Under the pieces are notes generated by a model. That model had not been told where the DNA came from. It saw only the letters and a program-made list of their open reading frames with translations, and did no database searches. 64,000 nucleotides of DNA, taken from the NCBI RefSeq assembly GCF_000025225.2, contig NC_013895.2, positions 558,001 through 622,000 of the forward strand. Reading direction: 5' to 3'. A program made the position numbers and the translations under genes. Positions 1-64,000 of the stretch are shown here, piece by piece. This stretch comes from Mageeibacillus indolicus UPII9-5. GTDB taxonomy: Bacteria; Bacillota; Clostridia; Saccharofermentanales; Fastidiosipilaceae. Each line of letters opens with the position of its first letter. Positions within the stretch are counted from its first letter, which is position 1.

Positions 1-108
1 ATGGCTCATGTTTCTACACTTCGCAAGTCTTTTTTTCTCTTCAAAAAGAGCCTTTTCTTCTTCAGTTAGTTTAATTTCAAGTCTTTCGTTTCTTATTCTA
101 TTTGCCAT
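1..108 (-). CDS. mobC: Mobilisation relaxosome protein MobC-like, N-terminus only (runs off window)
   Basis: The minus strand encodes 36 residues from an ATG at 106-108, beginning MANRIRNERLEIKL, and remains open to the window edge. A strong AGGAGG ribosome site lies at about 115-121. The charged start and the later CRNMSH match, from memory, the MobC/relaxosome accessory proteins of Firmicute conjugative elements, which help a relaxase act at oriT. Only the N-terminus is visible, so the ribbon-helix-helix domain and the relaxase partner cannot be checked. It supports a mobile-element origin for the left 12 kb. Confidence 0.6.
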   Translation of the reverse strand, partial: MANRIRNERLEIKLTEEEKALFEEKKRLAKCRNMSH

Positions 109-381
109 AGTTAGTTCCTCCTTTGAATGTATTTCGGGGTCTTAGGGTTCTCCCTAACGAGCTAAAAATTGATAAAAAAAGAAGCAGATCCCCAAGGGCT
201 GCTTCGTCAATTTTTCGTAAGTGTCCGTACACTTACTGTGCTTGCTACAAAAGAACGATTAAGATAGCAAGCATTAAGCATATTTTCAGAACAGTATATC
301 AAATTTAACAAGAGATGGGAAGAGGGAGGCTCATATTTATGGTATAATAGCAAAAAATTATCAAGAAGCGAGACAAAAGGT

Positions 382-1590
382 ATGGAGTTAAATAGAAAGA
401 GTATTATCGAAAACGCCTACAATGGGTATATTTTTTCGGAGAAGAAAAATGTTGATAATGCGAAAGTTTATCGTTTTAGAAACGAAACGGGTACAGGAGA
501 AATGCGTTGTTATGATTTGCTTGAAGGAATTCAATTATCTTATAACAACTTAAATATGGAAACAACACATCAAAAAATAACACCTAAAGAAGGAATCTTA
601 CAAATTGATCATTGCCTTGAAGGGTGCTATGAATTTAAGCTGGAAAATAATGAACGCGCATTTATTAGGAAAGGAGATTTAAGTGTTTTAGAACTTGGGA
701 AAGTACCGTTTGAAAACTCTTGTATTCCCATGAAAAAATATGTTGGGCTTTCTCTTTTTATTGATATGAGTATAGCACAAAAGTCCATTTCAAAATATTT
801 TCCATATGGAAATATAGATTTGTTTGAAATGCGGGATAAGGTGTGCAAAAATGGGGCGGCGTTAATTATCCGCTCTCGTCATGAAATCAATCATATTATT
901 GGTGAATTATATAGGGTTGATGAGAGGATACAGCTTCCATATTCAATAATTAAAACAATAGAACTATTACTATTTCTGAGTTTAGTTGAAAGTAAAGACA
1001 CACATAAACTTCCATCCTTTTCTGAGCCTGTGTACGAAGCAACTCAAGAATGCTACAAAGCTCTTATGGAAAATCCTTTTGACAGATATTCTATTTCTGA
1101 ACTGGCAAAAAAATATGCAATTTCTGAATCAAGTCTTAAAAGATGTTTTGCTTATATAACCGGAAATTCAATAGGCAGTTTCATTAAAAAAACTTGTCTT
1201 GAAGCGGCAGCAGAGTTACTAATTCATAAGTCAAGTATGTCTATCGGAGAAATAGCGGATTTAGCAGTATACTTAAATCAAGGCAAGTTTTCTTCAGCTT
1301 TTAAAAAACATTTTGGAGAGCCACCACCGGAGATAGGCACTATAAGGGCCTATCTCCGGTGGTGGCTCTCTAAAGAGGGCATTATTGCCCCCCAGTTGAA
1401 CTGGGGGATTTTATCATTCCTATTCGGTGCCATAAAATGGGCGCCAGAGAAAAATTCCCTGACGCTCGCTTCTTGCCCAACTAAACATGATTGCTATTAT
1501 GTAGAAAAAAGCAAGGGGATTTTCGAATATGTCGAAATATTTTCCTTCTGCTCTGCTAAGCACAAGAGAAAGAAGATGATATTTCAATAG
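382..1590 (+). CDS. AraC-family transcriptional regulator with C-terminus replaced by foreign sequence
   Basis: This 402-residue frame has a sensor-like N-terminal region (about 1-210) and an AraC DNA-binding domain (about 215-313). The two helix-turn-helix units are visible around SISELAKKYAISESSLKR and IGEIADLAVYLNQGKF. The domain should end with a few residues after FKKHFGEPP (usually SEYRK). Instead, from residue about 314 the frame runs through a 23-bp inverted repeat and about 220 bp of IS-like DNA, adding some 85 unrelated residues. Almost all of the HTH survives, so the protein might still bind DNA, but the tail is not native. It may once have controlled an element-borne transporter like the one downstream. 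The start has only a weak AAAGG just upstream. Confidence 0.7.
   Translation: MELNRKSIIENAYNGYIFSEKKNVDNAKVYRFRNETGTGEMRCYDLLEGIQLSYNNLNMETTHQKITPKEGILQIDHCLEGCYEFKLENNERAFIRKGDLSVLELGKVPFENSCIPMKKYVGLSLFIDMSIAQKSISKYFPYGNIDLFEMRDKVCKNGAALIIRSRHEINHIIGELYRVDERIQLPYSIIKTIELLLFLSLVESKDTHKLPSFSEPVYEATQECYKALMENPFDRYSISELAKKYAISESSLKRCFAYITGNSIGSFIKKTCLEAAAELLIHKSSMSIGEIADLAVYLNQGKFSSAFKKHFGEPPPEIGTIRAYLRWWLSKEGIIAPQLNWGILSFLFGAIKWAPEKNSLTLASCPTKHDCYYVEKSKGIFEYVEIFSFCSAKHKRKKMIFQ
1316..1370. repeat. Perfect 23-bp inverted repeat with 9-nt loop
   Basis: The arm 1316-1338 is the exact reverse complement of 1348-1370, separated by ACTATAAGG. The left arm begins within the AraC codons for E-P-P, so part of it may be original host sequence that was copied in inverted orientation. 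It has no U-run directly after it and so is not a simple terminator. Confidence 0.9.
1316..1590 (-). mobile_element. Probable orphan IS200/IS605-type element end inside the AraC gene
   Basis: The segment is a string of hairpins: a perfect 23-bp palindrome (1316-1370), GGGC/GCCC at about 1377-1390, CCCCCAGTT/AACTGGGGG (1389-1407) and GGTGCC/GGCGCC at about 1436-1455. Read on the minus strand, 1382 to about 1480 gives KRASGNFSLAPILWHRIG. From memory this reading recurs in many Firmicute genomes at non-coding ends of IS200/IS605 elements, where the TnpB guide RNA (omega RNA) lies. No TnpA or TnpB is present. The right-hand boundary is uncertain; 1590 is only where the interrupted frame stops. 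Confidence 0.45.
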
Positions 1591-1635
1591 TTTATAGAGG
1601 AACTTCTCTAAACAGAATGATTTGTTATATCGTTT

Positions 1636-2616
1636 TTATTGATTTTTTTGCTGTGTCCACTTCCGATATTCAGAAGGATATAGACCAGTACTTTTTTTGA
1701 AGTCTCTTGAAAAACGACCAGCATTACTATATCCAACAGCCAGAGCAATTTGCTCAATTGAAAAATCGGTGGAGCAAAGGAGATTTTCTCCCTGAGATAA
1801 ACGCCGCTGTTGAATATATTCCGTAATGGTGCAGCAATAGACCTGCTTAAATGTAATTTTCAACTTTGTTGTTCCCATGCAGGCAATGCGCGCTAGTTTA
1901 TCTAAAAGAATTTCTCTGTTGTAATGATCGTTGATATACGCAGCGACATTTTCAAGAGATTTTATATCCTGTGATGAAATACGGACTTTCCCTCTTTCTG
2001 GACTCTTTTTGTTATGTTCGACAATCAAAGCTACTGCCTCGAAAACTTTACTTTGGAAGAATAGTTTTGCGGCCATTCCATCTCCATTATAATTCCAGAT
2101 TTTGCGTAACAGAGAAACCATTTCAGGGAAATCATTTGCTTGATCAATCTCGCGAAATGCTTCATCTGGATTTATATATTCATCTGGAAATGCTTCTTTT
2201 AGATACTTTTCATAGTAAGCAGGCATAATCTCTATACCAATCGTCCGAATTGGTATGTTTTTATGAAAAATTGCCTTGTATGGGTGCTGGCCTCCAAAGA
2301 ATGTTTTTATACATCCCGCGGTAAGGCGCCGGTAAGGCATGATTTCTTCACCAGATACAGATTCGTAATAGGTGATGCTTAGGCTCTCCGGCCAGTTTAG
2401 GCTTTCCTGATCGAAAAATTCATCCTCGTAAAAATAGAAATCATGTATTTTGATATTAAATAGGTTTTTTTCACCGTATATCCAATAAATTCCCTCTCCA
2501 AATGATTCAGGCAAACAATAAAAGTTTCCAATAGAGCTAAATTTTCCATTTGGTGGCATTTCCTGAAAACCACTTTTTATCAACATAGTATTGAATTGAG
2601 CAGCAATATCGGACAT
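1636..2616 (-). CDS. AraC-family transcriptional regulator of the adjacent ECF/ABC transport operon
   Basis: The protein has 326 residues starting at MSDIAAQF. This ATG (2614-2616) is chosen because GAGGAGG lies about 6 nt upstream; the frame is open further upstream but without a ribosome site. The C-terminal AraC domain (about 230-322) shows ILLDKLARIACMGTTKLK and IEQIALAVGYSNAGRFSRDF, the two helix-turn-helix units, ending in the classic PSEYRKW. It is transcribed away from the ECF transporter genes and shares a roughly 185-bp regulatory region with them. AraC regulators in this position often respond to an imported ligand such as a siderophore; that role is inference. Confidence 0.85.
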   Translation of the reverse strand: MSDIAAQFNTMLIKSGFQEMPPNGKFSSIGNFYCLPESFGEGIYWIYGEKNLFNIKIHDFYFYEDEFFDQESLNWPESLSITYYESVSGEEIMPYRRLTAGCIKTFFGGQHPYKAIFHKNIPIRTIGIEIMPAYYEKYLKEAFPDEYINPDEAFREIDQANDFPEMVSLLRKIWNYNGDGMAAKLFFQSKVFEAVALIVEHNKKSPERGKVRISSQDIKSLENVAAYINDHYNREILLDKLARIACMGTTKLKITFKQVYCCTITEYIQQRRLSQGENLLCSTDFSIEQIALAVGYSNAGRFSRDFKKSTGLYPSEYRKWTQQKNQ

Positions 2617-2627
2617 AATCATCCTCC

Positions 2628-2663
2628 TCAGACACATTAGACATACTTTCAGACACATCGGAC
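2628..2663. promoter_or_regulatory. Direct repeat, candidate AraC operator
   Basis: TCAGACACAT occurs at 2628-2637 and again at 2649-2658, each followed by NNGAC. The start-to-start distance is 21 bp, two helical turns, which is the usual spacing of AraC half-sites on one DNA face. It lies between the divergent regulator and the transporter operon, immediately upstream of the regulator's ribosome site. Confidence 0.45.
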
Positions 2664-2801
2664 GACAATGGGCTGAATGTGTTGGCGAATGCAAATCGGT
2701 TCATGTATAGTTTTTTACAGCGGTTAGCTGGAACTAATCAAAGCTACCACATTGATTTTAGAAAGTCAAATGTGGAATATATCAAAATGGAGGAACAAAA
2801 A

Positions 2802-3401
2802 ATGTCTAACACAAAATCCGGTCTTTCTGTCAAAGAACTTATCGTAACAGGTGTCTTTTCCGCAATTATCTTTATCTGTATCAGCCTTAGCGGTGGTGTG
2901 TTTGCGATGATGCCAGCACTCACTTTCTACTATCCTGTCGGCGCTGCTCTTCTTGCTGGTCCAGTGTATTTGCTTATGGTTGCGAAAGTACCAAAGAAAG
3001 GCCCCATTTTTATTGCAAGTGCGCTTATGGCAATCTTTTGCTTTGTAACAGGTATGCACATTGGAATGACAATCGGCTATTTAATTGGTGGAGTACTTGC
3101 AGAAATTGTCGCACACACTGCAAATTATAAAAGCAAAAAAATGAATATCCTTTCGTATGTATTCTTTTGCTTGGGTGGAACTGGTACATATATTGCATAT
3201 TTTATTAACCCGCAAACATGGGTAAATACTATGCTGGAAAAAGGAACGACACAGGAATATCTTGATAGTATGCTTGCATCTACCAGTTGGATCGTACTTG
3301 TAACAATGTTGATCGGAACAATAGTGATTGCTTTGCTCAGCGGTTTTGTTGGAAGCAAGCTTTTAAAGAAACAGTTTGAAAAAGCGGGTATCACAGCATG
3401 A
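2802..3401 (+). CDS. ECF transporter substrate-binding (S) component, MptD/Trep_Strep family
   Basis: This is a 199-residue integral membrane protein with about five or six hydrophobic segments, starting MSNTKSGLSVKELIVTG. It resembles the MptD (Trep_Strep) family of putative ECF S components, which hold the small-molecule ligand in the membrane. The ATG at 2802 is preferred over the earlier one at 2787 because ATGGAGG lies about 8 nt upstream. It is the first gene of a run in which stop and start codons touch or overlap through to the two ABC exporters. Substrate unknown; the neighbouring exporter pair hints at a metallophore or similar compound. Confidence 0.8.
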   Translation: MSNTKSGLSVKELIVTGVFSAIIFICISLSGGVFAMMPALTFYYPVGAALLAGPVYLLMVAKVPKKGPIFIASALMAIFCFVTGMHIGMTIGYLIGGVLAEIVAHTANYKSKKMNILSYVFFCLGGTGTYIAYFINPQTWVNTMLEKGTTQEYLDSMLASTSWIVLVTMLIGTIVIALLSGFVGSKLLKKQFEKAGITA

Positions 3402-4129
3402 ATATACAGTACACAAAAATTCATAGTGGATTGTGTACGTTTGATCCACGTACAAAAATCTTGTTACTTGCAATCACTGTATTTGCCGCAACGATGGCTC
3501 CATCGTTGCGGCATGTATGGCTATTAGTGTTATTCATCACACTTTTTGGATGCACATGCGGGAAAGCCAAACGCTCTTTATGCCATCTGATCTTTTTTGC
3601 TTTATTTTATTTACTGACCCTTTACGTTCTCTCTCTTGAAACGGGTGTTGTATATACGATGTTTGTCGCATGGATGGGGCTTTTCTACAAAGTGTATCCT
3701 TGTGCAATGCTCGCTGGAATCATACTGTCCACAACGAGTGTAAATGAATTTCTGACAGCAATGAATAAAGCACATGTTTCTAAAGGAATATACATTCCGT
3801 TGGCAGTTATGTTGCGATATATTCCGACAATTCAAGAAGATTGGCACTATATCAAAGACGGTATGCGTTTAAGAGATGTATCACTTTCTTTTAAGGGTTT
3901 TATTCATCACCCTGGGATGACAATTGAGTGTTTGTATGTCCCGCTTTTAATGACTGCGTCCAAGGCAGCTGATGAACTTGCAATTGCATCTGTAACAAGA
4001 GGCATTGAAAATCCTCATTCACGGACCTGTCTGATACAAATCAAATTTAGAATACAGGATATTTTGGTAATCATTTGTTTCTTGTTTCTTTTGGCGTTGA
4101 ACGCAGGTGAGATTGGAGGTGCGGTATGA
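3398..4129 (+). CDS. ECF transporter transmembrane (T) component, EcfT/CbiQ family
   Basis: This 243-residue polytopic membrane protein starts in an ATGA overlap with the S component. It contains the T-component coupling region around PTIQEDWHYIKDGMRLRDV and RGIENP, short arginine-rich helices that in EcfT proteins dock onto the two ATPase domains. It links ATP hydrolysis to toppling of the S component. Its own stop overlaps the ATPase start by 4 nt, so the three subunits are almost certainly translated together. Confidence 0.85.
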   Translation: MNIQYTKIHSGLCTFDPRTKILLLAITVFAATMAPSLRHVWLLVLFITLFGCTCGKAKRSLCHLIFFALFYLLTLYVLSLETGVVYTMFVAWMGLFYKVYPCAMLAGIILSTTSVNEFLTAMNKAHVSKGIYIPLAVMLRYIPTIQEDWHYIKDGMRLRDVSLSFKGFIHHPGMTIECLYVPLLMTASKAADELAIASVTRGIENPHSRTCLIQIKFRIQDILVIICFLFLLALNAGEIGGAV

Positions 4130-5595
4130 TCCAATTCAAAAATGTTAGCTTTGCCTATGCAGGGACAACCGCTTCCGAAATCGGAGTAAAACATATTGAC
4201 CTATTTGTAGAAACAGGAGAATGCGTTTTGCTTTGCGGTCGTTCTGGGTGTGGTAAGACAACAATTACAAAATTGATTAATGGACTTATCCCTAATTATT
4301 TCCCTGGCGAGTTAAATGGCGATGTACAAGTGGATGACCTGAAGGTTTTTGAAACACCTACATATCAACTTGCTGAAAAAATCGGATCTGTATTTCAAAA
4401 TCCGAGGACCCAGTTCTTTAATGTAGATGTGGACAGTGAAATCGCATTTGGAATAGAAAATGCGGCTGTCCCACCGGAGGAATTGCATCGTAGACTTGGA
4501 AATACTCTTGATGTCTTACATATCCGTCATTTGCAGGGACGAAATATATTTGAATTATCCGGGGGCGAAAAACAAAAAGTTGCCTTTGCGTCTGTGTATG
4601 CAATGGACCCGGATATTTACTTGTTGGATGAGCCGTCTTCTAACTTGGATATGGCCTCAATAGCGGACTTAAAAAAATATTTGCAGCTTCTGAAAAAAGC
4701 GGGAAAAACAATTTTAATTGCTGAACACCGCCTTTATTATCTTCTTGATATAGCAGATCGCATTGTATATTTGTCAGAAGGGGAAATCCAGGCAATTTGG
4801 ACGTCAGCAGAACTCAGAAAGCTCTCGGATGTTGAAAGAAAGAATATGGGGCTGCGCGCTGTGGCGTTAGAAACTGTGTATCCCGTTGTTGCCAATGTTC
4901 CAATTCAAAAACCTGTACTGGAAATACAAGATGTATCACTATTTTACAAAAAGCAGATGATTATCAGTCACATCTCAATGCAGGCTTCTAAAGGTGAAAT
5001 CATTGGCGTTGTCGGATGCAATGGAGCTGGGAAAACGACATTCCTTCGTGCTTTATGTGGGGTGCATAAAGGATCCACAGGGAAATTCTTGTGGCAAGGC
5101 AATGCACAAAATGAAAAGGAACGCATGAAGCGATCTTTTATGGTTATGCAGGATGTTAACTACGAATTGTTTGCAGATAGTGTAGAAGCTGAATGTACGT
5201 TTGGAATCAGATACACTGATCCTGCGCTGGTGAAAAGAGCATTAGATGATTTGGACCTTCTTTCTGTCCGTAAACGGCATCCGAACACACTTTCCGGAGG
5301 ACAAAAGCAGCGGGTTGCTGTAGCCGTTAGTATGATATGCGGTAAGGAAGTGGTGGTTTTTGATGAACCAACTTCGGGTCTTGATTATGACAGCATGGAG
5401 CAAGTTAGCAAATTGATTCAGGACCTTGCAAAAAATAAAGTCATATTTGTTGTCACTCACGATTATGAATTTGTCTGCCAAACATGCTCGCGTCTGATTC
5501 GCTTTGATTGTCACGTTTTGGCAGATGATATTCCCGTTTGTATAGAAAACAAGGAAAGAATTTATGCACTTATGGAACAGGGGGAGAAAAAGTGA
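4126..5595 (+). CDS. ECF transporter ATPase, two ABC domains in one chain
   Basis: The 489-residue protein carries two complete ABC cassettes, so it supplies both ATPase subunits (EcfA1 and EcfA2 equivalents) of one ECF importer. Domain 1 has Walker A GRSGCGKT (38-45), signature LSGGEKQKV and Walker B IYLLDEPSSNLD. Domain 2 has Walker A GCNGAGKT (297-304), signature LSGGQKQRV and Walker B VVVFDEPTSGLD. H-loop histidines follow each (IAEHR and VTHDYEF). It overlaps the T gene by 4 nt and is followed at once by the exporter genes. Confidence 0.9.
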   Translation: MIQFKNVSFAYAGTTASEIGVKHIDLFVETGECVLLCGRSGCGKTTITKLINGLIPNYFPGELNGDVQVDDLKVFETPTYQLAEKIGSVFQNPRTQFFNVDVDSEIAFGIENAAVPPEELHRRLGNTLDVLHIRHLQGRNIFELSGGEKQKVAFASVYAMDPDIYLLDEPSSNLDMASIADLKKYLQLLKKAGKTILIAEHRLYYLLDIADRIVYLSEGEIQAIWTSAELRKLSDVERKNMGLRAVALETVYPVVANVPIQKPVLEIQDVSLFYKKQMIISHISMQASKGEIIGVVGCNGAGKTTFLRALCGVHKGSTGKFLWQGNAQNEKERMKRSFMVMQDVNYELFADSVEAECTFGIRYTDPALVKRALDDLDLLSVRKRHPNTLSGGQKQRVAVAVSMICGKEVVVFDEPTSGLDYDSMEQVSKLIQDLAKNKVIFVVTHDYEFVCQTCSRLIRFDCHVLADDIPVCIENKERIYALMEQGEKK

Positions 5596-5596
5596 T

Positions 5597-7354
5597 ATGG
5601 AGCAGAAACAAGAAAACCCAATAAAACTTCTTTTGTCATGGTCGGGGAAAAGTAAACGGTATCTTTTTGCGTCCGTCGCCTGTGCTTTTGCAAGCGGCTT
5701 ATTTGTAATAGGGCCGTATATTGGCATTTATAACCTTATGGATGCGATTTTATCCGAAAATATAACACAACGGTTATTGGTGAATAATATCGTACTGATT
5801 TCTGCAACAACTATCCTGCGTATGATTACTTTGGCTTGTTCAGGCGTTCTTTCTCATAAAGGAGCTTATGGTGCATTATATCGTGTACGTTGTATGATAG
5901 TGGAACATTTGGCAAAAGTTCCGTTAGGCGTACTGGATGATCATAGCACGGGAGAAATCAAAACTGTTTTAAATGAGGATATTGAAAAACTGGAACTATG
6001 CCTTGCTCATAATATTCCAGAGTTGGTAAGTTATCTTACTGGTCCGATAGTCATTTTTATTTATTTAATGACAGTAAACATTCCATTAGCGATAATTTCT
6101 TTGATTCCCCTTCCGATTGCAGGAATTGTTATGATACATCTTTTTAAGGGTATGTCAAGTATCATGCATGATTCAAACCAATCTCTTATTGCATTTAATT
6201 CGATTATGATTGAGTACATTCGCGGAATGCGGTTAATTAAAGCCTATAATATGGGAAGTAAATCGTTCAAAAAATTCTCGGATGCCATTAAAGAGGAAAA
6301 CAGAGTATGGAATTTGATCTCGCGTAAAATGGGACCTCCCTTTGCAATTTTTATTATTATTCTGGAATGTGGAATGGTTCTTTTGGTTCCTATTGGTGGA
6401 ATGCTGTTTTTAAGAAATTCTATCACTTCCAGTGTGTTTTTGCTTTTCGCTTATGTTGGTTCTCTATATTTAACTGAGCTACTTCCACTTCAGCAGTTAG
6501 GAACAACCTTTGCACAGGCATTGAATGGAGTTACTAAGACAAAGGAAATACTGGAGTTGCCTGTTTATGAAAGCGATGGGGATTTTCCTACACATTGTGA
6601 TATTGCCGTTAAAAACATTTCCTTTTCATATGATGGGAAAAAGAATGTTCTGGAGAATTGCAGTTTGTATGTAGCTGAAGGAGAGAAAATAGCTCTGATT
6701 GGTGTTTCCGGTGCTGGTAAAAGCACAGTCATTGAGCTGATCTCCCGATTTTACGATGTGCAGGAAGGTCAGGTATTAATCGGCGGTATAAATGTAAAAA
6801 ACATAAACTATGAAAAATTGCTTCAAAACATATCCATTGTATTTCAAAAGACGTTTTTGACCCGCGACAGTGTTTTGGAGAATATCCGTATGGGCAGTAA
6901 CGCCACTCTGGAAGAAGTGAGAGCAGCCGCAAAAGAGGCACAGATTGACGATTTCATCATGTCTTTGCCAGATGGATATGATACGAAAGTAGGCAGTTTT
7001 GGCTCCCGTTTCTCTGGCGGAGAAAAACAAAGGATAGCGATTGCAAGAGCTATTTTAAAAAATGCTCCTATTCTGATATTAGATGAAGCCACAAGTGCAG
7101 CCGATCCCGAAAATCAGTTGGAAATAGATCGGGCAATTGAGAATCTTTGCAAAGGGAAAACCGTTTTGATTGTCGCACATCGTTTGGGTGCAGTTAAAAT
7201 GTGTGATAAAGTGGCAATTGTCGAAAATCACACGATAACCGATGCAGGCACCCATGAAGAAGTCCTTTCCAGAAATAATTATTATAGAAAGGCATGGAGC
7301 GATTACAATGCTTCAAGAAAAATCGTCTATGGCGGGAAAGGAGATGAAGCATAA
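5597..7354 (+). CDS. ABC transporter, fused permease/ATPase half-transporter (first of pair)
   Basis: The 585-residue protein has about six N-terminal membrane helices (roughly 20-300) and a C-terminal ATPase with GVSGAGKST (Walker A), FSGGEKQR (signature), ILILDEATSA (Walker B) and an AHRLG switch histidine. The start MEQKQENP lies 1 nt after the ATPase stop; GGGGAGAAAA provides the ribosome site. It has type IV ABC fold architecture and is followed by a second half-transporter, so a heterodimer is likely. Paired proteins of this type beside uptake genes include YbtPQ-like importers of siderophores, so the direction of transport is not certain. Confidence 0.85.
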   Translation: MEQKQENPIKLLLSWSGKSKRYLFASVACAFASGLFVIGPYIGIYNLMDAILSENITQRLLVNNIVLISATTILRMITLACSGVLSHKGAYGALYRVRCMIVEHLAKVPLGVLDDHSTGEIKTVLNEDIEKLELCLAHNIPELVSYLTGPIVIFIYLMTVNIPLAIISLIPLPIAGIVMIHLFKGMSSIMHDSNQSLIAFNSIMIEYIRGMRLIKAYNMGSKSFKKFSDAIKEENRVWNLISRKMGPPFAIFIIILECGMVLLVPIGGMLFLRNSITSSVFLLFAYVGSLYLTELLPLQQLGTTFAQALNGVTKTKEILELPVYESDGDFPTHCDIAVKNISFSYDGKKNVLENCSLYVAEGEKIALIGVSGAGKSTVIELISRFYDVQEGQVLIGGINVKNINYEKLLQNISIVFQKTFLTRDSVLENIRMGSNATLEEVRAAAKEAQIDDFIMSLPDGYDTKVGSFGSRFSGGEKQRIAIARAILKNAPILILDEATSAADPENQLEIDRAIENLCKGKTVLIVAHRLGAVKMCDKVAIVENHTITDAGTHEEVLSRNNYYRKAWSDYNASRKIVYGGKGDEA

Positions 7355-9063
7355 TGAAAGAAACAGGGCCATTACATAAAAATATCCACTTTAATATAGG
7401 CGTGATATTCACGGTTATTGAAGGTTTTCTTTCTGGATGCAGTTATATGACGATTTACCTAGTCATTCAGATCCTGCTCGGCAAGAAAACAACTACAACA
7501 GACATCTTAACGATCACAGGAATTCTGTGCGTAGTCTATGCTTTGCGAGTGCTTATTTACAGTATAGGTTATACACAGAACCAGATCGGCGGGGCTGCCG
7601 TTTCAAAAAATCTTCGCCTTTTCCTTGGAGATAAATTTAAGAGGATTCCTCTCTTTCGCTTCACACATGGGCAGGTGGGGCAATATGTAAATACAATGAC
7701 ATGCGATGTAAATAGTTATGAACAAATATTGACACACAAGGTAAGTAACTTGACCAAAAATATTGCTCTGGCCGTTATGGTTATTGTATTTATCTGTTAT
7801 TTGTATCTGCCCGCAGGAGGGATCCTTTTGCTTTCTACTTCCATGCTGATTCCTGAAATGTGGCTTTCTTTCCGAACGGTAAAAAAGTATGGAACCAGAA
7901 AAAATAAGGTTTCATCTGAAACAGTAAGCAGCATTGTGGAATATATAGAAGGTATTCAGACGTTTCGTGCATACGGCGTGGCTGGCACAAAAAATAAGGC
8001 AACCACAGAAGCAATGCAATTGTTCAGTCAGGTCAGCTTTGAATATGAAGCGCATGGTATTCCCATAAACTTTGCTTTTAACATTATTAACTGGCTTATG
8101 GTTCCTTTTATTATGTTTATTGGGATTTCTCCGTGGATGGCAGGAGAAATTCAGACGATTGATTTTCTGCTTTTATGTATGCTCCCTATGTTGCTGGCAA
8201 AGCTAATCGGGGCAATTTCAGTAGATTTGTTTAGCTACAAAAACCTTGTGATTTCAAAAAACAATATTTTAAAAGTAATCCATGAGCCAGAAGAAAACGG
8301 CAGTACAGAACCGTTCACAGTTAAGAATTATGAGATTGTTTTTGATAATGTGGACTTCTCCTATATTCCTGGCGAAGCAGTTTTGAAGGAAACTTCCTTT
8401 ATAGTTCCAAATCAGAAATTGACTGCAATTGTTGGTGATTCCGGTTCCGGTAAATCCACCATCTTGAACCTGATCGCCAAATACTATGAGCCGACTGGCG
8501 GCGAAATCCGTATCGGCGGTAAGCCAATCAGTCATATATCCGCTGAGCGTGTGTTGGAACAAATTTCGATGGTAGATCAGGATGTATTTCTCTTTGATGA
8601 TACCATTCGTGAGAATATCCGGCACGCCCGCCCCAATGCCACGGACGAGGAAATCGAGGCTGCCTGCCGGGAGGCTAATTGTGACGGCTTCATCCGCAAG
8701 ATGGAAAAGGGATACGATACGCCGACAGGCGAAAACGGAAACCTTCTCTCGGGTGGTGAGCGTCAGCGAATTTCAATCGCCCGCGCTATCCTGAAAAATA
8801 GCCCGATCCTGCTTTTGGATGAAGCAACGGCGTCCCTTGACATCGAGAACGAACTGGCAGTAAAGCAGGCCATCGCCAATCTGCTGAAAGAGAAAAAGAC
8901 TGTGGTAATGATTGCTCATACCCTTTCCATCGTCAAAAATGCAGATCAAATCCTTGTGGTATCTGGCGGAAAGATTGCTGAAGCCGGTACTCACGATGAA
9001 TTGCTGGCTAAAGGCGGAAAGTATGCGGCCATGTGGAACGCCGAACAGAAATTATCTGCATAA
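7354..9063 (+). CDS. ABC transporter, fused permease/ATPase half-transporter (second of pair)
   Basis: This 569-residue partner of the preceding gene has its ATG sharing the last A of that gene's TAA. The N-terminal membrane domain is followed by an ATPase with GDSGSGKST, LLSGGERQR and ILLLDEATASLD. From about codon 340 the base composition becomes more G+C rich (8440 onward), and this continues into the following DtxR fragment. The 3' part may therefore have a different history from the 5' part, for example through recombination between related clusters. Confidence 0.85.
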   Translation: MKETGPLHKNIHFNIGVIFTVIEGFLSGCSYMTIYLVIQILLGKKTTTTDILTITGILCVVYALRVLIYSIGYTQNQIGGAAVSKNLRLFLGDKFKRIPLFRFTHGQVGQYVNTMTCDVNSYEQILTHKVSNLTKNIALAVMVIVFICYLYLPAGGILLLSTSMLIPEMWLSFRTVKKYGTRKNKVSSETVSSIVEYIEGIQTFRAYGVAGTKNKATTEAMQLFSQVSFEYEAHGIPINFAFNIINWLMVPFIMFIGISPWMAGEIQTIDFLLLCMLPMLLAKLIGAISVDLFSYKNLVISKNNILKVIHEPEENGSTEPFTVKNYEIVFDNVDFSYIPGEAVLKETSFIVPNQKLTAIVGDSGSGKSTILNLIAKYYEPTGGEIRIGGKPISHISAERVLEQISMVDQDVFLFDDTIRENIRHARPNATDEEIEAACREANCDGFIRKMEKGYDTPTGENGNLLSGGERQRISIARAILKNSPILLLDEATASLDIENELAVKQAIANLLKEKKTVVMIAHTLSIVKNADQILVVSGGKIAEAGTHDELLAKGGKYAAMWNAEQKLSA

Positions 9064-9074
9064 GGGAGGTCTTA

Positions 9075-10232
9075 ATGAAACTTCATGCGTCCGGGGAGGA
9101 CTATCTGGAAACCATTCTTGTTCTTCAAAAGAAACTCGGTATGGTACGCTCCGTAGATGTGGCTCGGCACATGGAGGTGTCAAAGCCCAGTGTGTGCCAT
9201 GTAGTAGCAACCCTGCGGGACGGTGGCTTTCTCACGATGGACAGCGACTATTTCCTGCACCTGACCGAGATCAAAGCTTATGGTATCAGATACCTAAGAG
9301 TAATCTTTATCGGTTCCCTCTTTGTAAATTTTACACAGTCCGCAAACATGGTTATGCGTGGCGAAGGTCTAATGAAAAAAGCCATGATGATAATGGGACT
9401 TGGAGCTTTACTGAATATCATTCTTGATCCGATTTTAATGACAGTTATGGGTGAATACGCCATTGAAGGTGCTGCCCTTGCAACGATTACAGCACAGTTT
9501 GTTCAGGCGGTTGTAACGCTGCACTACTTCCTGAAAAAGAGTAAAGTCGTTAAAATTCATAAGATTAAGTCCGATGAAGAAATAAAAAAAGAAATGTTTG
9601 GAGTAGGCTCATCAGCTATGATGATGCAGCTTCTGTTCATGATTCAACAGACTATGCTTTATAAAATGGCATTTAAGTATGGCGGAGATCCAAACGGAAT
9701 TTTGATGGCAGCATCGCTTCGTGTATATGCCTTTTCGTTCATTCCGCTTTGGGGAATGAGTCAAGGATTGCAGCCTGTTGTCGGAACAAACTTCGGAGCA
9801 AAGCAATATGACAGAGTAAGGCAAGCAATGAAGGTATTTTCTATCGGAGGACTTGTTCTTGCAGCAGTCTTTTGGATTCCATCATTGCTGTTATCAAGTC
9901 AGATACTTTCCTTATTTGGAGTAGAAGCAAGTATCATAACTCAGGGAGTTGGGAATTTCAGACTGTTCTATTCCGTATTTATTTTATATGGAGTAATGGT
10001 CATGAGCATTACATTTTTCCAATCTATTGGGAACGGAAAGAAAGCGGGGATTATTGTTATGCTTAGACAGCTATTTCTGTTTGTCCCTGCAATGATTCTT
10101 TTGCCCATGGTATTTGGAGTAAAAGCTGTTTGGTTCACACAGCCCCTTGTTGATTTCATTATGATTGTTGTTGGAATCTTCATGATGCTTGGAGAACTAA
10201 ATAAGATGAGCAAAGAAAAAGTACAAGTATAA
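9075..10232 (+). CDS. Chimeric ORF: DtxR/MntR-type HTH fused in frame to truncated MATE efflux protein
   Basis: Residues 1 to about 65 (MKLHASGEDYLETILVLQKK through FLHLTE) are the winged HTH of a DtxR/MntR metal-dependent repressor. They start after GGGAGG at a normal spacing behind the ABC gene. From about residue 67 (KAYGIRYLRVIFIGS) the sequence becomes a MATE-family multidrug exporter beginning in the middle of its fold, with VNFTQSANMVMRGEGLMKKA and later membrane segments. The metal-binding and dimerisation domains of DtxR and roughly the first 130 residues of MATE are missing. The junction is at about 9270-9280. The frame is intact for 385 codons, but neither half is complete. I read it as a deletion or recombination scar, not a functional transporter. 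Confidence 0.8.
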   Translation: MKLHASGEDYLETILVLQKKLGMVRSVDVARHMEVSKPSVCHVVATLRDGGFLTMDSDYFLHLTEIKAYGIRYLRVIFIGSLFVNFTQSANMVMRGEGLMKKAMMIMGLGALLNIILDPILMTVMGEYAIEGAALATITAQFVQAVVTLHYFLKKSKVVKIHKIKSDEEIKKEMFGVGSSAMMMQLLFMIQQTMLYKMAFKYGGDPNGILMAASLRVYAFSFIPLWGMSQGLQPVVGTNFGAKQYDRVRQAMKVFSIGGLVLAAVFWIPSLLLSSQILSLFGVEASIITQGVGNFRLFYSVFILYGVMVMSITFFQSIGNGKKAGIIVMLRQLFLFVPAMILLPMVFGVKAVWFTQPLVDFIMIVVGIFMMLGELNKMSKEKVQV

Positions 10233-10319
10233 GATTTTTTATTATGTGCGTGGATACCTGAAATAGTAGAAGGGCTTAATTTATGAGGAATAGTTAGTTG
10301 TAAAATGGAGGGACAGGAT

Positions 10320-10421
10320 ATGATAAAGGCTATATATTTCTTTGAAGTTATAACTCAAAACAAAATCCTTCCTTTTTATTATAAGATTTACAGTTGTCTG
10401 TCTTTCCATATTCTCGTCTAA
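10320..10421 (+). CDS. Possible 33-residue small protein
   Basis: An ATG at 10320 follows GGAGGGACAGGAT, so a good ribosome site is present about 8 nt upstream. The frame encodes 33 mostly hydrophobic residues (MIKAIYFFEVITQNK...) and ends at TAA 10419-10421. I recognise no family. It sits in the 314-bp gap before the sigma-factor gene and could be a leader peptide or chance. Confidence 0.25.
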   Translation: MIKAIYFFEVITQNKILPFYYKIYSCLSFHILV

Positions 10422-10465
10422 ACAATTAAATATAGTAAAAGAAAGAACAGGTTTCGTTCATTTTA

Positions 10466-10506
10466 GAGGACTTTTTATGCCTATGTGCAGAAGTCCTCCT
10501 TTTTTT
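10466..10506 (+). terminator. Intrinsic terminator upstream of the sigma-factor gene
   Basis: GAGGACTT (10466-10473) pairs with AAGTCCTC (10491-10498) and is followed by a T-run. It lies about 40 nt before the start of the next gene, so it may also act as a leader attenuator for it. Confidence 0.65.
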
Positions 10507-10546
10507 GTCTAAAAACGCAGACAAAAAAAGAAATGGAGGAAACTTT

Positions 10547-10963
10547 ATGGCAAAAGAGTATTACCTTTATGTCAGAGGGCAAAAGGTAAAAGTCAGTGAA
10601 GATATTTATAAAGTCTACTGGCGAGAAAAAGAACACGAAAAGTATTTAGAGCAGGTGGACAAGAAAAACCACTTGCTCTTTTTTTCATCATTGGATCATG
10701 ACGGGAATTTTGTGGATAACCTTGCTGATGAAAGTGTGGATGTAGAAAAAATAATTGAAACTCAGATCTTAATTGAAACAGTCAGAAAGGCTATGTCAAG
10801 GCTGAATGATGAAGAAAGGGACATCATAGAGCGTTTGTATTTTAATGATGAAACATTATCGAGTGTAGCAAGAAGTAAGAAAGTAAGCTATCAAGCTATA
10901 CAATGGCGAAAAAACAATATTCTTAAAAAGCTAAAGGTGCTTTTGAAAGAATTCATAAAGTAA
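10547..10963 (+). CDS. Tn916 Orf7-like sigma factor (sigma-70 region 4 family)
   Basis: The 138-residue protein starts MAKEYYLYVRGQKVKV after ATGGAGG. Its C-terminal region (about 80-135) is a sigma-70 region 4 type HTH: LNDEERDIIERLYF, LSSVARSKKVSYQAIQWRK. From memory it matches the small sigma-like regulators of Tn916-family and related conjugative elements, where Orf7 works with Orf8 in controlling transfer genes. Here no tetM, int or xis genes follow, which suggests an eroded element. Confidence 0.8.
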   Translation: MAKEYYLYVRGQKVKVSEDIYKVYWREKEHEKYLEQVDKKNHLLFFSSLDHDGNFVDNLADESVDVEKIIETQILIETVRKAMSRLNDEERDIIERLYFNDETLSSVARSKKVSYQAIQWRKNNILKKLKVLLKEFIK

Positions 10964-11436
10964 ACGCCTTGTAGATGGGGGCAGATTTTCCTTTATAAAT
11001 TGAAGGGAGATCTGTCCTTATATTTTATTTAAGGAAGTGATGAAAACCATAAAGTTGAAGAGAATCTCTCTTAAAGCCGTTAGGCTATTGTTCCTTGAAA
11101 ACTGAATAGACCAAGGTAGGACTTTATCTACTTGTGGAGGATTATGACTTACGCCATGACCTTTCTGCTGAAAAAAATTCGGTTTAATGAATACTGATTA
11201 AGTCAAGGAAAGAAGAAAGCGAGCGATAAATAAGAATACATAAAAACAGATTTGGCAAGCTGTTCAATGAAGCAAGTAGTGATAATGATACTTCAATAGT
11301 TTAAGCCGGCTCGTCTGGAATAAGAGGCGGAGGTGAGATTCCTATGTTGCTGCCAAGCACCTATCAATGTCGTAAAACTTAATTAAACAAATAATTATTA
11401 GATATAAAACTTTAAAAAGAGAGGAGGAAAAAGGTA
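10964..11436 (+). other. Gene-free 470-bp patch after the sigma gene; possible structured RNA
   Basis: No credible reading frame is present. The right part contains local complementarity, for example CTCGTCT with AGGCGGAG around 11310-11335 and GGTG with CACC around 11331-11362. The phrase TTCCTTGAAAACTGAATAG (about 11090-11108) also occurs, to my memory, in non-coding leaders of Firmicute mobile elements. A conserved element RNA or regulatory region is possible but unproven. Confidence 0.3.
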
Positions 11437-11534
11437 ATGAGGAAATTAAAGAACTAAATCCTATGCCATTTGTGGCTGAGGAAAAGGAAGGACTAATCAG
11501 GGTTCGTTTAAGACATGTTTTTAAATACCGTTAA
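11437..11534 (+). pseudogene. Short decayed reading frame
   Basis: GAGGAGG with an ATG at about 11437 opens only six codons (M-R-K-L-K-N). In the next frame, 32 sense codons (EEIKELNPMPFVAEEKEG..., ending at TAA 11532-11534) have no start. A one-base shift just after the ATG would join them. I do not recognise the family; it looks like the 5' end of an element gene. Confidence 0.3.
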
Positions 11535-11539
11535 GAGAG

Positions 11540-11673
11540 TGCGAGGGGCTTTTGATTGCTCTGCGTGACCAGTATAATTTGAGTATGACACTGACAAAGA
11601 ACGGCTATCCGCACAGTATAGCCATGAAGTATTCACAAAGTTTATGGAAAGGCAAGATGAATATGGCATGTAG
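11540..11673 (+). pseudogene. 3'-end remnant of a gene upstream of the metallopeptidase, possibly hsdR
   Basis: Two overlapping frames look like one gene split by a shift near 11575: CEGLLIALRDQYN in one frame and EYDTDKERLSAQYSHEVFT...MERQDEYGM-stop (TAG 11671-11673) in another. YgjP-type peptidases commonly follow type I restriction hsdR genes, so an hsdR tail is plausible, but I cannot confirm it by sequence alone. Confidence 0.3.
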
Positions 11674-12382
11674 AACAGAGTTGATTGGCGGTATTGAGGT
11701 TAAGATCACTAAAAAGTCAAACCTTAAAAACCTCTATATTAGAGTAAAGCCACCGGAGGGAAACGTTACCATAACCGCCCCGCTGAACTACCCCGACGAT
11801 GAAATAAGATTATTCGTACTAAAAAAGCTACCTGAAATAAATGCAGTCAGATTAAGAATGCGCTCACAGGCAAGACAAACCAAGCGAGAATTTATTTCCG
11901 GCGAGAGCCACTATTTATGGGGAAAGCCCTATCGCCTTGAAGTGGAAGTGGGCAGCAACAAATACAGTATTAAAAAAATGCCGAATAAAATATTATTTTT
12001 AGTGCCCGAAGGAGCAAGTGTCGAGGATAAAAAAAAGATTTTTAATGAATGGTATCGTAGCGAGTTAAAAAGAGTCCTGCAAGGTTTGATCCCCACTGTT
12101 GAAGAACGTATGAACCTTTGTGCCAACGAGTATCGCATCAAGGACATGAAAACAAGGTGGGGTACGTGCAACATATATAAAAAACGCATATGGATCAATC
12201 TGCAGCTTGCCAAAAAGCCAATTGAATGTCTCGAATACGTCTTGGTTCATGAAATGGTTCATTTGCTGGAAAAAAATCATACGCATAAGTTTCATGCTCT
12301 TGTGGGTGAATTTTATCCCCCCTGGAAAGATGCCAAAAAAATATTAGAAAGTATTCCTCCGGATTACTTAGAAAAAGGATAG
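11657..12382 (+). CDS. YgjP/DUF45-type zinc metallopeptidase (M48-like)
   Basis: The protein has 241 residues if it starts at MNMACRTELIGG (11657); an extension to 11552 is open but overlaps what looks like the end of another gene. The DUF45 core shows MKTRWGTCN and the zinc motif HEMVHLLEKNHTHKFH (HExxH plus a downstream His) near the C-terminus. The family is widespread and often sits beside type I restriction-modification genes. Its substrate is unsettled. Here no hsdM, hsdS or intact hsdR is visible, so it seems stranded at the right edge of the mobile region. Confidence 0.8.
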   Translation: MNMACRTELIGGIEVKITKKSNLKNLYIRVKPPEGNVTITAPLNYPDDEIRLFVLKKLPEINAVRLRMRSQARQTKREFISGESHYLWGKPYRLEVEVGSNKYSIKKMPNKILFLVPEGASVEDKKKIFNEWYRSELKRVLQGLIPTVEERMNLCANEYRIKDMKTRWGTCNIYKKRIWINLQLAKKPIECLEYVLVHEMVHLLEKNHTHKFHALVGEFYPPWKDAKKILESIPPDYLEKG

Positions 12383-12554
12383 CCTGATGGACATTATCTA
12401 AGCCACGATGCAGACAGCCCTGTTTGCAAAAAATCTCGCATATTTCTCTAGCCGGGATAAATATGGTTATATGTTACGAAAAGTAAGGAATAAATGTGGT
12501 AAGTTATAGTCGAATTATAAAATAAACGGCTTCGGCTAATATCAGGAGGAGAAT

Positions 12555-13901
12555 ATGGGAAAGAAAGTAGTAATAATTGGAGCTAACCACGCCGGAACGG
12601 CAGCAACCAACCAACTTTTGTCACTTAAAGACGGCAGTCAAGTAACCGTCTTGGATCGCAACAGCAATATCAGCTTCCTAGGCTGTGGTATGGCTTTGTG
12701 GATCGGCCATCAAATAAGCTGCGGTGACGGTTTGTTCTATTCCAATAAGGCAGCGTTGGAAGCAGCCGGAGCCACCGTAAAGATGGAAACGGAAGTTACA
12801 TCTGTTGACTATGCCAACAAAAAAGTTTTTTACACGACCAAAGACGGTCAAAAAGGTGAAGAGAGTTACGACAAGCTGATCCTTTCCACCGGATCACTCC
12901 CGGTTATTCCTCCGATTCCTGGCTTGGATCTGCCTTATATTCAAAAAGCTAAACTGTATCAGGATGCCAAATTGGCGGTCGATCAAATTAAGAATGACCC
13001 GTCAATCAAAAAAGTTACCGTTGTCGGAGCCGGTTATATCGGTGCCGAGCTAGCTGAAGCTTATGAGAGACAAGGCAAAGAAGTAGTTTTGATTGATGCA
13101 TTGGATCGGATTTTGGGTACCCACTTTGACCGTGACTTCTCCAATGTTATGGCCGAAAGACTTAAATCACACGGAATCAAGCTCGCTTTGGGCGAAAAAG
13201 TGCAACGCTTTGAAGGTGAAGGCCGAGTACAGCGCGTTGTGACGGATAAGGGTGTCTATGATACTGATCTTGTAATGATGTGTATCGGATTCCGTCCCAA
13301 TAATGAATTGGCGAAAGGTCATTTGGACTTGTTCGTCAACGGAGCGATTAAGGTTAATAAGAGACAAGAGACCTCCATGCCCGACGTTTATGCAATCGGC
13401 GATTGCGCAACCGTATTCGACAATTCCATTAATGATACGAACTATATAGCTTTGGCAACTAATGCCGTTCGTTCAGGCTTGGTAGCTGCCTTAAATGTTG
13501 GCGGCGTGGCCATTGAATCAACCGGTGTCCAAGGTTCGTCAGGCCTGTGCTTGTATGGCTTGAAGATGGTATGCACCGGCCAAACTGTTGAGACGGCAGC
13601 CAAACATGGTATTGAAGCAAAAATGACCGAATTCGAAGCTCAGCAGAAACCTGCCTTTATGGATGAAGTCGGGCCTAATCCGAACGTTAAGATTCGCATT
13701 GTTTACCGTGCGGACAATCGTCAGGTCATCGGTGCTCAACTTATGTCCGAATACGATATGTCAGCCACCATACACATGTTCTCCTTGGCTATTCAAGAAC
13801 ATGTAACGATTGATCGTATCGCACTTTTGGATATCTTCTTCATGCCTCACTTCAATATGCCGTATAACTACATCACCATGGCGGCTTTGTCAGCAAAATA
13901 A
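12555..13901 (+). CDS. nox: NADH oxidase (H2O-forming type), FAD/pyridine-nucleotide disulfide family
   Basis: The 448-residue flavoprotein starts after AGGAGG at the right spacing. The FAD motif is VVIIGANHAGTAA, the single redox cysteine lies in LGCGM (Cys44), the NADH motif is VVGAGYIGAELAEA and the second FAD motif is DVYAIGDCA. One active cysteine (as sulfenic acid) is characteristic of Nox/Npr/CoA-disulfide reductases. The length and the SFLGCGMALWIG context favour the streptococcal/lactobacillar water-forming NADH oxidase. It would regenerate NAD+ and remove O2 in an anaerobe. It is transcribed alone and ends in a terminator. Confidence 0.88.
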   Translation: MGKKVVIIGANHAGTAATNQLLSLKDGSQVTVLDRNSNISFLGCGMALWIGHQISCGDGLFYSNKAALEAAGATVKMETEVTSVDYANKKVFYTTKDGQKGEESYDKLILSTGSLPVIPPIPGLDLPYIQKAKLYQDAKLAVDQIKNDPSIKKVTVVGAGYIGAELAEAYERQGKEVVLIDALDRILGTHFDRDFSNVMAERLKSHGIKLALGEKVQRFEGEGRVQRVVTDKGVYDTDLVMMCIGFRPNNELAKGHLDLFVNGAIKVNKRQETSMPDVYAIGDCATVFDNSINDTNYIALATNAVRSGLVAALNVGGVAIESTGVQGSSGLCLYGLKMVCTGQTVETAAKHGIEAKMTEFEAQQKPAFMDEVGPNPNVKIRIVYRADNRQVIGAQLMSEYDMSATIHMFSLAIQEHVTIDRIALLDIFFMPHFNMPYNYITMAALSAK

Positions 13902-13953
13902 TTCAGATTAGCTGATTAAATAGTTCAAACGTGTCAGGCGGCACTGCAATAGG

Positions 13954-13995
13954 AAAGCGACGCGGACGGGTACATCCTGTCGGCGCCGCTTTTTA
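13954..13995 (+). terminator. Intrinsic terminator of nox
   Basis: AAAGCG-A-CGC-G-GACGGG pairs, with two mismatches and one G-T, with CCTGTC-G-GCG-C-CGCTTT around the loop TACAT. It is followed by TTTATTT. Confidence 0.8.
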
Positions 13996-14003
13996 TTTGG
14001 CGT

Positions 14004-14060
14004 AAATTCAACATTTAAAATTCAACACTTAAAATTCACCCATTAAAATTCAACCCTTTA
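14004..14060. repeat. Four tandem 14-15 nt repeats (AAATTCAACANTTA)
   Basis: Units are at 14004-14017, 14018-14031, 14032-14045 and 14046-14060, differing at one to four positions. They lie in the 309-bp gap between nox and the ABC exporter genes. No gene is seen there; a TATAAT at about 14095 could serve the downstream operon. Confidence 0.85.
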
Positions 14061-14210
14061 AGATAGGAAGTAGAGTTATTTAAAATAATTTGTAGTATAA
14101 TTAGAGTAATATAACTTATTCGCATCTCAACCTAAATTTGCATTTAAAACCGTGTCTGAATACACATACATCTATTGGCCATGCTTCAAGCTTATCAAGT
14201 AGGGTTAAAC

Positions 14211-14906
14211 GTGATAAAAATAAGCAATTTGCACAAATCATATGGTCGGCAATCTGCTAAGATTGAGGTGCTTAAAGGCATTGATCTGGCAGTCCCGGAT
14301 GGGAAAATTCTCTGCGTCCTAGGTCCATCCGGTTCGGGAAAATCAACTCTGCTAAATATTTTGGGCGGCATTGAAACGATTGATGCAGGTGAAGTTGAGA
14401 TGGACAATACTAAATTAAACAAACTTAGCAAACGAGAGTTGGAACTTTATCGGCGACATAGCCTAGGCTTTATTTTTCAGTTTTACAATTTAATCAGTAA
14501 CCTGAATGTTATGGAAAATATCGAAGTAGGCAAATTTTTGGCTCGGGAGCCACTGGAAACAAACACTTTGTTGGAGGAGCTTGGCTTAACCGAACACAAG
14601 TACAAATATCCCAATCAAATTTCTGGCGGTCAAGCACAGCGCACTTCTATCGGTCGGGCAATCATCAAACGCCCTAAACTGCTGATTTGCGATGAGCCAA
14701 CGGGGGCTTTGGACTACGCCAGTGCCAAAGACGTTTTGATGTTGATCGAAAAATTAAATTGTATTTATGGAACGACTGTGGTCATTGCGACGCACAACGT
14801 ACAGATTGCAAAAATGTGTGATCTAGTTTTGAGTTTGCACAGTGGCGAAGTCAAAGAATTTTGGGAAAATAACGCAAAAATTAAGGCAAAGGATGTGACG
14901 TGGTAA
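14211..14906 (+). CDS. ABC transporter ATP-binding protein (MacB/LolD type)
   Basis: The ATPase has 231 residues from a GTG (VIKISNLHKSYG), chosen because TAGGG lies about 8 nt upstream and homologues begin here; an ATG at 14181 lacks a ribosome site. It has Walker A GPSGSGKST, Q-loop FQFYNL, signature ISGGQAQR, Walker B LLICDEPTGALD and an ATHN switch. The Q-loop and signature are those of the LolD/MacB/FtsE subfamily that drives FtsX-fold permeases. It overlaps the permease gene that follows. Confidence 0.9.
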   Translation: MIKISNLHKSYGRQSAKIEVLKGIDLAVPDGKILCVLGPSGSGKSTLLNILGGIETIDAGEVEMDNTKLNKLSKRELELYRRHSLGFIFQFYNLISNLNVMENIEVGKFLAREPLETNTLLEELGLTEHKYKYPNQISGGQAQRTSIGRAIIKRPKLLICDEPTGALDYASAKDVLMLIEKLNCIYGTTVVIATHNVQIAKMCDLVLSLHSGEVKEFWENNAKIKAKDVTW

Positions 14907-17146
14907 TGTTTAATCCGATTAATAAGCGTATTTATCGTCAGGTAAAACTTTATCCGGGCAAAGTCCTGATGGTATTTATGGCAATAGTTTTCCTAGTCGT
15001 TTTTGCGTCCTCATTTTTCACGGCCCAAGATTCGGCCAAACATCTGTATTACCGACAGCTGAGTGACGGCAAGGTGGAAGACGGAGAATTTACTGTTTTA
15101 GATAAACTTACGGATGTCGCACGTGAGCGGCTGCGGTCCGAAAATATTACACTGTATGAGAATTTTTATCGTGAAGTAAATTTGCCGGACAATAAGTGTT
15201 TGCGTGTTTTTATAAATCGCCAAGGTATTAATGAAGCACAAATACTGAACGGTCGATTGGCGGAGGCGGCTGACGAAATTGCTGTTGACGGGAACTATGC
15301 TCGCGCCAATGGCCTGGTTTTGGGCGATGAAATCAAAACTGAAGGTGGAGTGTTTAAGCTGGTAGGGACAGTTTCAATACCTGATTATTCATCGGTGTTG
15401 AAAAGGCGTGCTGATTTGGTCATGGATACCGGTTATTTTGGGCTGGGCTTTGTTAGTCGGGATGGCTGGGCCGCTTTGAAGGGTGGGTTGTTGAAATATG
15501 TTTACGCTTATCATACTGCAATTAAGTTGGATAAGTACGCTGCCGCGGACAAACTGAAATCCGTTGTCCAGGAAGTGAGCAAGGACAATTTGGTATTGGA
15601 TGCCGTAACACGTTATGACAATAAATGTATTACATATTTGATGGATGATATGGATGGTGATGTCCCTACGATTATGTTGACCATCATAATCCTTTTTGTG
15701 GCAATTGCTTTCATCAGTGCGGTTCAAATCAAGAGCTTAGTTGAAGAGGAGGCTCCGGTCATCGGAACATTATTGGCTATGGGCTACACTCGACGTGAAT
15801 TGACGCTTAATTACATGGCTATGCCGGTGGGGGTAGCAGTGGCGGCGGCTGTTATCGGTAACCTGCTGGCCTATGGTTATCTATATCATGTTTATGTAGA
15901 CCTATACTACCAAAGCTTTAATTTGCCAAATTTTGAAGCGCGACTTACCGCTCGATCCTTTCTGCTGACAACTTTAATACCTACGGTTATCTACTTGGTG
16001 ATCAACTTCGCTGTCATTTGGCACAGCCTTCGTTTCTCTCCATTGGCATTTTTGCGCCGCAATTTACACAAATATTCATACAAGTCGTGGTTTAGCCTCC
16101 GGCACCGGGCATTTTTGAGCAAGGTAAGATTGCGCATGTTGTTTGATAATAAACTGAACCTTGCGGCTTTGCTGATCGGTATATTTATTGCCGATTTGCT
16201 CCTGATGTATGGCTTGGCTGCTCGTCCAGGCTTCGATTTTTACACAAAAAGCATGCAAGAGGATATGAAATATAACTATGCAACTTTAGTGAGGCAGCCG
16301 GAGTTGCATGTTGAGGCAGAACAGGCCACTTGGGTCACTGCAGAAATGACGAAGTTTGAGAATCGCAAAATTTCTTTATACGGGGTCGGGGAAAACAGCC
16401 GTTACGCGCTCGAAGGTTACAAGGATTTAGCAATGAATGAAGCGATTGCGTCCGACGGACTGCTCAAAAGATTCCGACTTTCTCCCGGAGATAAATTATC
16501 TATTAGAGAACCGTACAATAATAAGATAGTTGTTTTAACGTTGAAACGGGCCGAACCGCATACAATTGCCTTGCAGCTGGTACTGCGTCAAGTAGATCTG
16601 AACCGGATTTTAGGCGTTCAACCGAATTATTTTAATACCTATTTTTCCGATAAAAAACTGTCTGTTGATCCTGAAAATTTGGTGACACAGATTGATCGCA
16701 ATGAAATGGCAAAATTTATGGAACATTTTATGAATTCGTTCGGCATAGCTTTTGATATGATTAAGGTTATCGGCGTTGTCTTTTTTCTGATCATCACGTT
16801 AATTATTTCCGGGGTGATTATTGATAAAGCGCGGCAAAACCTGGCCTATCTTAAAATTTTTGGCTTTAGTAACGCGGAAATTGCCGGCATTTATATTTAT
16901 CCGGTTCTGGTGTTGTTGATTATATACCAAATTTTATTGTTCCCGTTCCTGCGCATGGCGGTAAGAAAAATTATTTATTTCTCCATGATCAAACTTGATG
17001 CTTATATAGATGTTCCAATTCCTTTTAATGTGATTTTTACGGTAATTGGCTTGAGCGTCGGGGTGTTTTTTATGGTACAGCTTGTGCAAAACCTGCATTT
17101 GCGGCGGATAAATATGGTGGAGTCATTAAAAACGCTTAACGGCTGA
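14900..17146 (+). CDS. FtsX-like ABC permease (two FtsX domains)
   Basis: This is a 748-residue permease from GTG 14900 (AAGGA 7 nt upstream); ATG 14906, which shares the last base of the ATPase stop, is an alternative. One N-terminal helix (about 15-40) is followed by an extracellular domain, then FtsX helices near 255-400, a further helix near 425-445, another extracellular domain, and FtsX helices near 640-740. This two-module layout is that of large Gram-positive exporters of peptides or lipoproteins, such as BceB-like or antimicrobial-resistance transporters. No sensor kinase is adjacent, so the substrate is open. Confidence 0.85.
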   Translation: MVMFNPINKRIYRQVKLYPGKVLMVFMAIVFLVVFASSFFTAQDSAKHLYYRQLSDGKVEDGEFTVLDKLTDVARERLRSENITLYENFYREVNLPDNKCLRVFINRQGINEAQILNGRLAEAADEIAVDGNYARANGLVLGDEIKTEGGVFKLVGTVSIPDYSSVLKRRADLVMDTGYFGLGFVSRDGWAALKGGLLKYVYAYHTAIKLDKYAAADKLKSVVQEVSKDNLVLDAVTRYDNKCITYLMDDMDGDVPTIMLTIIILFVAIAFISAVQIKSLVEEEAPVIGTLLAMGYTRRELTLNYMAMPVGVAVAAAVIGNLLAYGYLYHVYVDLYYQSFNLPNFEARLTARSFLLTTLIPTVIYLVINFAVIWHSLRFSPLAFLRRNLHKYSYKSWFSLRHRAFLSKVRLRMLFDNKLNLAALLIGIFIADLLLMYGLAARPGFDFYTKSMQEDMKYNYATLVRQPELHVEAEQATWVTAEMTKFENRKISLYGVGENSRYALEGYKDLAMNEAIASDGLLKRFRLSPGDKLSIREPYNNKIVVLTLKRAEPHTIALQLVLRQVDLNRILGVQPNYFNTYFSDKKLSVDPENLVTQIDRNEMAKFMEHFMNSFGIAFDMIKVIGVVFFLIITLIISGVIIDKARQNLAYLKIFGFSNAEIAGIYIYPVLVLLIIYQILLFPFLRMAVRKIIYFSMIKLDAYIDVPIPFNVIFTVIGLSVGVFFMVQLVQNLHLRRINMVESLKTLNG

Positions 17147-17166
17147 GCTTAAAAGTGGGAAATACA

Positions 17167-17198
17167 AAACCCTGCTCCGACACGCGGCGGCAGGGTTT
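17167..17198. terminator. Shared hairpin between convergent genes
   Basis: AAACCCTGC (17167-17175) pairs with GCAGGGTTT (17190-17198). The minus strand continues TTTTGTATTT, so it is a better terminator for the aquaporin transcript than for the permease. Confidence 0.55.
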
Positions 17199-17302
17199 CG
17201 TAGAAATAAATATTGAAGGGCGTTGCTCAAAAAGTGAACACGCAAAGCAGAGTAATAGAAAGGAAATGGCAGCAATAACAGCAACTGCATCCCTAAATAA
17301 GA

Positions 17303-18010
17303 TTACATTCCTAAATAGAATTTAGCGAATAGCGCAGCGCAGGCGGCTCCGACATAAGGCGCGATCCCCGGAATCAGTAATCCGTATTGCCAATCATTGT
17401 TGGTACGATTTTTGATCGGCACCAAGGAATAAGCTAAACGCGGTCCTAAGTCTCGTGCCGGATTCATAGCAAACCCGGTCGGACCGCCGAGGCCCATACC
17501 TATAGCCCAAACTAACAAACCGACGGCAATCGGTATGTAAACGGCTGCATTCTTTACGATGGCAAAAATGCTGCTTAAGAAAACAAAGGTGGCAAATGCT
17601 TCGACGAAAAAGTTACGCGGCAGATTGCGAATATTTGGATTGGTCGAAAAAATATTCCGAACCCGAATCGGATCTATATCGCCCGAAGCATCGAAATGAT
17701 CTTTGTACATCACATAAACAATCAAAGCACCGAAGACGCCACCTGCCATTTCGGCAATGACATACGGTACAAAGTACGCCCAAGGAATGAGACCGAGAAT
17801 CGCTTGCGCCAAGGCCATAGCCGGGTTTATACATACGTCACCGAAAATAATTAAGGCGATGGTTATGCCGAACCCCCACGTCGTAATGGCGAAAAGGTGA
17901 CCGCTTCCTTGATACTTTGTTTTGTTCAGGACTTCATCACAATGGACACCTACGCCGAAAACAATCATCAAAGCAGTTCCTAAGAATTCCGCTATTAATT
18001 TTGAAAACAT
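17303..18010 (-). CDS. larD: Aquaglyceroporin of the MIP family, LarD/GlpF-like
   Basis: This 235-residue channel protein has about six membrane helices and both pore half-helix motifs, NPAMALAQA and NPARDLGPR. MIP channels pass glycerol, water or, in the Lactobacillus plantarum LarD case, lactic acid. It lies directly downstream of larA on the same strand (about 120 bp apart), matching the larA-E context in which the channel is LarD. Without that context it would simply be called a glycerol facilitator, so the lactate role is inference from the neighbour. Confidence 0.8.
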   Translation of the reverse strand: MFSKLIAEFLGTALMIVFGVGVHCDEVLNKTKYQGSGHLFAITTWGFGITIALIIFGDVCINPAMALAQAILGLIPWAYFVPYVIAEMAGGVFGALIVYVMYKDHFDASGDIDPIRVRNIFSTNPNIRNLPRNFFVEAFATFVFLSSIFAIVKNAAVYIPIAVGLLVWAIGMGLGGPTGFAMNPARDLGPRLAYSLVPIKNRTNNDWQYGLLIPGIAPYVGAACAALFAKFYLGM

Positions 18011-18130
18011 CTGCAGACTCCTTTATATACAAAATATTTAAAATAAATTATTTGAACCAAATTGTACAGGATAAAGCATTAAAATAAATCAATTATTTTA
18101 CGCTTATTTTACGCTGCTATCACTCTCGTA

Positions 18131-19408
18131 CTATTGCTCTACGATTACGCCGAGGCCGTCAGGAATAACGGCAACTTTGGCATCATCGCCCATGATCTTA
18201 AAGGCCTTATCCAAGGCTTCGGCAACATTCACCGCCGGCTCCATGTGCAGAGCAGTTACGAGCTTAGGATCAACTTTGTCGGAAACCAAAATAACGTGGT
18301 ATTTGGAAAGAATACGGGCGAAAATTTGGCTTGTCCATTGGTCGGGAACGGTGTCCAGCCGTGGCGTATTGATGGCTTTTTCCAAAAACTCTTTGGCTTC
18401 TTTTACATCGGCAATATTGTGGTAGAAACCTTCACCACCGTGTCCGTCGCCGCAAGCCGCTACAGATATAATTACGCCGCCCTCGTGTACGGTGGCTTCA
18501 GCGGCAGTCATTCCTTTAACGGCCTGATAAATATTCTGATCCAAGGGTGCGCCGCCATTGGTGGTTACGGCGATATCGCAGGGGATACGCTTGACGCTAG
18601 CTAACTGACGCACAAAATTGCAGCCGGATTTATGAGCTTTATCCAAATCACCGGCAAAAGAACCGATGATTTCGTGCTTGCCGTTTAAAACAACATTGAC
18701 GATAAAAACTAGATTAGCTTTTCGTGCGGCATATAGCATATCTTCGTGGATCAGATTGTGGTCGATTATACCGGTACGTGAATGGCAGTCATCGATAAAT
18801 TCACCGCTGTGATTAGCCATTATTGTTTTATATGAAGCCACACCCGGGAGGACAGCTTTACGTCCACCGGAGAAACCGGCAAAGAAATGTGCTTCAATAA
18901 ATCCTTCCGCGATGAGCAAATCGGCTTCGGCTGCAACCTTGTTGATGATACAGGCGCCACCGCTGGGTAAAGTACCTATTTTTACCATCGAGCTGTCATC
19001 TGTAGAAACGTGCATTACGATTTCCTCGTGATCAACAATTTCAATTCCATATTTGTTGATCAATTCTTCACGCGTGCTGGGGCGGTGAAAGCCGGTAGCG
19101 ACTAATATTCTTATCCGAGCAGTCGGATTGCTCTTACGTATGTGGCGCAAAATAATCGGCATGATTATTTTTGACGGAACAGGCCTTGTGTGATCGGAAC
19201 TTATAATAACGATATCCTTTTTGCCTTTGGCCAAAGTTTCCAAAGTTTCAGAGCCAATCGGATTATTTAAAGAATCTTCAACGATTTCTTCCTGCGGCTT
19301 GGGTGGGACATAACCTGTCTGGCGACCTTCCAATTTACCGGCAAAATTGTTTTCCGGCACAGCCACTTCCATAGTGGTATGATCATACGGCACATTAATT
19401 TTAATCAT
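18131..19408 (-). CDS. larA: Nickel-dependent lactate racemase LarA
   Basis: The 425-residue protein has key residues at the same numbers as the L. plantarum enzyme as I remember them: Asp72 and Arg75 in SDHTRP, His108 in TGFHRP, His174 in IEAHFF, Lys184 in GGRKAV and His200. Lys184 carries the nickel-pincer nucleotide in the known enzyme, and His108/His174 are the acid-base pair. It would interconvert D- and L-lactate in the cytoplasm. AGGGG precedes the ATG. The cofactor-making genes larB, larC and larE must lie elsewhere for it to be active. Other LarA homologues racemise other 2-hydroxyacids, so the substrate is not certain. Confidence 0.88.
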   Translation of the reverse strand: MIKINVPYDHTTMEVAVPENNFAGKLEGRQTGYVPPKPQEEIVEDSLNNPIGSETLETLAKGKKDIVIISSDHTRPVPSKIIMPIILRHIRKSNPTARIRILVATGFHRPSTREELINKYGIEIVDHEEIVMHVSTDDSSMVKIGTLPSGGACIINKVAAEADLLIAEGFIEAHFFAGFSGGRKAVLPGVASYKTIMANHSGEFIDDCHSRTGIIDHNLIHEDMLYAARKANLVFIVNVVLNGKHEIIGSFAGDLDKAHKSGCNFVRQLASVKRIPCDIAVTTNGGAPLDQNIYQAVKGMTAAEATVHEGGVIISVAACGDGHGGEGFYHNIADVKEAKEFLEKAINTPRLDTVPDQWTSQIFARILSKYHVILVSDKVDPKLVTALHMEPAVNVAEALDKAFKIMGDDAKVAVIPDGLGVIVEQ

Positions 19409-19538
19409 ATAAATTCCCCTTTATGAATAAATTAGGTTTCATAATTCCCGGGTTCATATCCGGTCATACTTCATGTTGAACCTTAGTGCGACTTCGTATC
19501 GCAACTTGACCTAAATTTAGCACGAAAAATAATTGCCG

Positions 19539-19567
19539 GTTAGCTCAAAAAATGCTAACATTTGTTA
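19539..19567. promoter_or_regulatory. Overlapping inverted repeats, candidate LarR-type operator
   Basis: GTTAGC (19539-19544) and GCTAAC (19554-19559) form one inverted repeat. TAACA-TT-TGTTA (19556-19567) forms a second that shares the middle half-site. They lie in the 203-bp region between larA and the divergent Crp/Fnr regulator, where a palindromic Lar box is expected. Confidence 0.45.
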
Positions 19568-19611
19568 ATAACGCATGTGCGCGAAAACTATGACTGAGAG
19601 AAAGATTTCCC

Positions 19612-20265
19612 ATGAAAAGTGAATATCTGATAAACTTTCTGAATGAAAAAAATATTCCCCTTGTTACCAAGAAACGAAAAACGTATATAACTTATGCCGG
19701 TTTTGATCAGCAATATACCTATGTGTTGAAAGACGGCATTATCAAGATAAGCATAACTCAACAAGACGGGCGAAATTTCAATATAGATTATATACAGGGA
19801 CCAGATATAGTGTCGATCATGCGCGATGAAGTTAGTGCATTTACTGCTTCTCCGTTCACCATTAGAGTTGAGTCAGAGATGGCAAGCTTTTATACAGTGC
19901 CGCGCGTTCTTTTTTGGCAATATGTAAACAATGACCGACACTTGCAGGCTTATATAAAAGAGTATTATCGGCGCAATTTATCGCGTTCCCTGCGTCGGGC
20001 CCAATTGATGATTATGAACGGTAAAACGGGAGCAGTTTGTGCGTTTATATATGATTTGGTACAAAATTTCGGGCATCGGGTGGCGCAAGGTTATTTGGTT
20101 GATTTCCAAGTTACCAATGAGGATATAGGCGGTTTTTGCGGCATCTCAACCTCGAACTCGGTCAATAGGATATTGCATAAATTGAAGGAAGAACAGGTCA
20201 TTGAAATGGATAATCAAAAAATTCTGGTCAAAGATCCTGACTATATCAAGCAGTTCGTTCTCTGA
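19612..20265 (+). CDS. Crp/Fnr-family transcriptional regulator, LarR-like
   Basis: The 217-residue protein has an N-terminal cyclic-nucleotide-binding-like beta barrel (about 20-130) and a C-terminal winged HTH (about 150-215), seen at TNEDIGGFCGISTSNSVNRI. No FNR-type cysteine cluster is visible at the N-terminus, so it is not an iron-sulfur oxygen sensor. In L. plantarum the lar operon is activated by the Crp/Fnr protein LarR in response to L-lactate. The divergent position next to larA supports the same role here, though from context only. The ribosome site is weak (GAGAGAAAG). Confidence 0.7.
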   Translation: MKSEYLINFLNEKNIPLVTKKRKTYITYAGFDQQYTYVLKDGIIKISITQQDGRNFNIDYIQGPDIVSIMRDEVSAFTASPFTIRVESEMASFYTVPRVLFWQYVNNDRHLQAYIKEYYRRNLSRSLRRAQLMIMNGKTGAVCAFIYDLVQNFGHRVAQGYLVDFQVTNEDIGGFCGISTSNSVNRILHKLKEEQVIEMDNQKILVKDPDYIKQFVL

Positions 20266-20296
20266 TAAGCAGTTCACTGCTCGTCAACCAAAAAGC

Positions 20297-20324
20297 TTGA
20301 CAGGTTCGCCATAGCTGCTATAAT
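20297..20324 (+). promoter_or_regulatory. Near-consensus sigma-A promoter of ylxM-ffh
   Basis: TTGACA (20297-20302), a 16-nt spacer and TATAAT (20319-20324). Transcription should start at about 20331, only a few bases before the ATG at 20333. Confidence 0.8.
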
Positions 20325-20332
20325 TAATGAGC

Positions 20333-20677
20333 ATGGAATTTGACGCCTTATTAAAAAAAGATTTGACGGTCACCTCGCTGTTTGATTTTTACGGCGAACT
20401 TTTGCCGCCCGAAACCAAAGAGATCTTGCACCTCAAGTATGAAGAAGATTTTTCATACAGCGAGATAGCCGAGCATTTGTCTATATCGCGTCAAGCGGTA
20501 CATTTACGCCTACAGCGGGCAGTGCAAAAACTTTGGGAGTGTGAAACCGCTTTACACGGCATACAGCGTTGGCAAGAACGCCAAGCTAAGTATATGGCGG
20601 CGGAACGCGCATTGCAGGCGGCTGATTACGAGGAGACACGCCGAATTTTGCGTGAGTTGGAAGCAACGGATGCGTAA
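20333..20677 (+). CDS. ylxM: YlxM-family SRP-associated HTH protein
   Basis: This 114-residue all-helical protein of the UPF0122/YlxM (p13) family is encoded just before ffh in most Firmicutes. The HTH resembling sigma region 4 lies at SYSEIAEHLSISRQAVHLRL (about 42-61). The ATG at 20333 is chosen because an earlier ATG (20327) would lie upstream of the predicted transcription start. There is no Shine-Dalgarno sequence, so translation may be leaderless. YlxM is reported to modulate SRP GTPase activity; the gene order supports that role. Confidence 0.88.
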   Translation: MEFDALLKKDLTVTSLFDFYGELLPPETKEILHLKYEEDFSYSEIAEHLSISRQAVHLRLQRAVQKLWECETALHGIQRWQERQAKYMAAERALQAADYEETRRILRELEATDA

Positions 20678-20887
20678 GCGAAGCGATTGGCTCAGGCAAG
20701 CGACAGTCCGATAGAACGAGACAGACATAGCCATAGACTTAGAATTAACTTTGCTATGTGTAGTCCGTAGTTGTAAACAGGCACACCGTGGCCTGATGTA
20801 GATGGATATTATTTAACTGAACTTTCAGGAATATGCGATCGCGATCAGCGAAAGCATTTTCTCACATGAGGAGCGTATTAGGAGCGT

Positions 20888-22246
20888 ATGGCAATTTTTG
20901 CAAGCCTATCTGACAAGTTGCAGGCGATAACCGCCAAAATAGGACGACAATCTCGCATTACCGAAGCTGATTTAAAGACGATGATGCGCGAAATACGCTT
21001 GGCACTTTTGGAAGCCGATGTCAATTATCAAGTGGTGAAAAATCTTATAGCTGAGATAAGCGAAGCGGCTAAAGGCGAAGCGGTAATGCAAAGCCTTACT
21101 CCAGGACAACAAATTGTTAAAATCGTCCATGAGTCACTAATTGAACTTCTCAGCGTTGGTGAAACGAAGCTCAAAGTCAATCCTTCCGGCTTCACCGTGA
21201 TAATGTTGTACGGCTTGCAAGGTTCCGGTAAAACAACTACGGCGGCCAAATTGGGCAAAATCCTGAAAAGCCGTGGCAAAAAACCGCTAGTTACTTCGGT
21301 AGACACACATCGGCCGGCCGCAGCCGAACAGCTGAACATTCTATGCGACAAGATTCAGGTACCGTGCTACATAAATCCGCCGGAAAAACATGCGGCTAAG
21401 ATTGCCCGGGAAGCGGTCGAACGCGCCAAATATTTGCTTTGCGACACGTTAATTGTCGATACGGCTGGGCGGATGACGATTGATGAAGAACTGATGCAGG
21501 AACTTAAAGAACTGGAAAACACGGTAAAACCGGACGAACGGCTGCTGATCGTAGATTCTATGATCGGGCAGGAAGCGGTCAATATAGCTCTGGAATTTGA
21601 ACGACAAATCGGCCTTGACGGTTTCATCATGACCAAACTGGATGGTGATGCTAGAGGCGGTGCAGCTCTTTCAATAAGCAAAATGACTGAAAAACCGATC
21701 AAATTCATCTGTACAGGCGAAAAAACGGATGCAATCGAAGAATTCCATCCTGATCGTCTGGCCTCCCGCATTTTGGGAATGGGTGATGTCCTGACATTGA
21801 TTGAAAATGCTACCCGAAACATCGATCAGGATTCGGTTGATAAAATGCTGGGACGTTTACAGCAAAATAAATTTTCCCTGCAGGATATGTTGGACCAGCT
21901 CTTGCAAGTCAAAAAGATGGGAAGCGTAAAAGACATTATCGGAATGTTGCCGGGGATTAAGCCGGGACAGCTCGATGATAAAAATATCGATGATAAGGTC
22001 ATCGATCGTAACATTGCCATTATCAGGTCCATGACCAAAAAAGAAAGGGCCAATGTCAATCTGCTGAATGCCTCACGCCGTAAGCGTATTGCTCGGGGCT
22101 CTGGCACAACGGTGCAGGAAGTAAATAGAATAGTAAAACAATTTGAAGAAACACAGAAAGTTATGAAACAATTTGGTGGATTCAACGGTAAAAAGCGTAG
22201 TCTGAGTCGGCTTATGCAGATGGGACGGGGCGGATTCCCTTTTTAA
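20888..22246 (+). CDS. ffh: Signal recognition particle GTPase Ffh (SRP54)
   Basis: The 452-residue protein has an N domain (1-95), a G domain with GLQGSGKTTTAAKLG, DTHRPAA, DTAGR, TKLDGDARGG and TGEKTD, and a C-terminal methionine-rich M domain (about 300-450) ending with MKQFGG and LSRLMQMG. It binds 4.5S RNA and signal sequences of nascent membrane proteins. AGGAG lies 4-5 nt before the ATG; that stretch is itself duplicated (GGAGCGTAT twice, 20870-20890). It heads the ribosome-maturation run rpsP-khpA-rimM-trmD. Confidence 0.97.
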   Translation: MAIFASLSDKLQAITAKIGRQSRITEADLKTMMREIRLALLEADVNYQVVKNLIAEISEAAKGEAVMQSLTPGQQIVKIVHESLIELLSVGETKLKVNPSGFTVIMLYGLQGSGKTTTAAKLGKILKSRGKKPLVTSVDTHRPAAAEQLNILCDKIQVPCYINPPEKHAAKIAREAVERAKYLLCDTLIVDTAGRMTIDEELMQELKELENTVKPDERLLIVDSMIGQEAVNIALEFERQIGLDGFIMTKLDGDARGGAALSISKMTEKPIKFICTGEKTDAIEEFHPDRLASRILGMGDVLTLIENATRNIDQDSVDKMLGRLQQNKFSLQDMLDQLLQVKKMGSVKDIIGMLPGIKPGQLDDKNIDDKVIDRNIAIIRSMTKKERANVNLLNASRRKRIARGSGTTVQEVNRIVKQFEETQKVMKQFGGFNGKKRSLSRLMQMGRGGFPF

Positions 22247-22284
22247 CGTAGAATATATATTTTTTTAAATAGCCGGAGGTTAAT

Positions 22285-22530
22285 ATGGCAGTAAAAATTA
22301 GATTAAAAAGAATCGGTGCAAAGAAAACACCGCATTATCGTGTTGTTGTTGCAGATTCACGCTATCCGCGCGATGGCCGTTTCATCGAAGAAATTGGCAT
22401 CTACAATCCTTTGATGGATCCCGCTGAAGTGAGAATCAATGTCGAAGCTGCACAAAAATGGTTGAAAAACGGTGCCCAACCTACCGATACCGTACGCGCT
22501 TTGCTTAAGAAAACTGGAGCTATCCAATGA
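22285..22530 (+). CDS. rpsP: 30S ribosomal protein S16
   Basis: The 81-residue protein starts [19 protein letters not shown], contains [18 protein letters not shown] and has the standard length for bacterial S16. CCGGAGG precedes the ATG. It is followed by khpA with a 4-nt overlap. Confidence 0.98.
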
Positions 22531-22778
22531 GTACGGATATTTCCGAGCTCCAGGAGCTTTTGCTGTTCCTCTGCCGTTCATTGGTACTTGACACAGAGGC
22601 CGTGCAAGTAAAAATTGACGAACAAGGTAACACGGTTGCCATGAAAGTAACCTGTTCACCTGACGATATGGGCCGTTTGATTGGCCGCGGTGGCCGGAGA
22701 GCTCAAGCAATACGGGTTCTGATGAAAGCTAAAGCTTCTCAGGTCGATCGTCGTGTGGTAATTGATTTTGTCGACTGA
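22527..22778 (+). CDS. khpA: KH-domain RNA-binding protein KhpA
   Basis: The 83-residue protein has a single KH domain with the GxxG-type loop in [16 protein letters not shown] (about 50-65). KhpA usually pairs with KhpB/Jag and influences small-RNA function and cell elongation in Firmicutes. Its start overlaps the rpsP stop by 4 nt. Its position between rpsP and rimM is conserved. Confidence 0.93.
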
Positions 22779-22785
22779 GGTGAAA

Positions 22786-23364
22786 ATGGACTCGCGTGGA
22801 AATGAAGCTTTACTGAAGGAAAAATCCAGCAAGGCTCGTGTTTTGCGCGAGTTTTTGCTTACGGCACAGTTGACTGCTCCGCACGGCATTTACGGCGATA
22901 TGAAGTATCGCATCCTTGGTGACGGCAATTTATCGGCCGACGGCGATGCCATACTCTATCTTTTAGATCGCGACGAAAAAATGATCAGAAAAGTGACGAC
23001 CGTTTGGCGCGGCCAAGGTAAGACGGCTACCGTACATCTCAGCCAAGTAGATTCGCGAGAGGCGGCTGATGCTTTGCGCATGTGCTATTTAGCCAAAAAG
23101 CGGTCGGAAACCCCGCCTTTGCCCGCGGGCAGATACTATGTTTGTGACCTGATTGGCTGTGTCGTCATGGATGAAACCGGAAATATTTTGGGCCATCTGA
23201 AAGATATTTTGCAAAACACGGCTCAGGATGTGTATGTCGTGCAACGACCACGGCAAAAGGATCTGCTGTTCCCACTTGCGCCATCTACGTTGCAGGATGT
23301 TGACTTGTCCCGAGGAATTATAAAAGTAAAGCTACCGCCCGGCCTTTTGGAAATATATTCATAA
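22786..23364 (+). CDS. rimM: Ribosome maturation factor RimM
   Basis: The 192-residue protein starts MDSRGNEALLKEK after GAGGTG. The N-terminal RimM domain (about 20-105: LTAPHGIYGDMKYRI) is followed by a PRC-barrel (about 115-190: YYVCDLIGCVVMDE, LFPLAPSTLQDVDL). It assists assembly of the 30S head and binds S19. It is slightly divergent from the classic GxxHGxxGE start motif (APHGIYGD). Confidence 0.93.
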   Translation: MDSRGNEALLKEKSSKARVLREFLLTAQLTAPHGIYGDMKYRILGDGNLSADGDAILYLLDRDEKMIRKVTTVWRGQGKTATVHLSQVDSREAADALRMCYLAKKRSETPPLPAGRYYVCDLIGCVVMDETGNILGHLKDILQNTAQDVYVVQRPRQKDLLFPLAPSTLQDVDLSRGIIKVKLPPGLLEIYS

Positions 23365-23375
23365 CAGGTAAGATT

Positions 23376-24125
23376 ATGAAGTTTACGGTTATTACTTTAT
23401 TCCCCGAAATGATCCGGCAAAACTTAGCCACCAGTGTTACCGGTCGAGCTTGGCAAAAGGGCTTGTTTGAAATTGAAACAATTCAGCTGCGTGATTTTGC
23501 CGACAACAGTTATGGACGAGTCGATGACAGTTTGGCCGGCGGCGGAACCGGAATGCTCATACAATGCGAACCGGTGCAGCGCTGCCTCGACAGTTTGACG
23601 TACGCTGCTTTGCCCGCCGAACGTAAGCTTATTTACCTTTCGCCCAAGGGCAAAGTTTTCAATCAAGCCTTGGCAAAGGAACTGGCCGGCTTGAAAGAAA
23701 TCGTCTTACTTTGCGGTCATTATGAAGGAATAGATGACCGGGTTTTGACTGCGAATGACATTGCGGAAGTTTCTTTGGGCGATTATGTTTTGACGGCTGG
23801 CGAATATGGGGCCTGCATCATAATTGATGCGGTGGCGCGAATGCTGGAAGGTGTTTTGCCGAACCAAGATGCATTTAGTGATGAGTCGCATTTTTCTGGT
23901 TATTTGGAACAAAAACAATATACGAAACCAGCTGTTTGGCGCGGCAAAAAAATCCCGGCAGTCTTGCTTGGCGGCAATCATCGCGAGATTGATAAGTGGC
24001 AGAGGCTGTCTGCCTTGAGCGAAACCGCGATTAAACGTCCCGATCTGTTTGACAGTTTGAAACTGTCGGCCCAAGAATATGCTGATTTGGCAAAATTCAT
24101 GGCGGAAATAACTCTTGAATTGTAA
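23376..24125 (+). CDS. trmD: tRNA (guanine37-N1)-methyltransferase TrmD
   Basis: The 249-residue SPOUT methyltransferase starts MKFTVITLFPEMI. The knotted AdoMet-binding region is visible at YLSPKGKVFNQ, LLCGHYEGIDDRV and SLGDYVLTAGE. It methylates G37 next to the anticodon and prevents frameshifting. Its last codons contain the -35 element of the rplS promoter. Confidence 0.97.
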   Translation: MKFTVITLFPEMIRQNLATSVTGRAWQKGLFEIETIQLRDFADNSYGRVDDSLAGGGTGMLIQCEPVQRCLDSLTYAALPAERKLIYLSPKGKVFNQALAKELAGLKEIVLLCGHYEGIDDRVLTANDIAEVSLGDYVLTAGEYGACIIIDAVARMLEGVLPNQDAFSDESHFSGYLEQKQYTKPAVWRGKKIPAVLLGGNHREIDKWQRLSALSETAIKRPDLFDSLKLSAQEYADLAKFMAEITLEL

Positions 24126-24143
24126 CCACCAAAATGGTATAAT
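24115..24143 (+). promoter_or_regulatory. Promoter of rplS
   Basis: TTGAAT (24115-24120), a 17-nt spacer and TATAAT (24138-24143). It lies across the trmD stop codon and gives rplS its own transcript with a leader of about 80 nt. Confidence 0.75.
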
Positions 24144-24149
24144 GTTCGG

Positions 24150-24231
24150 GCTGTTGTGTGACAGCTGAGTACGAACGGTCCGCTGCGGGTTGCGTGCATG
24201 AACGTTCTGGGAAGAGAGGAGGAACGCAATA
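24150..24231 (+). ncRNA. Candidate rplS (L19) leader RNA
   Basis: The leader between promoter and rplS can form nested stems: GTTCG (about 24144-24148) with CGAAC (24172-24176) around GCTGT/ACAGC. Further 3' there is GAACGTTC. An L19 leader family exists in Firmicutes and acts in autoregulation; membership here needs a covariance search. Confidence 0.4.
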
Positions 24232-24585
24232 ATGGATTTAGTAAAAGCTGTAGAAGCAGCTCAAATGAAAGACGGTTACAAAAACATCGAAGTAGGTGAT
24301 TACGTAAAGTTGCACCTTAAGATTAAAGAAGGTAACCGCGAACGTATCCAAGTATTTGAAGGTACGGTAATTGCGCGCAAAGGCCAAGGCTTGAGCGAAA
24401 CAATTACAGTTCGCCGTTTGTCATACGGCGTAGGTGTAGAACGTATTTTGCCTGTTCATTCGCCTAAGATTGAAAAAATTGAACTTGTACGTAAAGGTCT
24501 GGTTCGCCGTGCCAAGCTTTATTATCTGCGGAGCAGAACCGGTAAAGCGGCTAAGATTAAAGAAAAATTATCAAATCGCAAGTAA
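24232..24585 (+). CDS. rplS: 50S ribosomal protein L19
   Basis: This 117-residue protein of the standard length has [19 protein letters not shown], the family signature [10 protein letters not shown] and [17 protein letters not shown] strong GAGGAGG lies before the ATG. A terminator follows directly. Confidence 0.98.
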
Positions 24586-24588
24586 TTC

Positions 24589-24614
24589 AAAAGCCGCCTT
24601 TGATGGCGGCTTTT
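24589..24614 (+). terminator. Terminator of rplS
   Basis: AAAAGCCGCC (24589-24598) and GGCGGCTTTT (24605-24614) form a perfect 10-bp stem; the 3' arm supplies the T-run. Confidence 0.92.
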
Positions 24615-24714
24615 CCATATAGCTGGCGAACGAATTTTGAACAAATTTTGGTCCAGCTGTCTGCATTAATTTTCCATGTAATTTACAAAATATTAGTTAA
24701 CGAGGAAGGTGGCT

Positions 24715-25557
24715 ATGGCAGAAGTTAATTGGTATCCGGGTCATATGACTAAAGCGATGCGCGATATCAAAGCAAAATTAAAACTGGTCGATTTGGTTAT
24801 TGAATTGGCCGATGCGAGAATACCGGCTTCCAGTCGCAATCCCGAGCTGAATAAGCTTTTGCTAAATAAACCGCGGCTTTTGGTGCTTTCCAAAAAAGAC
24901 TTGGCTGATCCGACATGGACAGAGCGTTGGCTTAACAAATATCAGACCGAATCGCTTGCAGCGGCGGCCTTCAACTTGGCTACCATTAAGGGAATGAACG
25001 ATTTGGCGCAAAAATGCCGTGAACTGGTGGCGGACAAGCTGCGTCGGGCTGAAGACAAGGGGCGGAGCGGCAGACCGGTTAGGGCGATGGTTTTGGGTAT
25101 TCCGAACACCGGTAAATCAACCTTGATTAATAGCTTAGCCGGACGCAAGGCCGTCGTTACCGGTGATCGCCCCGGCGTGACCCGAGCTTTGCAGTGGGTG
25201 CGTACCGGAGATCTTGAATTAATGGATGTTCCGGGTGTGCTGTGGCCCAAAATAACAAGTGCGCACGCTCAACTAGTCCTAGCGGCCACTGGGGCCGTCA
25301 AAGATCAAGTCTTCGATGTAGAAGATATCGCAGCGAGAATGATTGAATGCTTGGCTGAGCTTTATCCGCTACCGCTCATGGAAAGGCTAAAACTCACCGA
25401 CTTAGACCAGCCGGTGTGGCAGCTTTATGAGGAAGGGGCACGCAATCGCGGTTGTTTGCAGTCTGGTGGCAAACTTAATACCCTGCGTTTTGCTACGCTG
25501 TTTTTGGATGAATTGCGCAGCGGCAAAATGGGGAAAATTACTTTAGATAGGTTTTAA
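24715..25557 (+). CDS. rbgA: Ribosome biogenesis GTPase RbgA (YlqF)
   Basis: The 280-residue protein starts MAEVNWYPGHMTKAMRDI, the RbgA hallmark; GAGGAAGG precedes ATG 24715. The GTPase is circularly permuted: SKKDLAD (G4) comes before GIPNTGKSTLIN (G1) and DVPGVLWP (G3). The C-terminal helical domain (about 185-280) binds the late 50S subunit. The gene lies between rplS and rnhB, as in Bacillus. Confidence 0.95.
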   Translation: MAEVNWYPGHMTKAMRDIKAKLKLVDLVIELADARIPASSRNPELNKLLLNKPRLLVLSKKDLADPTWTERWLNKYQTESLAAAAFNLATIKGMNDLAQKCRELVADKLRRAEDKGRSGRPVRAMVLGIPNTGKSTLINSLAGRKAVVTGDRPGVTRALQWVRTGDLELMDVPGVLWPKITSAHAQLVLAATGAVKDQVFDVEDIAARMIECLAELYPLPLMERLKLTDLDQPVWQLYEEGARNRGCLQSGGKLNTLRFATLFLDELRSGKMGKITLDRF

Positions 25558-25591
25558 AGTTTAGGCAGGACTTAAAGTTTAGGCGGGATTT
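25556..25591. repeat. Two tandem 18-nt repeats after rbgA
   Basis: AAAGTTTAGGCAGGACTT (25556-25573) is repeated with three changes at 25574-25591, beginning in the rbgA stop codon. Confidence 0.8.
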
Positions 25592-25662
25592 TGTTCCGTT
25601 TGTAGATTTTTGTCGCTTCTAAAAATATTTTTTTCAGCTAAACTCGCGGTGGAGGTATGAAT

Positions 25663-26349
25663 ATGACTGATTTATTTATTCCGGTTATTCCGGCAGCAAA
25701 AAATGATGCGGATCACGCCAAAGCTTCGCCTGAGGCTGAGCTTAAGCTGCAATACGAGAAAATGCTGAAATTTGAAGAACAAGCGGCACAACAAGGCTTC
25801 ACCTGTATTGCAGGAACGGATGAGGCTGGGCGCGGGCCGGTGGCAGGACCGATTTTTGCCGCAGCGGTAGTTATTGACCCGCGACGACCGCTTTACGGGG
25901 TAAATGATTCTAAAAAACTTTCGCCCAAGCGACGTGAGGAACTTTTTAATATTATTTGCGAACGTGCCGCCGCCTATTCGATTGCTATGGTAACTGCTAA
26001 GGTAATTGACCAAATTGGTATCGGCCCGGCTAACGATTTGGTCCTCAAACAAGCCGTCGGCAGGATGAGCATCAAGGCCGACTACGTATTGGTCGACTAC
26101 TTTAAGCTGAAAGACTATGCGATTCCATATTTGGCTATTACTAAGGGCGACAGTCTGTCGGCCTCAATTGCGGCGGCATCTATTTTGGCTAAAGTGTCAC
26201 GGGATCGTTATATGGTGCAACAAGACAAAATCTATCCCCAATATGGTTTTGCAGCGCACAAAGGCTATGGAACCGCCGCTCATCGTCAGGCGATAAAGGA
26301 ATACGGCCTTTGCCCGGAACATCGGCGCAGCTTTTTGACCAAATGGTAA
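25663..26349 (+). CDS. rnhB: Ribonuclease HII
   Basis: The 228-residue protein has ATG 25663 chosen because GGAGG lies 7 nt upstream (the ATG at 25657 is too close). The catalytic start GTDEAGRGPVAGP (about 52-64) gives the first Asp-Glu pair, with later acidic residues in DYVLVDYF and the KGDSLSASIAAASILAKV block. It removes ribonucleotides from DNA and RNA-DNA hybrids. The 50-residue N-terminal extension is normal for long-form Firmicute RnhB. Confidence 0.95.
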   Translation: MTDLFIPVIPAAKNDADHAKASPEAELKLQYEKMLKFEEQAAQQGFTCIAGTDEAGRGPVAGPIFAAAVVIDPRRPLYGVNDSKKLSPKRREELFNIICERAAAYSIAMVTAKVIDQIGIGPANDLVLKQAVGRMSIKADYVLVDYFKLKDYAIPYLAITKGDSLSASIAAASILAKVSRDRYMVQQDKIYPQYGFAAHKGYGTAAHRQAIKEYGLCPEHRRSFLTKW

Positions 26350-26861
26350 GGCTAGTGCAAGAATATAATACCGACTTTGCGCTTTATCCTATGTTTAGGC
26401 CGAATATTTCAACGAGCCTAATGGCTTGCTACTACAATTGGTGGTTGGTAGGCAACTGTCCGATCAAATGGTGGGACAAACATGTACTAGGTACTATGGG
26501 TGAGCGAATAATTGCTAAGTGGCTTGGCCACTGTGGTTTTGTTTTACTAGACCATAATTTAAGACTCGCTCATGGTGAAATCGATCTTGGTGTTAAACGC
26601 AATGAACTATATAGCGCAGTTGAAGTTCGTACTCGTTTGGACAGCCGGAGCAGTTTTTCGGATGACTGTTCAAAGTTGTTCCCGCCGCTCAAATTAAGTC
26701 GATGCCTGACGGCAGGAAAGTTATGGGCGAGCCGGTATAACAGCGAATTGCACAGCTTGCTGGCTGTAGCTTGTATAGTCGAGCCGGAAAATGCATTTCG
26801 CGCCGCTATTGCCATAACAGCCTTTGACTGGCTTAACGGTGAACACGCCGTGCTTAACTGA
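26343..26861 (+). CDS. yraN: YraN/UPF0102 family nuclease-like protein
   Basis: The protein has 172 residues if started at ATG 26343, which overlaps the rnhB stop. The UPF0102 core starts near residue 49 (LGTMGERIIAKWLGHCGFVLLDHN) and holds the PD-(D/E)xK-like motif GEIDLG...AVEVRTR. In most homologues the catalytic lysine region reads VEVK; here it is VEVR. The first 45 or so residues are not typical, so a later start is possible. Position after rnhB is the usual one. Confidence 0.8.
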   Translation: MVRLVQEYNTDFALYPMFRPNISTSLMACYYNWWLVGNCPIKWWDKHVLGTMGERIIAKWLGHCGFVLLDHNLRLAHGEIDLGVKRNELYSAVEVRTRLDSRSSFSDDCSKLFPPLKLSRCLTAGKLWASRYNSELHSLLAVACIVEPENAFRAAIAITAFDWLNGEHAVLN

Positions 26862-26994
26862 TATCCTCCGCAGAGGGTGGCAGGCAGTTGACAGCTGACC
26901 GGCACCTATGCGCAACGGATGTTCGGCTTGTTTTGCGTAGGGTGTATTCTTCAACATTTGAAGGATTATTTGCTGCGTAATTGTTTAGTGCTAA

Positions 26995-27008
26995 GATGTA
27001 TATACATC
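26995..27008. promoter_or_regulatory. 14-bp palindrome, candidate GntR operator
   Basis: GATGTATATACATC is a perfect palindrome 20 nt before the GntR gene. Its core GTATATAC fits the GTNTANAC pattern known for HutC-subfamily GntR regulators, so autoregulation is likely. Confidence 0.6.
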
Positions 27009-27028
27009 ATGTTTAATTTGGAGGGCAC

Positions 27029-27784
27029 ATGGAAAAGTTGGATAAGCGCAGCAGTGTGCCGTTATATGCACAACTCAAAGAATTGCTGCAAAGGCGCATA
27101 GCCGATGCCGTCTACAGCCCTGGTGAAAAAATCCCCACCGAGCTTAAATTGTGTGAAGAGTTGGATTTGTCACGCCCTACAGTTCGCCAAGCAGTTGCGG
27201 AACTGGTGGCGGAAGGAAAACTTTATATTATTAAAGGCCGCGGGACATTTGTTACGGCAACGCCGGAATTACAAGTCATCCGTAACTACAATTCCATGGC
27301 TTTTTCAGCTTTCCGTCCACCGTTAACCGGAACAAGGCACTTTATAGACTATCGACATTTGAAGCGAATCTCGGTAGATGTGACAGCCGGATTTGGCAAA
27401 AACACGACAATTTTGCAGCAAGGCGTCTATGAGATAATTTGGTTGGATGAGTCTGAAGAAGGCAAGCCATTGGTGTACGGCAAAGCCTATATCCCGGCTG
27501 TGATATACCCTAATCTGTTGTCCCGTTTAACCAGTGACAAAGAAAGTAAAAGCGCGGTTTTATGGGACGTTCGCTCGGTAGGCACGAAAGCTCAGGCTGT
27601 ATTGGCGGTTCGACCGGCTTTAACAGATGAAGCACGGTATCTTGATATTACAAAAGCCTTTCCGGTTCTTACACATAATGCTAAGATATATAACCGTACC
27701 GGTGCAGTTTGCGAGCTGGTGGAGGCAATAATGCCGACAGATCGTTGTGCACTTATGCTTGATTTAATCAACATGAATAATTGA
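27029..27784 (+). CDS. GntR-family regulator, HutC/UTRA subfamily
   Basis: The 251-residue protein has an N-terminal winged HTH (about 1-70: SSVPLYAQLKELLQRRI, SRPTVRQAVAELVAEGKLYI, KGRGTFV) and a C-terminal UTRA ligand domain (about 90-245) in which GVYEIIWLDESEEGKP is typical. TTGGAGGG precedes the ATG. It is followed 25 bp later by a cysteine desulfurase gene, which could be a target. Ligand unknown; UTRA domains usually bind sugars, amino acids or their phosphates. Confidence 0.85.
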   Translation: MEKLDKRSSVPLYAQLKELLQRRIADAVYSPGEKIPTELKLCEELDLSRPTVRQAVAELVAEGKLYIIKGRGTFVTATPELQVIRNYNSMAFSAFRPPLTGTRHFIDYRHLKRISVDVTAGFGKNTTILQQGVYEIIWLDESEEGKPLVYGKAYIPAVIYPNLLSRLTSDKESKSAVLWDVRSVGTKAQAVLAVRPALTDEARYLDITKAFPVLTHNAKIYNRTGAVCELVEAIMPTDRCALMLDLINMNN

Positions 27785-27808
27785 ATCAACAGGATAAATC
27801 GAGGGGGA

Positions 27809-28972
27809 ATGAACTTGTATTTTGATCAGACTGCGTCAACTTTACCTTTGCCGGAAATTTTAGATCTATACCTTAGTTTATCGAAATCGACTTATGCCAA
27901 CCCTGCCGCTATACACAGATTGGGCTATGAGGCTGAACAGGTTATCAAACAGGCTCGCAAAGACATAGCGGAGGTGTTGCGGTGTCGTCCGGAAAATTTG
28001 TTGTTTACTTCATGCGCGACTGAATCAATAAATACCGCACTGCGCGGGGTAATCGCCGCTCATCCTCACGGCGGGCGTGATATTATTACTTGGGATATTG
28101 AACATAAAGCTACACTCAAGACCTGTGCCTACCTGGCTCAAAAAGGATACAATGTGCGCTACTTGGCAACGACAGGGGATTTGCTGCCTGATTTGAAGGA
28201 ACTGCGAACGGCGTTGAGCCGGGAAACCGCTTTGATAAGCATTTCACTGGTTAATAATGAACTAGGGTCACATCCTGATATAGCCGCAATTGTTAAGCTG
28301 CGAGACAGCTTGGCTCCCCAGGCGATAATTCATATTGATGCGGTACAAGGTTGGACAAAGCTTCCATTTTATCCACTGCAGACCGGCGTAGACTTGGCCT
28401 CTTTTTCCGGGCACAAAATATATGCGCCAAAAGGTATTGGCCTCCTCTACATAAGAAAAGGCTTGAGGATAGACCCGCTGATTCTAGGTGGTGGCCAACA
28501 AAACGGCTTGCGCAGCGGAACGGAAAATCCGGTACTATGTGCTTGCCTGGCTAGGGCAGCTCAAATACAGACCAAATCCATGGCGACTAATTTTGCCTAT
28601 GTGCAGGACTTGCACAATTTTTTGGTCGACGGACTTAATCGCGCCGGCCTCGGTTGTTGCCCGAATTTGCCGGCCAAATATTCGCCATATATATTGAATG
28701 TGTCGTTCCCGGGCGTTAATCCCGAGACTTTAGCCCATGCTCTGGCGGATAAAGAAATCTATGTAGCAACGCATTCTGCCTGCAGCTCGTCTGATAACCG
28801 TAGTCACGTTCTTGACGCGTTGCCGATTGATGAGGCACGCAAGACCTCGGCATTGCGTATAAGTTTGGCACCCGATCATGAAAAAAGTGATCTTACTGCT
28901 TTGATCGATGCCTTACGGGAAATCGTACCGAAATTACGGGTAAAATCGCAGGATAGCACATTACAACGATAA
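27809..28972 (+). CDS. Cysteine desulfurase (class V aminotransferase), first copy
   Basis: The 387-residue PLP enzyme starts MNLYFDQTASTLP after GAGGGGG. The PLP lysine lies in SFSGHKIYAPKG, the pyridine-stacking region in NNELGSHPD, and the persulfide cysteine in THSACSSSD. It would take sulfur from cysteine and pass it to an acceptor. The gene is followed by thiI, the tRNA 4-thiouridine synthase, whose dedicated NifS-like partner is commonly encoded next to it (NifZ in Bacillus). The downstream rarA-linked copy is a different paralogue. Confidence 0.88.
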   Translation: MNLYFDQTASTLPLPEILDLYLSLSKSTYANPAAIHRLGYEAEQVIKQARKDIAEVLRCRPENLLFTSCATESINTALRGVIAAHPHGGRDIITWDIEHKATLKTCAYLAQKGYNVRYLATTGDLLPDLKELRTALSRETALISISLVNNELGSHPDIAAIVKLRDSLAPQAIIHIDAVQGWTKLPFYPLQTGVDLASFSGHKIYAPKGIGLLYIRKGLRIDPLILGGGQQNGLRSGTENPVLCACLARAAQIQTKSMATNFAYVQDLHNFLVDGLNRAGLGCCPNLPAKYSPYILNVSFPGVNPETLAHALADKEIYVATHSACSSSDNRSHVLDALPIDEARKTSALRISLAPDHEKSDLTALIDALREIVPKLRVKSQDSTLQR

Positions 28973-29072
28973 CTTATCATGTGCATCATTATGACAGCTG
29001 AAAGTAAATATAAACTATATTATATAAAATCAACAACGATATAAATAGACCAATGGAGAGATGGAGATCTAA

Positions 29073-30248
29073 ATGAAGAACGAACAAATCCTGGCCCGTT
29101 TAGGGGAGATAGCGTTAAAAGGCTTGAATCGAGGCAAATTCGAACAGCGGCTGATGGCCAATCTGAAACGTCGGCTGAACAAAATCGGTGATTTCAAGGT
29201 CAAGCAAAGTCAGTCGAGAATTTGGATTGTGCCAGAGAATGAATTTGCCGATTGTGACTTGGCCTTAAAAACAGTAACTGAAGTGTTCGGTTTGGTTTCA
29301 GCTAGCAAGGTCCGAGCTTATCCGGCGACCTTAGAAGCTTTGCTGCCGGCTGCGAAAGACTATATGAACGATTATTTGAATGGCAAAGGCAATTTAAGCT
29401 TTAAAGTGGAGAGTAAGCGTGGTCTTAAGTCTTTCCCCATGACGTCACCAGAAATTTCAGCGCATTTGGGGGGATATTTGTTGGATAACTTCCCCCAGTT
29501 ATCGGTTGATGTTCATAATCCGGATTTCATACTTTATGTTGACATCCGTGATGAGCTTTGTTTATACACAGATATCGTTCCCGGGGTTAAGGGCTTGCCG
29601 ATTGGAACTTCGGGCAAGGGCTTGCTTTTACTTTCAGGCGGCATAGACAGTCCGGTTGCCGGATACATGATGGCCAGCCGCGGGATGGAATTGGAAGCTA
29701 TTTACTTCCATACTTATCCTTACACGAGTGATCGGGCCAAACAAAAAGTTATTGATTTAGCTGAGATATTGACGGATTATTGTGGACGACTGAAACTCCA
29801 TATTGTCGATTTTACTGATATTCAGCTGGCGATCAGGGACAATGCTCCGCAAGATATGATGACGATAGTCATGCGGCGTATAATGATGCGAATTGCTGAA
29901 CAGGTGGCTGTTAAAAATCAAGCGCGTTGCCTTATTACCGGCGAAAGTCTGGGACAGGTGGCCAGTCAAACCCTTGAAGCCTTGTGTACTACAGATGTTG
30001 TGGTGAATATGCCCATATTCAGGCCGTTGATAGGCACCGACAAAGATGACACGGTTAACATTTCCAAACGAATTGGAGCATTTGATACTTCAATTTTGCC
30101 TTATGAAGATTGCTGTACGGTGTTCGTTGCCCGTCATCCGCGTACGAGGCCGTCGATTAAAGTAGCTGTTGCGGCGGAAGCAAAACTCGATATTGACGCT
30201 TTGGTCGCTGAAGGTGTGAATAAAATAACTACCTTGGAACTTAACTGA
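29073..30248 (+). CDS. thiI: tRNA 4-thiouridine synthase ThiI
   Basis: The 391-residue protein has an N-terminal ferredoxin-like/THUMP region (about 1-165), a PP-loop LLLLSGGIDSPVAGYMM (about 186-202) and the ThiI signature GESLGQVASQTLEAL (about 290-304). It ends without a rhodanese domain, like most Firmicute ThiI, so sulfur must come straight from a cysteine desulfurase, matching its upstream neighbour. It makes s4U8 in tRNA and may supply sulfur to thiazole synthesis. Confidence 0.95.
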   Translation: MKNEQILARLGEIALKGLNRGKFEQRLMANLKRRLNKIGDFKVKQSQSRIWIVPENEFADCDLALKTVTEVFGLVSASKVRAYPATLEALLPAAKDYMNDYLNGKGNLSFKVESKRGLKSFPMTSPEISAHLGGYLLDNFPQLSVDVHNPDFILYVDIRDELCLYTDIVPGVKGLPIGTSGKGLLLLSGGIDSPVAGYMMASRGMELEAIYFHTYPYTSDRAKQKVIDLAEILTDYCGRLKLHIVDFTDIQLAIRDNAPQDMMTIVMRRIMMRIAEQVAVKNQARCLITGESLGQVASQTLEALCTTDVVVNMPIFRPLIGTDKDDTVNISKRIGAFDTSILPYEDCCTVFVARHPRTRPSIKVAVAAEAKLDIDALVAEGVNKITTLELN

Positions 30249-30282
30249 TACGGCGACAAAGCTGGCCGAAAGGGAGGTTTTT

Positions 30283-31584
30283 ATGCGGCAAGAACCGCTT
30301 GCTTACAGAATGGCCCCAGCATCCGTTGAGCAGTACGTCGGACAGTCGCATCTGCTTGCTCCGGGCAAATTGTTACGCCGGATGATTGATGGCGATAAAT
30401 TAAGCTCAATAATTTTGTTCGGCCCGCCCGGAACCGGCAAATCTTCGTTAGCTAAAGTTATTGCTGCGACGACCAAACTTCCATTTAAACGCCTAAATGC
30501 TGTAACTGCCGGGGTCACCGACATAAAGCAAATTATTGCTGACGCCGCCAATCCTTTGCTCACGCCGGAAGGACAGGTAATCCTCTTTATAGATGAGATT
30601 CATCGTTTCAATAAACTTCAACAAGACGCATTGCTACCGTCAGTGGAGGCCGGCTTGGTAATCTTGATCGGCGCAACCACGGAAAATCCGTATTTTGAGG
30701 TTAATAAGGCTCTGATATCGCGTGCCACGGTATTTCAACTGTTTCCGCTTTCCGAGACGGATATCTTGACTATCTTGCGGCGATCACTCACATCTGAACG
30801 TGGGCTAGCGGCGTGGCAGGCTGAGGTTGAAGAAACGGCTTTGCAGTTTATTGCCAACCACTGCAACGGGGATGCCAGAATTGCGCTCAACGCCTTGGAA
30901 TTGGCGGTTTGCTCGACTCAGCCGGATGCCGCTGGAACTTTGCACGTAACTGTCAATGATGTGGCTGAATCAATGCAACGCCGCAGCACCGCCTTTGACG
31001 CGACGGGGGAAGGGCATTATGACACGATATCCGCTTTAATTAAATCAATGCGCGGCAGTGACCCTGATGCTACGGCATATTATCTTGCCTTGGCACTTCA
31101 TGGCGGTGAAGATATTGAATTTTTGGCTAGACGCCTGGTGATCTGTGCGGCAGAAGATGTCGGACTTGCTAATCCTTCCGTGCTCACGGTAGCTGTGTCG
31201 GCTTATCAGGCTGCGGTTGCGGTAGGTATGCCGGAAGCGCGAATACCGTTGGCTGAGGCAGCTTTGCTGATCGCCACTTCACCTAAATCAAACACAGCTT
31301 ACGCAGCTATAAACGCAGCATTGAAATGTGTAGAAAATGAACGTACAGGCATTATTCCCATGCATTTGCGTAACGCCCCGATAAAAGATATGACTAAGCT
31401 CGGCTACAGCCAAGGTTATCTATATCCGCATGATTTCCCCGGAGGATATGTGGAACAGCAGTATCTGCCGGATGAGTTAAAAAACCGCATTTTTTATGAA
31501 CCGGGAAATAACGGCTATGAAGGAAAAAACATCCGCCCTATAATAAATACGAGACGAAGCGGTAAGGAGGCGCAAAATGAATAA
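30283..31584 (+). CDS. rarA: Replication-associated recombination protein RarA (MgsA)
   Basis: The 433-residue AAA+ ATPase starts [12 protein letters not shown] and has Walker [10 protein letters not shown] (about 48-56), Walker [13 protein letters not shown] and sensor [12 protein letters not shown], plus a C-terminal tetramerisation region ([24 protein letters not shown]). It acts at stalled replication forks. It ends with an 8-nt overlap into the second cysteine desulfurase gene. Confidence 0.95.
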
Positions 31585-32728
31585 TAAGACGATATATTTT
31601 GATTATGCGGCTACAACGCCGATGCGAGCAGAAGTATTGGAAGAAGTAAACCGCGTGCAGTCAAAAATCTACGGAAATCCGTCTTCGGTTCACGCACTCG
31701 GCCGCGCGGCTCGCAATGAACTCGATTTGGCTAGGATAAGGGTTGCGGCGTGTCTTAATTGTCCTTCAGCCGAAATATTTTTTACCTCGGGCGGAACGGA
31801 GTCAGATAATTGGGCTATCAAAGGGGTTGCTAAAGCAAATGCTTATAAGGGTAAACATATAATAACCTCGGCAGTTGAACATCATGCGGTTTTGCATACT
31901 TGCCGTGCTTTAGCCAAAGAAGGATTTAAAATAACTTATTTGCCGGTCGATGCCTATGGAATGGTGGATCCCGGAAAACTAGAAGCGGCGATAAATGCCG
32001 AGACGATTTTGGTATCCGTTATGACGGCCAACAATGAAGTCGGGACCTTGCAGCCGATTGCTGAGATAGGCGAAATATGCCGTAAACACGGCGTGATTTT
32101 TCATACTGATGCCGTGCAGGCTGCCGGAACCCAAAGTATCGATGTCGAGAGAGATGCGATTGATCTTTGTTCGTTGAGCGGACACAAGATTTACGGCCCT
32201 AAAGGGGTTGGTTGCTTATATGTGCGCCGAGGGATAAAGATTAAAAATTTGTTGGATGGCGGTGGGCAGGAACGCACTAAACGGGCTGGAACCGAAAATC
32301 TACCGGCTATTGTCGGCATGGCGCGTGCGCTGGAACTGGCGGAAGCGGAACGAATGGAGGCTAATGCCAGGTTAAGCGCATTACAGTCAAAGTTCATCCG
32401 TCAGGTGAGTGAAGCGGTGCCGGGAGCGGTTTTGCGCGGACATCCGACTGAGCGACTGCCGAATAATATAAATTTCACTTTTGCCGGTACGGACGGAGAA
32501 GCACTTTTGTTAATGTTGGACGGTCTGGGATATTGTTGCTCGGCCGGATCGGCTTGCACGGCAGGATCGCTTGAGGCAAGTCACGTTTTGCTGGCCATGG
32601 GAATTGAAGAACAAACGGCACGCAGCTCTTTGCGCATCAGTATCGGCAAGTATACTACCGAGGAAGAGTTAAATGGCTTGGCCGAAGCCTTGCAAGCGAT
32701 CATCAAGCGTTTGCAGGAGATGAAATAA
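31577..32728 (+). CDS. Cysteine desulfurase NifS/IscS type, second copy
   Basis: The 383-residue PLP enzyme has start region IYFDYAATTPMRAEVL, PLP lysine in SLSGHKIYGPKGVG and active cysteine in CSAGSACTAGSLEASHVL, a long flexible loop as in group I IscS/NifS. AAGGAGG precedes the ATG. Its coding start lies inside the end of rarA. Usual next genes iscU or mnmA are absent here, so its acceptor (Fe-S scaffold or tRNA thiolase) is elsewhere. Confidence 0.92.
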   Translation: MNNKTIYFDYAATTPMRAEVLEEVNRVQSKIYGNPSSVHALGRAARNELDLARIRVAACLNCPSAEIFFTSGGTESDNWAIKGVAKANAYKGKHIITSAVEHHAVLHTCRALAKEGFKITYLPVDAYGMVDPGKLEAAINAETILVSVMTANNEVGTLQPIAEIGEICRKHGVIFHTDAVQAAGTQSIDVERDAIDLCSLSGHKIYGPKGVGCLYVRRGIKIKNLLDGGGQERTKRAGTENLPAIVGMARALELAEAERMEANARLSALQSKFIRQVSEAVPGAVLRGHPTERLPNNINFTFAGTDGEALLLMLDGLGYCCSAGSACTAGSLEASHVLLAMGIEEQTARSSLRISIGKYTTEEELNGLAEALQAIIKRLQEMK

Positions 32729-32749
32729 TTCGAAACATAAGGAGAAACA

Positions 32750-33388
32750 ATGCCTGAATTAGATGAAACCAAACCTTTGATTTGCGGCAATGGCTCGCAT
32801 ATCATTGTTGCGGTGGGTGACAGTATAACTTACGGTTATGGAGTGGCTGAGGAAAGAGATATCGCTTCATATCCGGCCCAACTAGTTGAATTTTTGGGTG
32901 ACGATTTTCGTAGTGTTAATTTCGGAATTTGCGGAGCTACTGCGTTGGCGCGGAGCGATCGTCCATACACGGCGACGCAGTTTTATCGGGACTCTTTGAA
33001 TGCACCAGGCGACTTACTTTTATTTATGTTAGGAACAAATGACTCGAAAGGTTTGTGCTGGCATCCAGGCGCATTTAGGTATGAATATAAACGTTTGCTG
33101 GAACAATATATCGCGGCCGTGCCAACTCGTAAGGTGGTATTAATGTTGCCGCCTAAAGTTTTTCTAACGGTTAAAGATAAGTTTTGTTGTAATGATTTCA
33201 TTATAAAATATGAAATCCCTCATATTGTTAATTCCATCGCCGCGGAGCTTTCATTACCGGTGATTGACCTATATAGCTTAACTGAGAATCGTCCGGATTG
33301 GTTCCCCGATGCTGTCCATCCTAATGTTGTGGGTAACAAAGCTATTGCCGAATACATAGGGGAAAATTTGCGGGCTAAAGGAATATAA
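32750..33388 (+). CDS. SGNH/GDSL-family hydrolase
   Basis: The 212-residue protein has no signal peptide. Block I is AVGDSITYGYG (serine nucleophile), the block II-III region gives NFGICGATA and MLGTNDSK, and block V DAVHPN carries the Asp-His pair. The fold covers esterases, thioesterases and acyl-carbohydrate deacylases, and a cytoplasmic location is likely. It follows the cysteine desulfurase by 21 bp, so it may be co-transcribed. Substrate unknown. Confidence 0.85.
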   Translation: MPELDETKPLICGNGSHIIVAVGDSITYGYGVAEERDIASYPAQLVEFLGDDFRSVNFGICGATALARSDRPYTATQFYRDSLNAPGDLLLFMLGTNDSKGLCWHPGAFRYEYKRLLEQYIAAVPTRKVVLMLPPKVFLTVKDKFCCNDFIIKYEIPHIVNSIAAELSLPVIDLYSLTENRPDWFPDAVHPNVVGNKAIAEYIGENLRAKGI

Positions 33389-33390
33389 CT

Positions 33391-33500
33391 GGACGTAGCA
33401 GCACTTACGTAGTAGCACTGACATAGTTGCACTGGACGTAGCAGCACTGTGTATCGCAAACGGAGTTGCAAATGGACCGCAAACGGAGCCGCAAATTCGC
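33391..33500. repeat. Degenerate tandem repeats, two families
   Basis: Four 14-15 nt units around ACGTAGCAGCACT fill 33391-33448. They are followed by two copies of GCAAACGGAG(T/C)(T/C)GCAAAT at about 33456-33496. They lie in the 274-bp gap after the SGNH hydrolase gene. No gene is visible there. Confidence 0.85.
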
Positions 33501-33621
33501 AATAAATTGCACTACCCATGCCACCATAAATGGCTTAACAAATATATTTTAATTTAGAAATTAAAATAATTTTAACGATTTTAAAAGAAATTTATTCATT
33601 TATGGTTGCGCTTGGCTAACT

Positions 33622-33644
33622 AATTTGTTATCATAAAACAAATT
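33622..33644. promoter_or_regulatory. Inverted repeat over the -10 region of the small AraC gene
   Basis: AATTTGTT (33622-33629) and AACAAATT (33637-33644) flank a 7-nt spacer that contains most of a possible -10, TATCAT (33629-33634). A repressor bound here would block the promoter. Confidence 0.45.
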
Positions 33645-33662
33645 GGTTGTGAGGTGAATAAT

Positions 33663-34034
33663 ATGCCTGAAAATGAAGGCGTGAAAGGCTCAGCATCGCG
33701 GCGGCTGAACGATGAAGAATTGCTGCAGGCAATAAAATTATATTTACATGATAATTATGCCCAACAATTAAACATGAAAAAAATGGCTGAACATTTTAAA
33801 GTAAGCGTATATCGTCTGCAAAATGTTTTTGCTAAAGTTGAGTCGGGTTCCATACATTCCTACATTAAAAATTACCGCTTGAAAATGGCAGCGGGATTTT
33901 TGACCGATACCGGTCTGCCAATTGGCGAAATAGCACGACGTATCGGATATGAGAGCCATAGCAAGTTCGCTAGGGCTTTTTGCCAATACAGCGGTTTTTC
34001 ACCTTTAAAATTTCGCAAGCTCAACCGGAAGTGA
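33663..34034 (+). CDS. Small AraC-type DNA-binding protein (HTH domain only)
   Basis: The 123-residue protein has ATG 33663 preferred, with GAGGTG 7 nt upstream. Nearly the whole protein is an AraC HTH: LNMKKMAEHFKVSVYRLQNVF and IGEIARRIGYESHSKFARAF, ending FSPLKFRKLNRK. No ligand domain is present, as in SoxS/MarA-type activators. Regulation would therefore be through its amount. No target operon is evident. Confidence 0.82.
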   Translation: MPENEGVKGSASRRLNDEELLQAIKLYLHDNYAQQLNMKKMAEHFKVSVYRLQNVFAKVESGSIHSYIKNYRLKMAAGFLTDTGLPIGEIARRIGYESHSKFARAFCQYSGFSPLKFRKLNRK

Positions 34035-34107
34035 CGGAAAATTTCCTGTGCTTTACTTCACTTCAACGTTGTTGCATCATGTTTTTATGCTTGATATATG
34101 ATATATT

Positions 34108-35091
34108 CTATAATCCACTGACTGTATAATCTGGAGAAATTTTGAAGGTGCGCCGTTTCAATTCAGTCAATCCGGCCGGTAAGTCGTTGCCGAACATTAA
34201 AGTGGTGGCAAATAACTGCTGCTTATTTAGTTTACCGCCGTGCTTATTTTTGAACTGTGAGTTGAACTCGTTACGACCATATTTGCCGTCACCTAGAATC
34301 GGGTGACCAATGTGAGCTAGATGGGCTCTTATTTGGTGCGTACGGCCAGTGACCAACTCGACCTCAAGCTCGGATATTGGTTCGCCATCTGCGGCTAATG
34401 CCGTAAAAATATGTAAAACTCGATAGCGGGTACAGATCGGCAAATCATCGGCTTGCTGTTCATCATGAATGAAAACCTCGTCCGAATTGGCCGGCTTTTC
34501 CCAGAACGCATTCAATTCATGCATGGAATCTCCGTCGCTGATATACACATCTCGACCTATATCTGGAATACCACGTACTAAGCAGCGATAACGTTTAATA
34601 ACTTGTTGTTCTGCCAAGGCCTCATTTATTTTGCCCAAAGTAACTTTATTTTTGGCAACAAGAACAAGGCCACCGGTGTTACGGTCAAGGCGGTGACACA
34701 GTGTAAGATTTTCATCATTATAATCTGCCCGTAACTTTTCGATTAAGGTGCTGTGCGGTGGGGTATTTTTGCCGGGGTGAACAGTCAGTCCCTGCGGCTT
34801 ATTGATTAAAATTATATTTTTATCTTCATACACCACCGTATAAGATGGAAGCTGATTTTTACGATCCGTATTATCGGAAGCCTGCGCTAATACTTCATCT
34901 TTAACATAAATTCGTAATGTCTGGCCAGCTTCTGCCGTAACATCGTTTTTTAGCCGTTTACCGTCAAGCATTAGATCTTTGTTACGTAAAGCCTTTTGAA
35001 AAATATAGGCCGGAACGGTTGGATACAGTGTTGTCAATATCCGAACGACTTTTTTCCCGGATTGTTCGTTATTTATAATAAATTCTCTCAT
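34108..35091 (-). CDS. RluA-family pseudouridine synthase
   Basis: The 327-residue protein has an N-terminal S4 RNA-binding domain (about 10-65: VPAYIFQKALRNKDLMLDGKR) and a catalytic domain with the family motif CHRLDRNTGGLVLVAKN, where the Asp is the nucleophile. GRTHQIRAHLAHIGHPILGD is the second signature. It is most like RluC/RluD-type enzymes that act on 23S rRNA, but the exact uridine cannot be assigned. Single gene, divergent from mtnN. Confidence 0.92.
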   Translation of the reverse strand: MREFIINNEQSGKKVVRILTTLYPTVPAYIFQKALRNKDLMLDGKRLKNDVTAEAGQTLRIYVKDEVLAQASDNTDRKNQLPSYTVVYEDKNIILINKPQGLTVHPGKNTPPHSTLIEKLRADYNDENLTLCHRLDRNTGGLVLVAKNKVTLGKINEALAEQQVIKRYRCLVRGIPDIGRDVYISDGDSMHELNAFWEKPANSDEVFIHDEQQADDLPICTRYRVLHIFTALAADGEPISELEVELVTGRTHQIRAHLAHIGHPILGDGKYGRNEFNSQFKNKHGGKLNKQQLFATTLMFGNDLPAGLTELKRRTFKISPDYTVSGL

Positions 35092-35274
35092 TTTTACCTC
35101 TCCGACTGGTCTCCCAGCACTGCATAGCTTTAAAAATACAGATAGCGTAAAATTTCGGCAGATCTATATCAGAATAAGTATAAAGTAAAAAACTTTTTTT
35201 GCCTACAGGCTTGCAAGCTTATTTCTTGAGGTGATACGATAAAAGCAAAATTTTTTATAGATGTGAGGGATACA

Positions 35275-35964
35275 ATGATCGCAATAATTGGTGCAATGCA
35301 AGAAGAAGTTACGGCTTTACGTGAATTGATGACTGATGTCACCGAAAAAACTACTCCAATAAGTGAAGTGCTACTAGGAAAACTTGCCGGACAGGAAGTA
35401 ATTGTTGCTCAGAGCGGTATCGGAAAAGTGCAGGCGGCTTTGCAGGCGGCTTATTTGCTCAGTAACTATGAGATTGAGGGTATTGTCAATATTGGTTCGG
35501 CCGGCGGTTTGCGAGCTGACGAGGAAGTTGGCGATATTGTAGTCGGCACTTCCACTACATATTATGACTTGCTGTTCGATTCGGCTCATCCGAGAAAGGG
35601 ACTTGAGCCTTATACCTTTACAACGGATGCCAGCTGGCTCAAATGCATGGTTAAGGTTTTGTCTGATTTGAACCTCCCTTATCGCCAAGGCGAAATTGTA
35701 ACCGGGGATCAATTTATTTCGACAGATGAGCAGCTCAAAACTATACTTAGCCGTTGCCCGGAGGCGATAGCGGTAGAGATGGAGGGCTGTGCCATAGCTC
35801 AGGTCGCAGCGGCATGGAAAAAGCCTTCAATAATTATTCGTTCATTGTCAGATATAACGGTGCGGGAAGGTAATGAAACCGATTTCCAAAAATATCTGGT
35901 TAAGGCTTCCAAAAATTCGGCCAAGGCTTGTCGGCGTTTTATAGAGGAACTTGCTAAATTTTAA
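35275..35964 (+). CDS. mtnN: 5'-methylthioadenosine/S-adenosylhomocysteine nucleosidase
   Basis: The 229-residue protein has ATG 35275 with GAGGG 5 nt upstream. Catalytic features are IGAMQEEV at the start (Glu12-type acid), VNIGSAGGL, GDQFIS and VEMEGCAIAQVA, the ribose-binding Met-Glu pair, and RSLSDI with the catalytic Asp. It cleaves SAH and MTA made by AdoMet-using enzymes, of which this window holds several (TrmD, RlmN). Confidence 0.95.
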   Translation: MIAIIGAMQEEVTALRELMTDVTEKTTPISEVLLGKLAGQEVIVAQSGIGKVQAALQAAYLLSNYEIEGIVNIGSAGGLRADEEVGDIVVGTSTTYYDLLFDSAHPRKGLEPYTFTTDASWLKCMVKVLSDLNLPYRQGEIVTGDQFISTDEQLKTILSRCPEAIAVEMEGCAIAQVAAAWKKPSIIIRSLSDITVREGNETDFQKYLVKASKNSAKACRRFIEELAKF

Positions 35965-36244
35965 AAAGCGTAAAAAGGCATAATAAAGCATAAGCTTTAA
36001 TAGTGACTAATCCGGACGTGCATCCGCATTGACGTGCTCATATAAGGATTCTTCGGCAACGTTTTTCTTCAAGAGAACAAACGGGAATGGTTCCTGTTTA
36101 CTGTCTATATGACAAGAAAATAAAATTTAATGCCGCTAAAAATGACGATTTTTTACAATTAAACCCGTTTCTTAACTTCAGTAAATGATATACTACTAGC
36201 AGAAACAATATTAAAGCGTTGTTTTATTTGAAAGGAGACAAATT

Positions 36245-37300
36245 ATGAAGGGTTTTGCGATGTTACGTATCGGTGAGATTGGCTGGATTGAGAAGGAACG
36301 TCCGGCTTGCGGTCCGTTGGACGCTATCGTCAAACCGTTGGCTCTTTCCCCCTGTACATCTGATGTACATACCGTATGGGAAGGCGCAATCGGCGAGCGG
36401 GAGAACATGATCTTAGGTCATGAAGGCTGCGGTGTTGTAGCTGAAGTAGGTTCATTGGTAAAAGATTTTAAGGTAGGCGATCGGGTAATGGTAGCTGCTA
36501 TTACACCTGATTGGAACTCCTTGCAGGCGCAAGCTGGTTTCCCGATGCATTCGGGCGGAATGCTTGCCGGTTGGAAATTCTCCAACTTCAAAGACGGTGT
36601 TTTCGGTGAATATTTCCATGTGAATGACGCTGACGGTAACTTGGCTCTTCTGCCTGATTCGATTTCCCCAGCTGAAGCCTGTATGCTTTCAGATATGGTT
36701 CCGACCGGCTTCCACGGTGTAGAACTGGCTGACGTACAATTCGGTGATACCGTTTTGGTTATAGGTATCGGACCTGTAGGTCTGATGTCAGTCGCCGGTG
36801 CTAACTTGCGCGGTGCTTCAAGAATTATCGTTGTCGGTACTCGTCCTAATTGTATTGCTGCCGCTAAAGGTTATGGCGCAACTGATGTTATCAGCTATAA
36901 GGACGGCCCGATTGATGAACAAGTATTGGCAATGACTCACGGCCAAGGTGTTGATAAAGTCGTTATTGCCGGCGGTGATTGCACCACATTCGAACCTGCT
37001 GTTAAGGCTTTGAAACCGGGCGGGAAGATCGGTAACGTCAACTATCTCGGCGAAGGTACCTATATTAATATTCCGCGTGTTGAATGGGGCGTTGGTATGG
37101 GACACAAACAAATCAACGGCGGCCTGATGCCCGGCGGACGTCTCCGTTTGGAAAAACTTTCTAGCTTGGTAGCTTGCGGCAAATTGGATGTTAAGCCTTT
37201 GCTGACTCACCGCTTCCAAGGCTTCGAGCATGTTGAAGATGCTTTGATGCTGATGAAGAACAAACCAGCTGATTTGATTAAGCCGGTAGTTGTTCTGTAA
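36245..37300 (+). CDS. adh: NADP-dependent secondary alcohol dehydrogenase (zinc, medium-chain)
   Basis: The 351-residue protein has a sequence and length very close to the Clostridium beijerinckii and Thermoanaerobacter brockii NADP-dependent enzymes (MKGFAMLRIGEIGWIEKERP). The catalytic zinc ligands fit Cys37 (SPCTSD) and His59 (GHEGCG), with the Asp in LSDMVPTGFHG. The NADP-selecting loop reads GTRP where the known enzymes have GSRP. It reduces ketones such as acetone, or aldehydes, using NADPH. AAAGGAG precedes the ATG, and a terminator follows, so it is a single-gene unit. Confidence 0.93.
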   Translation: MKGFAMLRIGEIGWIEKERPACGPLDAIVKPLALSPCTSDVHTVWEGAIGERENMILGHEGCGVVAEVGSLVKDFKVGDRVMVAAITPDWNSLQAQAGFPMHSGGMLAGWKFSNFKDGVFGEYFHVNDADGNLALLPDSISPAEACMLSDMVPTGFHGVELADVQFGDTVLVIGIGPVGLMSVAGANLRGASRIIVVGTRPNCIAAAKGYGATDVISYKDGPIDEQVLAMTHGQGVDKVVIAGGDCTTFEPAVKALKPGGKIGNVNYLGEGTYINIPRVEWGVGMGHKQINGGLMPGGRLRLEKLSSLVACGKLDVKPLLTHRFQGFEHVEDALMLMKNKPADLIKPVVVL

Positions 37301-37321
37301 ACATAAGTGTTGTAAATTAAG

Positions 37322-37349
37322 GAGGACGGGTTTCTACTCGTCCTCTTTT
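37322..37349 (+). terminator. Terminator of adh
   Basis: GAGGACG (37322-37328) pairs with CGTCCTC (37339-37345), followed by TTTTA. It lies only 30 nt before the CobW gene, which is probably transcribed partly by read-through. Confidence 0.8.
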
Positions 37350-37378
37350 AATTTGCGAAGAAAAAGATAGGCGAAATT

Positions 37379-38329
37379 ATGAAAATACTATTTGTTTCCG
37401 GCTTCCTGGGAGCAGGAAAAACACGTTTTATCATGCGAATGAGCAAGGTCACCGGCCGTAAGTTCGTGATAGTCGAGAATGAATTTGCGGACATAAATAT
37501 TGATGCGGAAAGATTGCGAGAGAGTGGAACGAACGGCGATGGAGCGAGTCCGTTTCGCAAAATTGTTGAACTCAGTGAAGGCTGTATTTGCTGTTCCCTT
37601 AATATTGACTTTAACCATTCTTTATACACTATTGCTAATTCCTTAGACCCGGATTATTTGGTGGTTGAACCGAGTGGAGTAGCCAAAACCGCTAGCATAA
37701 TCGAGCATGTGCGTACGATTTGCTACGAGAGGATAGGAATTCTGGCACCGGTTACTATAATTGACGGAAAAAATTACGAAATCAGTCGTAGAAATAATCC
37801 GGATATTTTTTATAGCCAATTACAGACGGCTGGGACGATAGTGGTCAGCAAGTCTGAAACGTGGACCGAGGACGATTATCGCCGCTTAAGTGAAGAACTG
37901 CATATACCGTCAGATGCTGAGTTTTTGCATAAGCATTATGATAAATGGTCAAAAGATGAGTTTGAAGAGTTGCTGCGCAGGGAATATGCCGATCTTAAAA
38001 ATGACATTTTGCCGAATAAATTGAAAAAAAGGTTTGTGCTGACAGCCAAGAATAAAGGACCGGATTTGGAAACGATCAGCTTCAAACGCTGCACCTTACG
38101 GAATCCTATGGAGCTACAGTCTTTTTTACAAATTTTGACCAGTGGGGTTTTGGGGCGGGTGGTCCGCGCTAAGGGTTTTTTCCCTACGGCTAACGGTGAA
38201 AACTTGAATTTCGATTTGGTAGAAGGGCTATACGCGATAACCGGTATGCCTTTGGGTAAGGAAACCAGCATTGTCGTGATTGGTTCTAATCTTAATCGGG
38301 AAACGATAGCATATTTGGTGCAAAATTAA
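37379..38329 (+). CDS. CobW/P47K-family metallochaperone GTPase
   Basis: The 316-residue protein has Walker A GFLGAGKT at the very start, the metal-binding CxCC motif EGCICCSL (about 70) and base-recognition VSKSE. The C-terminal CobW domain (about 215-316) is short. The family delivers zinc, cobalt or other metals to client enzymes using GTP. Its neighbour is a zinc-dependent alcohol dehydrogenase, a possible client, but no Zur box is evident. Confidence 0.82.
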   Translation: MKILFVSGFLGAGKTRFIMRMSKVTGRKFVIVENEFADINIDAERLRESGTNGDGASPFRKIVELSEGCICCSLNIDFNHSLYTIANSLDPDYLVVEPSGVAKTASIIEHVRTICYERIGILAPVTIIDGKNYEISRRNNPDIFYSQLQTAGTIVVSKSETWTEDDYRRLSEELHIPSDAEFLHKHYDKWSKDEFEELLRREYADLKNDILPNKLKKRFVLTAKNKGPDLETISFKRCTLRNPMELQSFLQILTSGVLGRVVRAKGFFPTANGENLNFDLVEGLYAITGMPLGKETSIVVIGSNLNRETIAYLVQN

Positions 38330-38420
38330 ACGACAGTGCGTATGACGCTTTGATACGGTGGTAAGTTCTACGTGTAGTAAGTTTTAAGTTGAAAGTTGCA
38401 ATCGTTGTGAAGGGTAACGT

Positions 38421-38448
38421 AAAAAGCCTTGATCACTCAAGGCTTTTT
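38421..38448. terminator. Bidirectional terminator between the CobW gene and tRNAs
   Basis: AAAAAGCCTTGA (38421-38432) and TCAAGGCTTTTT (38437-38448) form a perfect 12-bp stem with loop TCAC. It has T-runs on both strands and ends 4 nt from the 3' end of tRNA-Tyr. Confidence 0.92.
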
Positions 38449-38451
38449 ACG

Positions 38452-38536
38452 TGGTGGGAGAAGGTGGATTCGAACCACCGAAGTCGGTGACAACAGATTT
38501 ACAGTCTGCCCCCTTTGGCCGCTCGGGAATTCTCCC
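38452..38536 (-). tRNA. tRNA-Tyr (GTA)
   Basis: The 85-nt minus-strand tRNA has acceptor stem GGGAGAA/TTCTCCC, anticodon GTA in the loop of CAGACTGTAAATCTG, a long variable arm as expected of tRNA-Tyr, T-loop GGTTCGAATCC, and encoded CCA. Confidence 0.95.
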
Positions 38537-38567
38537 ATATAAAATTGTGTGTGTCAAAAGACAATAA

Positions 38568-38644
38568 TGGTGGGCCTTCAGGGACTCGAACCCGGGACCG
38601 ACCGGTTATGAGCCGGTTGCTCTAACCAACTGAGCTAAAGGCCC
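38568..38644 (-). tRNA. tRNA-Met (CAT), elongator type
   Basis: The 77-nt minus-strand tRNA has acceptor GGGCCTT/AAGGCCC, D-loop AGCTCAGTTGGTTAGAGC, anticodon loop CTCATAA, T-loop GGTTCGAGTCC and encoded CCA. The anticodon CAT could also mean tRNA-Ile2 (lysidine). The first pair G-C rules out the usual initiator mismatch. Confidence 0.9.
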
Positions 38645-38666
38645 GTGGTCAATTGACAGCTTAGTC

Positions 38667-38695
38667 ATGATACTTGATTTTTACTTTTTTGTCAA
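38667..38695 (-). promoter_or_regulatory. Promoter of the tRNA-Met/tRNA-Tyr unit
   Basis: On the minus strand TTGACA (38690-38695), a 17-nt spacer and TATCAT (38667-38672), 22 nt before the tRNA-Met 5' end. Confidence 0.8.
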
Positions 38696-38781
38696 CAGGA
38701 AATTTTAAAATATCCGATTCGTCGTAAAGGAAGTTTAAATGTTATAATTACCGTAAAGACGGGAAAGGAGCTTAGGCCAAG

Positions 38782-40473
38782 ATGAACTTCAAAGATATGC
38801 CGTATGTACGGCCGGATATTGAGCAAATAGAAGCTGAATTTACTGACAGATTACACGGGTTTGCAACCGCTTCATTTGTTGATGATCAACTTGAACATTG
38901 GCAGGAACTTAATGTTATCCGAAATAATTGGCAAACTCAGGCGACGCTTTGCCACATCCGGTCTTCAATGGACACGACTGATCCGTTCTACCAAACGGAG
39001 TTGAATTATTTCGATGAACAATCACCGCGTTTTGCGGCATTAGTGGCCAAGTTTTACCGCGCTTTGCTCGACAGCAAATTCCGAAGTGAACTTAATGCCA
39101 AGGTCGGGGATTTGATTTTTAAAATTGCCGAACAGTATTTAACTGCTTTCAATCCAAGTATTATGGATCTTCTGGTGCAGGAAAATAAGCTTAACACGGA
39201 ATACGATTTGCTGCGCTCTTCCGCCAAGCTAGATTTGGACGGGAAAAAATATACATTAGCTGGGCTGCTGCCGTTTACGACCGATCCCGAGCGAGATTTG
39301 CGACACCGGGCGGTCAAGCTTTATAACAAATTTTTTGCCGACAATTTAAACGAGTTCAATATAATTTTCGACAAAATGGTTAAAGTACGTACGGAAATAG
39401 CTCGTAAATTGGGCTATAAGGATTATGTCGCTTTGGGCTATGCGCGTATGGGTCGACTTGATTACGGCGAGGCAGAAGTTGCGGCTTATCGCAAAGCTAT
39501 AATTAAATATATTGTTCCGCTGGCTACCGAATTGCGGCAGCGGCAGGCCACACGCTTGGGCCTTGAGAAGCTGACATTCTACGATGAAGGTTTATCATTT
39601 CCCACTGGAAATCCTAAGCCGCTTGGTAACGAAGAAGAGTTAGTGGAAAAAGCGCGTGCCATGTATAATCAGTTGTCCCCGGAAACAGGGGAGTTCTTTA
39701 ATTTCATGATCTCAAACGGTTTGATGGATTTGCCGCTCCGTCCAGGAAAGCACGGCGGCGGATATTGTGCATACATTCCTTTGTATAAGTCGCCGTTCAT
39801 TTTGGCCAATTTTAATGGCACGGCTGATGACATAGATGTACTGACGCATGAAGTCGGCCATGCTTTCCAAGTGTATCGCAGTCGCAACACAATCCTGCCG
39901 GAATATATCTGGCCTAGCATGGATGCGGCTGAAATACATTCGATGAGTATGGAATATCTAACGTGGAATTATATGAAACCGTTTTTTGGTGCGGCTACCG
40001 ATCGTTACAATTTCGAACATTTGGCCACAGCCGTTTTGTTCATTCCTTACGGGGCATTGGTTGACCATTTCCAACATGAAGTATACCGTCATCCTGAGTT
40101 TACTCCGGCTGAACGTATGAAAACTTGGCGTAAGTTGGAAAAAATATATTTACCGCATCGTGACTATGCGGATATCAAAATACTTAAAGACGGTGGCTAT
40201 TGGTTCCGTCAAAGCCATATTTTTACCTTGCCATTCTATTATATTGATTACACTTTAGCACAAAACTGTTCCTTGCAATTTTGGCACAAAGGGCTAACGA
40301 ATATGAAAGCGGCGTGGCAAGATTACATGCGTTTATGTGACTTGGGCGGCAGCAAAAGCTTTGCACAGCTGGTGAATGCTGCTGGACTTGAAAATCCGTT
40401 CCGGGCAACGACTTTGTCCGAAATTGCCGCACATGCAAAAAAATATTTTGAAAATTTTAAGGAAGAAATTTAA
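38782..40473 (+). CDS. pepF: Oligoendopeptidase, M3 family (PepF-like)
   Basis: The 563-residue protein contains the zinc motif LTHEVGHAFQVY (HEVGH at about 356-360) and the downstream third ligand region PSMDAAEIHSMSMEYL. It is a cytoplasmic peptidase of peptides about 7-17 residues long. An extended -10 (TG-T-TATAAT, 38740-38748) and AAAGGAG precede it. Its stop codon abuts the GTG of the following murL-murD gene, so the two share a transcript. Confidence 0.93.
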   Translation: MNFKDMPYVRPDIEQIEAEFTDRLHGFATASFVDDQLEHWQELNVIRNNWQTQATLCHIRSSMDTTDPFYQTELNYFDEQSPRFAALVAKFYRALLDSKFRSELNAKVGDLIFKIAEQYLTAFNPSIMDLLVQENKLNTEYDLLRSSAKLDLDGKKYTLAGLLPFTTDPERDLRHRAVKLYNKFFADNLNEFNIIFDKMVKVRTEIARKLGYKDYVALGYARMGRLDYGEAEVAAYRKAIIKYIVPLATELRQRQATRLGLEKLTFYDEGLSFPTGNPKPLGNEEELVEKARAMYNQLSPETGEFFNFMISNGLMDLPLRPGKHGGGYCAYIPLYKSPFILANFNGTADDIDVLTHEVGHAFQVYRSRNTILPEYIWPSMDAAEIHSMSMEYLTWNYMKPFFGAATDRYNFEHLATAVLFIPYGALVDHFQHEVYRHPEFTPAERMKTWRKLEKIYLPHRDYADIKILKDGGYWFRQSHIFTLPFYYIDYTLAQNCSLQFWHKGLTNMKAAWQDYMRLCDLGGSKSFAQLVNAAGLENPFRATTLSEIAAHAKKYFENFKEEI

Positions 40474-43400
40474 GTGAAAGCTAAAACTTGGTCTGATTTA
40501 CGTGATAGATATCCACGGTTCATATATGAAAGCTACGAGCTGGCAAGTGGAGACGATGGCCTGACGATAACGTTTAAGTTCAGCGTGCCGGGCCTCGCTG
40601 AATTTACGCCGCGCTGTGTTATTCCGGTCGCGCCTGAGCGAATTAAGAATAAAGATGCTCAAATGTTGCATCGTTTGGCATTTTTATTGGGAATGGTTGA
40701 ACTGATCAGTTACTGGAAGATCGCTTGCCCACCGGAAGTCGTGGTACAAGCCGGCAAACTGAATGAAGCTGAGGTGGAATTTTGGCGCAAGCTCTATTTT
40801 GGCGGCTTGGGAGAGTTTTTTTATCGTAATAACTGTCCGGCGGATTATGACAACTTTATGTATTTGCATTCCGTTGAAGTGCGGGAAAATTTGCCGTTTT
40901 TTTGGACATTATCCACGTATGAAGCGATGAATAAATTGGAAGAAAAAAATGTACGAGAGGTGCTGGTTCCGGTAGGTGGCGGTAAGGATTCAGCTGTAAG
41001 CCTCGCTTTCCTCAAAGCGGCAGGCTATCGTTGTCATGCTTTGGCTATTAATGCGAATGCAGCGGTTTTGGGGACGATCGAAGTCGCCGGTTTAACGGAA
41101 AAAACGCTTATAAGCCGGCAGCTGGATGAAAAAATGTTGAGGTTAAATGAGGAAGGTTTCCTAAATGGTCATACGCCCTTTTCGGCAATAGTGGCCTTTG
41201 AATCTTTGCTGGCAGCTTATTTGTATGATATCCGGGATATTGCCTTGTCCAATGAACGCTCAGCCAATGAAGCAAGTATAATCGGTACGAAAATCAATCA
41301 CCAATATTCTAAATCAGGTGAGTTTGAGCGTGAATTTCAGGGTTATATCGAGCAACAGATCGGATTACCTCAGCGTTATTTCAGTTTACTGCGCCCTTTG
41401 AGTGAGATCGCTATCGCCAAGCATTTTGCTGCTCTGGCGGAATTCCATCCTGTTTTCCATTCGTGCAACCGCGGCAGCAAAAAAGGCGTTTGGTGCGGAA
41501 AATGCGCGAAATGCCTTTTTGTGGCGATTGTTTTGGCTCCGTTCATAGGTGCTGCCCGTGTCGCTGAACTTTGGGGGACGGATATTCTGAATGATGAAGA
41601 GTTGTTGCCGGAATTGGACGAATTGCTCGGGAACACCGGCTGCAAGCCGTTTGAATGTGTGGGTACGATTGATGAAGTTAAGCTTGCTTTGAAATTGCTG
41701 GCCGAACAGGGTGATAAATCTTTGGCGGTACGTCATTTCTTGGGCCGGACTAATTGGGCGTGTGACCACAGCGTGTATGCGTCGTCGTCCTACAATAATT
41801 TGCTGTATACTTATATCCATGATCCGGAATTACCGGTAGAATATATGAAAGTTTTGCCGGTGACATACCAAATTGACCGGGGAACGGCGAATAAAAAAAT
41901 AAAAACGATAGTCTGGGAAAATCAGCCGGGTGAAGTAACCGGCACAGCCGCAAACGTAAGTCCGGTTGCTAATCGCAAGTCAGTTGCCGCAGGAATTGAT
42001 TTTCGGGCTCCAGGGCATCTTGTTTTGGGATTCGGACGTGAGGGAAGGGCAATGCTTGACTTCTTTATCCGTGTCTGTCCGCCTGATTTTGCCGGCAGAA
42101 TAGGTATAGCTAACCTGACTCCGCTCAGTGAAGCAGATATGAAGTATTTGCAAAATCTACCATTTAAGGTGGAAGTTTATGTCGGCAAAGACTATTTGTC
42201 CGCTTTGGCTAAATATGACATTTGCTATAAAAGCCCCGGTATAAGCTTCAAAGAACTCACCGACAGTTGCCTGCCGACAGCTAAATTGCCAGATTACCCG
42301 AATTGTAGGATTACCTGCCAGGCTGATCTTTTCATCCGCGCATTCGCAGCCAAAATAATTGGGGTCACAGGCACAAAGGGCAAATCTACCACGACTTCAC
42401 TAATTCACAGTATGTTGTGCCGCCGCGGTCGGGCTTGGTTGCTGGGTAATATCGGACGCGCACCGTTTACGGCAATAGATGAAATTGCTTCAGCAGATGA
42501 TATTGCGCTTGAGCTTTCATGTCATCAACTGCAATATACGAGTCATAGTCCGCATATTGCGGTGTTGACCAATATTTATCCGGAACATTTGGATCATTAT
42601 CGTGATTATGAAGAGTATATCCAGGCGAAGTTTAATATTCTGCGCTACCAAAAGGTGTCGGACTGGTCGATATTAAACGGCGAACAAATTGATGAAATGC
42701 ATAAATATTTGCCGCAGTTGCCGGCGAAAGTTATTTTGGTTTTACCAAATGATGTAGGTGCAGCTTCAAACGGTGAAGAACTGAACCGGGAATTAAGCGC
42801 AAGGATCGACGCCTACCGAAAAAAGTGTCCTGGTTGGAATATTACAGCTTTGGCATTTTACGACAAACCGGCGAAAACGGCCGTGCGATATATGTTCCTG
42901 CCGTCGCCCGAAGCGGGATTGAATAAATTCACTGTAAATTTGACCGGAATCATTCAGGCTTTGTCCGGACCGGCTCATGCCTGTGATTTAGCCATGGCGA
43001 TAACGGCTGTATTGATTACCGGATTGGCAGTTACCGAAATAAAAAAAGGAATAAGCGACTTTGCCGGTTTGCCGCATCGTTGTGAAGCGGTGAAGTGCTC
43101 GAGCAAAATAAAATTTTTCAATGATTCTATTTCTACTATACCGGAAACTTGCCTTTTGGCGATGCAGACTTTGGAAAAAGTTGACGCATTGATTATCGGT
43201 GGATTGGATCGCGGCATTGATTATTCCGGCTTGGAAAAAAGCATTTTGAACTCCAAGCTTAAGCTGTTGCTTTGCTTGCCAGATACCGGCTGGCAAATCG
43301 CCGATCGACTGCTTGCTGAGGCCGCGTCATTGGGGATTAAATTGCCGAAGATGGTAAAGGTGAAAACAGTACCGGAAGCGGTGCGGCTGGCGGCTACTGA

Positions 43401-43533
43401 GTTGCAGGCGGGGGATGTGTGTTTGTTTTCTCCGGCCGCAGCGAGTTATAACACCTTCAAAGACTTCGCTGAACGCGGCGATGTATTCAAACAGGCGGTG
43501 CGGCTGAACGCCGACTCAGCCAATGTGAAATAA
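40474..43533 (+). CDS. Fusion of MurL-type UDP-MurNAc-L-Ala-L-Glu epimerase and MurD-type ligase
   Basis: The 1019-residue protein starts at GTG immediately after the pepF stop (AAGGA 11 nt upstream). The N-terminal half (about 1-450) matches MurL: an ATP-pyrophosphatase-like loop VPVGGGKDSAVS (about 164-175), ALAINAN, SNERSANEAS and a cysteine-rich CNRGSKKGVWCGKCAKC. MurL uses ATP, releasing AMP, to turn the terminal L-Glu of UDP-MurNAc-L-Ala-L-Glu into D-Glu. The C-terminal half (about 505-1019) is a Mur ligase: Rossmann start LVLGFGREGRAML, P-loop IGVTGTKGKSTT (about 628-639), LTNIYPEHLDHY, and FAGLPHRCEAV with DSISTIPE. In Xanthomonas, MurD2 and MurL are separate proteins. Here one chain could add L-Glu and epimerise it. 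Confidence 0.82.
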   Translation: MKAKTWSDLRDRYPRFIYESYELASGDDGLTITFKFSVPGLAEFTPRCVIPVAPERIKNKDAQMLHRLAFLLGMVELISYWKIACPPEVVVQAGKLNEAEVEFWRKLYFGGLGEFFYRNNCPADYDNFMYLHSVEVRENLPFFWTLSTYEAMNKLEEKNVREVLVPVGGGKDSAVSLAFLKAAGYRCHALAINANAAVLGTIEVAGLTEKTLISRQLDEKMLRLNEEGFLNGHTPFSAIVAFESLLAAYLYDIRDIALSNERSANEASIIGTKINHQYSKSGEFEREFQGYIEQQIGLPQRYFSLLRPLSEIAIAKHFAALAEFHPVFHSCNRGSKKGVWCGKCAKCLFVAIVLAPFIGAARVAELWGTDILNDEELLPELDELLGNTGCKPFECVGTIDEVKLALKLLAEQGDKSLAVRHFLGRTNWACDHSVYASSSYNNLLYTYIHDPELPVEYMKVLPVTYQIDRGTANKKIKTIVWENQPGEVTGTAANVSPVANRKSVAAGIDFRAPGHLVLGFGREGRAMLDFFIRVCPPDFAGRIGIANLTPLSEADMKYLQNLPFKVEVYVGKDYLSALAKYDICYKSPGISFKELTDSCLPTAKLPDYPNCRITCQADLFIRAFAAKIIGVTGTKGKSTTTSLIHSMLCRRGRAWLLGNIGRAPFTAIDEIASADDIALELSCHQLQYTSHSPHIAVLTNIYPEHLDHYRDYEEYIQAKFNILRYQKVSDWSILNGEQIDEMHKYLPQLPAKVILVLPNDVGAASNGEELNRELSARIDAYRKKCPGWNITALAFYDKPAKTAVRYMFLPSPEAGLNKFTVNLTGIIQALSGPAHACDLAMAITAVLITGLAVTEIKKGISDFAGLPHRCEAVKCSSKIKFFNDSISTIPETCLLAMQTLEKVDALIIGGLDRGIDYSGLEKSILNSKLKLLLCLPDTGWQIADRLLAEAASLGIKLPKMVKVKTVPEAVRLAATELQAGDVCLFSPAAASYNTFKDFAERGDVFKQAVRLNADSANVK

Positions 43534-43606
43534 AAGATAACTATTGCCTAATCATCAAATTTTAGTTAATATAACTGATATAAATTTTTAGGAAATGGTG
43601 AATGTT

Positions 43607-44323
43607 ATGACAAATGAATTACTTCTTATTTTCTCATTGGTTTTTATTTATGGGGGAGTTTTGGTCGCCTATAAATTATTTGGCCGAGTTGGACTTTTTT
43701 GTTTTACCGCCATCGCGGCTATTCTTGCCAATGTTGAAGTTGCGATGTTGATTGAAGGTTTCGGTATGGTACAAACTTTGGGCAACGTCCTGTTTGCGTC
43801 TAGCTTCTTGGTGACGGATATTTTAAGCGAAAATTATGGCAAAAAAGATGCTCAAGTGGCCGTTAACATCGGAATTTTCACGTCCGTTATCTTTATTGTT
43901 TTAGCGCAATCCTGGTTGCTCTATCATCCAATTCCTGATCATGCGCCTAGTGCTGCTTTCCCATTGGTCTTCGGTAATACGCCGCGTATTTTGGGTGCCA
44001 GCTTCTTTGTTTATGCTGTTTCTCAGCGGTTTGACGTTTTTCTTTATCACAAATGGTGGGACATAAGCAGCAAATGGAAAAATGACCGCCGTCCGTATTT
44101 GTGGCTGCGCAACAACGGCTCAACTTTGTTTTCTCAGTTGCTCAACACGGTTATGTTCAATGTTTTGGCATTTGCCGGTACCGAGTCATGGGGGACTGTT
44201 CTCAGCATTATAATTTCCTGCTATGTCATCTTTATCTTTACTAGCTTGTTAGATACGCCTGTTGTTTACATTGCGCGCCGCATAAAGCCGCGTATGGATG
44301 CTCCGGTCAAGCAAGAGAAGTAA
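43607..44323 (+). CDS. Queuosine precursor transporter family (YhhQ/VUT) membrane protein
   Basis: The protein has 238 residues from ATG 43607 (GGTG 6 nt upstream; ATG 43595 also possible) and about six to seven hydrophobic helices. The family motif is seen in FASSFLVTDILSENYGKKDA and in the QRFDVFLYHKWW block. YhhQ homologues import preQ0/preQ1 or related bases for tRNA queuosine. No que or tgt genes are nearby in the window. Confidence 0.85.
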   Translation: MTNELLLIFSLVFIYGGVLVAYKLFGRVGLFCFTAIAAILANVEVAMLIEGFGMVQTLGNVLFASSFLVTDILSENYGKKDAQVAVNIGIFTSVIFIVLAQSWLLYHPIPDHAPSAAFPLVFGNTPRILGASFFVYAVSQRFDVFLYHKWWDISSKWKNDRRPYLWLRNNGSTLFSQLLNTVMFNVLAFAGTESWGTVLSIIISCYVIFIFTSLLDTPVVYIARRIKPRMDAPVKQEK

Positions 44324-44368
44324 TCTGTCAGCTGTCCGGCCGAGGTGCAATGCTCGAAGGCTAAGCTG

Positions 44369-44394
44369 TGACAAGAAGTTGTTACAAGAAGTTG
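44369..44394. repeat. Two tandem 13-nt repeats
   Basis: TGACAAGAAGTTG (44369-44381) is followed by TTACAAGAAGTTG (44382-44394), with one change. It lies in the gap before rlmN. Confidence 0.75.
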
Positions 44395-44437
44395 CGGCAA
44401 TTGGCCGGATAATTTCTCTGATAATTAGATTTATTTA

Positions 44438-44446
44438 TGCTATAAT
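44438..44446 (+). promoter_or_regulatory. Extended -10 promoter of the rlmN operon
   Basis: TG-C-TATAAT (44438-44446) lies 42 nt before the rlmN start; the -35 is weak, as is common for extended -10 promoters. Confidence 0.6.
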
Positions 44447-44488
44447 GACGGGGTATAAAGTCTAAATCGTGGAGGTTTTTTGCATATA

Positions 44489-45526
44489 ATGGAGCAAAAG
44501 CCATTCATATATGATGCAACGACTGCTGATTTGACAGCCTTTTGCCGAGCCAATGATGTCCCACTTTACCGTGTAAAACAGGTGGAGGCATGGTTGGCTC
44601 GCGGCATTAACAGCCCCGATGACCTTACTGACATATCTAAGAGCTTACGCGAGAAACTGGCATCCGAGTTTAACTTTGCCGGACTTGTTGCTGAACGGAA
44701 TATTAAATCTCAGTTGGATGCAACCGAAAAGTTTGTTTTTCGCTTAGCCGATGGACAGTGCGTGGAGAGCGTTTTCATGCAATATAGGACTGGCAATTCT
44801 GTCTGTTTGTCTACCCAGGCCGGCTGCCGTATGGGTTGCACATTTTGTGCTTCTACCGGTATTGGCTTTGGACGAAATCTTACCGCCGGCGAATTGACTG
44901 CTCAAGTGGCTTTGATAGGTCGCCATCGTGCTGAGCGCATAAGTCATGTCGTTCTGATGGGGATCGGTGAGCCTTTAGAGAATTATGAGGAAGTAGTAAA
45001 ATTCATTCGGACCGTCAATAATCCGCAAGGATTAAATATAAGCATGCGCCACATTACCTTGAGCACATGCGGTTTGGTTGATGAAATCAAAAAATTGGCT
45101 CACGAGAATTTGCCGATAAATTTAGCGATATCTCTGCACGCCCCGAATGATGTGTTGCGATCTCAGCTTATGCCGATTGCCAAGCGTTACCCGTTGGCAC
45201 AATTGATCCCTGCGGCCTCGTATTACGCTAAACAAACCGGCAGGAGAATAACTTTCGAATATGCCCTTTTCGCCGATGTCAATGATCGATTACAGGAAGC
45301 TGCGGAGCTGTCCAAGCTTTTGCACGGCCTCCTGTGCCATGTAAACCTTATTCCGGCCAACGAATTTCCTGGCAGTCTTTATCACCGCAGCTCCAAAACT
45401 TCCACTAAAAATTTCTTAGATTATCTGACCGCGCACGGCATTACAGCGACGGTCCGGCGCGAGCTGGGCAGTGATATTGCGGCTGCTTGCGGCCAATTGC
45501 GGCGTCGGCGAGGTGGCGGAGAATGA
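44489..45526 (+). CDS. rlmN: 23S rRNA (adenine2503-C2)-methyltransferase RlmN
   Basis: The radical SAM enzyme has 345 residues from ATG 44489; GGAGG at 44471-44475 would suit a TTG at 44480 better, so the start is open. The cluster motif CRMGCTFCAS binds the 4Fe-4S centre. GIGEPLENY and SLHAPND are RlmN landmarks, with the methyl-carrying cysteine near the end (AAACGQL). It also methylates A37 in some tRNAs. It begins the conserved block rlmN-stp-prkC-rsgA-rpe-thiN. Confidence 0.95.
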   Translation: MEQKPFIYDATTADLTAFCRANDVPLYRVKQVEAWLARGINSPDDLTDISKSLREKLASEFNFAGLVAERNIKSQLDATEKFVFRLADGQCVESVFMQYRTGNSVCLSTQAGCRMGCTFCASTGIGFGRNLTAGELTAQVALIGRHRAERISHVVLMGIGEPLENYEEVVKFIRTVNNPQGLNISMRHITLSTCGLVDEIKKLAHENLPINLAISLHAPNDVLRSQLMPIAKRYPLAQLIPAASYYAKQTGRRITFEYALFADVNDRLQEAAELSKLLHGLLCHVNLIPANEFPGSLYHRSSKTSTKNFLDYLTAHGITATVRRELGSDIAAACGQLRRRRGGGE

Positions 45527-46260
45527 GTGTGCTTTTTGCTGGCAAATCCGATTGCGGCTTGATACGTAAAAATAATGAAGATTCTTTCGTGATTATTCCC
45601 GATTTAGCAGGCGGATCAGGAGTTGTTTTGGCTGACGGAATGGGCGGACACAACAAAGGTGAGCTAGCTTCATCGGTTGCCGCTACGTATGCGGCAGGCA
45701 GCTTACGCAAAGAAATCAATTCGCATTTATCGCCGCGAGAAATGGGGGAGATTTTGGCAGAAATTGCCGAACGTGCCAACGTCAAAGTTTATCTCGAATC
45801 CCTTCTTTCACCTCAGAATACAGGAATGGGAACAACTTTGACGATAGGTCTGGTAATGGACGATCTGCTGATTATCAGCCATGTGGGCGACTGTCGCGTT
45901 TATCGCAAACATAAGAGTAAGTTACAAGTTTTAACCACTGATCATACGCTGACCAATGCGCTGTTGCGTCGCGGTGAAATCACGCAGGAACAGGCTTTGC
46001 ACCATTCCGGGAGGCATATTATTACTAGGGCTTTAGGGGTTGCCGAATATATTTCAGCTGATGTTTATGTGTATAAACTCAGTTTAGGTGACCGATTGAT
46101 GTTCTGTACGGATGGGCTGTATGGCTATGCTACAGATCAGGAAATATATGAAATACTATCTAATTCAACGGATCCGACGAGCTGCGCCCAAAACCTTATC
46201 GACCAAGCCAATCAAAACGGCGGCGGCGACAATGTTACTGTGGTGGTAGGCTTTATTTAA
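45523..46260 (+). CDS. stp: PP2C-type Ser/Thr protein phosphatase (Stp/PrpC)
   Basis: The protein has 245 residues and begins in an ATGA overlap with rlmN. Metal-binding aspartates are in NEDSF, ADGMGGHNKGE, HVGDCRVY, CTDGLYG and GGGDNVTVVV. It reverses phosphorylation by the PASTA kinase encoded next. Confidence 0.95.
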   Translation: MSVLFAGKSDCGLIRKNNEDSFVIIPDLAGGSGVVLADGMGGHNKGELASSVAATYAAGSLRKEINSHLSPREMGEILAEIAERANVKVYLESLLSPQNTGMGTTLTIGLVMDDLLIISHVGDCRVYRKHKSKLQVLTTDHTLTNALLRRGEITQEQALHHSGRHIITRALGVAEYISADVYVYKLSLGDRLMFCTDGLYGYATDQEIYEILSNSTDPTSCAQNLIDQANQNGGGDNVTVVVGFI

Positions 46261-46277
46261 TAACGGGGGAAGTTAAA

Positions 46278-48080
46278 GTGGAAAAAAATCAAAATGACAA
46301 CTTAATCGGTATGGAGTTGGCGCAGAGATTTAAAATTATTCGCTTAATTGGGCAGGGCGGCATGGCTAATGTCTATTTAGCAACTGATATGCAAAATCAA
46401 GCTCGTGTAGCCGTAAAAATATTGAAACCTGAGTTGTTGGACGATGAAGAATTGGTGCATCGTTTTGATATTGAAGCAAAAGCTGCATCAAGCTTGAGCC
46501 ACCCTAATATTGTTAAAGTTTACGGCGTCGGCGAGGAGAATGAGATCCGCTATATGGTCATGCAATATGTTGAGGGCATGACATTAAAAGAAATGATCGA
46601 CCGATACGGTAAGTTGGATTGGCGGGTAGCAGTGCCGATCTGCCTTCAAGTGGTGGCGGCTCTGCAAAATGCTCATGCCCACGGTATCGTACATCGTGAT
46701 ATTAAACCGCATAATATAATGATTACCCGCGATCATCGTGCTTTAGTCACCGACTTCGGGATAGCTCGTGCATCGACGGCAAATACGATAACTTTATCTG
46801 GCGGCAGCGCAATGGGTTCGGTGCATTATTTCTCTCCGGAGCAGGCGCGCGGTGGCATTGTCGGCGCAAAAAGTGATTTGTATTCCTTAGGCATAATGAT
46901 GTACGAAATGGTTACCGGCCAGCTGCCGTTCGACGGCGACACCAATGTGGCGGTTGCTATAATGCATCTGCAGAATGAGGCTGTTCCGCCGATCAAGTTA
47001 AATCCGTCTTTGCCGCTTGGTTTGAGCAACATTATTATGAAATGTATGCGTAAATTGCCCACCGAACGCTATGAGTCAGCGGAAGAACTGGGGCAGGAAC
47101 TGGCAAGATTTCAACAAAATCCCGGCGGAACCTACGGCATAGTTCATCCGGATCCCAAACAGGCGGAAAAGACCACCGTTATGCCCAGCAGCTACACCAA
47201 TGGCAACGCTTTTAACAAGGTGCGCAATTTGGAGAGGTCAATATATGAACGCCGCAAAAAAAGAAGGCGAGAGTCCATTATAGTCGCAATGGTTTCTTTG
47301 TTGTGCATAACTTTAATTATCGCCTTTTTCGTCTACGCTTTGAGCGGCTTAGCAAATAATTTAAAAACGGGTTCGTCGGAGGAACGGGGCACCCCGCTAG
47401 GCAATTATGTCAATCGGCGTTTTGACGAGGTAAGTGATGAGCTTAATCGGTTAAAAGTGCCTTATTCCACGAAGCAGGAATATTCTGATACCAAGCCGGA
47501 AGGGGTTATCATTGCACAGAATCTGCCGGAAGGCAAATTGATTAAGCAGATAACTTTGAATACGTTACAACTGACTGTAAGCAAGGGAACCAGTGAGTTC
47601 GCGTTGGAAGACTATGCCGGCCGAAGCGTTATTGAAGTCGAGAACTATCTGCGCGGCGAGAGAAAGTTGAACGTTCAAATCGAATCGATAGCGGATGATA
47701 AAGTTCCGCAGGACCATATAATTAAAACTGATCCTGGCCCGAATGCTAAAGTAAAACCGGGTTATACGGTGAAACTTTACGTAAGTAGCGGACAAAAACT
47801 GATTACCGTCCCTAAACTCAGTGGCTTAAAGTTAAAGGACGCGGAGGCTCTCTTAGAAAAAGAAGGGCTGAGTTTGGGCGATATCAAGGGTTATGACGAA
47901 AGTGATGATGCAGATGACTACGTCGTAGTCGGGCAGGATCCGGCACCGTCCGTAGATGTTGCTAAGGGTACTCCGGTAACGTTGGAAGCAGCTAAGGCTC
48001 GTGCCCGCGAGACTGAATCGGACGATTCCCACAGCGGCGGGAGCTCGAATGATTTTTTCAATCGCATTCCGGAGCCGTAA
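46278..48080 (+). CDS. prkC: PASTA-domain Ser/Thr protein kinase (PrkC/Stk)
   Basis: The 600-residue protein starts at GTG. The kinase domain (about 13-275) has GQGGMANVYLA, VAVKIL, VHRDIKPHNIMI and DFGIARA. One membrane helix (about 333-353) is followed by three extracellular PASTA repeats (about 370-575), the last being VPKLSGLKLKDAEALLEKEG. PASTA domains bind muropeptides or lipid II, so the kinase couples wall state to growth. The juxtamembrane stretch RRKKRRR is strongly basic. Confidence 0.95.
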   Translation: MEKNQNDNLIGMELAQRFKIIRLIGQGGMANVYLATDMQNQARVAVKILKPELLDDEELVHRFDIEAKAASSLSHPNIVKVYGVGEENEIRYMVMQYVEGMTLKEMIDRYGKLDWRVAVPICLQVVAALQNAHAHGIVHRDIKPHNIMITRDHRALVTDFGIARASTANTITLSGGSAMGSVHYFSPEQARGGIVGAKSDLYSLGIMMYEMVTGQLPFDGDTNVAVAIMHLQNEAVPPIKLNPSLPLGLSNIIMKCMRKLPTERYESAEELGQELARFQQNPGGTYGIVHPDPKQAEKTTVMPSSYTNGNAFNKVRNLERSIYERRKKRRRESIIVAMVSLLCITLIIAFFVYALSGLANNLKTGSSEERGTPLGNYVNRRFDEVSDELNRLKVPYSTKQEYSDTKPEGVIIAQNLPEGKLIKQITLNTLQLTVSKGTSEFALEDYAGRSVIEVENYLRGERKLNVQIESIADDKVPQDHIIKTDPGPNAKVKPGYTVKLYVSSGQKLITVPKLSGLKLKDAEALLEKEGLSLGDIKGYDESDDADDYVVVGQDPAPSVDVAKGTPVTLEAAKARARETESDDSHSGGSSNDFFNRIPEP

Positions 48081-48086
48081 CGTAGT

Positions 48087-49139
48087 ATGGTGAAAGTATC
48101 TGGCACGGTAGTAAAAGCGGTTGGCGGTTTGTACACGGTTGCTGAAGGGCCGCAAACTGGTTGCCGACAAGAAGACTGCCGGCAAGAAGACCGACCGAAG
48201 GAGGTTCAGGACGCTGAACCCAGGCTTTACATGGCTAAACCGCGGGGAATATTCCGCAAAAACAAATTGCGCCTGCTCCCTGGAGATCGGGTCAGCTTGG
48301 TTGAGTCGGGCGATCCGGATTGCCCGTATAGCATTTATGCAGTTGAGGCCAGAAAGAATATTATGATTCGTCCACCGCTGGTTAATCTGGACAGTATAAT
48401 TATTGTTGTTGCCTTGACTGACCCGGCACCTGACTGGTACTTCGTTGATAAGATGCTGATTATAGCAGCCTTAAATGGGCTCAAAGCAATAATATATTTT
48501 AGTAAAAGCGATTTGTTTTATCGTTTGCCAGTTGCCGACAGAGAAGCGACGCAGCGTGAAATAGAGGCTTATCAAGCGGCAGGCTTCACCTGCGTTATTT
48601 CAGCAACCGAAGATAAGGTAGCTGATGAAAGTGCTTACGAAAATGGAAGGGCAGGCGGTTACGAAAGCTCTTGCCGTGACAAGCTGTTTCCCTTTATCGC
48701 GGGACGCATGGTTGCGTTATCAGGTCAATCTGGAGTAGGCAAGTCTACATTAATTAATAAGCTTTTGGATGCAGAAAAAATGTCTACCGGAAAAGTCAGC
48801 AGCAAGCTTGGCAGAGGTCGTCATACAACTCGGCACGTGGAATTTTTCCCATGCCTTAACGGTTATATAGCTGATACGCCGGGCTTTTCTTCTTTGGATT
48901 TAGCTGAAATCGGGGTGGAAGAAAACCAAATTTTGCCGGCCTATCCAGAACTGCATTCAAACGAAATTTGCCGGTTTGCCGGTTGTCGACATTTAAACGA
49001 ACCGGGGTGCGAGGTGCTGAGATTGGTGACTGAGACACCGATGTTAAAGGCACGTTATGACAGATATAGTTTTTTTCGCCGCCTTTTGCTCAGCCACAAG
49101 ACTGCTTATGGCAAAGATCGTTTACGGCCCAGACTATAG
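48087..49139 (+). CDS. rsgA: Ribosome small-subunit GTPase RsgA (YloQ)
   Basis: The 350-residue protein has an OB-fold N-terminus (about 1-85), then a circularly permuted GTPase with FSKSDL (G4), GQSGVGKSTLIN (G1), GRHTTRHV (G2) and DTPGFSSLD (G3), then a zinc knuckle CRFAGCRHLNEPGC. The OB domain carries an unusual insert coded by a perfect-phase 15-nt tandem duplication (48162-48176 and 48177-48191, CRQED twice). It removes biogenesis factors from late 30S particles. Confidence 0.94.
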   Translation: MVKVSGTVVKAVGGLYTVAEGPQTGCRQEDCRQEDRPKEVQDAEPRLYMAKPRGIFRKNKLRLLPGDRVSLVESGDPDCPYSIYAVEARKNIMIRPPLVNLDSIIIVVALTDPAPDWYFVDKMLIIAALNGLKAIIYFSKSDLFYRLPVADREATQREIEAYQAAGFTCVISATEDKVADESAYENGRAGGYESSCRDKLFPFIAGRMVALSGQSGVGKSTLINKLLDAEKMSTGKVSSKLGRGRHTTRHVEFFPCLNGYIADTPGFSSLDLAEIGVEENQILPAYPELHSNEICRFAGCRHLNEPGCEVLRLVTETPMLKARYDRYSFFRRLLLSHKTAYGKDRLRPRL

Positions 49140-49156
49140 GGGGCAGGCAGTTTCCT

Positions 49157-49210
49157 GGATTATTTGGATTATTTGAATTGTGCGAGTTATATGAATTATG
49201 TGAATTGTGT
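49157..49210. repeat. Six degenerate 9-nt tandem repeats
   Basis: Units run GGATTATTT, GGATTATTT, GAATTGTGC, GAGTTATAT, GAATTATGT, GAATTGTGT in the 120-bp gap between rsgA and rpe; a seventh, weaker unit may follow. Confidence 0.75.
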
Positions 49211-49259
49211 GGTACATACGGAATATTTTGCAAAAATAAAGGAAGGGGAATGAAGCTAT

Positions 49260-49982
49260 ATGCTACCGAGTTTTAATATTACCCGAGGACAGGCTCAGTT
49301 CTGCCCGTCAATACTTTCGGCTGACTTCGCCAAGCTAGGAACGGTAATTCAGCAGCTGGACGGAGTTGCTCATTGGATCCATGTAGATATAATGGACGGC
49401 CATTTTGTGCCTAATTTAACGTTTGGCGTACCGATAGTAAAAGCGATTCGAGCCTACAGCCAGCTGCCATTTGATTGCCATTTGATGGTTACTGATCCTA
49501 TGGACTATATAGAAGGCTTGTCAGCTGCGGGGGCCGACGGCATGACTGTACATTTAGAAGCTTGCCCCCATTTACATCGTGTCGTGCAGGCAATAAAATC
49601 AGCCGGAATGTCAGCTGGAGTAGCTCTAAATCCAGCTACCCCGGTGAGTCTATTGACGGATATTTTGCCCGATTTAGATTTGGTTCTTCTTATGTCGGTT
49701 AATCCTGGCTTTGGAGGCCAAAAGTTCATCCCTCAGGTAATGCGCAAGATAAAAAATTTGCGTAGTATGATCGACAGGGAAGGTTTGAACGTGCACATTG
49801 AAGTTGACGGCGGTATAGGTCTTGCCAATATTGACGCAGTGTACAGGGCTGGAGCTGATGCAATGGTTGCCGGCAGCGCGGTTTTTGGAGCTTTGGATCC
49901 GACCGAGGTCTTGCGCGAATTTGCCGCCCTTTGTCCATTGAAAAGTTTTGCAGTCGATTGCCAAGCGGCTTCCGGTAAATAG
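49260..49982 (+). CDS. rpe: Ribulose-phosphate 3-epimerase
   Basis: The 240-residue TIM barrel has CPSILSADFAKLG, HVDIMDGHFVPNLTFG, VNPGFGGQKF and VDGGIGLANI, which hold the two catalytic aspartates and the metal-binding histidines. It works in the pentose phosphate pathway. A 12-residue lead precedes the usual start, so a slightly later start cannot be excluded. AAGGGG lies about 13 nt upstream. Confidence 0.94.
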   Translation: MLPSFNITRGQAQFCPSILSADFAKLGTVIQQLDGVAHWIHVDIMDGHFVPNLTFGVPIVKAIRAYSQLPFDCHLMVTDPMDYIEGLSAAGADGMTVHLEACPHLHRVVQAIKSAGMSAGVALNPATPVSLLTDILPDLDLVLLMSVNPGFGGQKFIPQVMRKIKNLRSMIDREGLNVHIEVDGGIGLANIDAVYRAGADAMVAGSAVFGALDPTEVLREFAALCPLKSFAVDCQAASGK

Positions 49983-49986
49983 CACA

Positions 49987-50697
49987 ATGGCCAAATATTT
50001 GATTTTCTTGAGCGGCAACTTTTTTTTCAGCCGGGCAATGCAGTTCATGCTAAAGGAGAGGAATTTAAGTTCTGCAACCATATATGCTGCTGATGGTGGT
50101 GCCGTCCACGCTTTGACCATGGGCTTGCTGCCTGAAAGTGTCTTCGGGGATTTCGACTCATTGTCGCCGGCCTTGCAGAATACCTTGACGCAAAAGCATA
50201 TACCATGTTTACGTTTTCCGCGAGCAAAAGATCTTACCGACGGCGAAATCGCGGTACAGGCGGTCAAGTGGCAGCCGAACGATGAAGCTTGGTTAATCGG
50301 GGCTTTGAGCGAAAATCGGCCGGATCATCAACAAGGCAATATGGCATTGGCGACAAGACTCGCTAGCTTGGGCGTTAAAGTAATTTTAACTGACGGAAAA
50401 ACCTTTATTTTTCGTCTCTCCGGCAAAAGTGAAATGAGGCTAGATTGGAGTCGCGATTTGCTTGGCAAGCCTGACATCGTTTCGTTATTGTCACCGGATT
50501 TTGCTGAAAATGTTACAAGTAGTGGGTTGGCATACCCGTTGTGTGGTGTTACGATAAAGAGCACAGATGTATTTGCACTAAGTAATTGTCCGTGCCATAC
50601 TGCGCAGAGCTTTCACGTGCAGGTGGCTTCGGGTCGTTTAGACGTATATGTATTATATACGGACGGCTTGGAAACAACAGTTATTCCTAATGAATAG
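49987..50697 (+). CDS. thiN: Thiamine diphosphokinase
   Basis: The protein has 236 residues from ATG 49987, 4 nt after the rpe stop; the upstream extension overlaps rpe. The N-terminal catalytic region shows YAADGGAVHAL and VFGDFDSLSP, and FPRAKDLTDGEIAV carries the Asp pair for Mg-ATP. It converts thiamine to thiamine diphosphate. Last gene of the rlmN block. Confidence 0.9.
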   Translation: MAKYLIFLSGNFFFSRAMQFMLKERNLSSATIYAADGGAVHALTMGLLPESVFGDFDSLSPALQNTLTQKHIPCLRFPRAKDLTDGEIAVQAVKWQPNDEAWLIGALSENRPDHQQGNMALATRLASLGVKVILTDGKTFIFRLSGKSEMRLDWSRDLLGKPDIVSLLSPDFAENVTSSGLAYPLCGVTIKSTDVFALSNCPCHTAQSFHVQVASGRLDVYVLYTDGLETTVIPNE

Positions 50698-50724
50698 GTT
50701 GTGCATTACTTTTGATGAAATTTA

Positions 50725-52203
50725 ATGGATGAAAATATTGATATGAAAAATAATAAAATTGGCTTGAATTTCAAAAAAACGATTCTCACTGTTGTAGCGG
50801 CAGGATTGATGTTGACCAACGTTTTTAACGCCTTTCCGGTTGCAGCGCAAAACACTACTGACCAAGGTAAAAATCAGCCTCTTCCTACGGTTGCAGGTCG
50901 TGATATGACCGAAGATATTAAGCGTAACAAAAAAGCATTGGCCGTAAAACGGCAGGAATTGTCCGAACTAAAAAATCGCAGCCAAAAGCTTAAAGACGAA
51001 TTGGCTAAATTGCAGTCGGACAAGGATGGAGCAATGGCTGAAAAAGAAAGAATTGCCAATCAGTTGGAATATGCTCAGGAAACCTTGAAACAAAGGCTGC
51101 AGGAGCAAGAAAAAGCACATCAGACTTTAGTCAATAAACAGGATGAGTATGAAAAGCGCTTGGCGGCAATGTTCTATTATCGTCAACGCAGCTGGTTGGA
51201 AATATTGCTTGATTCACACGGCTTGTCTGGATTTTTCAGTAATATTCGCATGATTTCGGCAATCGCAACCACTGATGCTAATATGATTACCGAGCTGAAA
51301 CACACGGAGGAAGTTGCCGCTGAAGCAGGAAAATTAGCCGAAAAGACGGCGCAAGAGTATGTCGGTTTCCTCAAAGACAAAGAAGCAGAATTGGAAAACT
51401 TACAGCAGGGAATAGTTGATGCGACCGGCAAAAACCATGAACTCAGTGCTGTTTTACAACAGAGAGGTACGGAAGAACAGGATCTTGCGCGTACCTTGGC
51501 TGAGCAGGAAGCCGCTCAGGCCACGTACGTTGCCAACAGCAAGGCTTTGGCCGCCAAGATTGCCAAATTGGAGGAACAGAAAGCGCAGGCGGCAAAAAAG
51601 GCGCAACAGGCTCGCCAAAATAATAATCAAATTGGTAATCAAATTGGTAATCAAAGTTCGCCTCAAAACGGTAATGACGGCAGTTTCATTATCGGCGGTA
51701 ACAACACACCTGCACTCAGCGCAACCGCCAACAGCCTTGCCGGAGGTTCACTTCCTGGCTATCATGGTAAGCCGGTCTGGCCTTTGCCGAATTTTACCGA
51801 AATATCATCACCTTACGGTTGGCGCAACATGTCATTTGACGCAGGCAACGGCTATCTTCATACCGGTACGGACATATCAGGCCCGAATGCAGGCGGAGCT
51901 CCCGTCGTAGCAGCGTGGACAGGCGTTGTGGTTACGGCAAACGCTCCGTATCAAGGCAGTATGTATGCACCTCAGGCAAATTATGTTCAGATAAATCATG
52001 GTAATGGACTCGGCAGCGGATATTGGCATCTTTTGGATGTGACGGTAAGTGTAGGTCAAGTGGTGCAAGCTGGTGAAGTTATCGGCCATTGTGGCAGCAC
52101 CGGTATGTCGACTGGTCCGCATTTGCATTTTGAAGTCTATGATGCCAATAATCCACGACGTCAACTCCGCAATACAGTTGATCCAATGGAATATCTAAGA
52201 TGA
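50725..52203 (+). CDS. Secreted M23 peptidoglycan endopeptidase with coiled coil (EnvC/NlpD-like)
   Basis: The 492-residue protein has a signal peptide (positive KNNKIGLNFKK, hydrophobic core, cleavage probably after PVAAQ), long coiled coils (about 75-170 and 200-300), a low-complexity linker with QIGNQIGNQ from tandem 12-nt repeats, and a C-terminal LytM domain. Zinc/catalytic residues are in HTGTDIS and GPHLHFEVY. It would cut stem-peptide cross-links during growth or division. The start is 50725 or 50743; neither has a strong ribosome site. Confidence 0.9.
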   Translation: MDENIDMKNNKIGLNFKKTILTVVAAGLMLTNVFNAFPVAAQNTTDQGKNQPLPTVAGRDMTEDIKRNKKALAVKRQELSELKNRSQKLKDELAKLQSDKDGAMAEKERIANQLEYAQETLKQRLQEQEKAHQTLVNKQDEYEKRLAAMFYYRQRSWLEILLDSHGLSGFFSNIRMISAIATTDANMITELKHTEEVAAEAGKLAEKTAQEYVGFLKDKEAELENLQQGIVDATGKNHELSAVLQQRGTEEQDLARTLAEQEAAQATYVANSKALAAKIAKLEEQKAQAAKKAQQARQNNNQIGNQIGNQSSPQNGNDGSFIIGGNNTPALSATANSLAGGSLPGYHGKPVWPLPNFTEISSPYGWRNMSFDAGNGYLHTGTDISGPNAGGAPVVAAWTGVVVTANAPYQGSMYAPQANYVQINHGNGLGSGYWHLLDVTVSVGQVVQAGEVIGHCGSTGMSTGPHLHFEVYDANNPRRQLRNTVDPMEYLR

Positions 52204-52311
52204 TAAGGTGTTATTTCCGTCATCTACGAGTGCGGTGACAGACGAAGAGTATGGCGGTGAAATAATAAAACAGACTGGCGGTTAATACTTAAGTTCACAG
52301 AGGAGGGAAAT

Positions 52312-52986
52312 ATGAGGTATTCAATTGAAGGAGGCAGCTTACCGGTTGTTATAATTAATTTGAATCCAGGTGAGAGATTAATAAGTGAAGCCGGAGGCAG
52401 ACGTTGGATGCGAGGGGACATACGCACGGAAACCGAGTCACATGGAGGAATAGGCGGTATGTTTGGTCGTATGCTATCAGGTGAAAGCCTTTTTTTGAGC
52501 AGTTACACGGCGTTCAGTGAAAGTGAAATTGCTTTTGCCTCATCTTTTCCGGGCAAAATAATTGCTCGTGAACTAAGAAATGGAGAAAGCATCGTGTGCC
52601 AGAAATCGGCTTTTCTCTGCGCGACAGACCAAGTAAGTCTGAGAGTGTTTTTTCAGAAAAATATCGGTTCCGGCTATTTTGGCGGTGAGGGGTTCATTAT
52701 GCAGAAAATCACTGGACCTGGTATGGTTTTCCTTGAACTTGATGGGTATATAAAGGAATACGATTTGGCTCCTAATGAAAGCATTGTATGCGATACCGGC
52801 GCAGTTGCTATGATAGATGAAACTTGCCAGATTGATGTTAGGGTGGTTTCAGGGCTTAAAAATATCGTGTTCGGAGGCGAGGGTCTGTTCGATACGGTCG
52901 TCACCGGCCCCGGTAAAGTCGCTTTACAATCTGCTTCCATTACCGATTTTTCAAAACTTATCTCTAGCTGCATAAAAACTAAATAG
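52312..52986 (+). CDS. AIM24/TIGR00266 family protein
   Basis: The 224-residue protein is all beta. Family marks are GERLISEAGGRRWM near the start, GGIGGMFGRMLSGESLFLS, a GSGYFGGEGFIMQKITGPG block and GLFDTVVTGPGKV. AIM24 relatives form a double-stranded beta-helix; bacterial function is not established. GAGGAGGG precedes the ATG. It stands alone between the M23 gene and a terminator. Confidence 0.88.
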   Translation: MRYSIEGGSLPVVIINLNPGERLISEAGGRRWMRGDIRTETESHGGIGGMFGRMLSGESLFLSSYTAFSESEIAFASSFPGKIIARELRNGESIVCQKSAFLCATDQVSLRVFFQKNIGSGYFGGEGFIMQKITGPGMVFLELDGYIKEYDLAPNESIVCDTGAVAMIDETCQIDVRVVSGLKNIVFGGEGLFDTVVTGPGKVALQSASITDFSKLISSCIKTK

Positions 52987-53049
52987 TGGCTATAGGTAGC
53001 TTCGGCCTTGAAGCCTATCGTAAAGTTTAAATTCTCAATTTGTAAAATT

Positions 53050-53088
53050 CGGCGTGGCCGGTCTATCCGGTTGCGCCGTTTTTTTTTC
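53050..53088 (+). terminator. Terminator after the AIM24 gene
   Basis: CGGCG (53050-53054) pairs with CGCCG (53074-53078), extended by wobble pairs and CCGG/CCGG, loop TCTAT, followed by a run of eight or more T. Confidence 0.9.
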
Positions 53089-53194
53089 TATTCGAGCCCC
53101 AAAAAATTCTTTCTTCTTAAAATGTATTTCTTTTGATCGATGTCATATTTGAAGGCAATAAATTGTGCATTATGACGAAAATAAAGGCTGTTTA

Positions 53195-53223
53195 TTGCTA
53201 TCAAATAAGCAATATGCTATAGT
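53195..53223 (+). promoter_or_regulatory. Candidate promoter of the liv-dha-uroD operon
   Basis: TTGCTA (53195-53200), a 17-nt spacer and TATAGT (53218-53223). This would leave a 5' leader of about 190 nt before the first gene. I see no coding capacity or known riboswitch in that leader. Confidence 0.5.
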
Positions 53224-53422
53224 AAATGCATCAGCTGATAATACTACAAATAATATCAGTAACATTATTAGTCTTAAGATAGTTTAAAAAATTCAGTGTT
53301 AGATAAATTAATCAATGAGTTGGAAGGGGGAAGGCTTAAATATCTATTTTAAAATTAGAAAAAGTTGTTTAGAGGATGAGACATTAATGTGTCAACGTTT
53401 AGGGTAACCTTAGGAGGAAGTT

Positions 53423-54580
53423 ATGAAATTAGGAAAACAAATTATTGCCGCCACATTGGCAACCGCTATAGTTCTTTCAGTCACTGCATGTAATAAAGGG
53501 GAAGATGGTAAAGAACAAGCCCAAACACAAGGGTCTGAGTCTATCAAAATTGCTGTGGTTGGACCGCTAACTGGAGATAATGCGGAATATGGACTTGGAT
53601 TTGTTCAAGCTGCAGAAATGAAGGCAGAAGAATTCAACAAGTCTGGTGGAGTTTTAGGCAAAAAAATAGTAATTGAAAAGTTTGATGACAAGAACTCACC
53701 TGAAGAAGGCGTATCGGTGGCTAACAAAATTGTTAGTGCCAAGGATATAAAGGCAGTTATAGGTCATTTTGCAAGTGGAGTTTGTATGGCTGCGGCTCCT
53801 CTTTACAATGAAAATAAGATTTTAGAAATTTCTCCTTCTGCATCGCATCCTGATTATTCAAGCATTGGGGAATATATCATCAGGAATAACACGATAATCA
53901 ATAAGGAAGCTGCGGCAAGTATAGATATTGCTGTGGATAAATTTAATAAGAAAAGAGTAGGTATTATTTCTATAAAAACTGACTGGGGTGTAAGTACGGC
54001 TGCAATCGTTAAGCAATTGATAGAAAAAAGAAAAGACGGCTCCAAAGTTGTGGCTCATGAAGAAGTTATTGAGGGATCAGATGATTATCGACCAGCAATA
54101 ACTAAGCTTAAGGAAGCCGGAACTGAAGTGGTAATAGCTGTAGGTATGTACAATTTATTAGCACCGGTTGCTAAACAATACAAGGAAGTCGATCCCGATA
54201 TAAAGTTGGTTGGTTTTTCAAACGCATATTCTCAATATTTGTTGGAATTAGGAGGAAAAAGTGTAGAAGGGGTGGCTTTCCCGGTGATTTTCTTCTCTAA
54301 ATCAAACGAAGAAAATATAAAAACTTTTGTACATGATTTTAAAGAGAAATATGGTAATGAACCAAGTGCCTTAACCGCACAAGCATATGATTCAGTCGGA
54401 GTTTATTTGCAGGCGGTTGCTAAGGTAGGTTCTCAAGATCCTGAAAAAGTGAAAAATGCCGTTTTGGAGCTGGAGTATGAAGGCGTTACAGGTCACACTA
54501 AGTTTGACAAAAACGGTGATGTTGAAAAAGCATTCACTTATGTAGTGATTGAAAATGGCCAATTCGGTCTACTTAAATAA
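53423..54580 (+). CDS. livK: Liv-type ABC transporter substrate-binding lipoprotein
   Basis: The 385-residue protein has signal peptide and lipobox SVTAC, with lipidated Cys23. The rest is a type I periplasmic-binding fold of the branched-chain amino acid/amide family: IKIAVVGPLTGDNAEYG, FDDKNSPEEGVSVANKI, SPSASHPDYSSIGEYIIRNN, SALTAQAYDSVGVYLQA. It would catch the solute outside the cell. Perfect AGGAGG before the ATG. The family also binds amides, urea and aromatic acids, so leucine is not assured. Confidence 0.88.
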   Translation: MKLGKQIIAATLATAIVLSVTACNKGEDGKEQAQTQGSESIKIAVVGPLTGDNAEYGLGFVQAAEMKAEEFNKSGGVLGKKIVIEKFDDKNSPEEGVSVANKIVSAKDIKAVIGHFASGVCMAAAPLYNENKILEISPSASHPDYSSIGEYIIRNNTIINKEAAASIDIAVDKFNKKRVGIISIKTDWGVSTAAIVKQLIEKRKDGSKVVAHEEVIEGSDDYRPAITKLKEAGTEVVIAVGMYNLLAPVAKQYKEVDPDIKLVGFSNAYSQYLLELGGKSVEGVAFPVIFFSKSNEENIKTFVHDFKEKYGNEPSALTAQAYDSVGVYLQAVAKVGSQDPEKVKNAVLELEYEGVTGHTKFDKNGDVEKAFTYVVIENGQFGLLK

Positions 54581-54591
54581 AGGAGACGTAT

Positions 54592-55467
54592 ATGCTTTGG
54601 CAGCAGATCTTTAATGGGTTAACTTTGGGTATGACTTATGCATTAATTGCGGTTGGATACTCTTTGGTTTTCGGTATACTTCGCTTAGTAAATTTTTCAC
54701 ACGGATCAGTTTATGCTTTCGGGGCTAATGCAATCCTCTTTCTTTTAGCAACAAATATAGGTATTGTGCCAGCAATATTAATCGGCACATTAATTACCGG
54801 AATTCTTGGGGTAATTGTAGACAAAACATCATTGGAACCGTTGCGCAAGCGGAAAGCGGCTAATATAGCATCCCTTATAACAACTATAGGCATTTCGGGT
54901 ATTATAACCAATTTGCTGATCGCTTTTGCTGGTAGTCAAAAAAAGCCATTCCCTGTTCTCTTCCCAACCGAATATTTAACAGCTGGGGGAATACAGGTAA
55001 CGTATGTCCAGTTATATATGTTTTGTATTTCATTGGCTTTGATGCTTTTACTGGTGGGTGTAGTACATTTTACTCGCATCGGATTGGCAATGCGGGCGTG
55101 TGAACAGAATATTAAAGCGGCTGGACTTATGGGAATCAATGTTAATTTTGTCATATCATTTACCTTTTTCTTGGGTGGAGTTTCTGCTGCCATCGCAGGG
55201 GCACTTGTAAGCAGTTATTACGGAATGGTATATCCCAACATGGGATATACCGCTGGTCTAAAAGCTTTTTCTGCTGCAGTATTGGGCGGAATCGGTAGTT
55301 TACCTGGATCACTGCTTGGCGGTCTTATTGTTGGTGTTAGTGAATCTGTAGCGGCAACGGCACTTGGTTCTGAATTTAGAGACAGTATGGCTTTCATTAT
55401 TCTCATTGTAGTTTTAGTCATCAAGCCTAACGGTTTCTTCGGGCGGAAAGGAATTAAGAAAGTATGA
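54592..55467 (+). CDS. livH: Liv-type ABC permease LivH
   Basis: The 291-residue protein has about eight membrane helices. LivH motifs are GMTYALIAVGYSLVFGILRLVNFSHG at the N-terminus (only partly family-invariant) and the cytoplasmic EAA-like stretch ACEQNIKAAGLMGINV, then AVLGGIGSLPGSLLGG. Overlaps the LivM start by 4 nt (ATGA). Forms the channel with LivM. Confidence 0.92.
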   Translation: MLWQQIFNGLTLGMTYALIAVGYSLVFGILRLVNFSHGSVYAFGANAILFLLATNIGIVPAILIGTLITGILGVIVDKTSLEPLRKRKAANIASLITTIGISGIITNLLIAFAGSQKKPFPVLFPTEYLTAGGIQVTYVQLYMFCISLALMLLLVGVVHFTRIGLAMRACEQNIKAAGLMGINVNFVISFTFFLGGVSAAIAGALVSSYYGMVYPNMGYTAGLKAFSAAVLGGIGSLPGSLLGGLIVGVSESVAATALGSEFRDSMAFIILIVVLVIKPNGFFGRKGIKKV

Positions 55468-56483
55468 ATACCAATATTATTAAGAGCTTTTTTACCCCGT
55501 TGCGTTTAAAGCTGATTTTGATAATGATAATTTTGCTGGCATTAGCGTTCCCGTTCTATGTCAATAATTCGTACGTTATGAATTTAGCAGTAAAAATGTT
55601 AATTTACACTATGATGGCACTTGGCCTGAATATTTTGGTAGGCTATACCGGGTTAGTATCGTTAGGGCAGGCTGGATTTGTAGCTATAGGGGCATACGTA
55701 ACAACTATACTTACAAAGACTTATAGCTTTAACTTTTTTCCAGCATTGTTGTTAAGTTTGTTAGTAGCTGCTGTTTTTGGATTAGTTGTAGGATTACCAA
55801 GCTTGAGGTTAACCGGCACTTATTTATCGATTATCACGCTGGGTTTTGGAGAAATAATTAGGACGATAATAATTGTATGGCAGCCGGTTACTAACGGTCC
55901 GTTGGGCATAAGAAACATACCGATACCTAAGATTCTAGGTCTTAAATTTTCCATTTACAACGGTGGACTTTATATTTTGACTTTAATTTGTCTATTATTG
56001 GTTACTTTGTTTTGCCATCGTTTGGTAAACAGTAAGATGGGAAGAGCCTTTAGAGCTGTCAAAGGAGATGAAACAGCAGGTGTAATGATGGGAATTGAAG
56101 TTACATATTATAAGGTGATTGCGTTCATTCTAGCAGCTGTAATTTGCGCACTTGCCGGTAGCTTGTATTCTATTCAGCTTGGTTACATTGATCAAAATAC
56201 ATTTACTTTTGATGTTTCTACTTTGATTTTAAGTATTGTTATTCTGGGTGGCATGGGAACTATACGTGGTATGTATGTTGGTTCGTTTATTTTAATTTTG
56301 TTGCCTGAGATTTCCCGTTCATTGTTGGACTACAGATTTGTCCTTTATGGACTCATATTAGTGATTATGATGCGTTTCCGGCCGCAAGGAATTTTAGGCT
56401 GGCGTTCTAAAAAACCTTATCCTATTGGAAAAGATATAGAAAATATTTTTATGCAAAGGCAAACAAGGGAGAAACTACAATGA
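55464..56483 (+). CDS. livM: Liv-type ABC permease LivM
   Basis: The 339-residue protein has about nine membrane helices, with LGLNILVGYTGLVSLGQAGF and LRLTGTYLSIITLGFGEI (LivM marks) and FRAVKGDETAGVMMGIEV as the ATPase-docking loop. GGMGTIRGMYVGSF follows near the C-terminus. Overlaps both neighbours by 4 nt. Confidence 0.92.
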   Translation: MNTNIIKSFFTPLRLKLILIMIILLALAFPFYVNNSYVMNLAVKMLIYTMMALGLNILVGYTGLVSLGQAGFVAIGAYVTTILTKTYSFNFFPALLLSLLVAAVFGLVVGLPSLRLTGTYLSIITLGFGEIIRTIIIVWQPVTNGPLGIRNIPIPKILGLKFSIYNGGLYILTLICLLLVTLFCHRLVNSKMGRAFRAVKGDETAGVMMGIEVTYYKVIAFILAAVICALAGSLYSIQLGYIDQNTFTFDVSTLILSIVILGGMGTIRGMYVGSFILILLPEISRSLLDYRFVLYGLILVIMMRFRPQGILGWRSKKPYPIGKDIENIFMQRQTREKLQ

Positions 56484-57253
56484 AAGAAGCAGTATTAGAT
56501 GTGCAAAGTATTTCAATAGCATTCGGCGGTATTAAAGCCGTGACTAATTTAAGCTTCAAAGTTGAAAAAGGACAAATTGTCAGTTTGATCGGACCTAACG
56601 GAGCAGGGAAAACAACGGTTTTTAATTTGCTTACAGGTGTCTACCGTACACAAACCGGAAAAATAGTTTTTGAAGGAAATGAAATTCATCGGCTACGTCC
56701 TCAAGAGATTGTACGTCAAGGCTTGTCGCGTACTTTTCAAAACATAAGACTTTTTTCAGATATGCGTGTTTTGGAAAATGTACTGACCGGAACACATATT
56801 CATACTGATTACAGGTTGTTTCAGTCAACTTTGAAAAGTAAGAAGTTTAGGCATATAGAAGCTGATAATATCAAGAAATGTTTGGAATTGTTGTATGAAT
56901 TGAATCTATATAACAAAAAAGATGAATATGCCGGATCTTTGCCATATGGCGATCAAAGAAAAGTTGAAATAGCCAGAGCTTTAGCAACGGGTGCAAGAGT
57001 GCTATTACTGGATGAGCCTGCAGCTGGCATGAATCCCCAAGAGTCGGCAGAACTGTTAGCATTTATAAGGAAATTGAAATCATTGGGCATCACTGTAGTT
57101 TTGATTGAACATGATATGCAAGTGGTAATGAATGTTTCAGATTATTTATATGTTTTGGAAAACGGGTGTTTGATTGCCGAAGGAAATGCTAAACAAGTTT
57201 CAACTGATAAGAAGGTAATCAGTGCATATCTTGGGGGTGAAGTCTATGCTTAA
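56480..57253 (+). CDS. livG: Liv-type ABC ATPase LivG
   Basis: The 257-residue protein has Walker A GPNGAGKTT, Q-loop RTFQNIRLF, Walker B VLLLDEPAAGMNP and switch IEHDMQVVM. The signature is degenerate: SLPYGDQRKVEIARAL replaces LSGGQ, as is normal for LivG (LSYGxQR). Energises LivHM together with LivF. Confidence 0.93.
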   Translation: MKEAVLDVQSISIAFGGIKAVTNLSFKVEKGQIVSLIGPNGAGKTTVFNLLTGVYRTQTGKIVFEGNEIHRLRPQEIVRQGLSRTFQNIRLFSDMRVLENVLTGTHIHTDYRLFQSTLKSKKFRHIEADNIKKCLELLYELNLYNKKDEYAGSLPYGDQRKVEIARALATGARVLLLDEPAAGMNPQESAELLAFIRKLKSLGITVVLIEHDMQVVMNVSDYLYVLENGCLIAEGNAKQVSTDKKVISAYLGGEVYA

Positions 57254-57950
57254 AATAAGAGGTTTAAACACTTATTATGGAGCAATTCATGCTCTTAAAG
57301 ATATCGATATAGATGTTAATGCAGGTGAGATAGTTTCACTTGTTGGAGCGAATGGGGCAGGTAAGTCTACTTTGGTAAATACAGTTGCAGGTACTGTGAA
57401 AGCTGCTTCAGGAACAATTGAATTTAAGGGTGAACATATTGAAAAAATCGAGCCTCATAAAATATTAAAAAGAGGCATAAGTCTTTCGCCCGAAGGGCGT
57501 GAGGTTTTTCCAGCGTTAACAGTTGAAGAAAATCTGCGGCTTGGTGCTTTCACTGTAAAGAACAAGATAAAAATAAAGAAACAATTTGAAAGGTGTTATG
57601 AACTTTTTCCCCGCTTGAAAGAACGTGTAAAGCAACAAGCAGGCACACTGTCTGGAGGTGAACAACAGATGCTTGCAATTGGAAGGGCGCTGATGAACGA
57701 GCCGACATTACTGTTGTTAGATGAGCCGTCACTCGGTCTTGCTCCAAACATAGTTCTACAAATTTTCGAGCTTATCCAAAAAATTGCTAAAGCGGGTTTA
57801 ACAATAATGTTAATTGAACAAAATGCAAATATGGCTTTGAAGATATCTGATAGAGCATATGTTCTAGAAAATGGTCGAATTTCTATGAGTGGTAAAGCAG
57901 ATGTAGTGGCACATGATGAACGAATAAGAAAAGTTTATTTAGGAATATAG
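57246..57950 (+). CDS. livF: Liv-type ABC ATPase LivF
   Basis: The protein has 234 residues from ATG 57246, inside the end of livG, with GGGGGTG as ribosome site. Walker A GANGAGKST, SPEGREVFPALTVEENLRLG (LivF mark), signature LSGGEQQML and Walker B LLLLDEPSLGL. The next gene, dhaK, starts 8 nt after the stop, so the transporter and kinase genes form one operon. Confidence 0.93.
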   Translation: MLKIRGLNTYYGAIHALKDIDIDVNAGEIVSLVGANGAGKSTLVNTVAGTVKAASGTIEFKGEHIEKIEPHKILKRGISLSPEGREVFPALTVEENLRLGAFTVKNKIKIKKQFERCYELFPRLKERVKQQAGTLSGGEQQMLAIGRALMNEPTLLLLDEPSLGLAPNIVLQIFELIQKIAKAGLTIMLIEQNANMALKISDRAYVLENGRISMSGKADVVAHDERIRKVYLGI

Positions 57951-57958
57951 GAGGGTCT

Positions 57959-58945
57959 ATGAAAAAAATAATTAATTGTCCGGATGACGTCGTATCTGAA
58001 GCTTTGATCGGGCTAGCTTTAGCTAACCCACAATTGGAGTATGTTCCGGGAGCGGAAGTTATATGCAATAAACAAAAAAGCGGAAACGTCGGTGTTGTCT
58101 CTGGGGGTGGTTCTGGACATGAGCCAGCTCATGCTGGATATGTCGGTCGTGGAATGCTTGATGCAGCTGTTGCAGGCAATGTATTTTCTTCACCGAGTCC
58201 TGACAGAATTCTAGAAGGAATTAGGAGAGCTGATTCAGGCAAAGGTGTGCTTCTTATAATCAAGAACTACTCAGGGGATATAATGAACTTTGAATTGGCT
58301 GAAGAATTGGCAAAAATGGAAAATATTGAAGTTGATCATGTTGTTGTACGTGATGATGTTGCAGTAGAGGAAAGTACATATTCCACTGGCAGGAGAGGAA
58401 TTGCAGGGACGATATTTGTACACAAAATAGCAGGTGCAAAGGCAGCAACTGGAGCAACTTTAGCAGAGGTGAAAAAATCAGCTGAGATGGCTATAGCGAA
58501 TGTGCGTTCCATGGGGATGGCAATTTCACCTTGTACATTGCCAGCAGTAGGACATCCTGGTTTTTCATTAAATGATGATGAATGTGAAATCGGTATGGGC
58601 ATCCATGGCGAGCCTGGAATTGAAAAAACCAAAATGGCAAATAGCAAAGAATTGGCTAAAACTTTGCTTGATAAAATTTTGGCAGACTACAATTTTGAAA
58701 AATCTAGAGTTGCATTATTAGTTAATGGATTGGGCGCAACGCCTTTGATGGAGCTATTAATTCTTAACAAAGATATTACTGAATATCTGGTAAAAAAAGA
58801 AATAAACGTGGTTGATACACTAGTCGGGAACTATATGACAGCTTTGGATATGGGCGGATGTTCAGTTTCTTTGCTTAAGTTAAATGATGAATTGGAAGAA
58901 CTGTTGGCGGCACCTTGTGATACCGCAGCTTTGAAGAGAGGTTAA
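57959..58945 (+). CDS. dhaK: Dihydroxyacetone kinase subunit DhaK-like
   Basis: The 328-residue protein has substrate-binding GVVSGGGSGHEPAHAGYVG (about 42-60) and the histidine that binds the carbonyl covalently, His216 in GMGIHGEPGIEK. The full two-domain DhaK fold is expected by length. It binds a short ketose or dihydroxyacetone; DhaL supplies the phosphate. DhaK relatives also serve C4 sugars, so dihydroxyacetone is only the default substrate. GGAGGG before the ATG. Confidence 0.88.
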   Translation: MKKIINCPDDVVSEALIGLALANPQLEYVPGAEVICNKQKSGNVGVVSGGGSGHEPAHAGYVGRGMLDAAVAGNVFSSPSPDRILEGIRRADSGKGVLLIIKNYSGDIMNFELAEELAKMENIEVDHVVVRDDVAVEESTYSTGRRGIAGTIFVHKIAGAKAATGATLAEVKKSAEMAIANVRSMGMAISPCTLPAVGHPGFSLNDDECEIGMGIHGEPGIEKTKMANSKELAKTLLDKILADYNFEKSRVALLVNGLGATPLMELLILNKDITEYLVKKEINVVDTLVGNYMTALDMGGCSVSLLKLNDELEELLAAPCDTAALKRG

Positions 58946-59596
58946 ATGATGAAAATTACAGGTAAAATTTACGCGGAATATTTAGCTGAAGCCTATCAAT
59001 ATATTCATGATAAGGGTGACTATATAACTGAATTGGATTCAGCAACTGGAGATGGAGATCATTGGAGCAATATGGACATGGGCTTTCATAGATTGGCGGA
59101 AATGAAATTCGAACTTGCCGATATGCCGATGGATCAGTTGCTGAAGAAAGTTGGTATGACAATGATGTCGGTTATTGGTGGTTCTTCAGGTGTTTTGTAT
59201 GGCGGAGCATATATTGCAGCATCAAAGGTTGTTGCCGGCAAAAATGAATTGAGTTTAGCCGAGTTATGCGATGTTTTAAATGCTATGCTTACAGATATTC
59301 AAGAACGAGGTAAAGCGAAACCTGGGATGAAAACTATGATTGATGCTTTAGCACCGGCAGTAGAAAGATTTAAGCTAGGTCTAGTCAACAAGGAAAATAT
59401 TGAATCAATTTTTTCTGAAATTAAACAAGTTGCGGCAGATGGAGCTGAAGCAACAAAAGGAATGGAAGCGGTTAAAGGTAGAGCAAGTTATCAAAAAAAC
59501 AAGGGTGTAGGCCATTTGGATCCTGGTGCAGTAACCATGTCATATCAGATAGGCGTATTGTGTGACGTAATTTCGAAGGAGATTAAAGCTGAATAA
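58946..59596 (+). CDS. dhaL: Dihydroxyacetone kinase nucleotide-binding subunit DhaL-like
   Basis: The 216-residue protein follows dhaK immediately (ATGATG; the second ATG at 58949 is equally possible). The Mg-nucleotide motif is DSATGDGDHWSNMDMG (about 30-45), with the later GGSSGVLYG and DPGAVTMSYQ. It would hold ADP (PTS type) or ATP. No DhaM phosphotransfer subunit is present in the operon, which leaves the phosphate donor open. Confidence 0.86.
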   Translation: MMKITGKIYAEYLAEAYQYIHDKGDYITELDSATGDGDHWSNMDMGFHRLAEMKFELADMPMDQLLKKVGMTMMSVIGGSSGVLYGGAYIAASKVVAGKNELSLAELCDVLNAMLTDIQERGKAKPGMKTMIDALAPAVERFKLGLVNKENIESIFSEIKQVAADGAEATKGMEAVKGRASYQKNKGVGHLDPGAVTMSYQIGVLCDVISKEIKAE

Positions 59597-59597
59597 T

Positions 59598-60617
59598 ATG
59601 AACAGAAGAGAACTTTTAGATCGCTTGCTTAATCATGAAGAGGTACCTCGTGTACCGTGCGGTTTTTGGCATCACTTTATCCTTGGAGCTGATCAATTCG
59701 CAGGATTGGAACGTCCGGATGTTCTAGAAAAGGCATATCAAGGCCATTTGAAATATTTCAATACAGTACAGCCGGATATTATGAAATTGATGAATGAAGG
59801 TTTTTTTGGTTATCCTCCGATTATGGGCAAGCGTTTCGAAGATAAGGAAGATTTACTGAGTATAAAAGCACTTGGGCCAGATCATCCATGGATAGAGCGA
59901 CAAGTCGAACATGTGAAACGTTTAGTTGACGCATTCCATGATGAAGTATATTGCTTTTATAACATTTTTTCACCTTTGCAGATGTTGCGTATACGTTTTG
60001 ATTTTTTAGATTTGGATTATAGGCGATTTGTTGAACTTGCGGAAAAGTATCCCAGAGAAATGCTTGAAGCAGGAAAAGAAATGCAAAAAGATGTTATGTC
60101 TTTAGTAAAAAGATTATTTCATGAAGCTGGAATAGATGGTATTTACTATTGTGTACAAAACATTCAAAGTAAATTATATGACGAATCAATGTATGCGGAA
60201 ATTATTAAGCCAATTGAACTTCCTGTATTAGAATTGGCTAATTCAATAAGCAACAGCAATATACTACATATTTGTGGTTATGCAGGTAGTGTAAATAATT
60301 TCGCTTATTACAAAGACTACAAAGCTAAGGTATTTAATTGGTCGGTCAGTACAGATAAAGTTAGTTTGGATGAAGGAAGAAAATTTTTCAAAGCTGAAGC
60401 TGTTTTAGGCGGATTCCCGAATACTCCTGATTCACTTATTGATTGTGGTGATAAAGAAGAGTTAAGAGATTTTGCGCTAAGGTTGATCAAAAATAATGGA
60501 TTTAAAGACTATATCATGGGAGCTGATTGTTCAGTTCCAAACGATATTGATGATACGAGACTGAGATTTATTCGTGATTGTTGTCATGAATTTGCACAGG
60601 AGTATTTCAAAGGATAA
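59598..60617 (+). CDS. UroD-fold protein, methyltransferase-like (paralogue 1)
   Basis: The 339-residue protein is of the uroporphyrinogen decarboxylase superfamily. It lacks the HemE N-terminal Arg-rich substrate motif (RQAGR), having VPRVPCGFWHHF instead. It keeps H-x-C in LHICGYAG and a later Cys in MGADCSVPNDID, the zinc pattern of MtaA/MtbA-type methylcobamide:thiol methyltransferases. It is therefore unlikely to be a heme enzyme. Starts 2 nt after dhaL. Substrate unknown. Confidence 0.82.
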   Translation: MNRRELLDRLLNHEEVPRVPCGFWHHFILGADQFAGLERPDVLEKAYQGHLKYFNTVQPDIMKLMNEGFFGYPPIMGKRFEDKEDLLSIKALGPDHPWIERQVEHVKRLVDAFHDEVYCFYNIFSPLQMLRIRFDFLDLDYRRFVELAEKYPREMLEAGKEMQKDVMSLVKRLFHEAGIDGIYYCVQNIQSKLYDESMYAEIIKPIELPVLELANSISNSNILHICGYAGSVNNFAYYKDYKAKVFNWSVSTDKVSLDEGRKFFKAEAVLGGFPNTPDSLIDCGDKEELRDFALRLIKNNGFKDYIMGADCSVPNDIDDTRLRFIRDCCHEFAQEYFKG

Positions 60618-60642
60618 AGGGAATATTAAAGAGGAGGATAAC

Positions 60643-61653
60643 ATGGATAGAAAAGAATTAATGACAAGATATTTGGATGGAGGCAAGTTAGACAGAGTCC
60701 CGGTGTCATTTTGGTATCATTTTGTATCATTTCACGATCATCACTGTGGTTTAACAGATCCTACAGTTCTGCCTCGGGTTATAGCAGGGCAAAAAAAAGC
60801 TTATCTGGATATGAAACCTGACCTCGTTAAAATTATGTCTGACGGCTTTTTCGGGCATCCTGCGATGACCGAAGGACTGATCTCTACTACAGATGATGTG
60901 AAAAGAATTTCAAGATGTGGCGAGAATCATCCATGGATTGTAAAGCAGGTTGAATACGTAAGTGAAATCACCAATTTTGTTAATGGAGAAGCTTTTACTT
61001 ATTATAATATTTTTTCTCCATTGCAATATATTCGCCTAAAATTTGAGGAATATGATGAAGACATGGAAAAGTTTTGTCGCCTTTTTCGTTCCGATCCTGA
61101 AGCAATGGAAGCGGCAGGCAGAGAAATTGCGGCAGATGTGTCGGTTTTGATAGACAAACTTTTTTCAGAAACAAAGGTTGACGGTATTTACTACAGCGTT
61201 CAGTCCTTACAGGATAAAAGTTTGGGTAAAGACTTTCATGATAAGTATGTGCGTCCGCTCGATTTACTGATTTTGGACAAAATACTGAAGTATACCGATA
61301 ACATAATTTTGCATATTTGCGGCTATGGTAATTATACCAACGATCTTAGACTATATCGTGATTATCCTGCTAAAATCTTTAACTGGGCCACTCACTCTGA
61401 ACATGTTTCACTCAAAGAAGGAAAAGAAATTTTGGAACACAATATGGTGTTGGGCGGTTTTGATAATAGCCAGGGATCAATATTGTATTCTGGAAGCTAT
61501 GATGATCTGAAAAAATATGTTTATGAGTTGTTGGATTCAGCCGGAACGGACGGAGTTATTTTAGGGGCAGACTGCACTATTAGTGCTGATATAGACAAAA
61601 ATCGTTTGGAGTATATTCGGAAAATAGCTCAAGAGTATGTCAGCGAACATTAG
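60643..61653 (+). CDS. UroD-fold protein, methyltransferase-like (paralogue 2)
   Basis: The 336-residue protein has ATG 60643 after GAGGAGG. It is clearly homologous to the preceding gene over its full length (VPVSFWYHF, IMSDGFFGHP, HPWIVKQVEYV, YYNIFSPLQYIRLKF, DGIYYSVQ). The zinc pattern is LHICGYGN plus LGADCTISADID. The pair may form a heterodimer or handle two related substrates. Last gene of the operon; a terminator follows. Confidence 0.82.
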   Translation: MDRKELMTRYLDGGKLDRVPVSFWYHFVSFHDHHCGLTDPTVLPRVIAGQKKAYLDMKPDLVKIMSDGFFGHPAMTEGLISTTDDVKRISRCGENHPWIVKQVEYVSEITNFVNGEAFTYYNIFSPLQYIRLKFEEYDEDMEKFCRLFRSDPEAMEAAGREIAADVSVLIDKLFSETKVDGIYYSVQSLQDKSLGKDFHDKYVRPLDLLILDKILKYTDNIILHICGYGNYTNDLRLYRDYPAKIFNWATHSEHVSLKEGKEILEHNMVLGGFDNSQGSILYSGSYDDLKKYVYELLDSAGTDGVILGADCTISADIDKNRLEYIRKIAQEYVSEH

Positions 61654-61661
61654 GTAAACAG

Positions 61662-61714
61662 AACGAGCGTGTAATTACAACTTAAAAACCTGTTGTAAAG
61701 CACGCTCGTTTTCC
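61662..61714. terminator. Convergent terminator
   Basis: AACGAGCGTG (61662-61671) pairs with CACGCTCGTT (61701-61710), with an inner TTACAA/TTGTAA stem, followed by TTTT. It closes the operon. Confidence 0.85.
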
Positions 61715-61802
61715 CCAATGCCTTTGTTATACTATCATTACGTGGTTATATAGCTGATTTTATAGCAACACAAGTGAAATATTAGCGTAGATAACGTATA
61801 GT

Positions 61803-62417
61803 TTAAAATGAATTAATATCCAGACGCAAATAATAAAGTGCTTTTTCCAAGTTGCGTTCTTCAATTGCATTTAGAATATCGCTGTGTTGATCAACAAACT
61901 TTCGATCAGATATTTCTGTCCAGTTATTCCAATATAAATTTGAGAATGTTATCAACTGCTTTTCTAAAATAGACCGAAGTGAATCCAGCATAAAAGGATC
62001 CTGATAAGTTTTGGCCAAAGCCAGATGAAATTCACTGGTTTTTTGCCAATATTCCATAGGCGTTTTTATTGCGGTTTTATCCAGAGGAATAATTGTTTGA
62101 CGGATTCGTTTATAGTCCTGAGAAGTGAATATATCAAAATTTTCTTCTAAATAGCTTGTTTCTATTTGTAGGCGAAAATGAATTATACTCAACAAATACT
62201 TGCGATCTGTTAAATAAACACGGTAGCCGTAGCGCGGCAAACTTAGGAGGATTTGTTGGTTGCATAACTTAACTAAGGCTTCACGAACCGGTGATTTACT
62301 AACTTTATATTTCTCAACCAATCCTCTTTCTGTCAAAAGAGTAGCCTGATTTATTTCTCCTTCAACTATGGATTTCACGATATCTTTATATATTTTATCA
62401 CTAATTGTTGATGACAT
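61803..62417 (-). CDS. GntR-family regulator, FadR/FCD subfamily
   Basis: The 204-residue protein has an N-terminal winged HTH (about 1-68: LLTERGLVEKYKVSKSPVREALVKLC) and an all-helical FCD ligand domain (about 75-204). FCD regulators usually sense carboxylic acids or sugar acids and often bind a metal through Asp and His residues. Convergent with the liv-dha-uroD operon and the only regulator nearby, so it is the likely controller. AGGGAA precedes the ATG. Confidence 0.85.
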   Translation of the reverse strand: MSSTISDKIYKDIVKSIVEGEINQATLLTERGLVEKYKVSKSPVREALVKLCNQQILLSLPRYGYRVYLTDRKYLLSIIHFRLQIETSYLEENFDIFTSQDYKRIRQTIIPLDKTAIKTPMEYWQKTSEFHLALAKTYQDPFMLDSLRSILEKQLITFSNLYWNNWTEISDRKFVDQHSDILNAIEERNLEKALYYLRLDINSF

Positions 62418-62563
62418 TTTATTCCCTGTAGTTTTTTTATTTGTACCATTAGATGTTATTATATTGTTAACGCAAATTCAAGGAAAATGAACAAAACAGT
62501 GAGATCGTACAGATCTACAATATTTTTTCAATGCAAAATAGAATGCATTAAATACTACTTTAA

Positions 62564-62592
62564 TTGATTATCGCGGCTGTTTCCTTTATAAT
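62564..62592 (+). promoter_or_regulatory. Promoter of pfkA
   Basis: TTGATT (62564-62569), a 17-nt spacer and TATAAT (62587-62592), 57 nt before the pfkA start. Confidence 0.78.
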
Positions 62593-62649
62593 GCAAGTCT
62601 AGGACTAGATTAAGCAGTCGACATTAAATACATGAAAGGAAGATTCAAT

Positions 62650-63645
62650 ATGGCTGAAGGAACAGAATTCTCGGAAAGAGAAACTAAGACAATCGGTGTT
62701 CTGACAAGTGGCGGAGATGCGCCAGGTATGAATGCGGCGATAAGGGCTGTTGTACGTTACGGCATACATCAAGGCTATCAGGTTTTGGGCATAAATCGCG
62801 GTTATCACGGTCTTTGCCGTGGCGAAATAATGGAATTGACCAAACATGACGTTTCGGAAAAGCTACAAAAGGGTGGAACGTTTTTGATGACAGCTCGCAG
62901 CAAATCTTTCATGACTCCCGAGGGGCTGGCGCAAGCCGTATCGATGTCTAAAGTTTTTAAAATTGACTGCTTGGTGGTAATCGGCGGTGACGGGTCTTTC
63001 CGTGGGGCTGAGAATTTGGCCAAGGAAGGTTTGCCAGTTATCGGCATTCCGGGCACAATCGATAACGACATCGGTTGTACGGAATACACAATTGGCTACG
63101 ATACTGCTATGAATACGGCCATGGAATGTATTGACCGTTTGAAAGACACCGCATCTTCCCATGAACGTTGCTCTGTCATTGAAGTAATGGGGCGCCACGC
63201 CGGTTACATCGCTCTTAACGTCGGCATTTGCTGCGGCGCGGAAGTGGTACTTTTGCCTGAGGATCCCGGCGAATTCGATCAAGTCGTGATTAAACGTCTG
63301 TTGGAGTGCCGTAATGCAGGAAAAAATCACTATGTCGTAGTTGTTGCCGAAGGAGCCGGAAGTGCAGTTGACATTGCCAAAAAGATTGAAGAAAAGACCG
63401 GTATTTCTTCCCGCGCTACAGTGCTCGGCCATTTGCAACGCGGCGGCAGTCCAACGGTAAGAGATCGTTTGACGGCTAGTTTGATGGGTGTTCGTGCTGT
63501 AGAATGCATTAACCAAAACAGACTCAATCGAGTAATTGTTGAGCGCAATGGTCGAGTTGATGATTTAGATATATTTGAAGCTTTGGCAATCACTAAGAAT
63601 TTGGATGAAAAAGTTTTGGCTTACGCTGAAAGTATTGCTTTGTAA
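62650..63645 (+). CDS. pfkA: ATP-dependent 6-phosphofructokinase
   Basis: The protein has 331 residues from ATG 62650 (AAAGGA upstream). Landmarks are GVLTSGGDAPGMNAAIRAVV, VIGGDGSFRGA (the GGDGS form marks ATP rather than pyrophosphate use), PGTIDNDIGCTEYTIGYDTA with the catalytic Asp, and EVMGRHAGYIA. The start has about 15 extra residues before the first motif. Commits fructose 6-phosphate to glycolysis. Confidence 0.95.
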   Translation: MAEGTEFSERETKTIGVLTSGGDAPGMNAAIRAVVRYGIHQGYQVLGINRGYHGLCRGEIMELTKHDVSEKLQKGGTFLMTARSKSFMTPEGLAQAVSMSKVFKIDCLVVIGGDGSFRGAENLAKEGLPVIGIPGTIDNDIGCTEYTIGYDTAMNTAMECIDRLKDTASSHERCSVIEVMGRHAGYIALNVGICCGAEVVLLPEDPGEFDQVVIKRLLECRNAGKNHYVVVVAEGAGSAVDIAKKIEEKTGISSRATVLGHLQRGGSPTVRDRLTASLMGVRAVECINQNRLNRVIVERNGRVDDLDIFEALAITKNLDEKVLAYAESIAL

Positions 63646-63663
63646 GGCTGGTTGTACAGATTA

Positions 63664-64000
63664 ATGACTTGGAAAAAACAACTAACCGTACCTAACATTT
63701 TGACGACACTGAGGCTTTTGGCCATACCTGTGATGGCTTGGTGTATTTATTCGGATTATAACCGTTACTATACGTTTGTCATTTTTGCCGCTATTTGGCT
63801 GACCGACTGTATAGATGGTTATGTCGCGCGACATTTTAACCAAGTTTCTGATTTGGGTAAGGTACTGGACCCTTTAGTTGATAAGCTTTTTCAGCTAACC
63901 ACGGCGACGATGATGTTTGTGGTCGGCAAGTTGCCGCTATGGGTTCCGATTTTTATGTTCGCCAAAGAAGTCGTCATGATTGTAGGTGGGGCGATTTTGT
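63664..64000 (+). CDS. pgsA: CDP-alcohol phosphatidyltransferase, PgsA-like (cut off by window end)
   Basis: 112 codons are visible from ATG 63664, starting MTWKKQLTVPNILTTLRLLA. The CDP-alcohol motif D-x2-DG-x2-AR-x8-G-x3-D-x3-D is complete in DCIDGYVAR...GKVLDPLVDK. Hydrophobic helices flank it. The start and context fit phosphatidylglycerophosphate synthase, the first committed step to phosphatidylglycerol. The rest of the gene lies outside. Confidence 0.88.
   Translation, partial: MTWKKQLTVPNILTTLRLLAIPVMAWCIYSDYNRYYTFVIFAAIWLTDCIDGYVARHFNQVSDLGKVLDPLVDKLFQLTTATMMFVVGKLPLWVPIFMFAKEVVMIVGGAIL

Follow-up and report, generated by a model that had tools for sequence, protein, structure and literature searches.

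A predicted bifunctional MurL-MurD2 fusion for peptidoglycan D-glutamate in Mageeibacillus indolicus

How does a bacterium in whose genome no glutamate racemase is found supply the D-glutamate of its cell wall, and does it matter that the two candidate enzymes are joined in one chain? These questions are raised by a gene in the window, that is, the stretch of 64,000 nucleotides analyzed here, in which a single frame (40474..43533; all features given below are on the + strand) of 1019 codons plus stop, with a GTG start, is open throughout and encodes two halves that each match a curated profile, in agreement with the sequence-only reading, which had described MurL and MurD as joined in one frame. 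A likely ribosome-binding site, AAGGAAG (40459..40465), assigned by its position, lies inside the end of the gene directly upstream, which encodes an M3 oligoendopeptidase (38782..40473; TIGR02289, 614 bits). The stop codon of this gene abuts the GTG of the fusion, suggesting that the two are likely co-translated. Two g3 genomes, L022 and L028, likewise have a relative of this peptidase at their fusion loci. Of 7 window neighbors, it is the only one that recurs near murL (2 of 91 loci), and we draw no further argument for an operon from the neighborhood.

The MurL-like half (residues 1-463; 40474..41862) matches NF041275 (MurL) over residues 14-413 (model positions 10-397 of 447, 264 bits, E = 1.4e-78). 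NF041275, MurL_Xanthmoales, is a narrow NCBI equivalog model named for Xanthomonadales; X. sacchari MurL scores 836 bits, above its cut-off of 700 bits, which the window's half does not reach, so that we do not file it under this model. The motifs of this half, namely the GGGKDS PP-loop (residues 168-173; 40975..40992), invariant in alignments A1 and A4, SNE at residues 259-261, and SCN..WCGKCAKC (residues 330-347; 41461..41514), fall in invariant or nearly invariant columns of alignment A1, which includes X. sacchari MurL. The four cysteines of the last motif (C331-x9-C341-x2-C344-x2-C347) are invariant in 52 sequences and, by analogy with QueC, probably form a zinc site. Thus, both profile and motifs group the N-terminal half with MurL, where the earlier reading had placed it.

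MurL has been described as having no known conserved domains (PMC8788868). The model of residues 1-472 (pLDDT 90.4, pTM 0.91) is predicted to adopt the fold of the QueC superfamily (PF06508 with QatC and Cap9): the closest match is QatC (Z 18.8, rmsd 4.1, 330 aligned residues), QueC follows with Z 13.4, rmsd 3.8 and 202 aligned residues, and the best match outside this group has Z 10.7. Sequence identity in the QueC and QatC alignments, for which the aligner reports ranges rather than residue pairs, is 10-16%. At the sequence level, PF06508 scores 22.0 bits against the MurL half alone, exactly its gathering score of 22, over one short stretch (residues 164-193), and 19.4 bits against the whole protein; at E 0.01, the window's own sequence is the only match among 49 MurL rows. 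A PDB profile search with MurL returned TtuA (2.4e-5) and QueC (0.99). PADLOC scans detected no QatC match by sequence in the 49 MurL rows, so that the link to QatC is one of predicted fold. The superfamily is marked by an SGGxDS loop and a C(x)8CxxCxxC zinc motif (PMC13329287), of which the GGGKDS and C(x)9CxxCxxC motifs of the MurL half are variants. Together with the predicted fold, the PP-loop and the four cysteines would suit the chemistry of MurL, which needs ATP and releases AMP (PMC8788868).

The MurD2-type ligase half (residues 497-1019; 41962..43530) matches TIGR01087 (MurD) over residues 516-1010 (255 bits, cut-off 212, E = 1.3e-75), contains the Mur ligase ATP-binding loop GTKGKSTT (residues 633-640; 42370..42393), and the top 33 rows of a Foldseek search with the full-length model are all MurD. 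With such E-values for both halves, the fusion is not a chance match. In X. oryzae MurD2, the choice of L-glutamate has been tied by mutagenesis to E197 and R358 (PMC8788868). The window's protein has E704 (42583..42585) at the position of E197 (E. coli D182) and R913 (43210..43212) at that of R358 (E. coli K348), which fits the earlier prediction that this half is specific for L-glutamate. The same E/R pair is present in all 12 examined MurL-linked MurDs of the host's order and in X. sacchari MurD2, and an N/K pair in all 28 examined MurDs of relatives from the order that have no linked MurL. The signature is nevertheless suggestive only, given that 5 of 76 MurL-linked MurDs of named loci have D/R and that the MurD of S. 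mutans, which has the Arg alone, uses D-glutamate (PMC8788868). MurL-linked MurDs occupy one side of the MurD tree; in a careful tree of 30 rows, their support is 98/98 and X. sacchari MurD2 falls beside them (93/75), on a long branch, in a grouping that is not starred and not nested among the MurL-linked MurDs of Bacillota and Bacteroidota. Given this placement, we consider common descent of L-Glu-type MurDs, that of Xanthomonas included, to be no more than likely.

The gene content of the host is in line with such a route. In profile searches of the one-contig genome, MurC, MurE, MurF and MraY score over their cut-offs, whereas no MurI, no Asp/Glu racemase, no class IV aminotransferase (Aminotran_4) and no MurD other than the fusion does so; these searches correspond to the checks that the sequence-only reading had proposed for murI, a D-amino acid transaminase and a separate murD, and neither of the outcomes it had named as refuting, an N-terminal half outside the MurL family or a murI together with a canonical murD, was seen. 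In the host, only 7 nt separate mraY from ftsW, and murD is not between them. We rejected this empty slot in the division cluster as evidence because neither mraY nor ftsW is found next to murD in any of the 30 loci from relatives in the order (flanks of at most 1.5 kb per side, several ended by contig ends; 2 of the 30 MurL-linked).

Across genomes, MurL and MurI exclude each other by profile counts. MurI exceeds its cut-off in 0 of 12 tested MurL genomes of the order versus 41 of 46 others (Fisher p 7e-9, with genomes counted as independent of kinship). It does so in none of the 50 tested genomes from which the named MurL loci come, in a test that was made by profile only, left out 30 MurL genomes and included one locus, L093, that seems to repeat genome G006. 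Weak matches below the cut-off occur in 15 of these 50, one of them covering positions 1-222 of 251 (78.6 bits, cut-off 146.65). In the 80 named loci, murL lies at most 300 nt from murD in 71 and is fused to it in 3, and the association is kept in rumen, gut and environmental genomes (habitat by record titles). A scan of named contigs yielded at least 583 MurL stretches; among 398 genomes of a phylum sample, MurL was found in the host's own genome alone, this sample being an even draw from a larger group and not a measure of prevalence.

Taken together, these observations make it very probable that the product of this gene is a peptidoglycan enzyme with two activities on a flexible tether. We infer that the C-terminal MurD2-type half would use ATP to add L-glutamate to UDP-MurNAc-L-Ala, and that the MurL half would then convert the added residue to D-glutamate, so that the pair would stand in for the racemase not found in the genome. 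The linker would fix the two activities at a 1:1 ratio and keep the intermediate close.

What the joining of the halves contributes is less clear. The full-length model consists of two folded halves connected by a predicted disordered linker (residues 464-496; 41863..41961; pLDDT under 50), with uncertain relative placement (pTM 0.70). The sequence-only reading had proposed that the fusion channels the intermediate, and the model does not bear this out; with such a linker, it points to tethering rather than a rigid tunnel, and most likely the fusion sets a 1:1 ratio and holds the intermediate nearby, with no sealed tunnel. There is, however, only a little less than an even chance that the route is right and the fusion is functionally meaningless, neighboring genes having lost the intervening stop while their domains remained independent, a reading fully compatible with the proposed route. 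The disordered linker fits this reading, the gene content of split relatives is the same as that of fused ones, and the junction adds almost no residues, the distance between two landmark motifs being 106-127 residues in the 6 fusions of the order, compared with summed lengths of 102-110 in 5 split pairs of the order. Against this stands the spread of the fused frames. In the order, 6 of the 13 genomes with MurL carry one, and so do one Eubacteriales MAG and one Bacteroidales MAG; this makes four genera within the family plus two other lineages, indicating that the fused state has at least been tolerated repeatedly. One origin of all fusions is unlikely because the trees separate the fusions of Eubacteriales and Bacteroidales from those of the family. 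Within the family, the AU test does not reject one fusion followed by later splits (p 0.129). The minimum number of fusion or split changes is 5 for the MurL tree and 4 for the MurD tree, both of them built quickly and with long branches, and 4 for the joint tree.

Far less probable is the possibility that the MurD half is a standard ligase for D-glutamate, which would come from outside the cell or from an unrecognized racemase, and that the MurL half does something else. D-glutamate may be available on mucosa, the habitat of the probable host, and the Arg-bearing S. mutans enzyme and the five MurL-linked MurDs without the Glu are compatible with this possibility. Yet the residue pair of the window's protein is E/R and not N/K or D/K, MurL accompanies MurD in rumen, gut and environmental genomes with no MurI over the cut-off in the 50 genomes tested, and L-Glu ligation followed by epimerization is the tested function of the pair in Xanthomonas (PMC8788868). 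An assembly or sequencing artefact can practically be dismissed: in many relatives, murL and murD are in different frames and overlap, so that one indel could join them, but the host genome is one contig and fused frames of 1020-1070 aa without internal stops occur in 5 other genomes of the order, from 3 further genera.

The system for comparison with both halves is the Xanthomonas pair, MurL and MurD2 (XOO_1319 and XOO_1320 of X. oryzae; PMC8788868, PMC5808125). In common with it, the fusion has both activities, as predicted, the E/R determinants in MurD2 and, in MurL, both the PP-loop and the Cys motifs; these accounts report no D-Glu gene for Xanthomonas, and likewise none was found in the fusion's genome. 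In Xanthomonas, the proteins are separate (in X. sacchari, murL and then murD2, side by side), whereas in the window they form one chain. The taxa named in the published accounts consulted are Gamma- and Alphaproteobacteria and actinobacteria, with Clostridia and Bacteroidales not among them. Our search, confined to the open-access literature, found neither a MurL-MurD fusion nor a link between MurL and QueC described; the route itself is known but little described, and in the window it occurs on one chain. MurE-MurF of Bordetella pertussis is presumably a natural fusion as well. It likewise places two consecutive cytoplasmic Mur steps on one chain (PMC6420597) but joins two ligases, whereas the window's fusion combines a ligase with an epimerase.

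The second likeness, to QueC and QatC, consists of the predicted fold, the SGGxDS-like loop and the C-x8/9-C-x2-C-x2-C motif (PMC13329287, PMC13279940) and, for QueC, extends to the ATP-driven carboxylate activation known for that enzyme; the substrates differ, QueC being the 7-cyano-7-deazaguanine synthase and QatC a component of the qatABCD anti-phage system. A broader joint reading, which we consider rather unlikely, is that MurL is a housekeeping enzyme of the QueC superfamily with the whole architecture of QatC (N-terminal extension, QueC core and Cys4 site), which would epimerize a peptide end via a QueC-style acyl-adenylate; QatC would likewise activate a peptide or amino-acid carboxylate, not 7-carboxy-7-deazaguanine, and the epimerase fused here to its ligase would be one machine that turns L-glutamate into the D-glutamate of the wall with no free D-glutamate in the cell.

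The reviews consulted place the route in a few proteobacterial and actinobacterial genera. If the proposed function is correct, it would be used across many Clostridia and Bacteroidales without a recognized glutamate racemase, its users probably including a vaginal bacterium. Such bacteria should be indifferent to racemase inhibitors, and narrow-spectrum inhibitors of MurL or MurD2 should hit them. The QueC/QatC-like predicted fold offers MurL a concrete, testable mechanism, and the one-chain form is a clean system for measuring any channeling of the L-Glu intermediate.

The 1019-codon open frame at 40474-43533 of the window (plus strand), which the sequence-only reading had described as MurL joined to MurD, has its GTG start immediately next to the stop codon ending an M3 oligoendopeptidase gene, downstream of an AAGGAAG motif (40459-40465, plus strand). 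NCBIfam profiles gave two main, non-overlapping matches to the product, namely NF041275 (MurL; residues 14-413, 264 bits, E 1.4e-78) and TIGR01087 (murD; residues 516-1010, 255 bits against a cut-off of 212), and both parts of that description hold. The profile placement of the N-terminal half is thus with MurL, although under the narrow NF041275 cut-off of 700 bits, and the half is therefore kept out of this equivalog; X. sacchari MurL scores 836 bits, and two split Clostridia MurLs score 241 and 257. Its profile match, its motifs and the genes that accompany it place the N-terminal half in the wider MurL family as a predicted member. A COG0523/CobW-like GTPase gene is located about 2 kb upstream (37379-38329; ZigA model, 85 bits, under the cut-off), and a COG0523 protein has been linked to MurD in Acinetobacter (PMC12208494); no such gene was found near murL in any of 91 loci, so this neighborhood is not conserved.

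The genome is a single contig of 1,809,746 bases with an estimated completeness of 99.99% (window G+C, 42.6%) and belongs to Mageeibacillus indolicus, which lives in the female genital tract (1.81 Mb, 44.2% G+C; PMC11318147, including its Table 5). In a profile search, the fusion is the only MurD over the cut-off; five other matches to the MurD profile fall in four places, which correspond to MurC, MurT, MurF and MurE. At E 0.001, the genome showed no match to glutamate racemase (TIGR00067) or to Asp/Glu racemase (PF01177), each of which was detected in 10 of 14 control genomes, or to class IV aminotransferases (PF01063, positive in 13 of 14), the family that includes D-amino-acid transaminase. 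The suggestion that this cell does without MurI is thereby supported, and no D-amino acid transaminase or separate murD was found by profile either. MurC, MurE, MurF and MraY all score above their cut-offs, and FtsW (281 of 337.5 bits) and MurT (266 of 800 bits) are strong matches under theirs. By analogy with known systems, where MurT, going by its family name, takes part in amidating the D-Glu of lipid II, its presence hints at D-Glu in this wall.

The specificity of the MurD half can be approached through two residues of X. oryzae MurD2, E197 and R358, which stand at D182 and K348 of E. coli MurD (183 and 349 if the start Met is counted); when both are exchanged for their E. coli counterparts, MurD2 takes D-Glu instead (PMC8788868). 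In the alignment with E. coli MurD, the fusion carries E704 and R913 at these positions. The same E/R pair is found in X. sacchari MurD2 and in all 12 examined MurL-linked MurDs of the order Saccharofermentanales (the thirteenth MurL genome, G631, was left out), and N/K in 28 of 28 order MurDs lacking a linked MurL (the 30 best-scoring loci minus two that are MurL-linked). The Arg by itself does not settle the specificity, given that S. mutans MurD, a D-Glu enzyme, also carries it (PMC8788868). The MurL-linked MurDs form one side of the MurD tree (support 94 in a quick tree and 98/98 in a careful one that used 30 of its rows), with X. sacchari MurD2 beside rather than inside this set, on a long branch (support 93/75, unstarred). 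The one-chain fusion of MurL with a predicted MurD2 is real.

Within the order, MurL was detected in 12 of 58 genomes, 11 of them among the 12 members of the family Fastidiosipilaceae. MurI over the cut-off is present in none of these 12 as against 41 of the 46 others (Fisher p 7e-9, kinship ignored); a single weak partial MurI match (24 bits) was seen in one MurL genome, G008. Five genomes have neither protein over the cut-off. One, G005, is the family member without MurL, is 84% complete and also has no MurD over the cut-off; in the other four (G014, G051, G056 and G057), D-Glu may come from yet another source or from a racemase that is divergent or was missed. Among all 188 genomes of the order examined, MurL occurs in 13, six of them with frames of 1019-1070 aa; in a phylum sample of 398 genomes, MurL was found only in M. 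indolicus itself and MurI over the cut-off in 351. Two of the murL genomes, G047 (locus L031), where no MurI was found, and G631, represent genus g24 from a different family of the order, and murL may have been passed between the families.

When named bacterial contigs were scanned with the MurL alignment, at least 583 stretches were confirmed; the best 80, by record titles, come from Lachnospiraceae, Oscillospiraceae/Ruminococcaceae, Erysipelotrichaceae, other Bacillota, Bacteroidales and other Bacteroidota. Neither Bacillota nor Bacteroidota appear among the published MurL taxa (PMC8788868); low-similarity orthologs have been added from a fungus, cyanobacteria and an amoeba (PMC5808125). Among these best 80 loci, the two genes are separated by no more than 300 nt in 71 and by about 2.7 kb in two, four Bacteroidales loci (L126, L134, L135 and L140) have no murD over 300 bits within the fetched stretch, and three are fused, namely L093 (the G006 fusion), L109 (Eubacteriales MAG, 911 codons) and L137 (Bacteroidales MAG, 933 codons). 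The L109 and L137 genomes contain no MurD over the cut-off other than the fused frame. None of 50 genomes tested from the best 80 has MurI over the cut-off; 15 show weak matches, the best with 78.6 bits over positions 1-222. The MurDs of these loci carry E/R in 71 of 76 cases (one, L093, is apparently G006 again) and D/R in five (L073, L089, L096, L104 and L111); the latter, three of which are from Pseudobutyrivibrio, offer a test case for what sets the L-Glu choice. The L098 MurL, whose source MAG bears the name Alistipes (Bacteroidota), clusters among the MurLs of Clostridia, through either gene transfer or a mislabelled bin. Two Pseudonocardia plasmids carry a murL-like gene (L068, 3872-5272, 323 bits against NF041275; L069, 3872-5281) with no murD annotation within about 4 kb; the product is possibly a second kind of epimerase.

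Fused frames occur in genera g1, g3, g7 and g8 of the family and split pairs in g2, g4, g5 and g9. The joint MurL and MurD tree (27 rows) requires four changes of state, two of them within the family, and does not reject a single clade of family fusions (p-AU 0.129); most simply, fusion arose at least three times overall and at least once in the family. Measured from the ECVG motif of MurL to the GxGxEG motif of MurD, the junction spans 106-127 residues in the six fusions of the order and 83 and 87 in L109 and L137; for split pairs, the summed equivalent is 102-110 in the five measured within the order and 82 in that of X. sacchari. Fusion thus adds few residues.

The AlphaFold2 model of the fusion (74 sequences; mean pLDDT 88.6) consists of two well-folded halves whose relative placement is uncertain (pTM 0.70), joined by a predicted disordered stretch (residues 464-496). 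The first 33 Foldseek rows for the full model are all MurD. For the MurL half modelled alone (pLDDT 90.4, pTM 0.91), the top hits are QueC (2pg3, E 1.4e-4), QatC (9y02_B, 1.8e-4) and TtuA (4.7e-4); VIA-align scored QatC highest (Z 18.8, 330 aligned, rmsd 4.1, model residues 12-425), followed by QueC (13.4, 202 aligned), Cap9 (12.5, 169) and argininosuccinate synthase (10.7). The MurL half and E. coli QueC both carry a PP-loop-type motif (GGGKDS and SGGQDS, respectively) and a four-cysteine motif, with nine residues after the first cysteine in the former (C331-x9-C341GKC344AKC347) and eight in the latter (C188-x8-CGHCAAC); in QueC-family enzymes these motifs serve ATP and zinc, and QueC performs ATP-driven carboxylate activation (PMC13329287, PMC13279940). 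DUF6395 (PF19932, of unknown function in Pfam), which weakly matches 16 of 49 MurL rows and, in the fusion, the Cys motif (residues 309-349), may be another QueC-like family. A queuosine precursor transporter gene (43595-44323; TIGR00697, 160 bits) lies directly downstream of the fusion and so adjoins a gene with a QueC-like predicted fold; this adjacency was seen in none of the 91 murL loci and is not conserved.

The mechanism proposed for MurL involves alpha-carboxylate adenylation, epimerisation and hydrolysis, with formation of AMP (PMC8788868), and carboxylate activation by QueC is the same step, so the predicted fold makes this chemistry plausible: the MurL half would adenylate the alpha-carboxylate with ATP, epimerise the intermediate and hydrolyse it, releasing AMP. 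The 128 additional residues aligned with QatC compared with QueC are the basis for a bolder and rather unlikely reading, that MurL shares the whole QatC architecture as a QueC-style acyl-adenylate epimerase, with QatC likewise activating a peptide or amino-acid carboxylate; the QatC paper describes N- and C-terminal extensions absent from QueC and Cap9, and itself calls the QatC reaction unresolved.

The MurL/MurD2 route is already known; in the searchable open-access literature we found no account of a fused form or of its recurrence, of the route's spread through Clostridia and Bacteroidales, or of the QueC/QatC-like fold. In M. indolicus, the predicted fusion enzyme is very probably the route by which the cell obtains the D-Glu of its wall.
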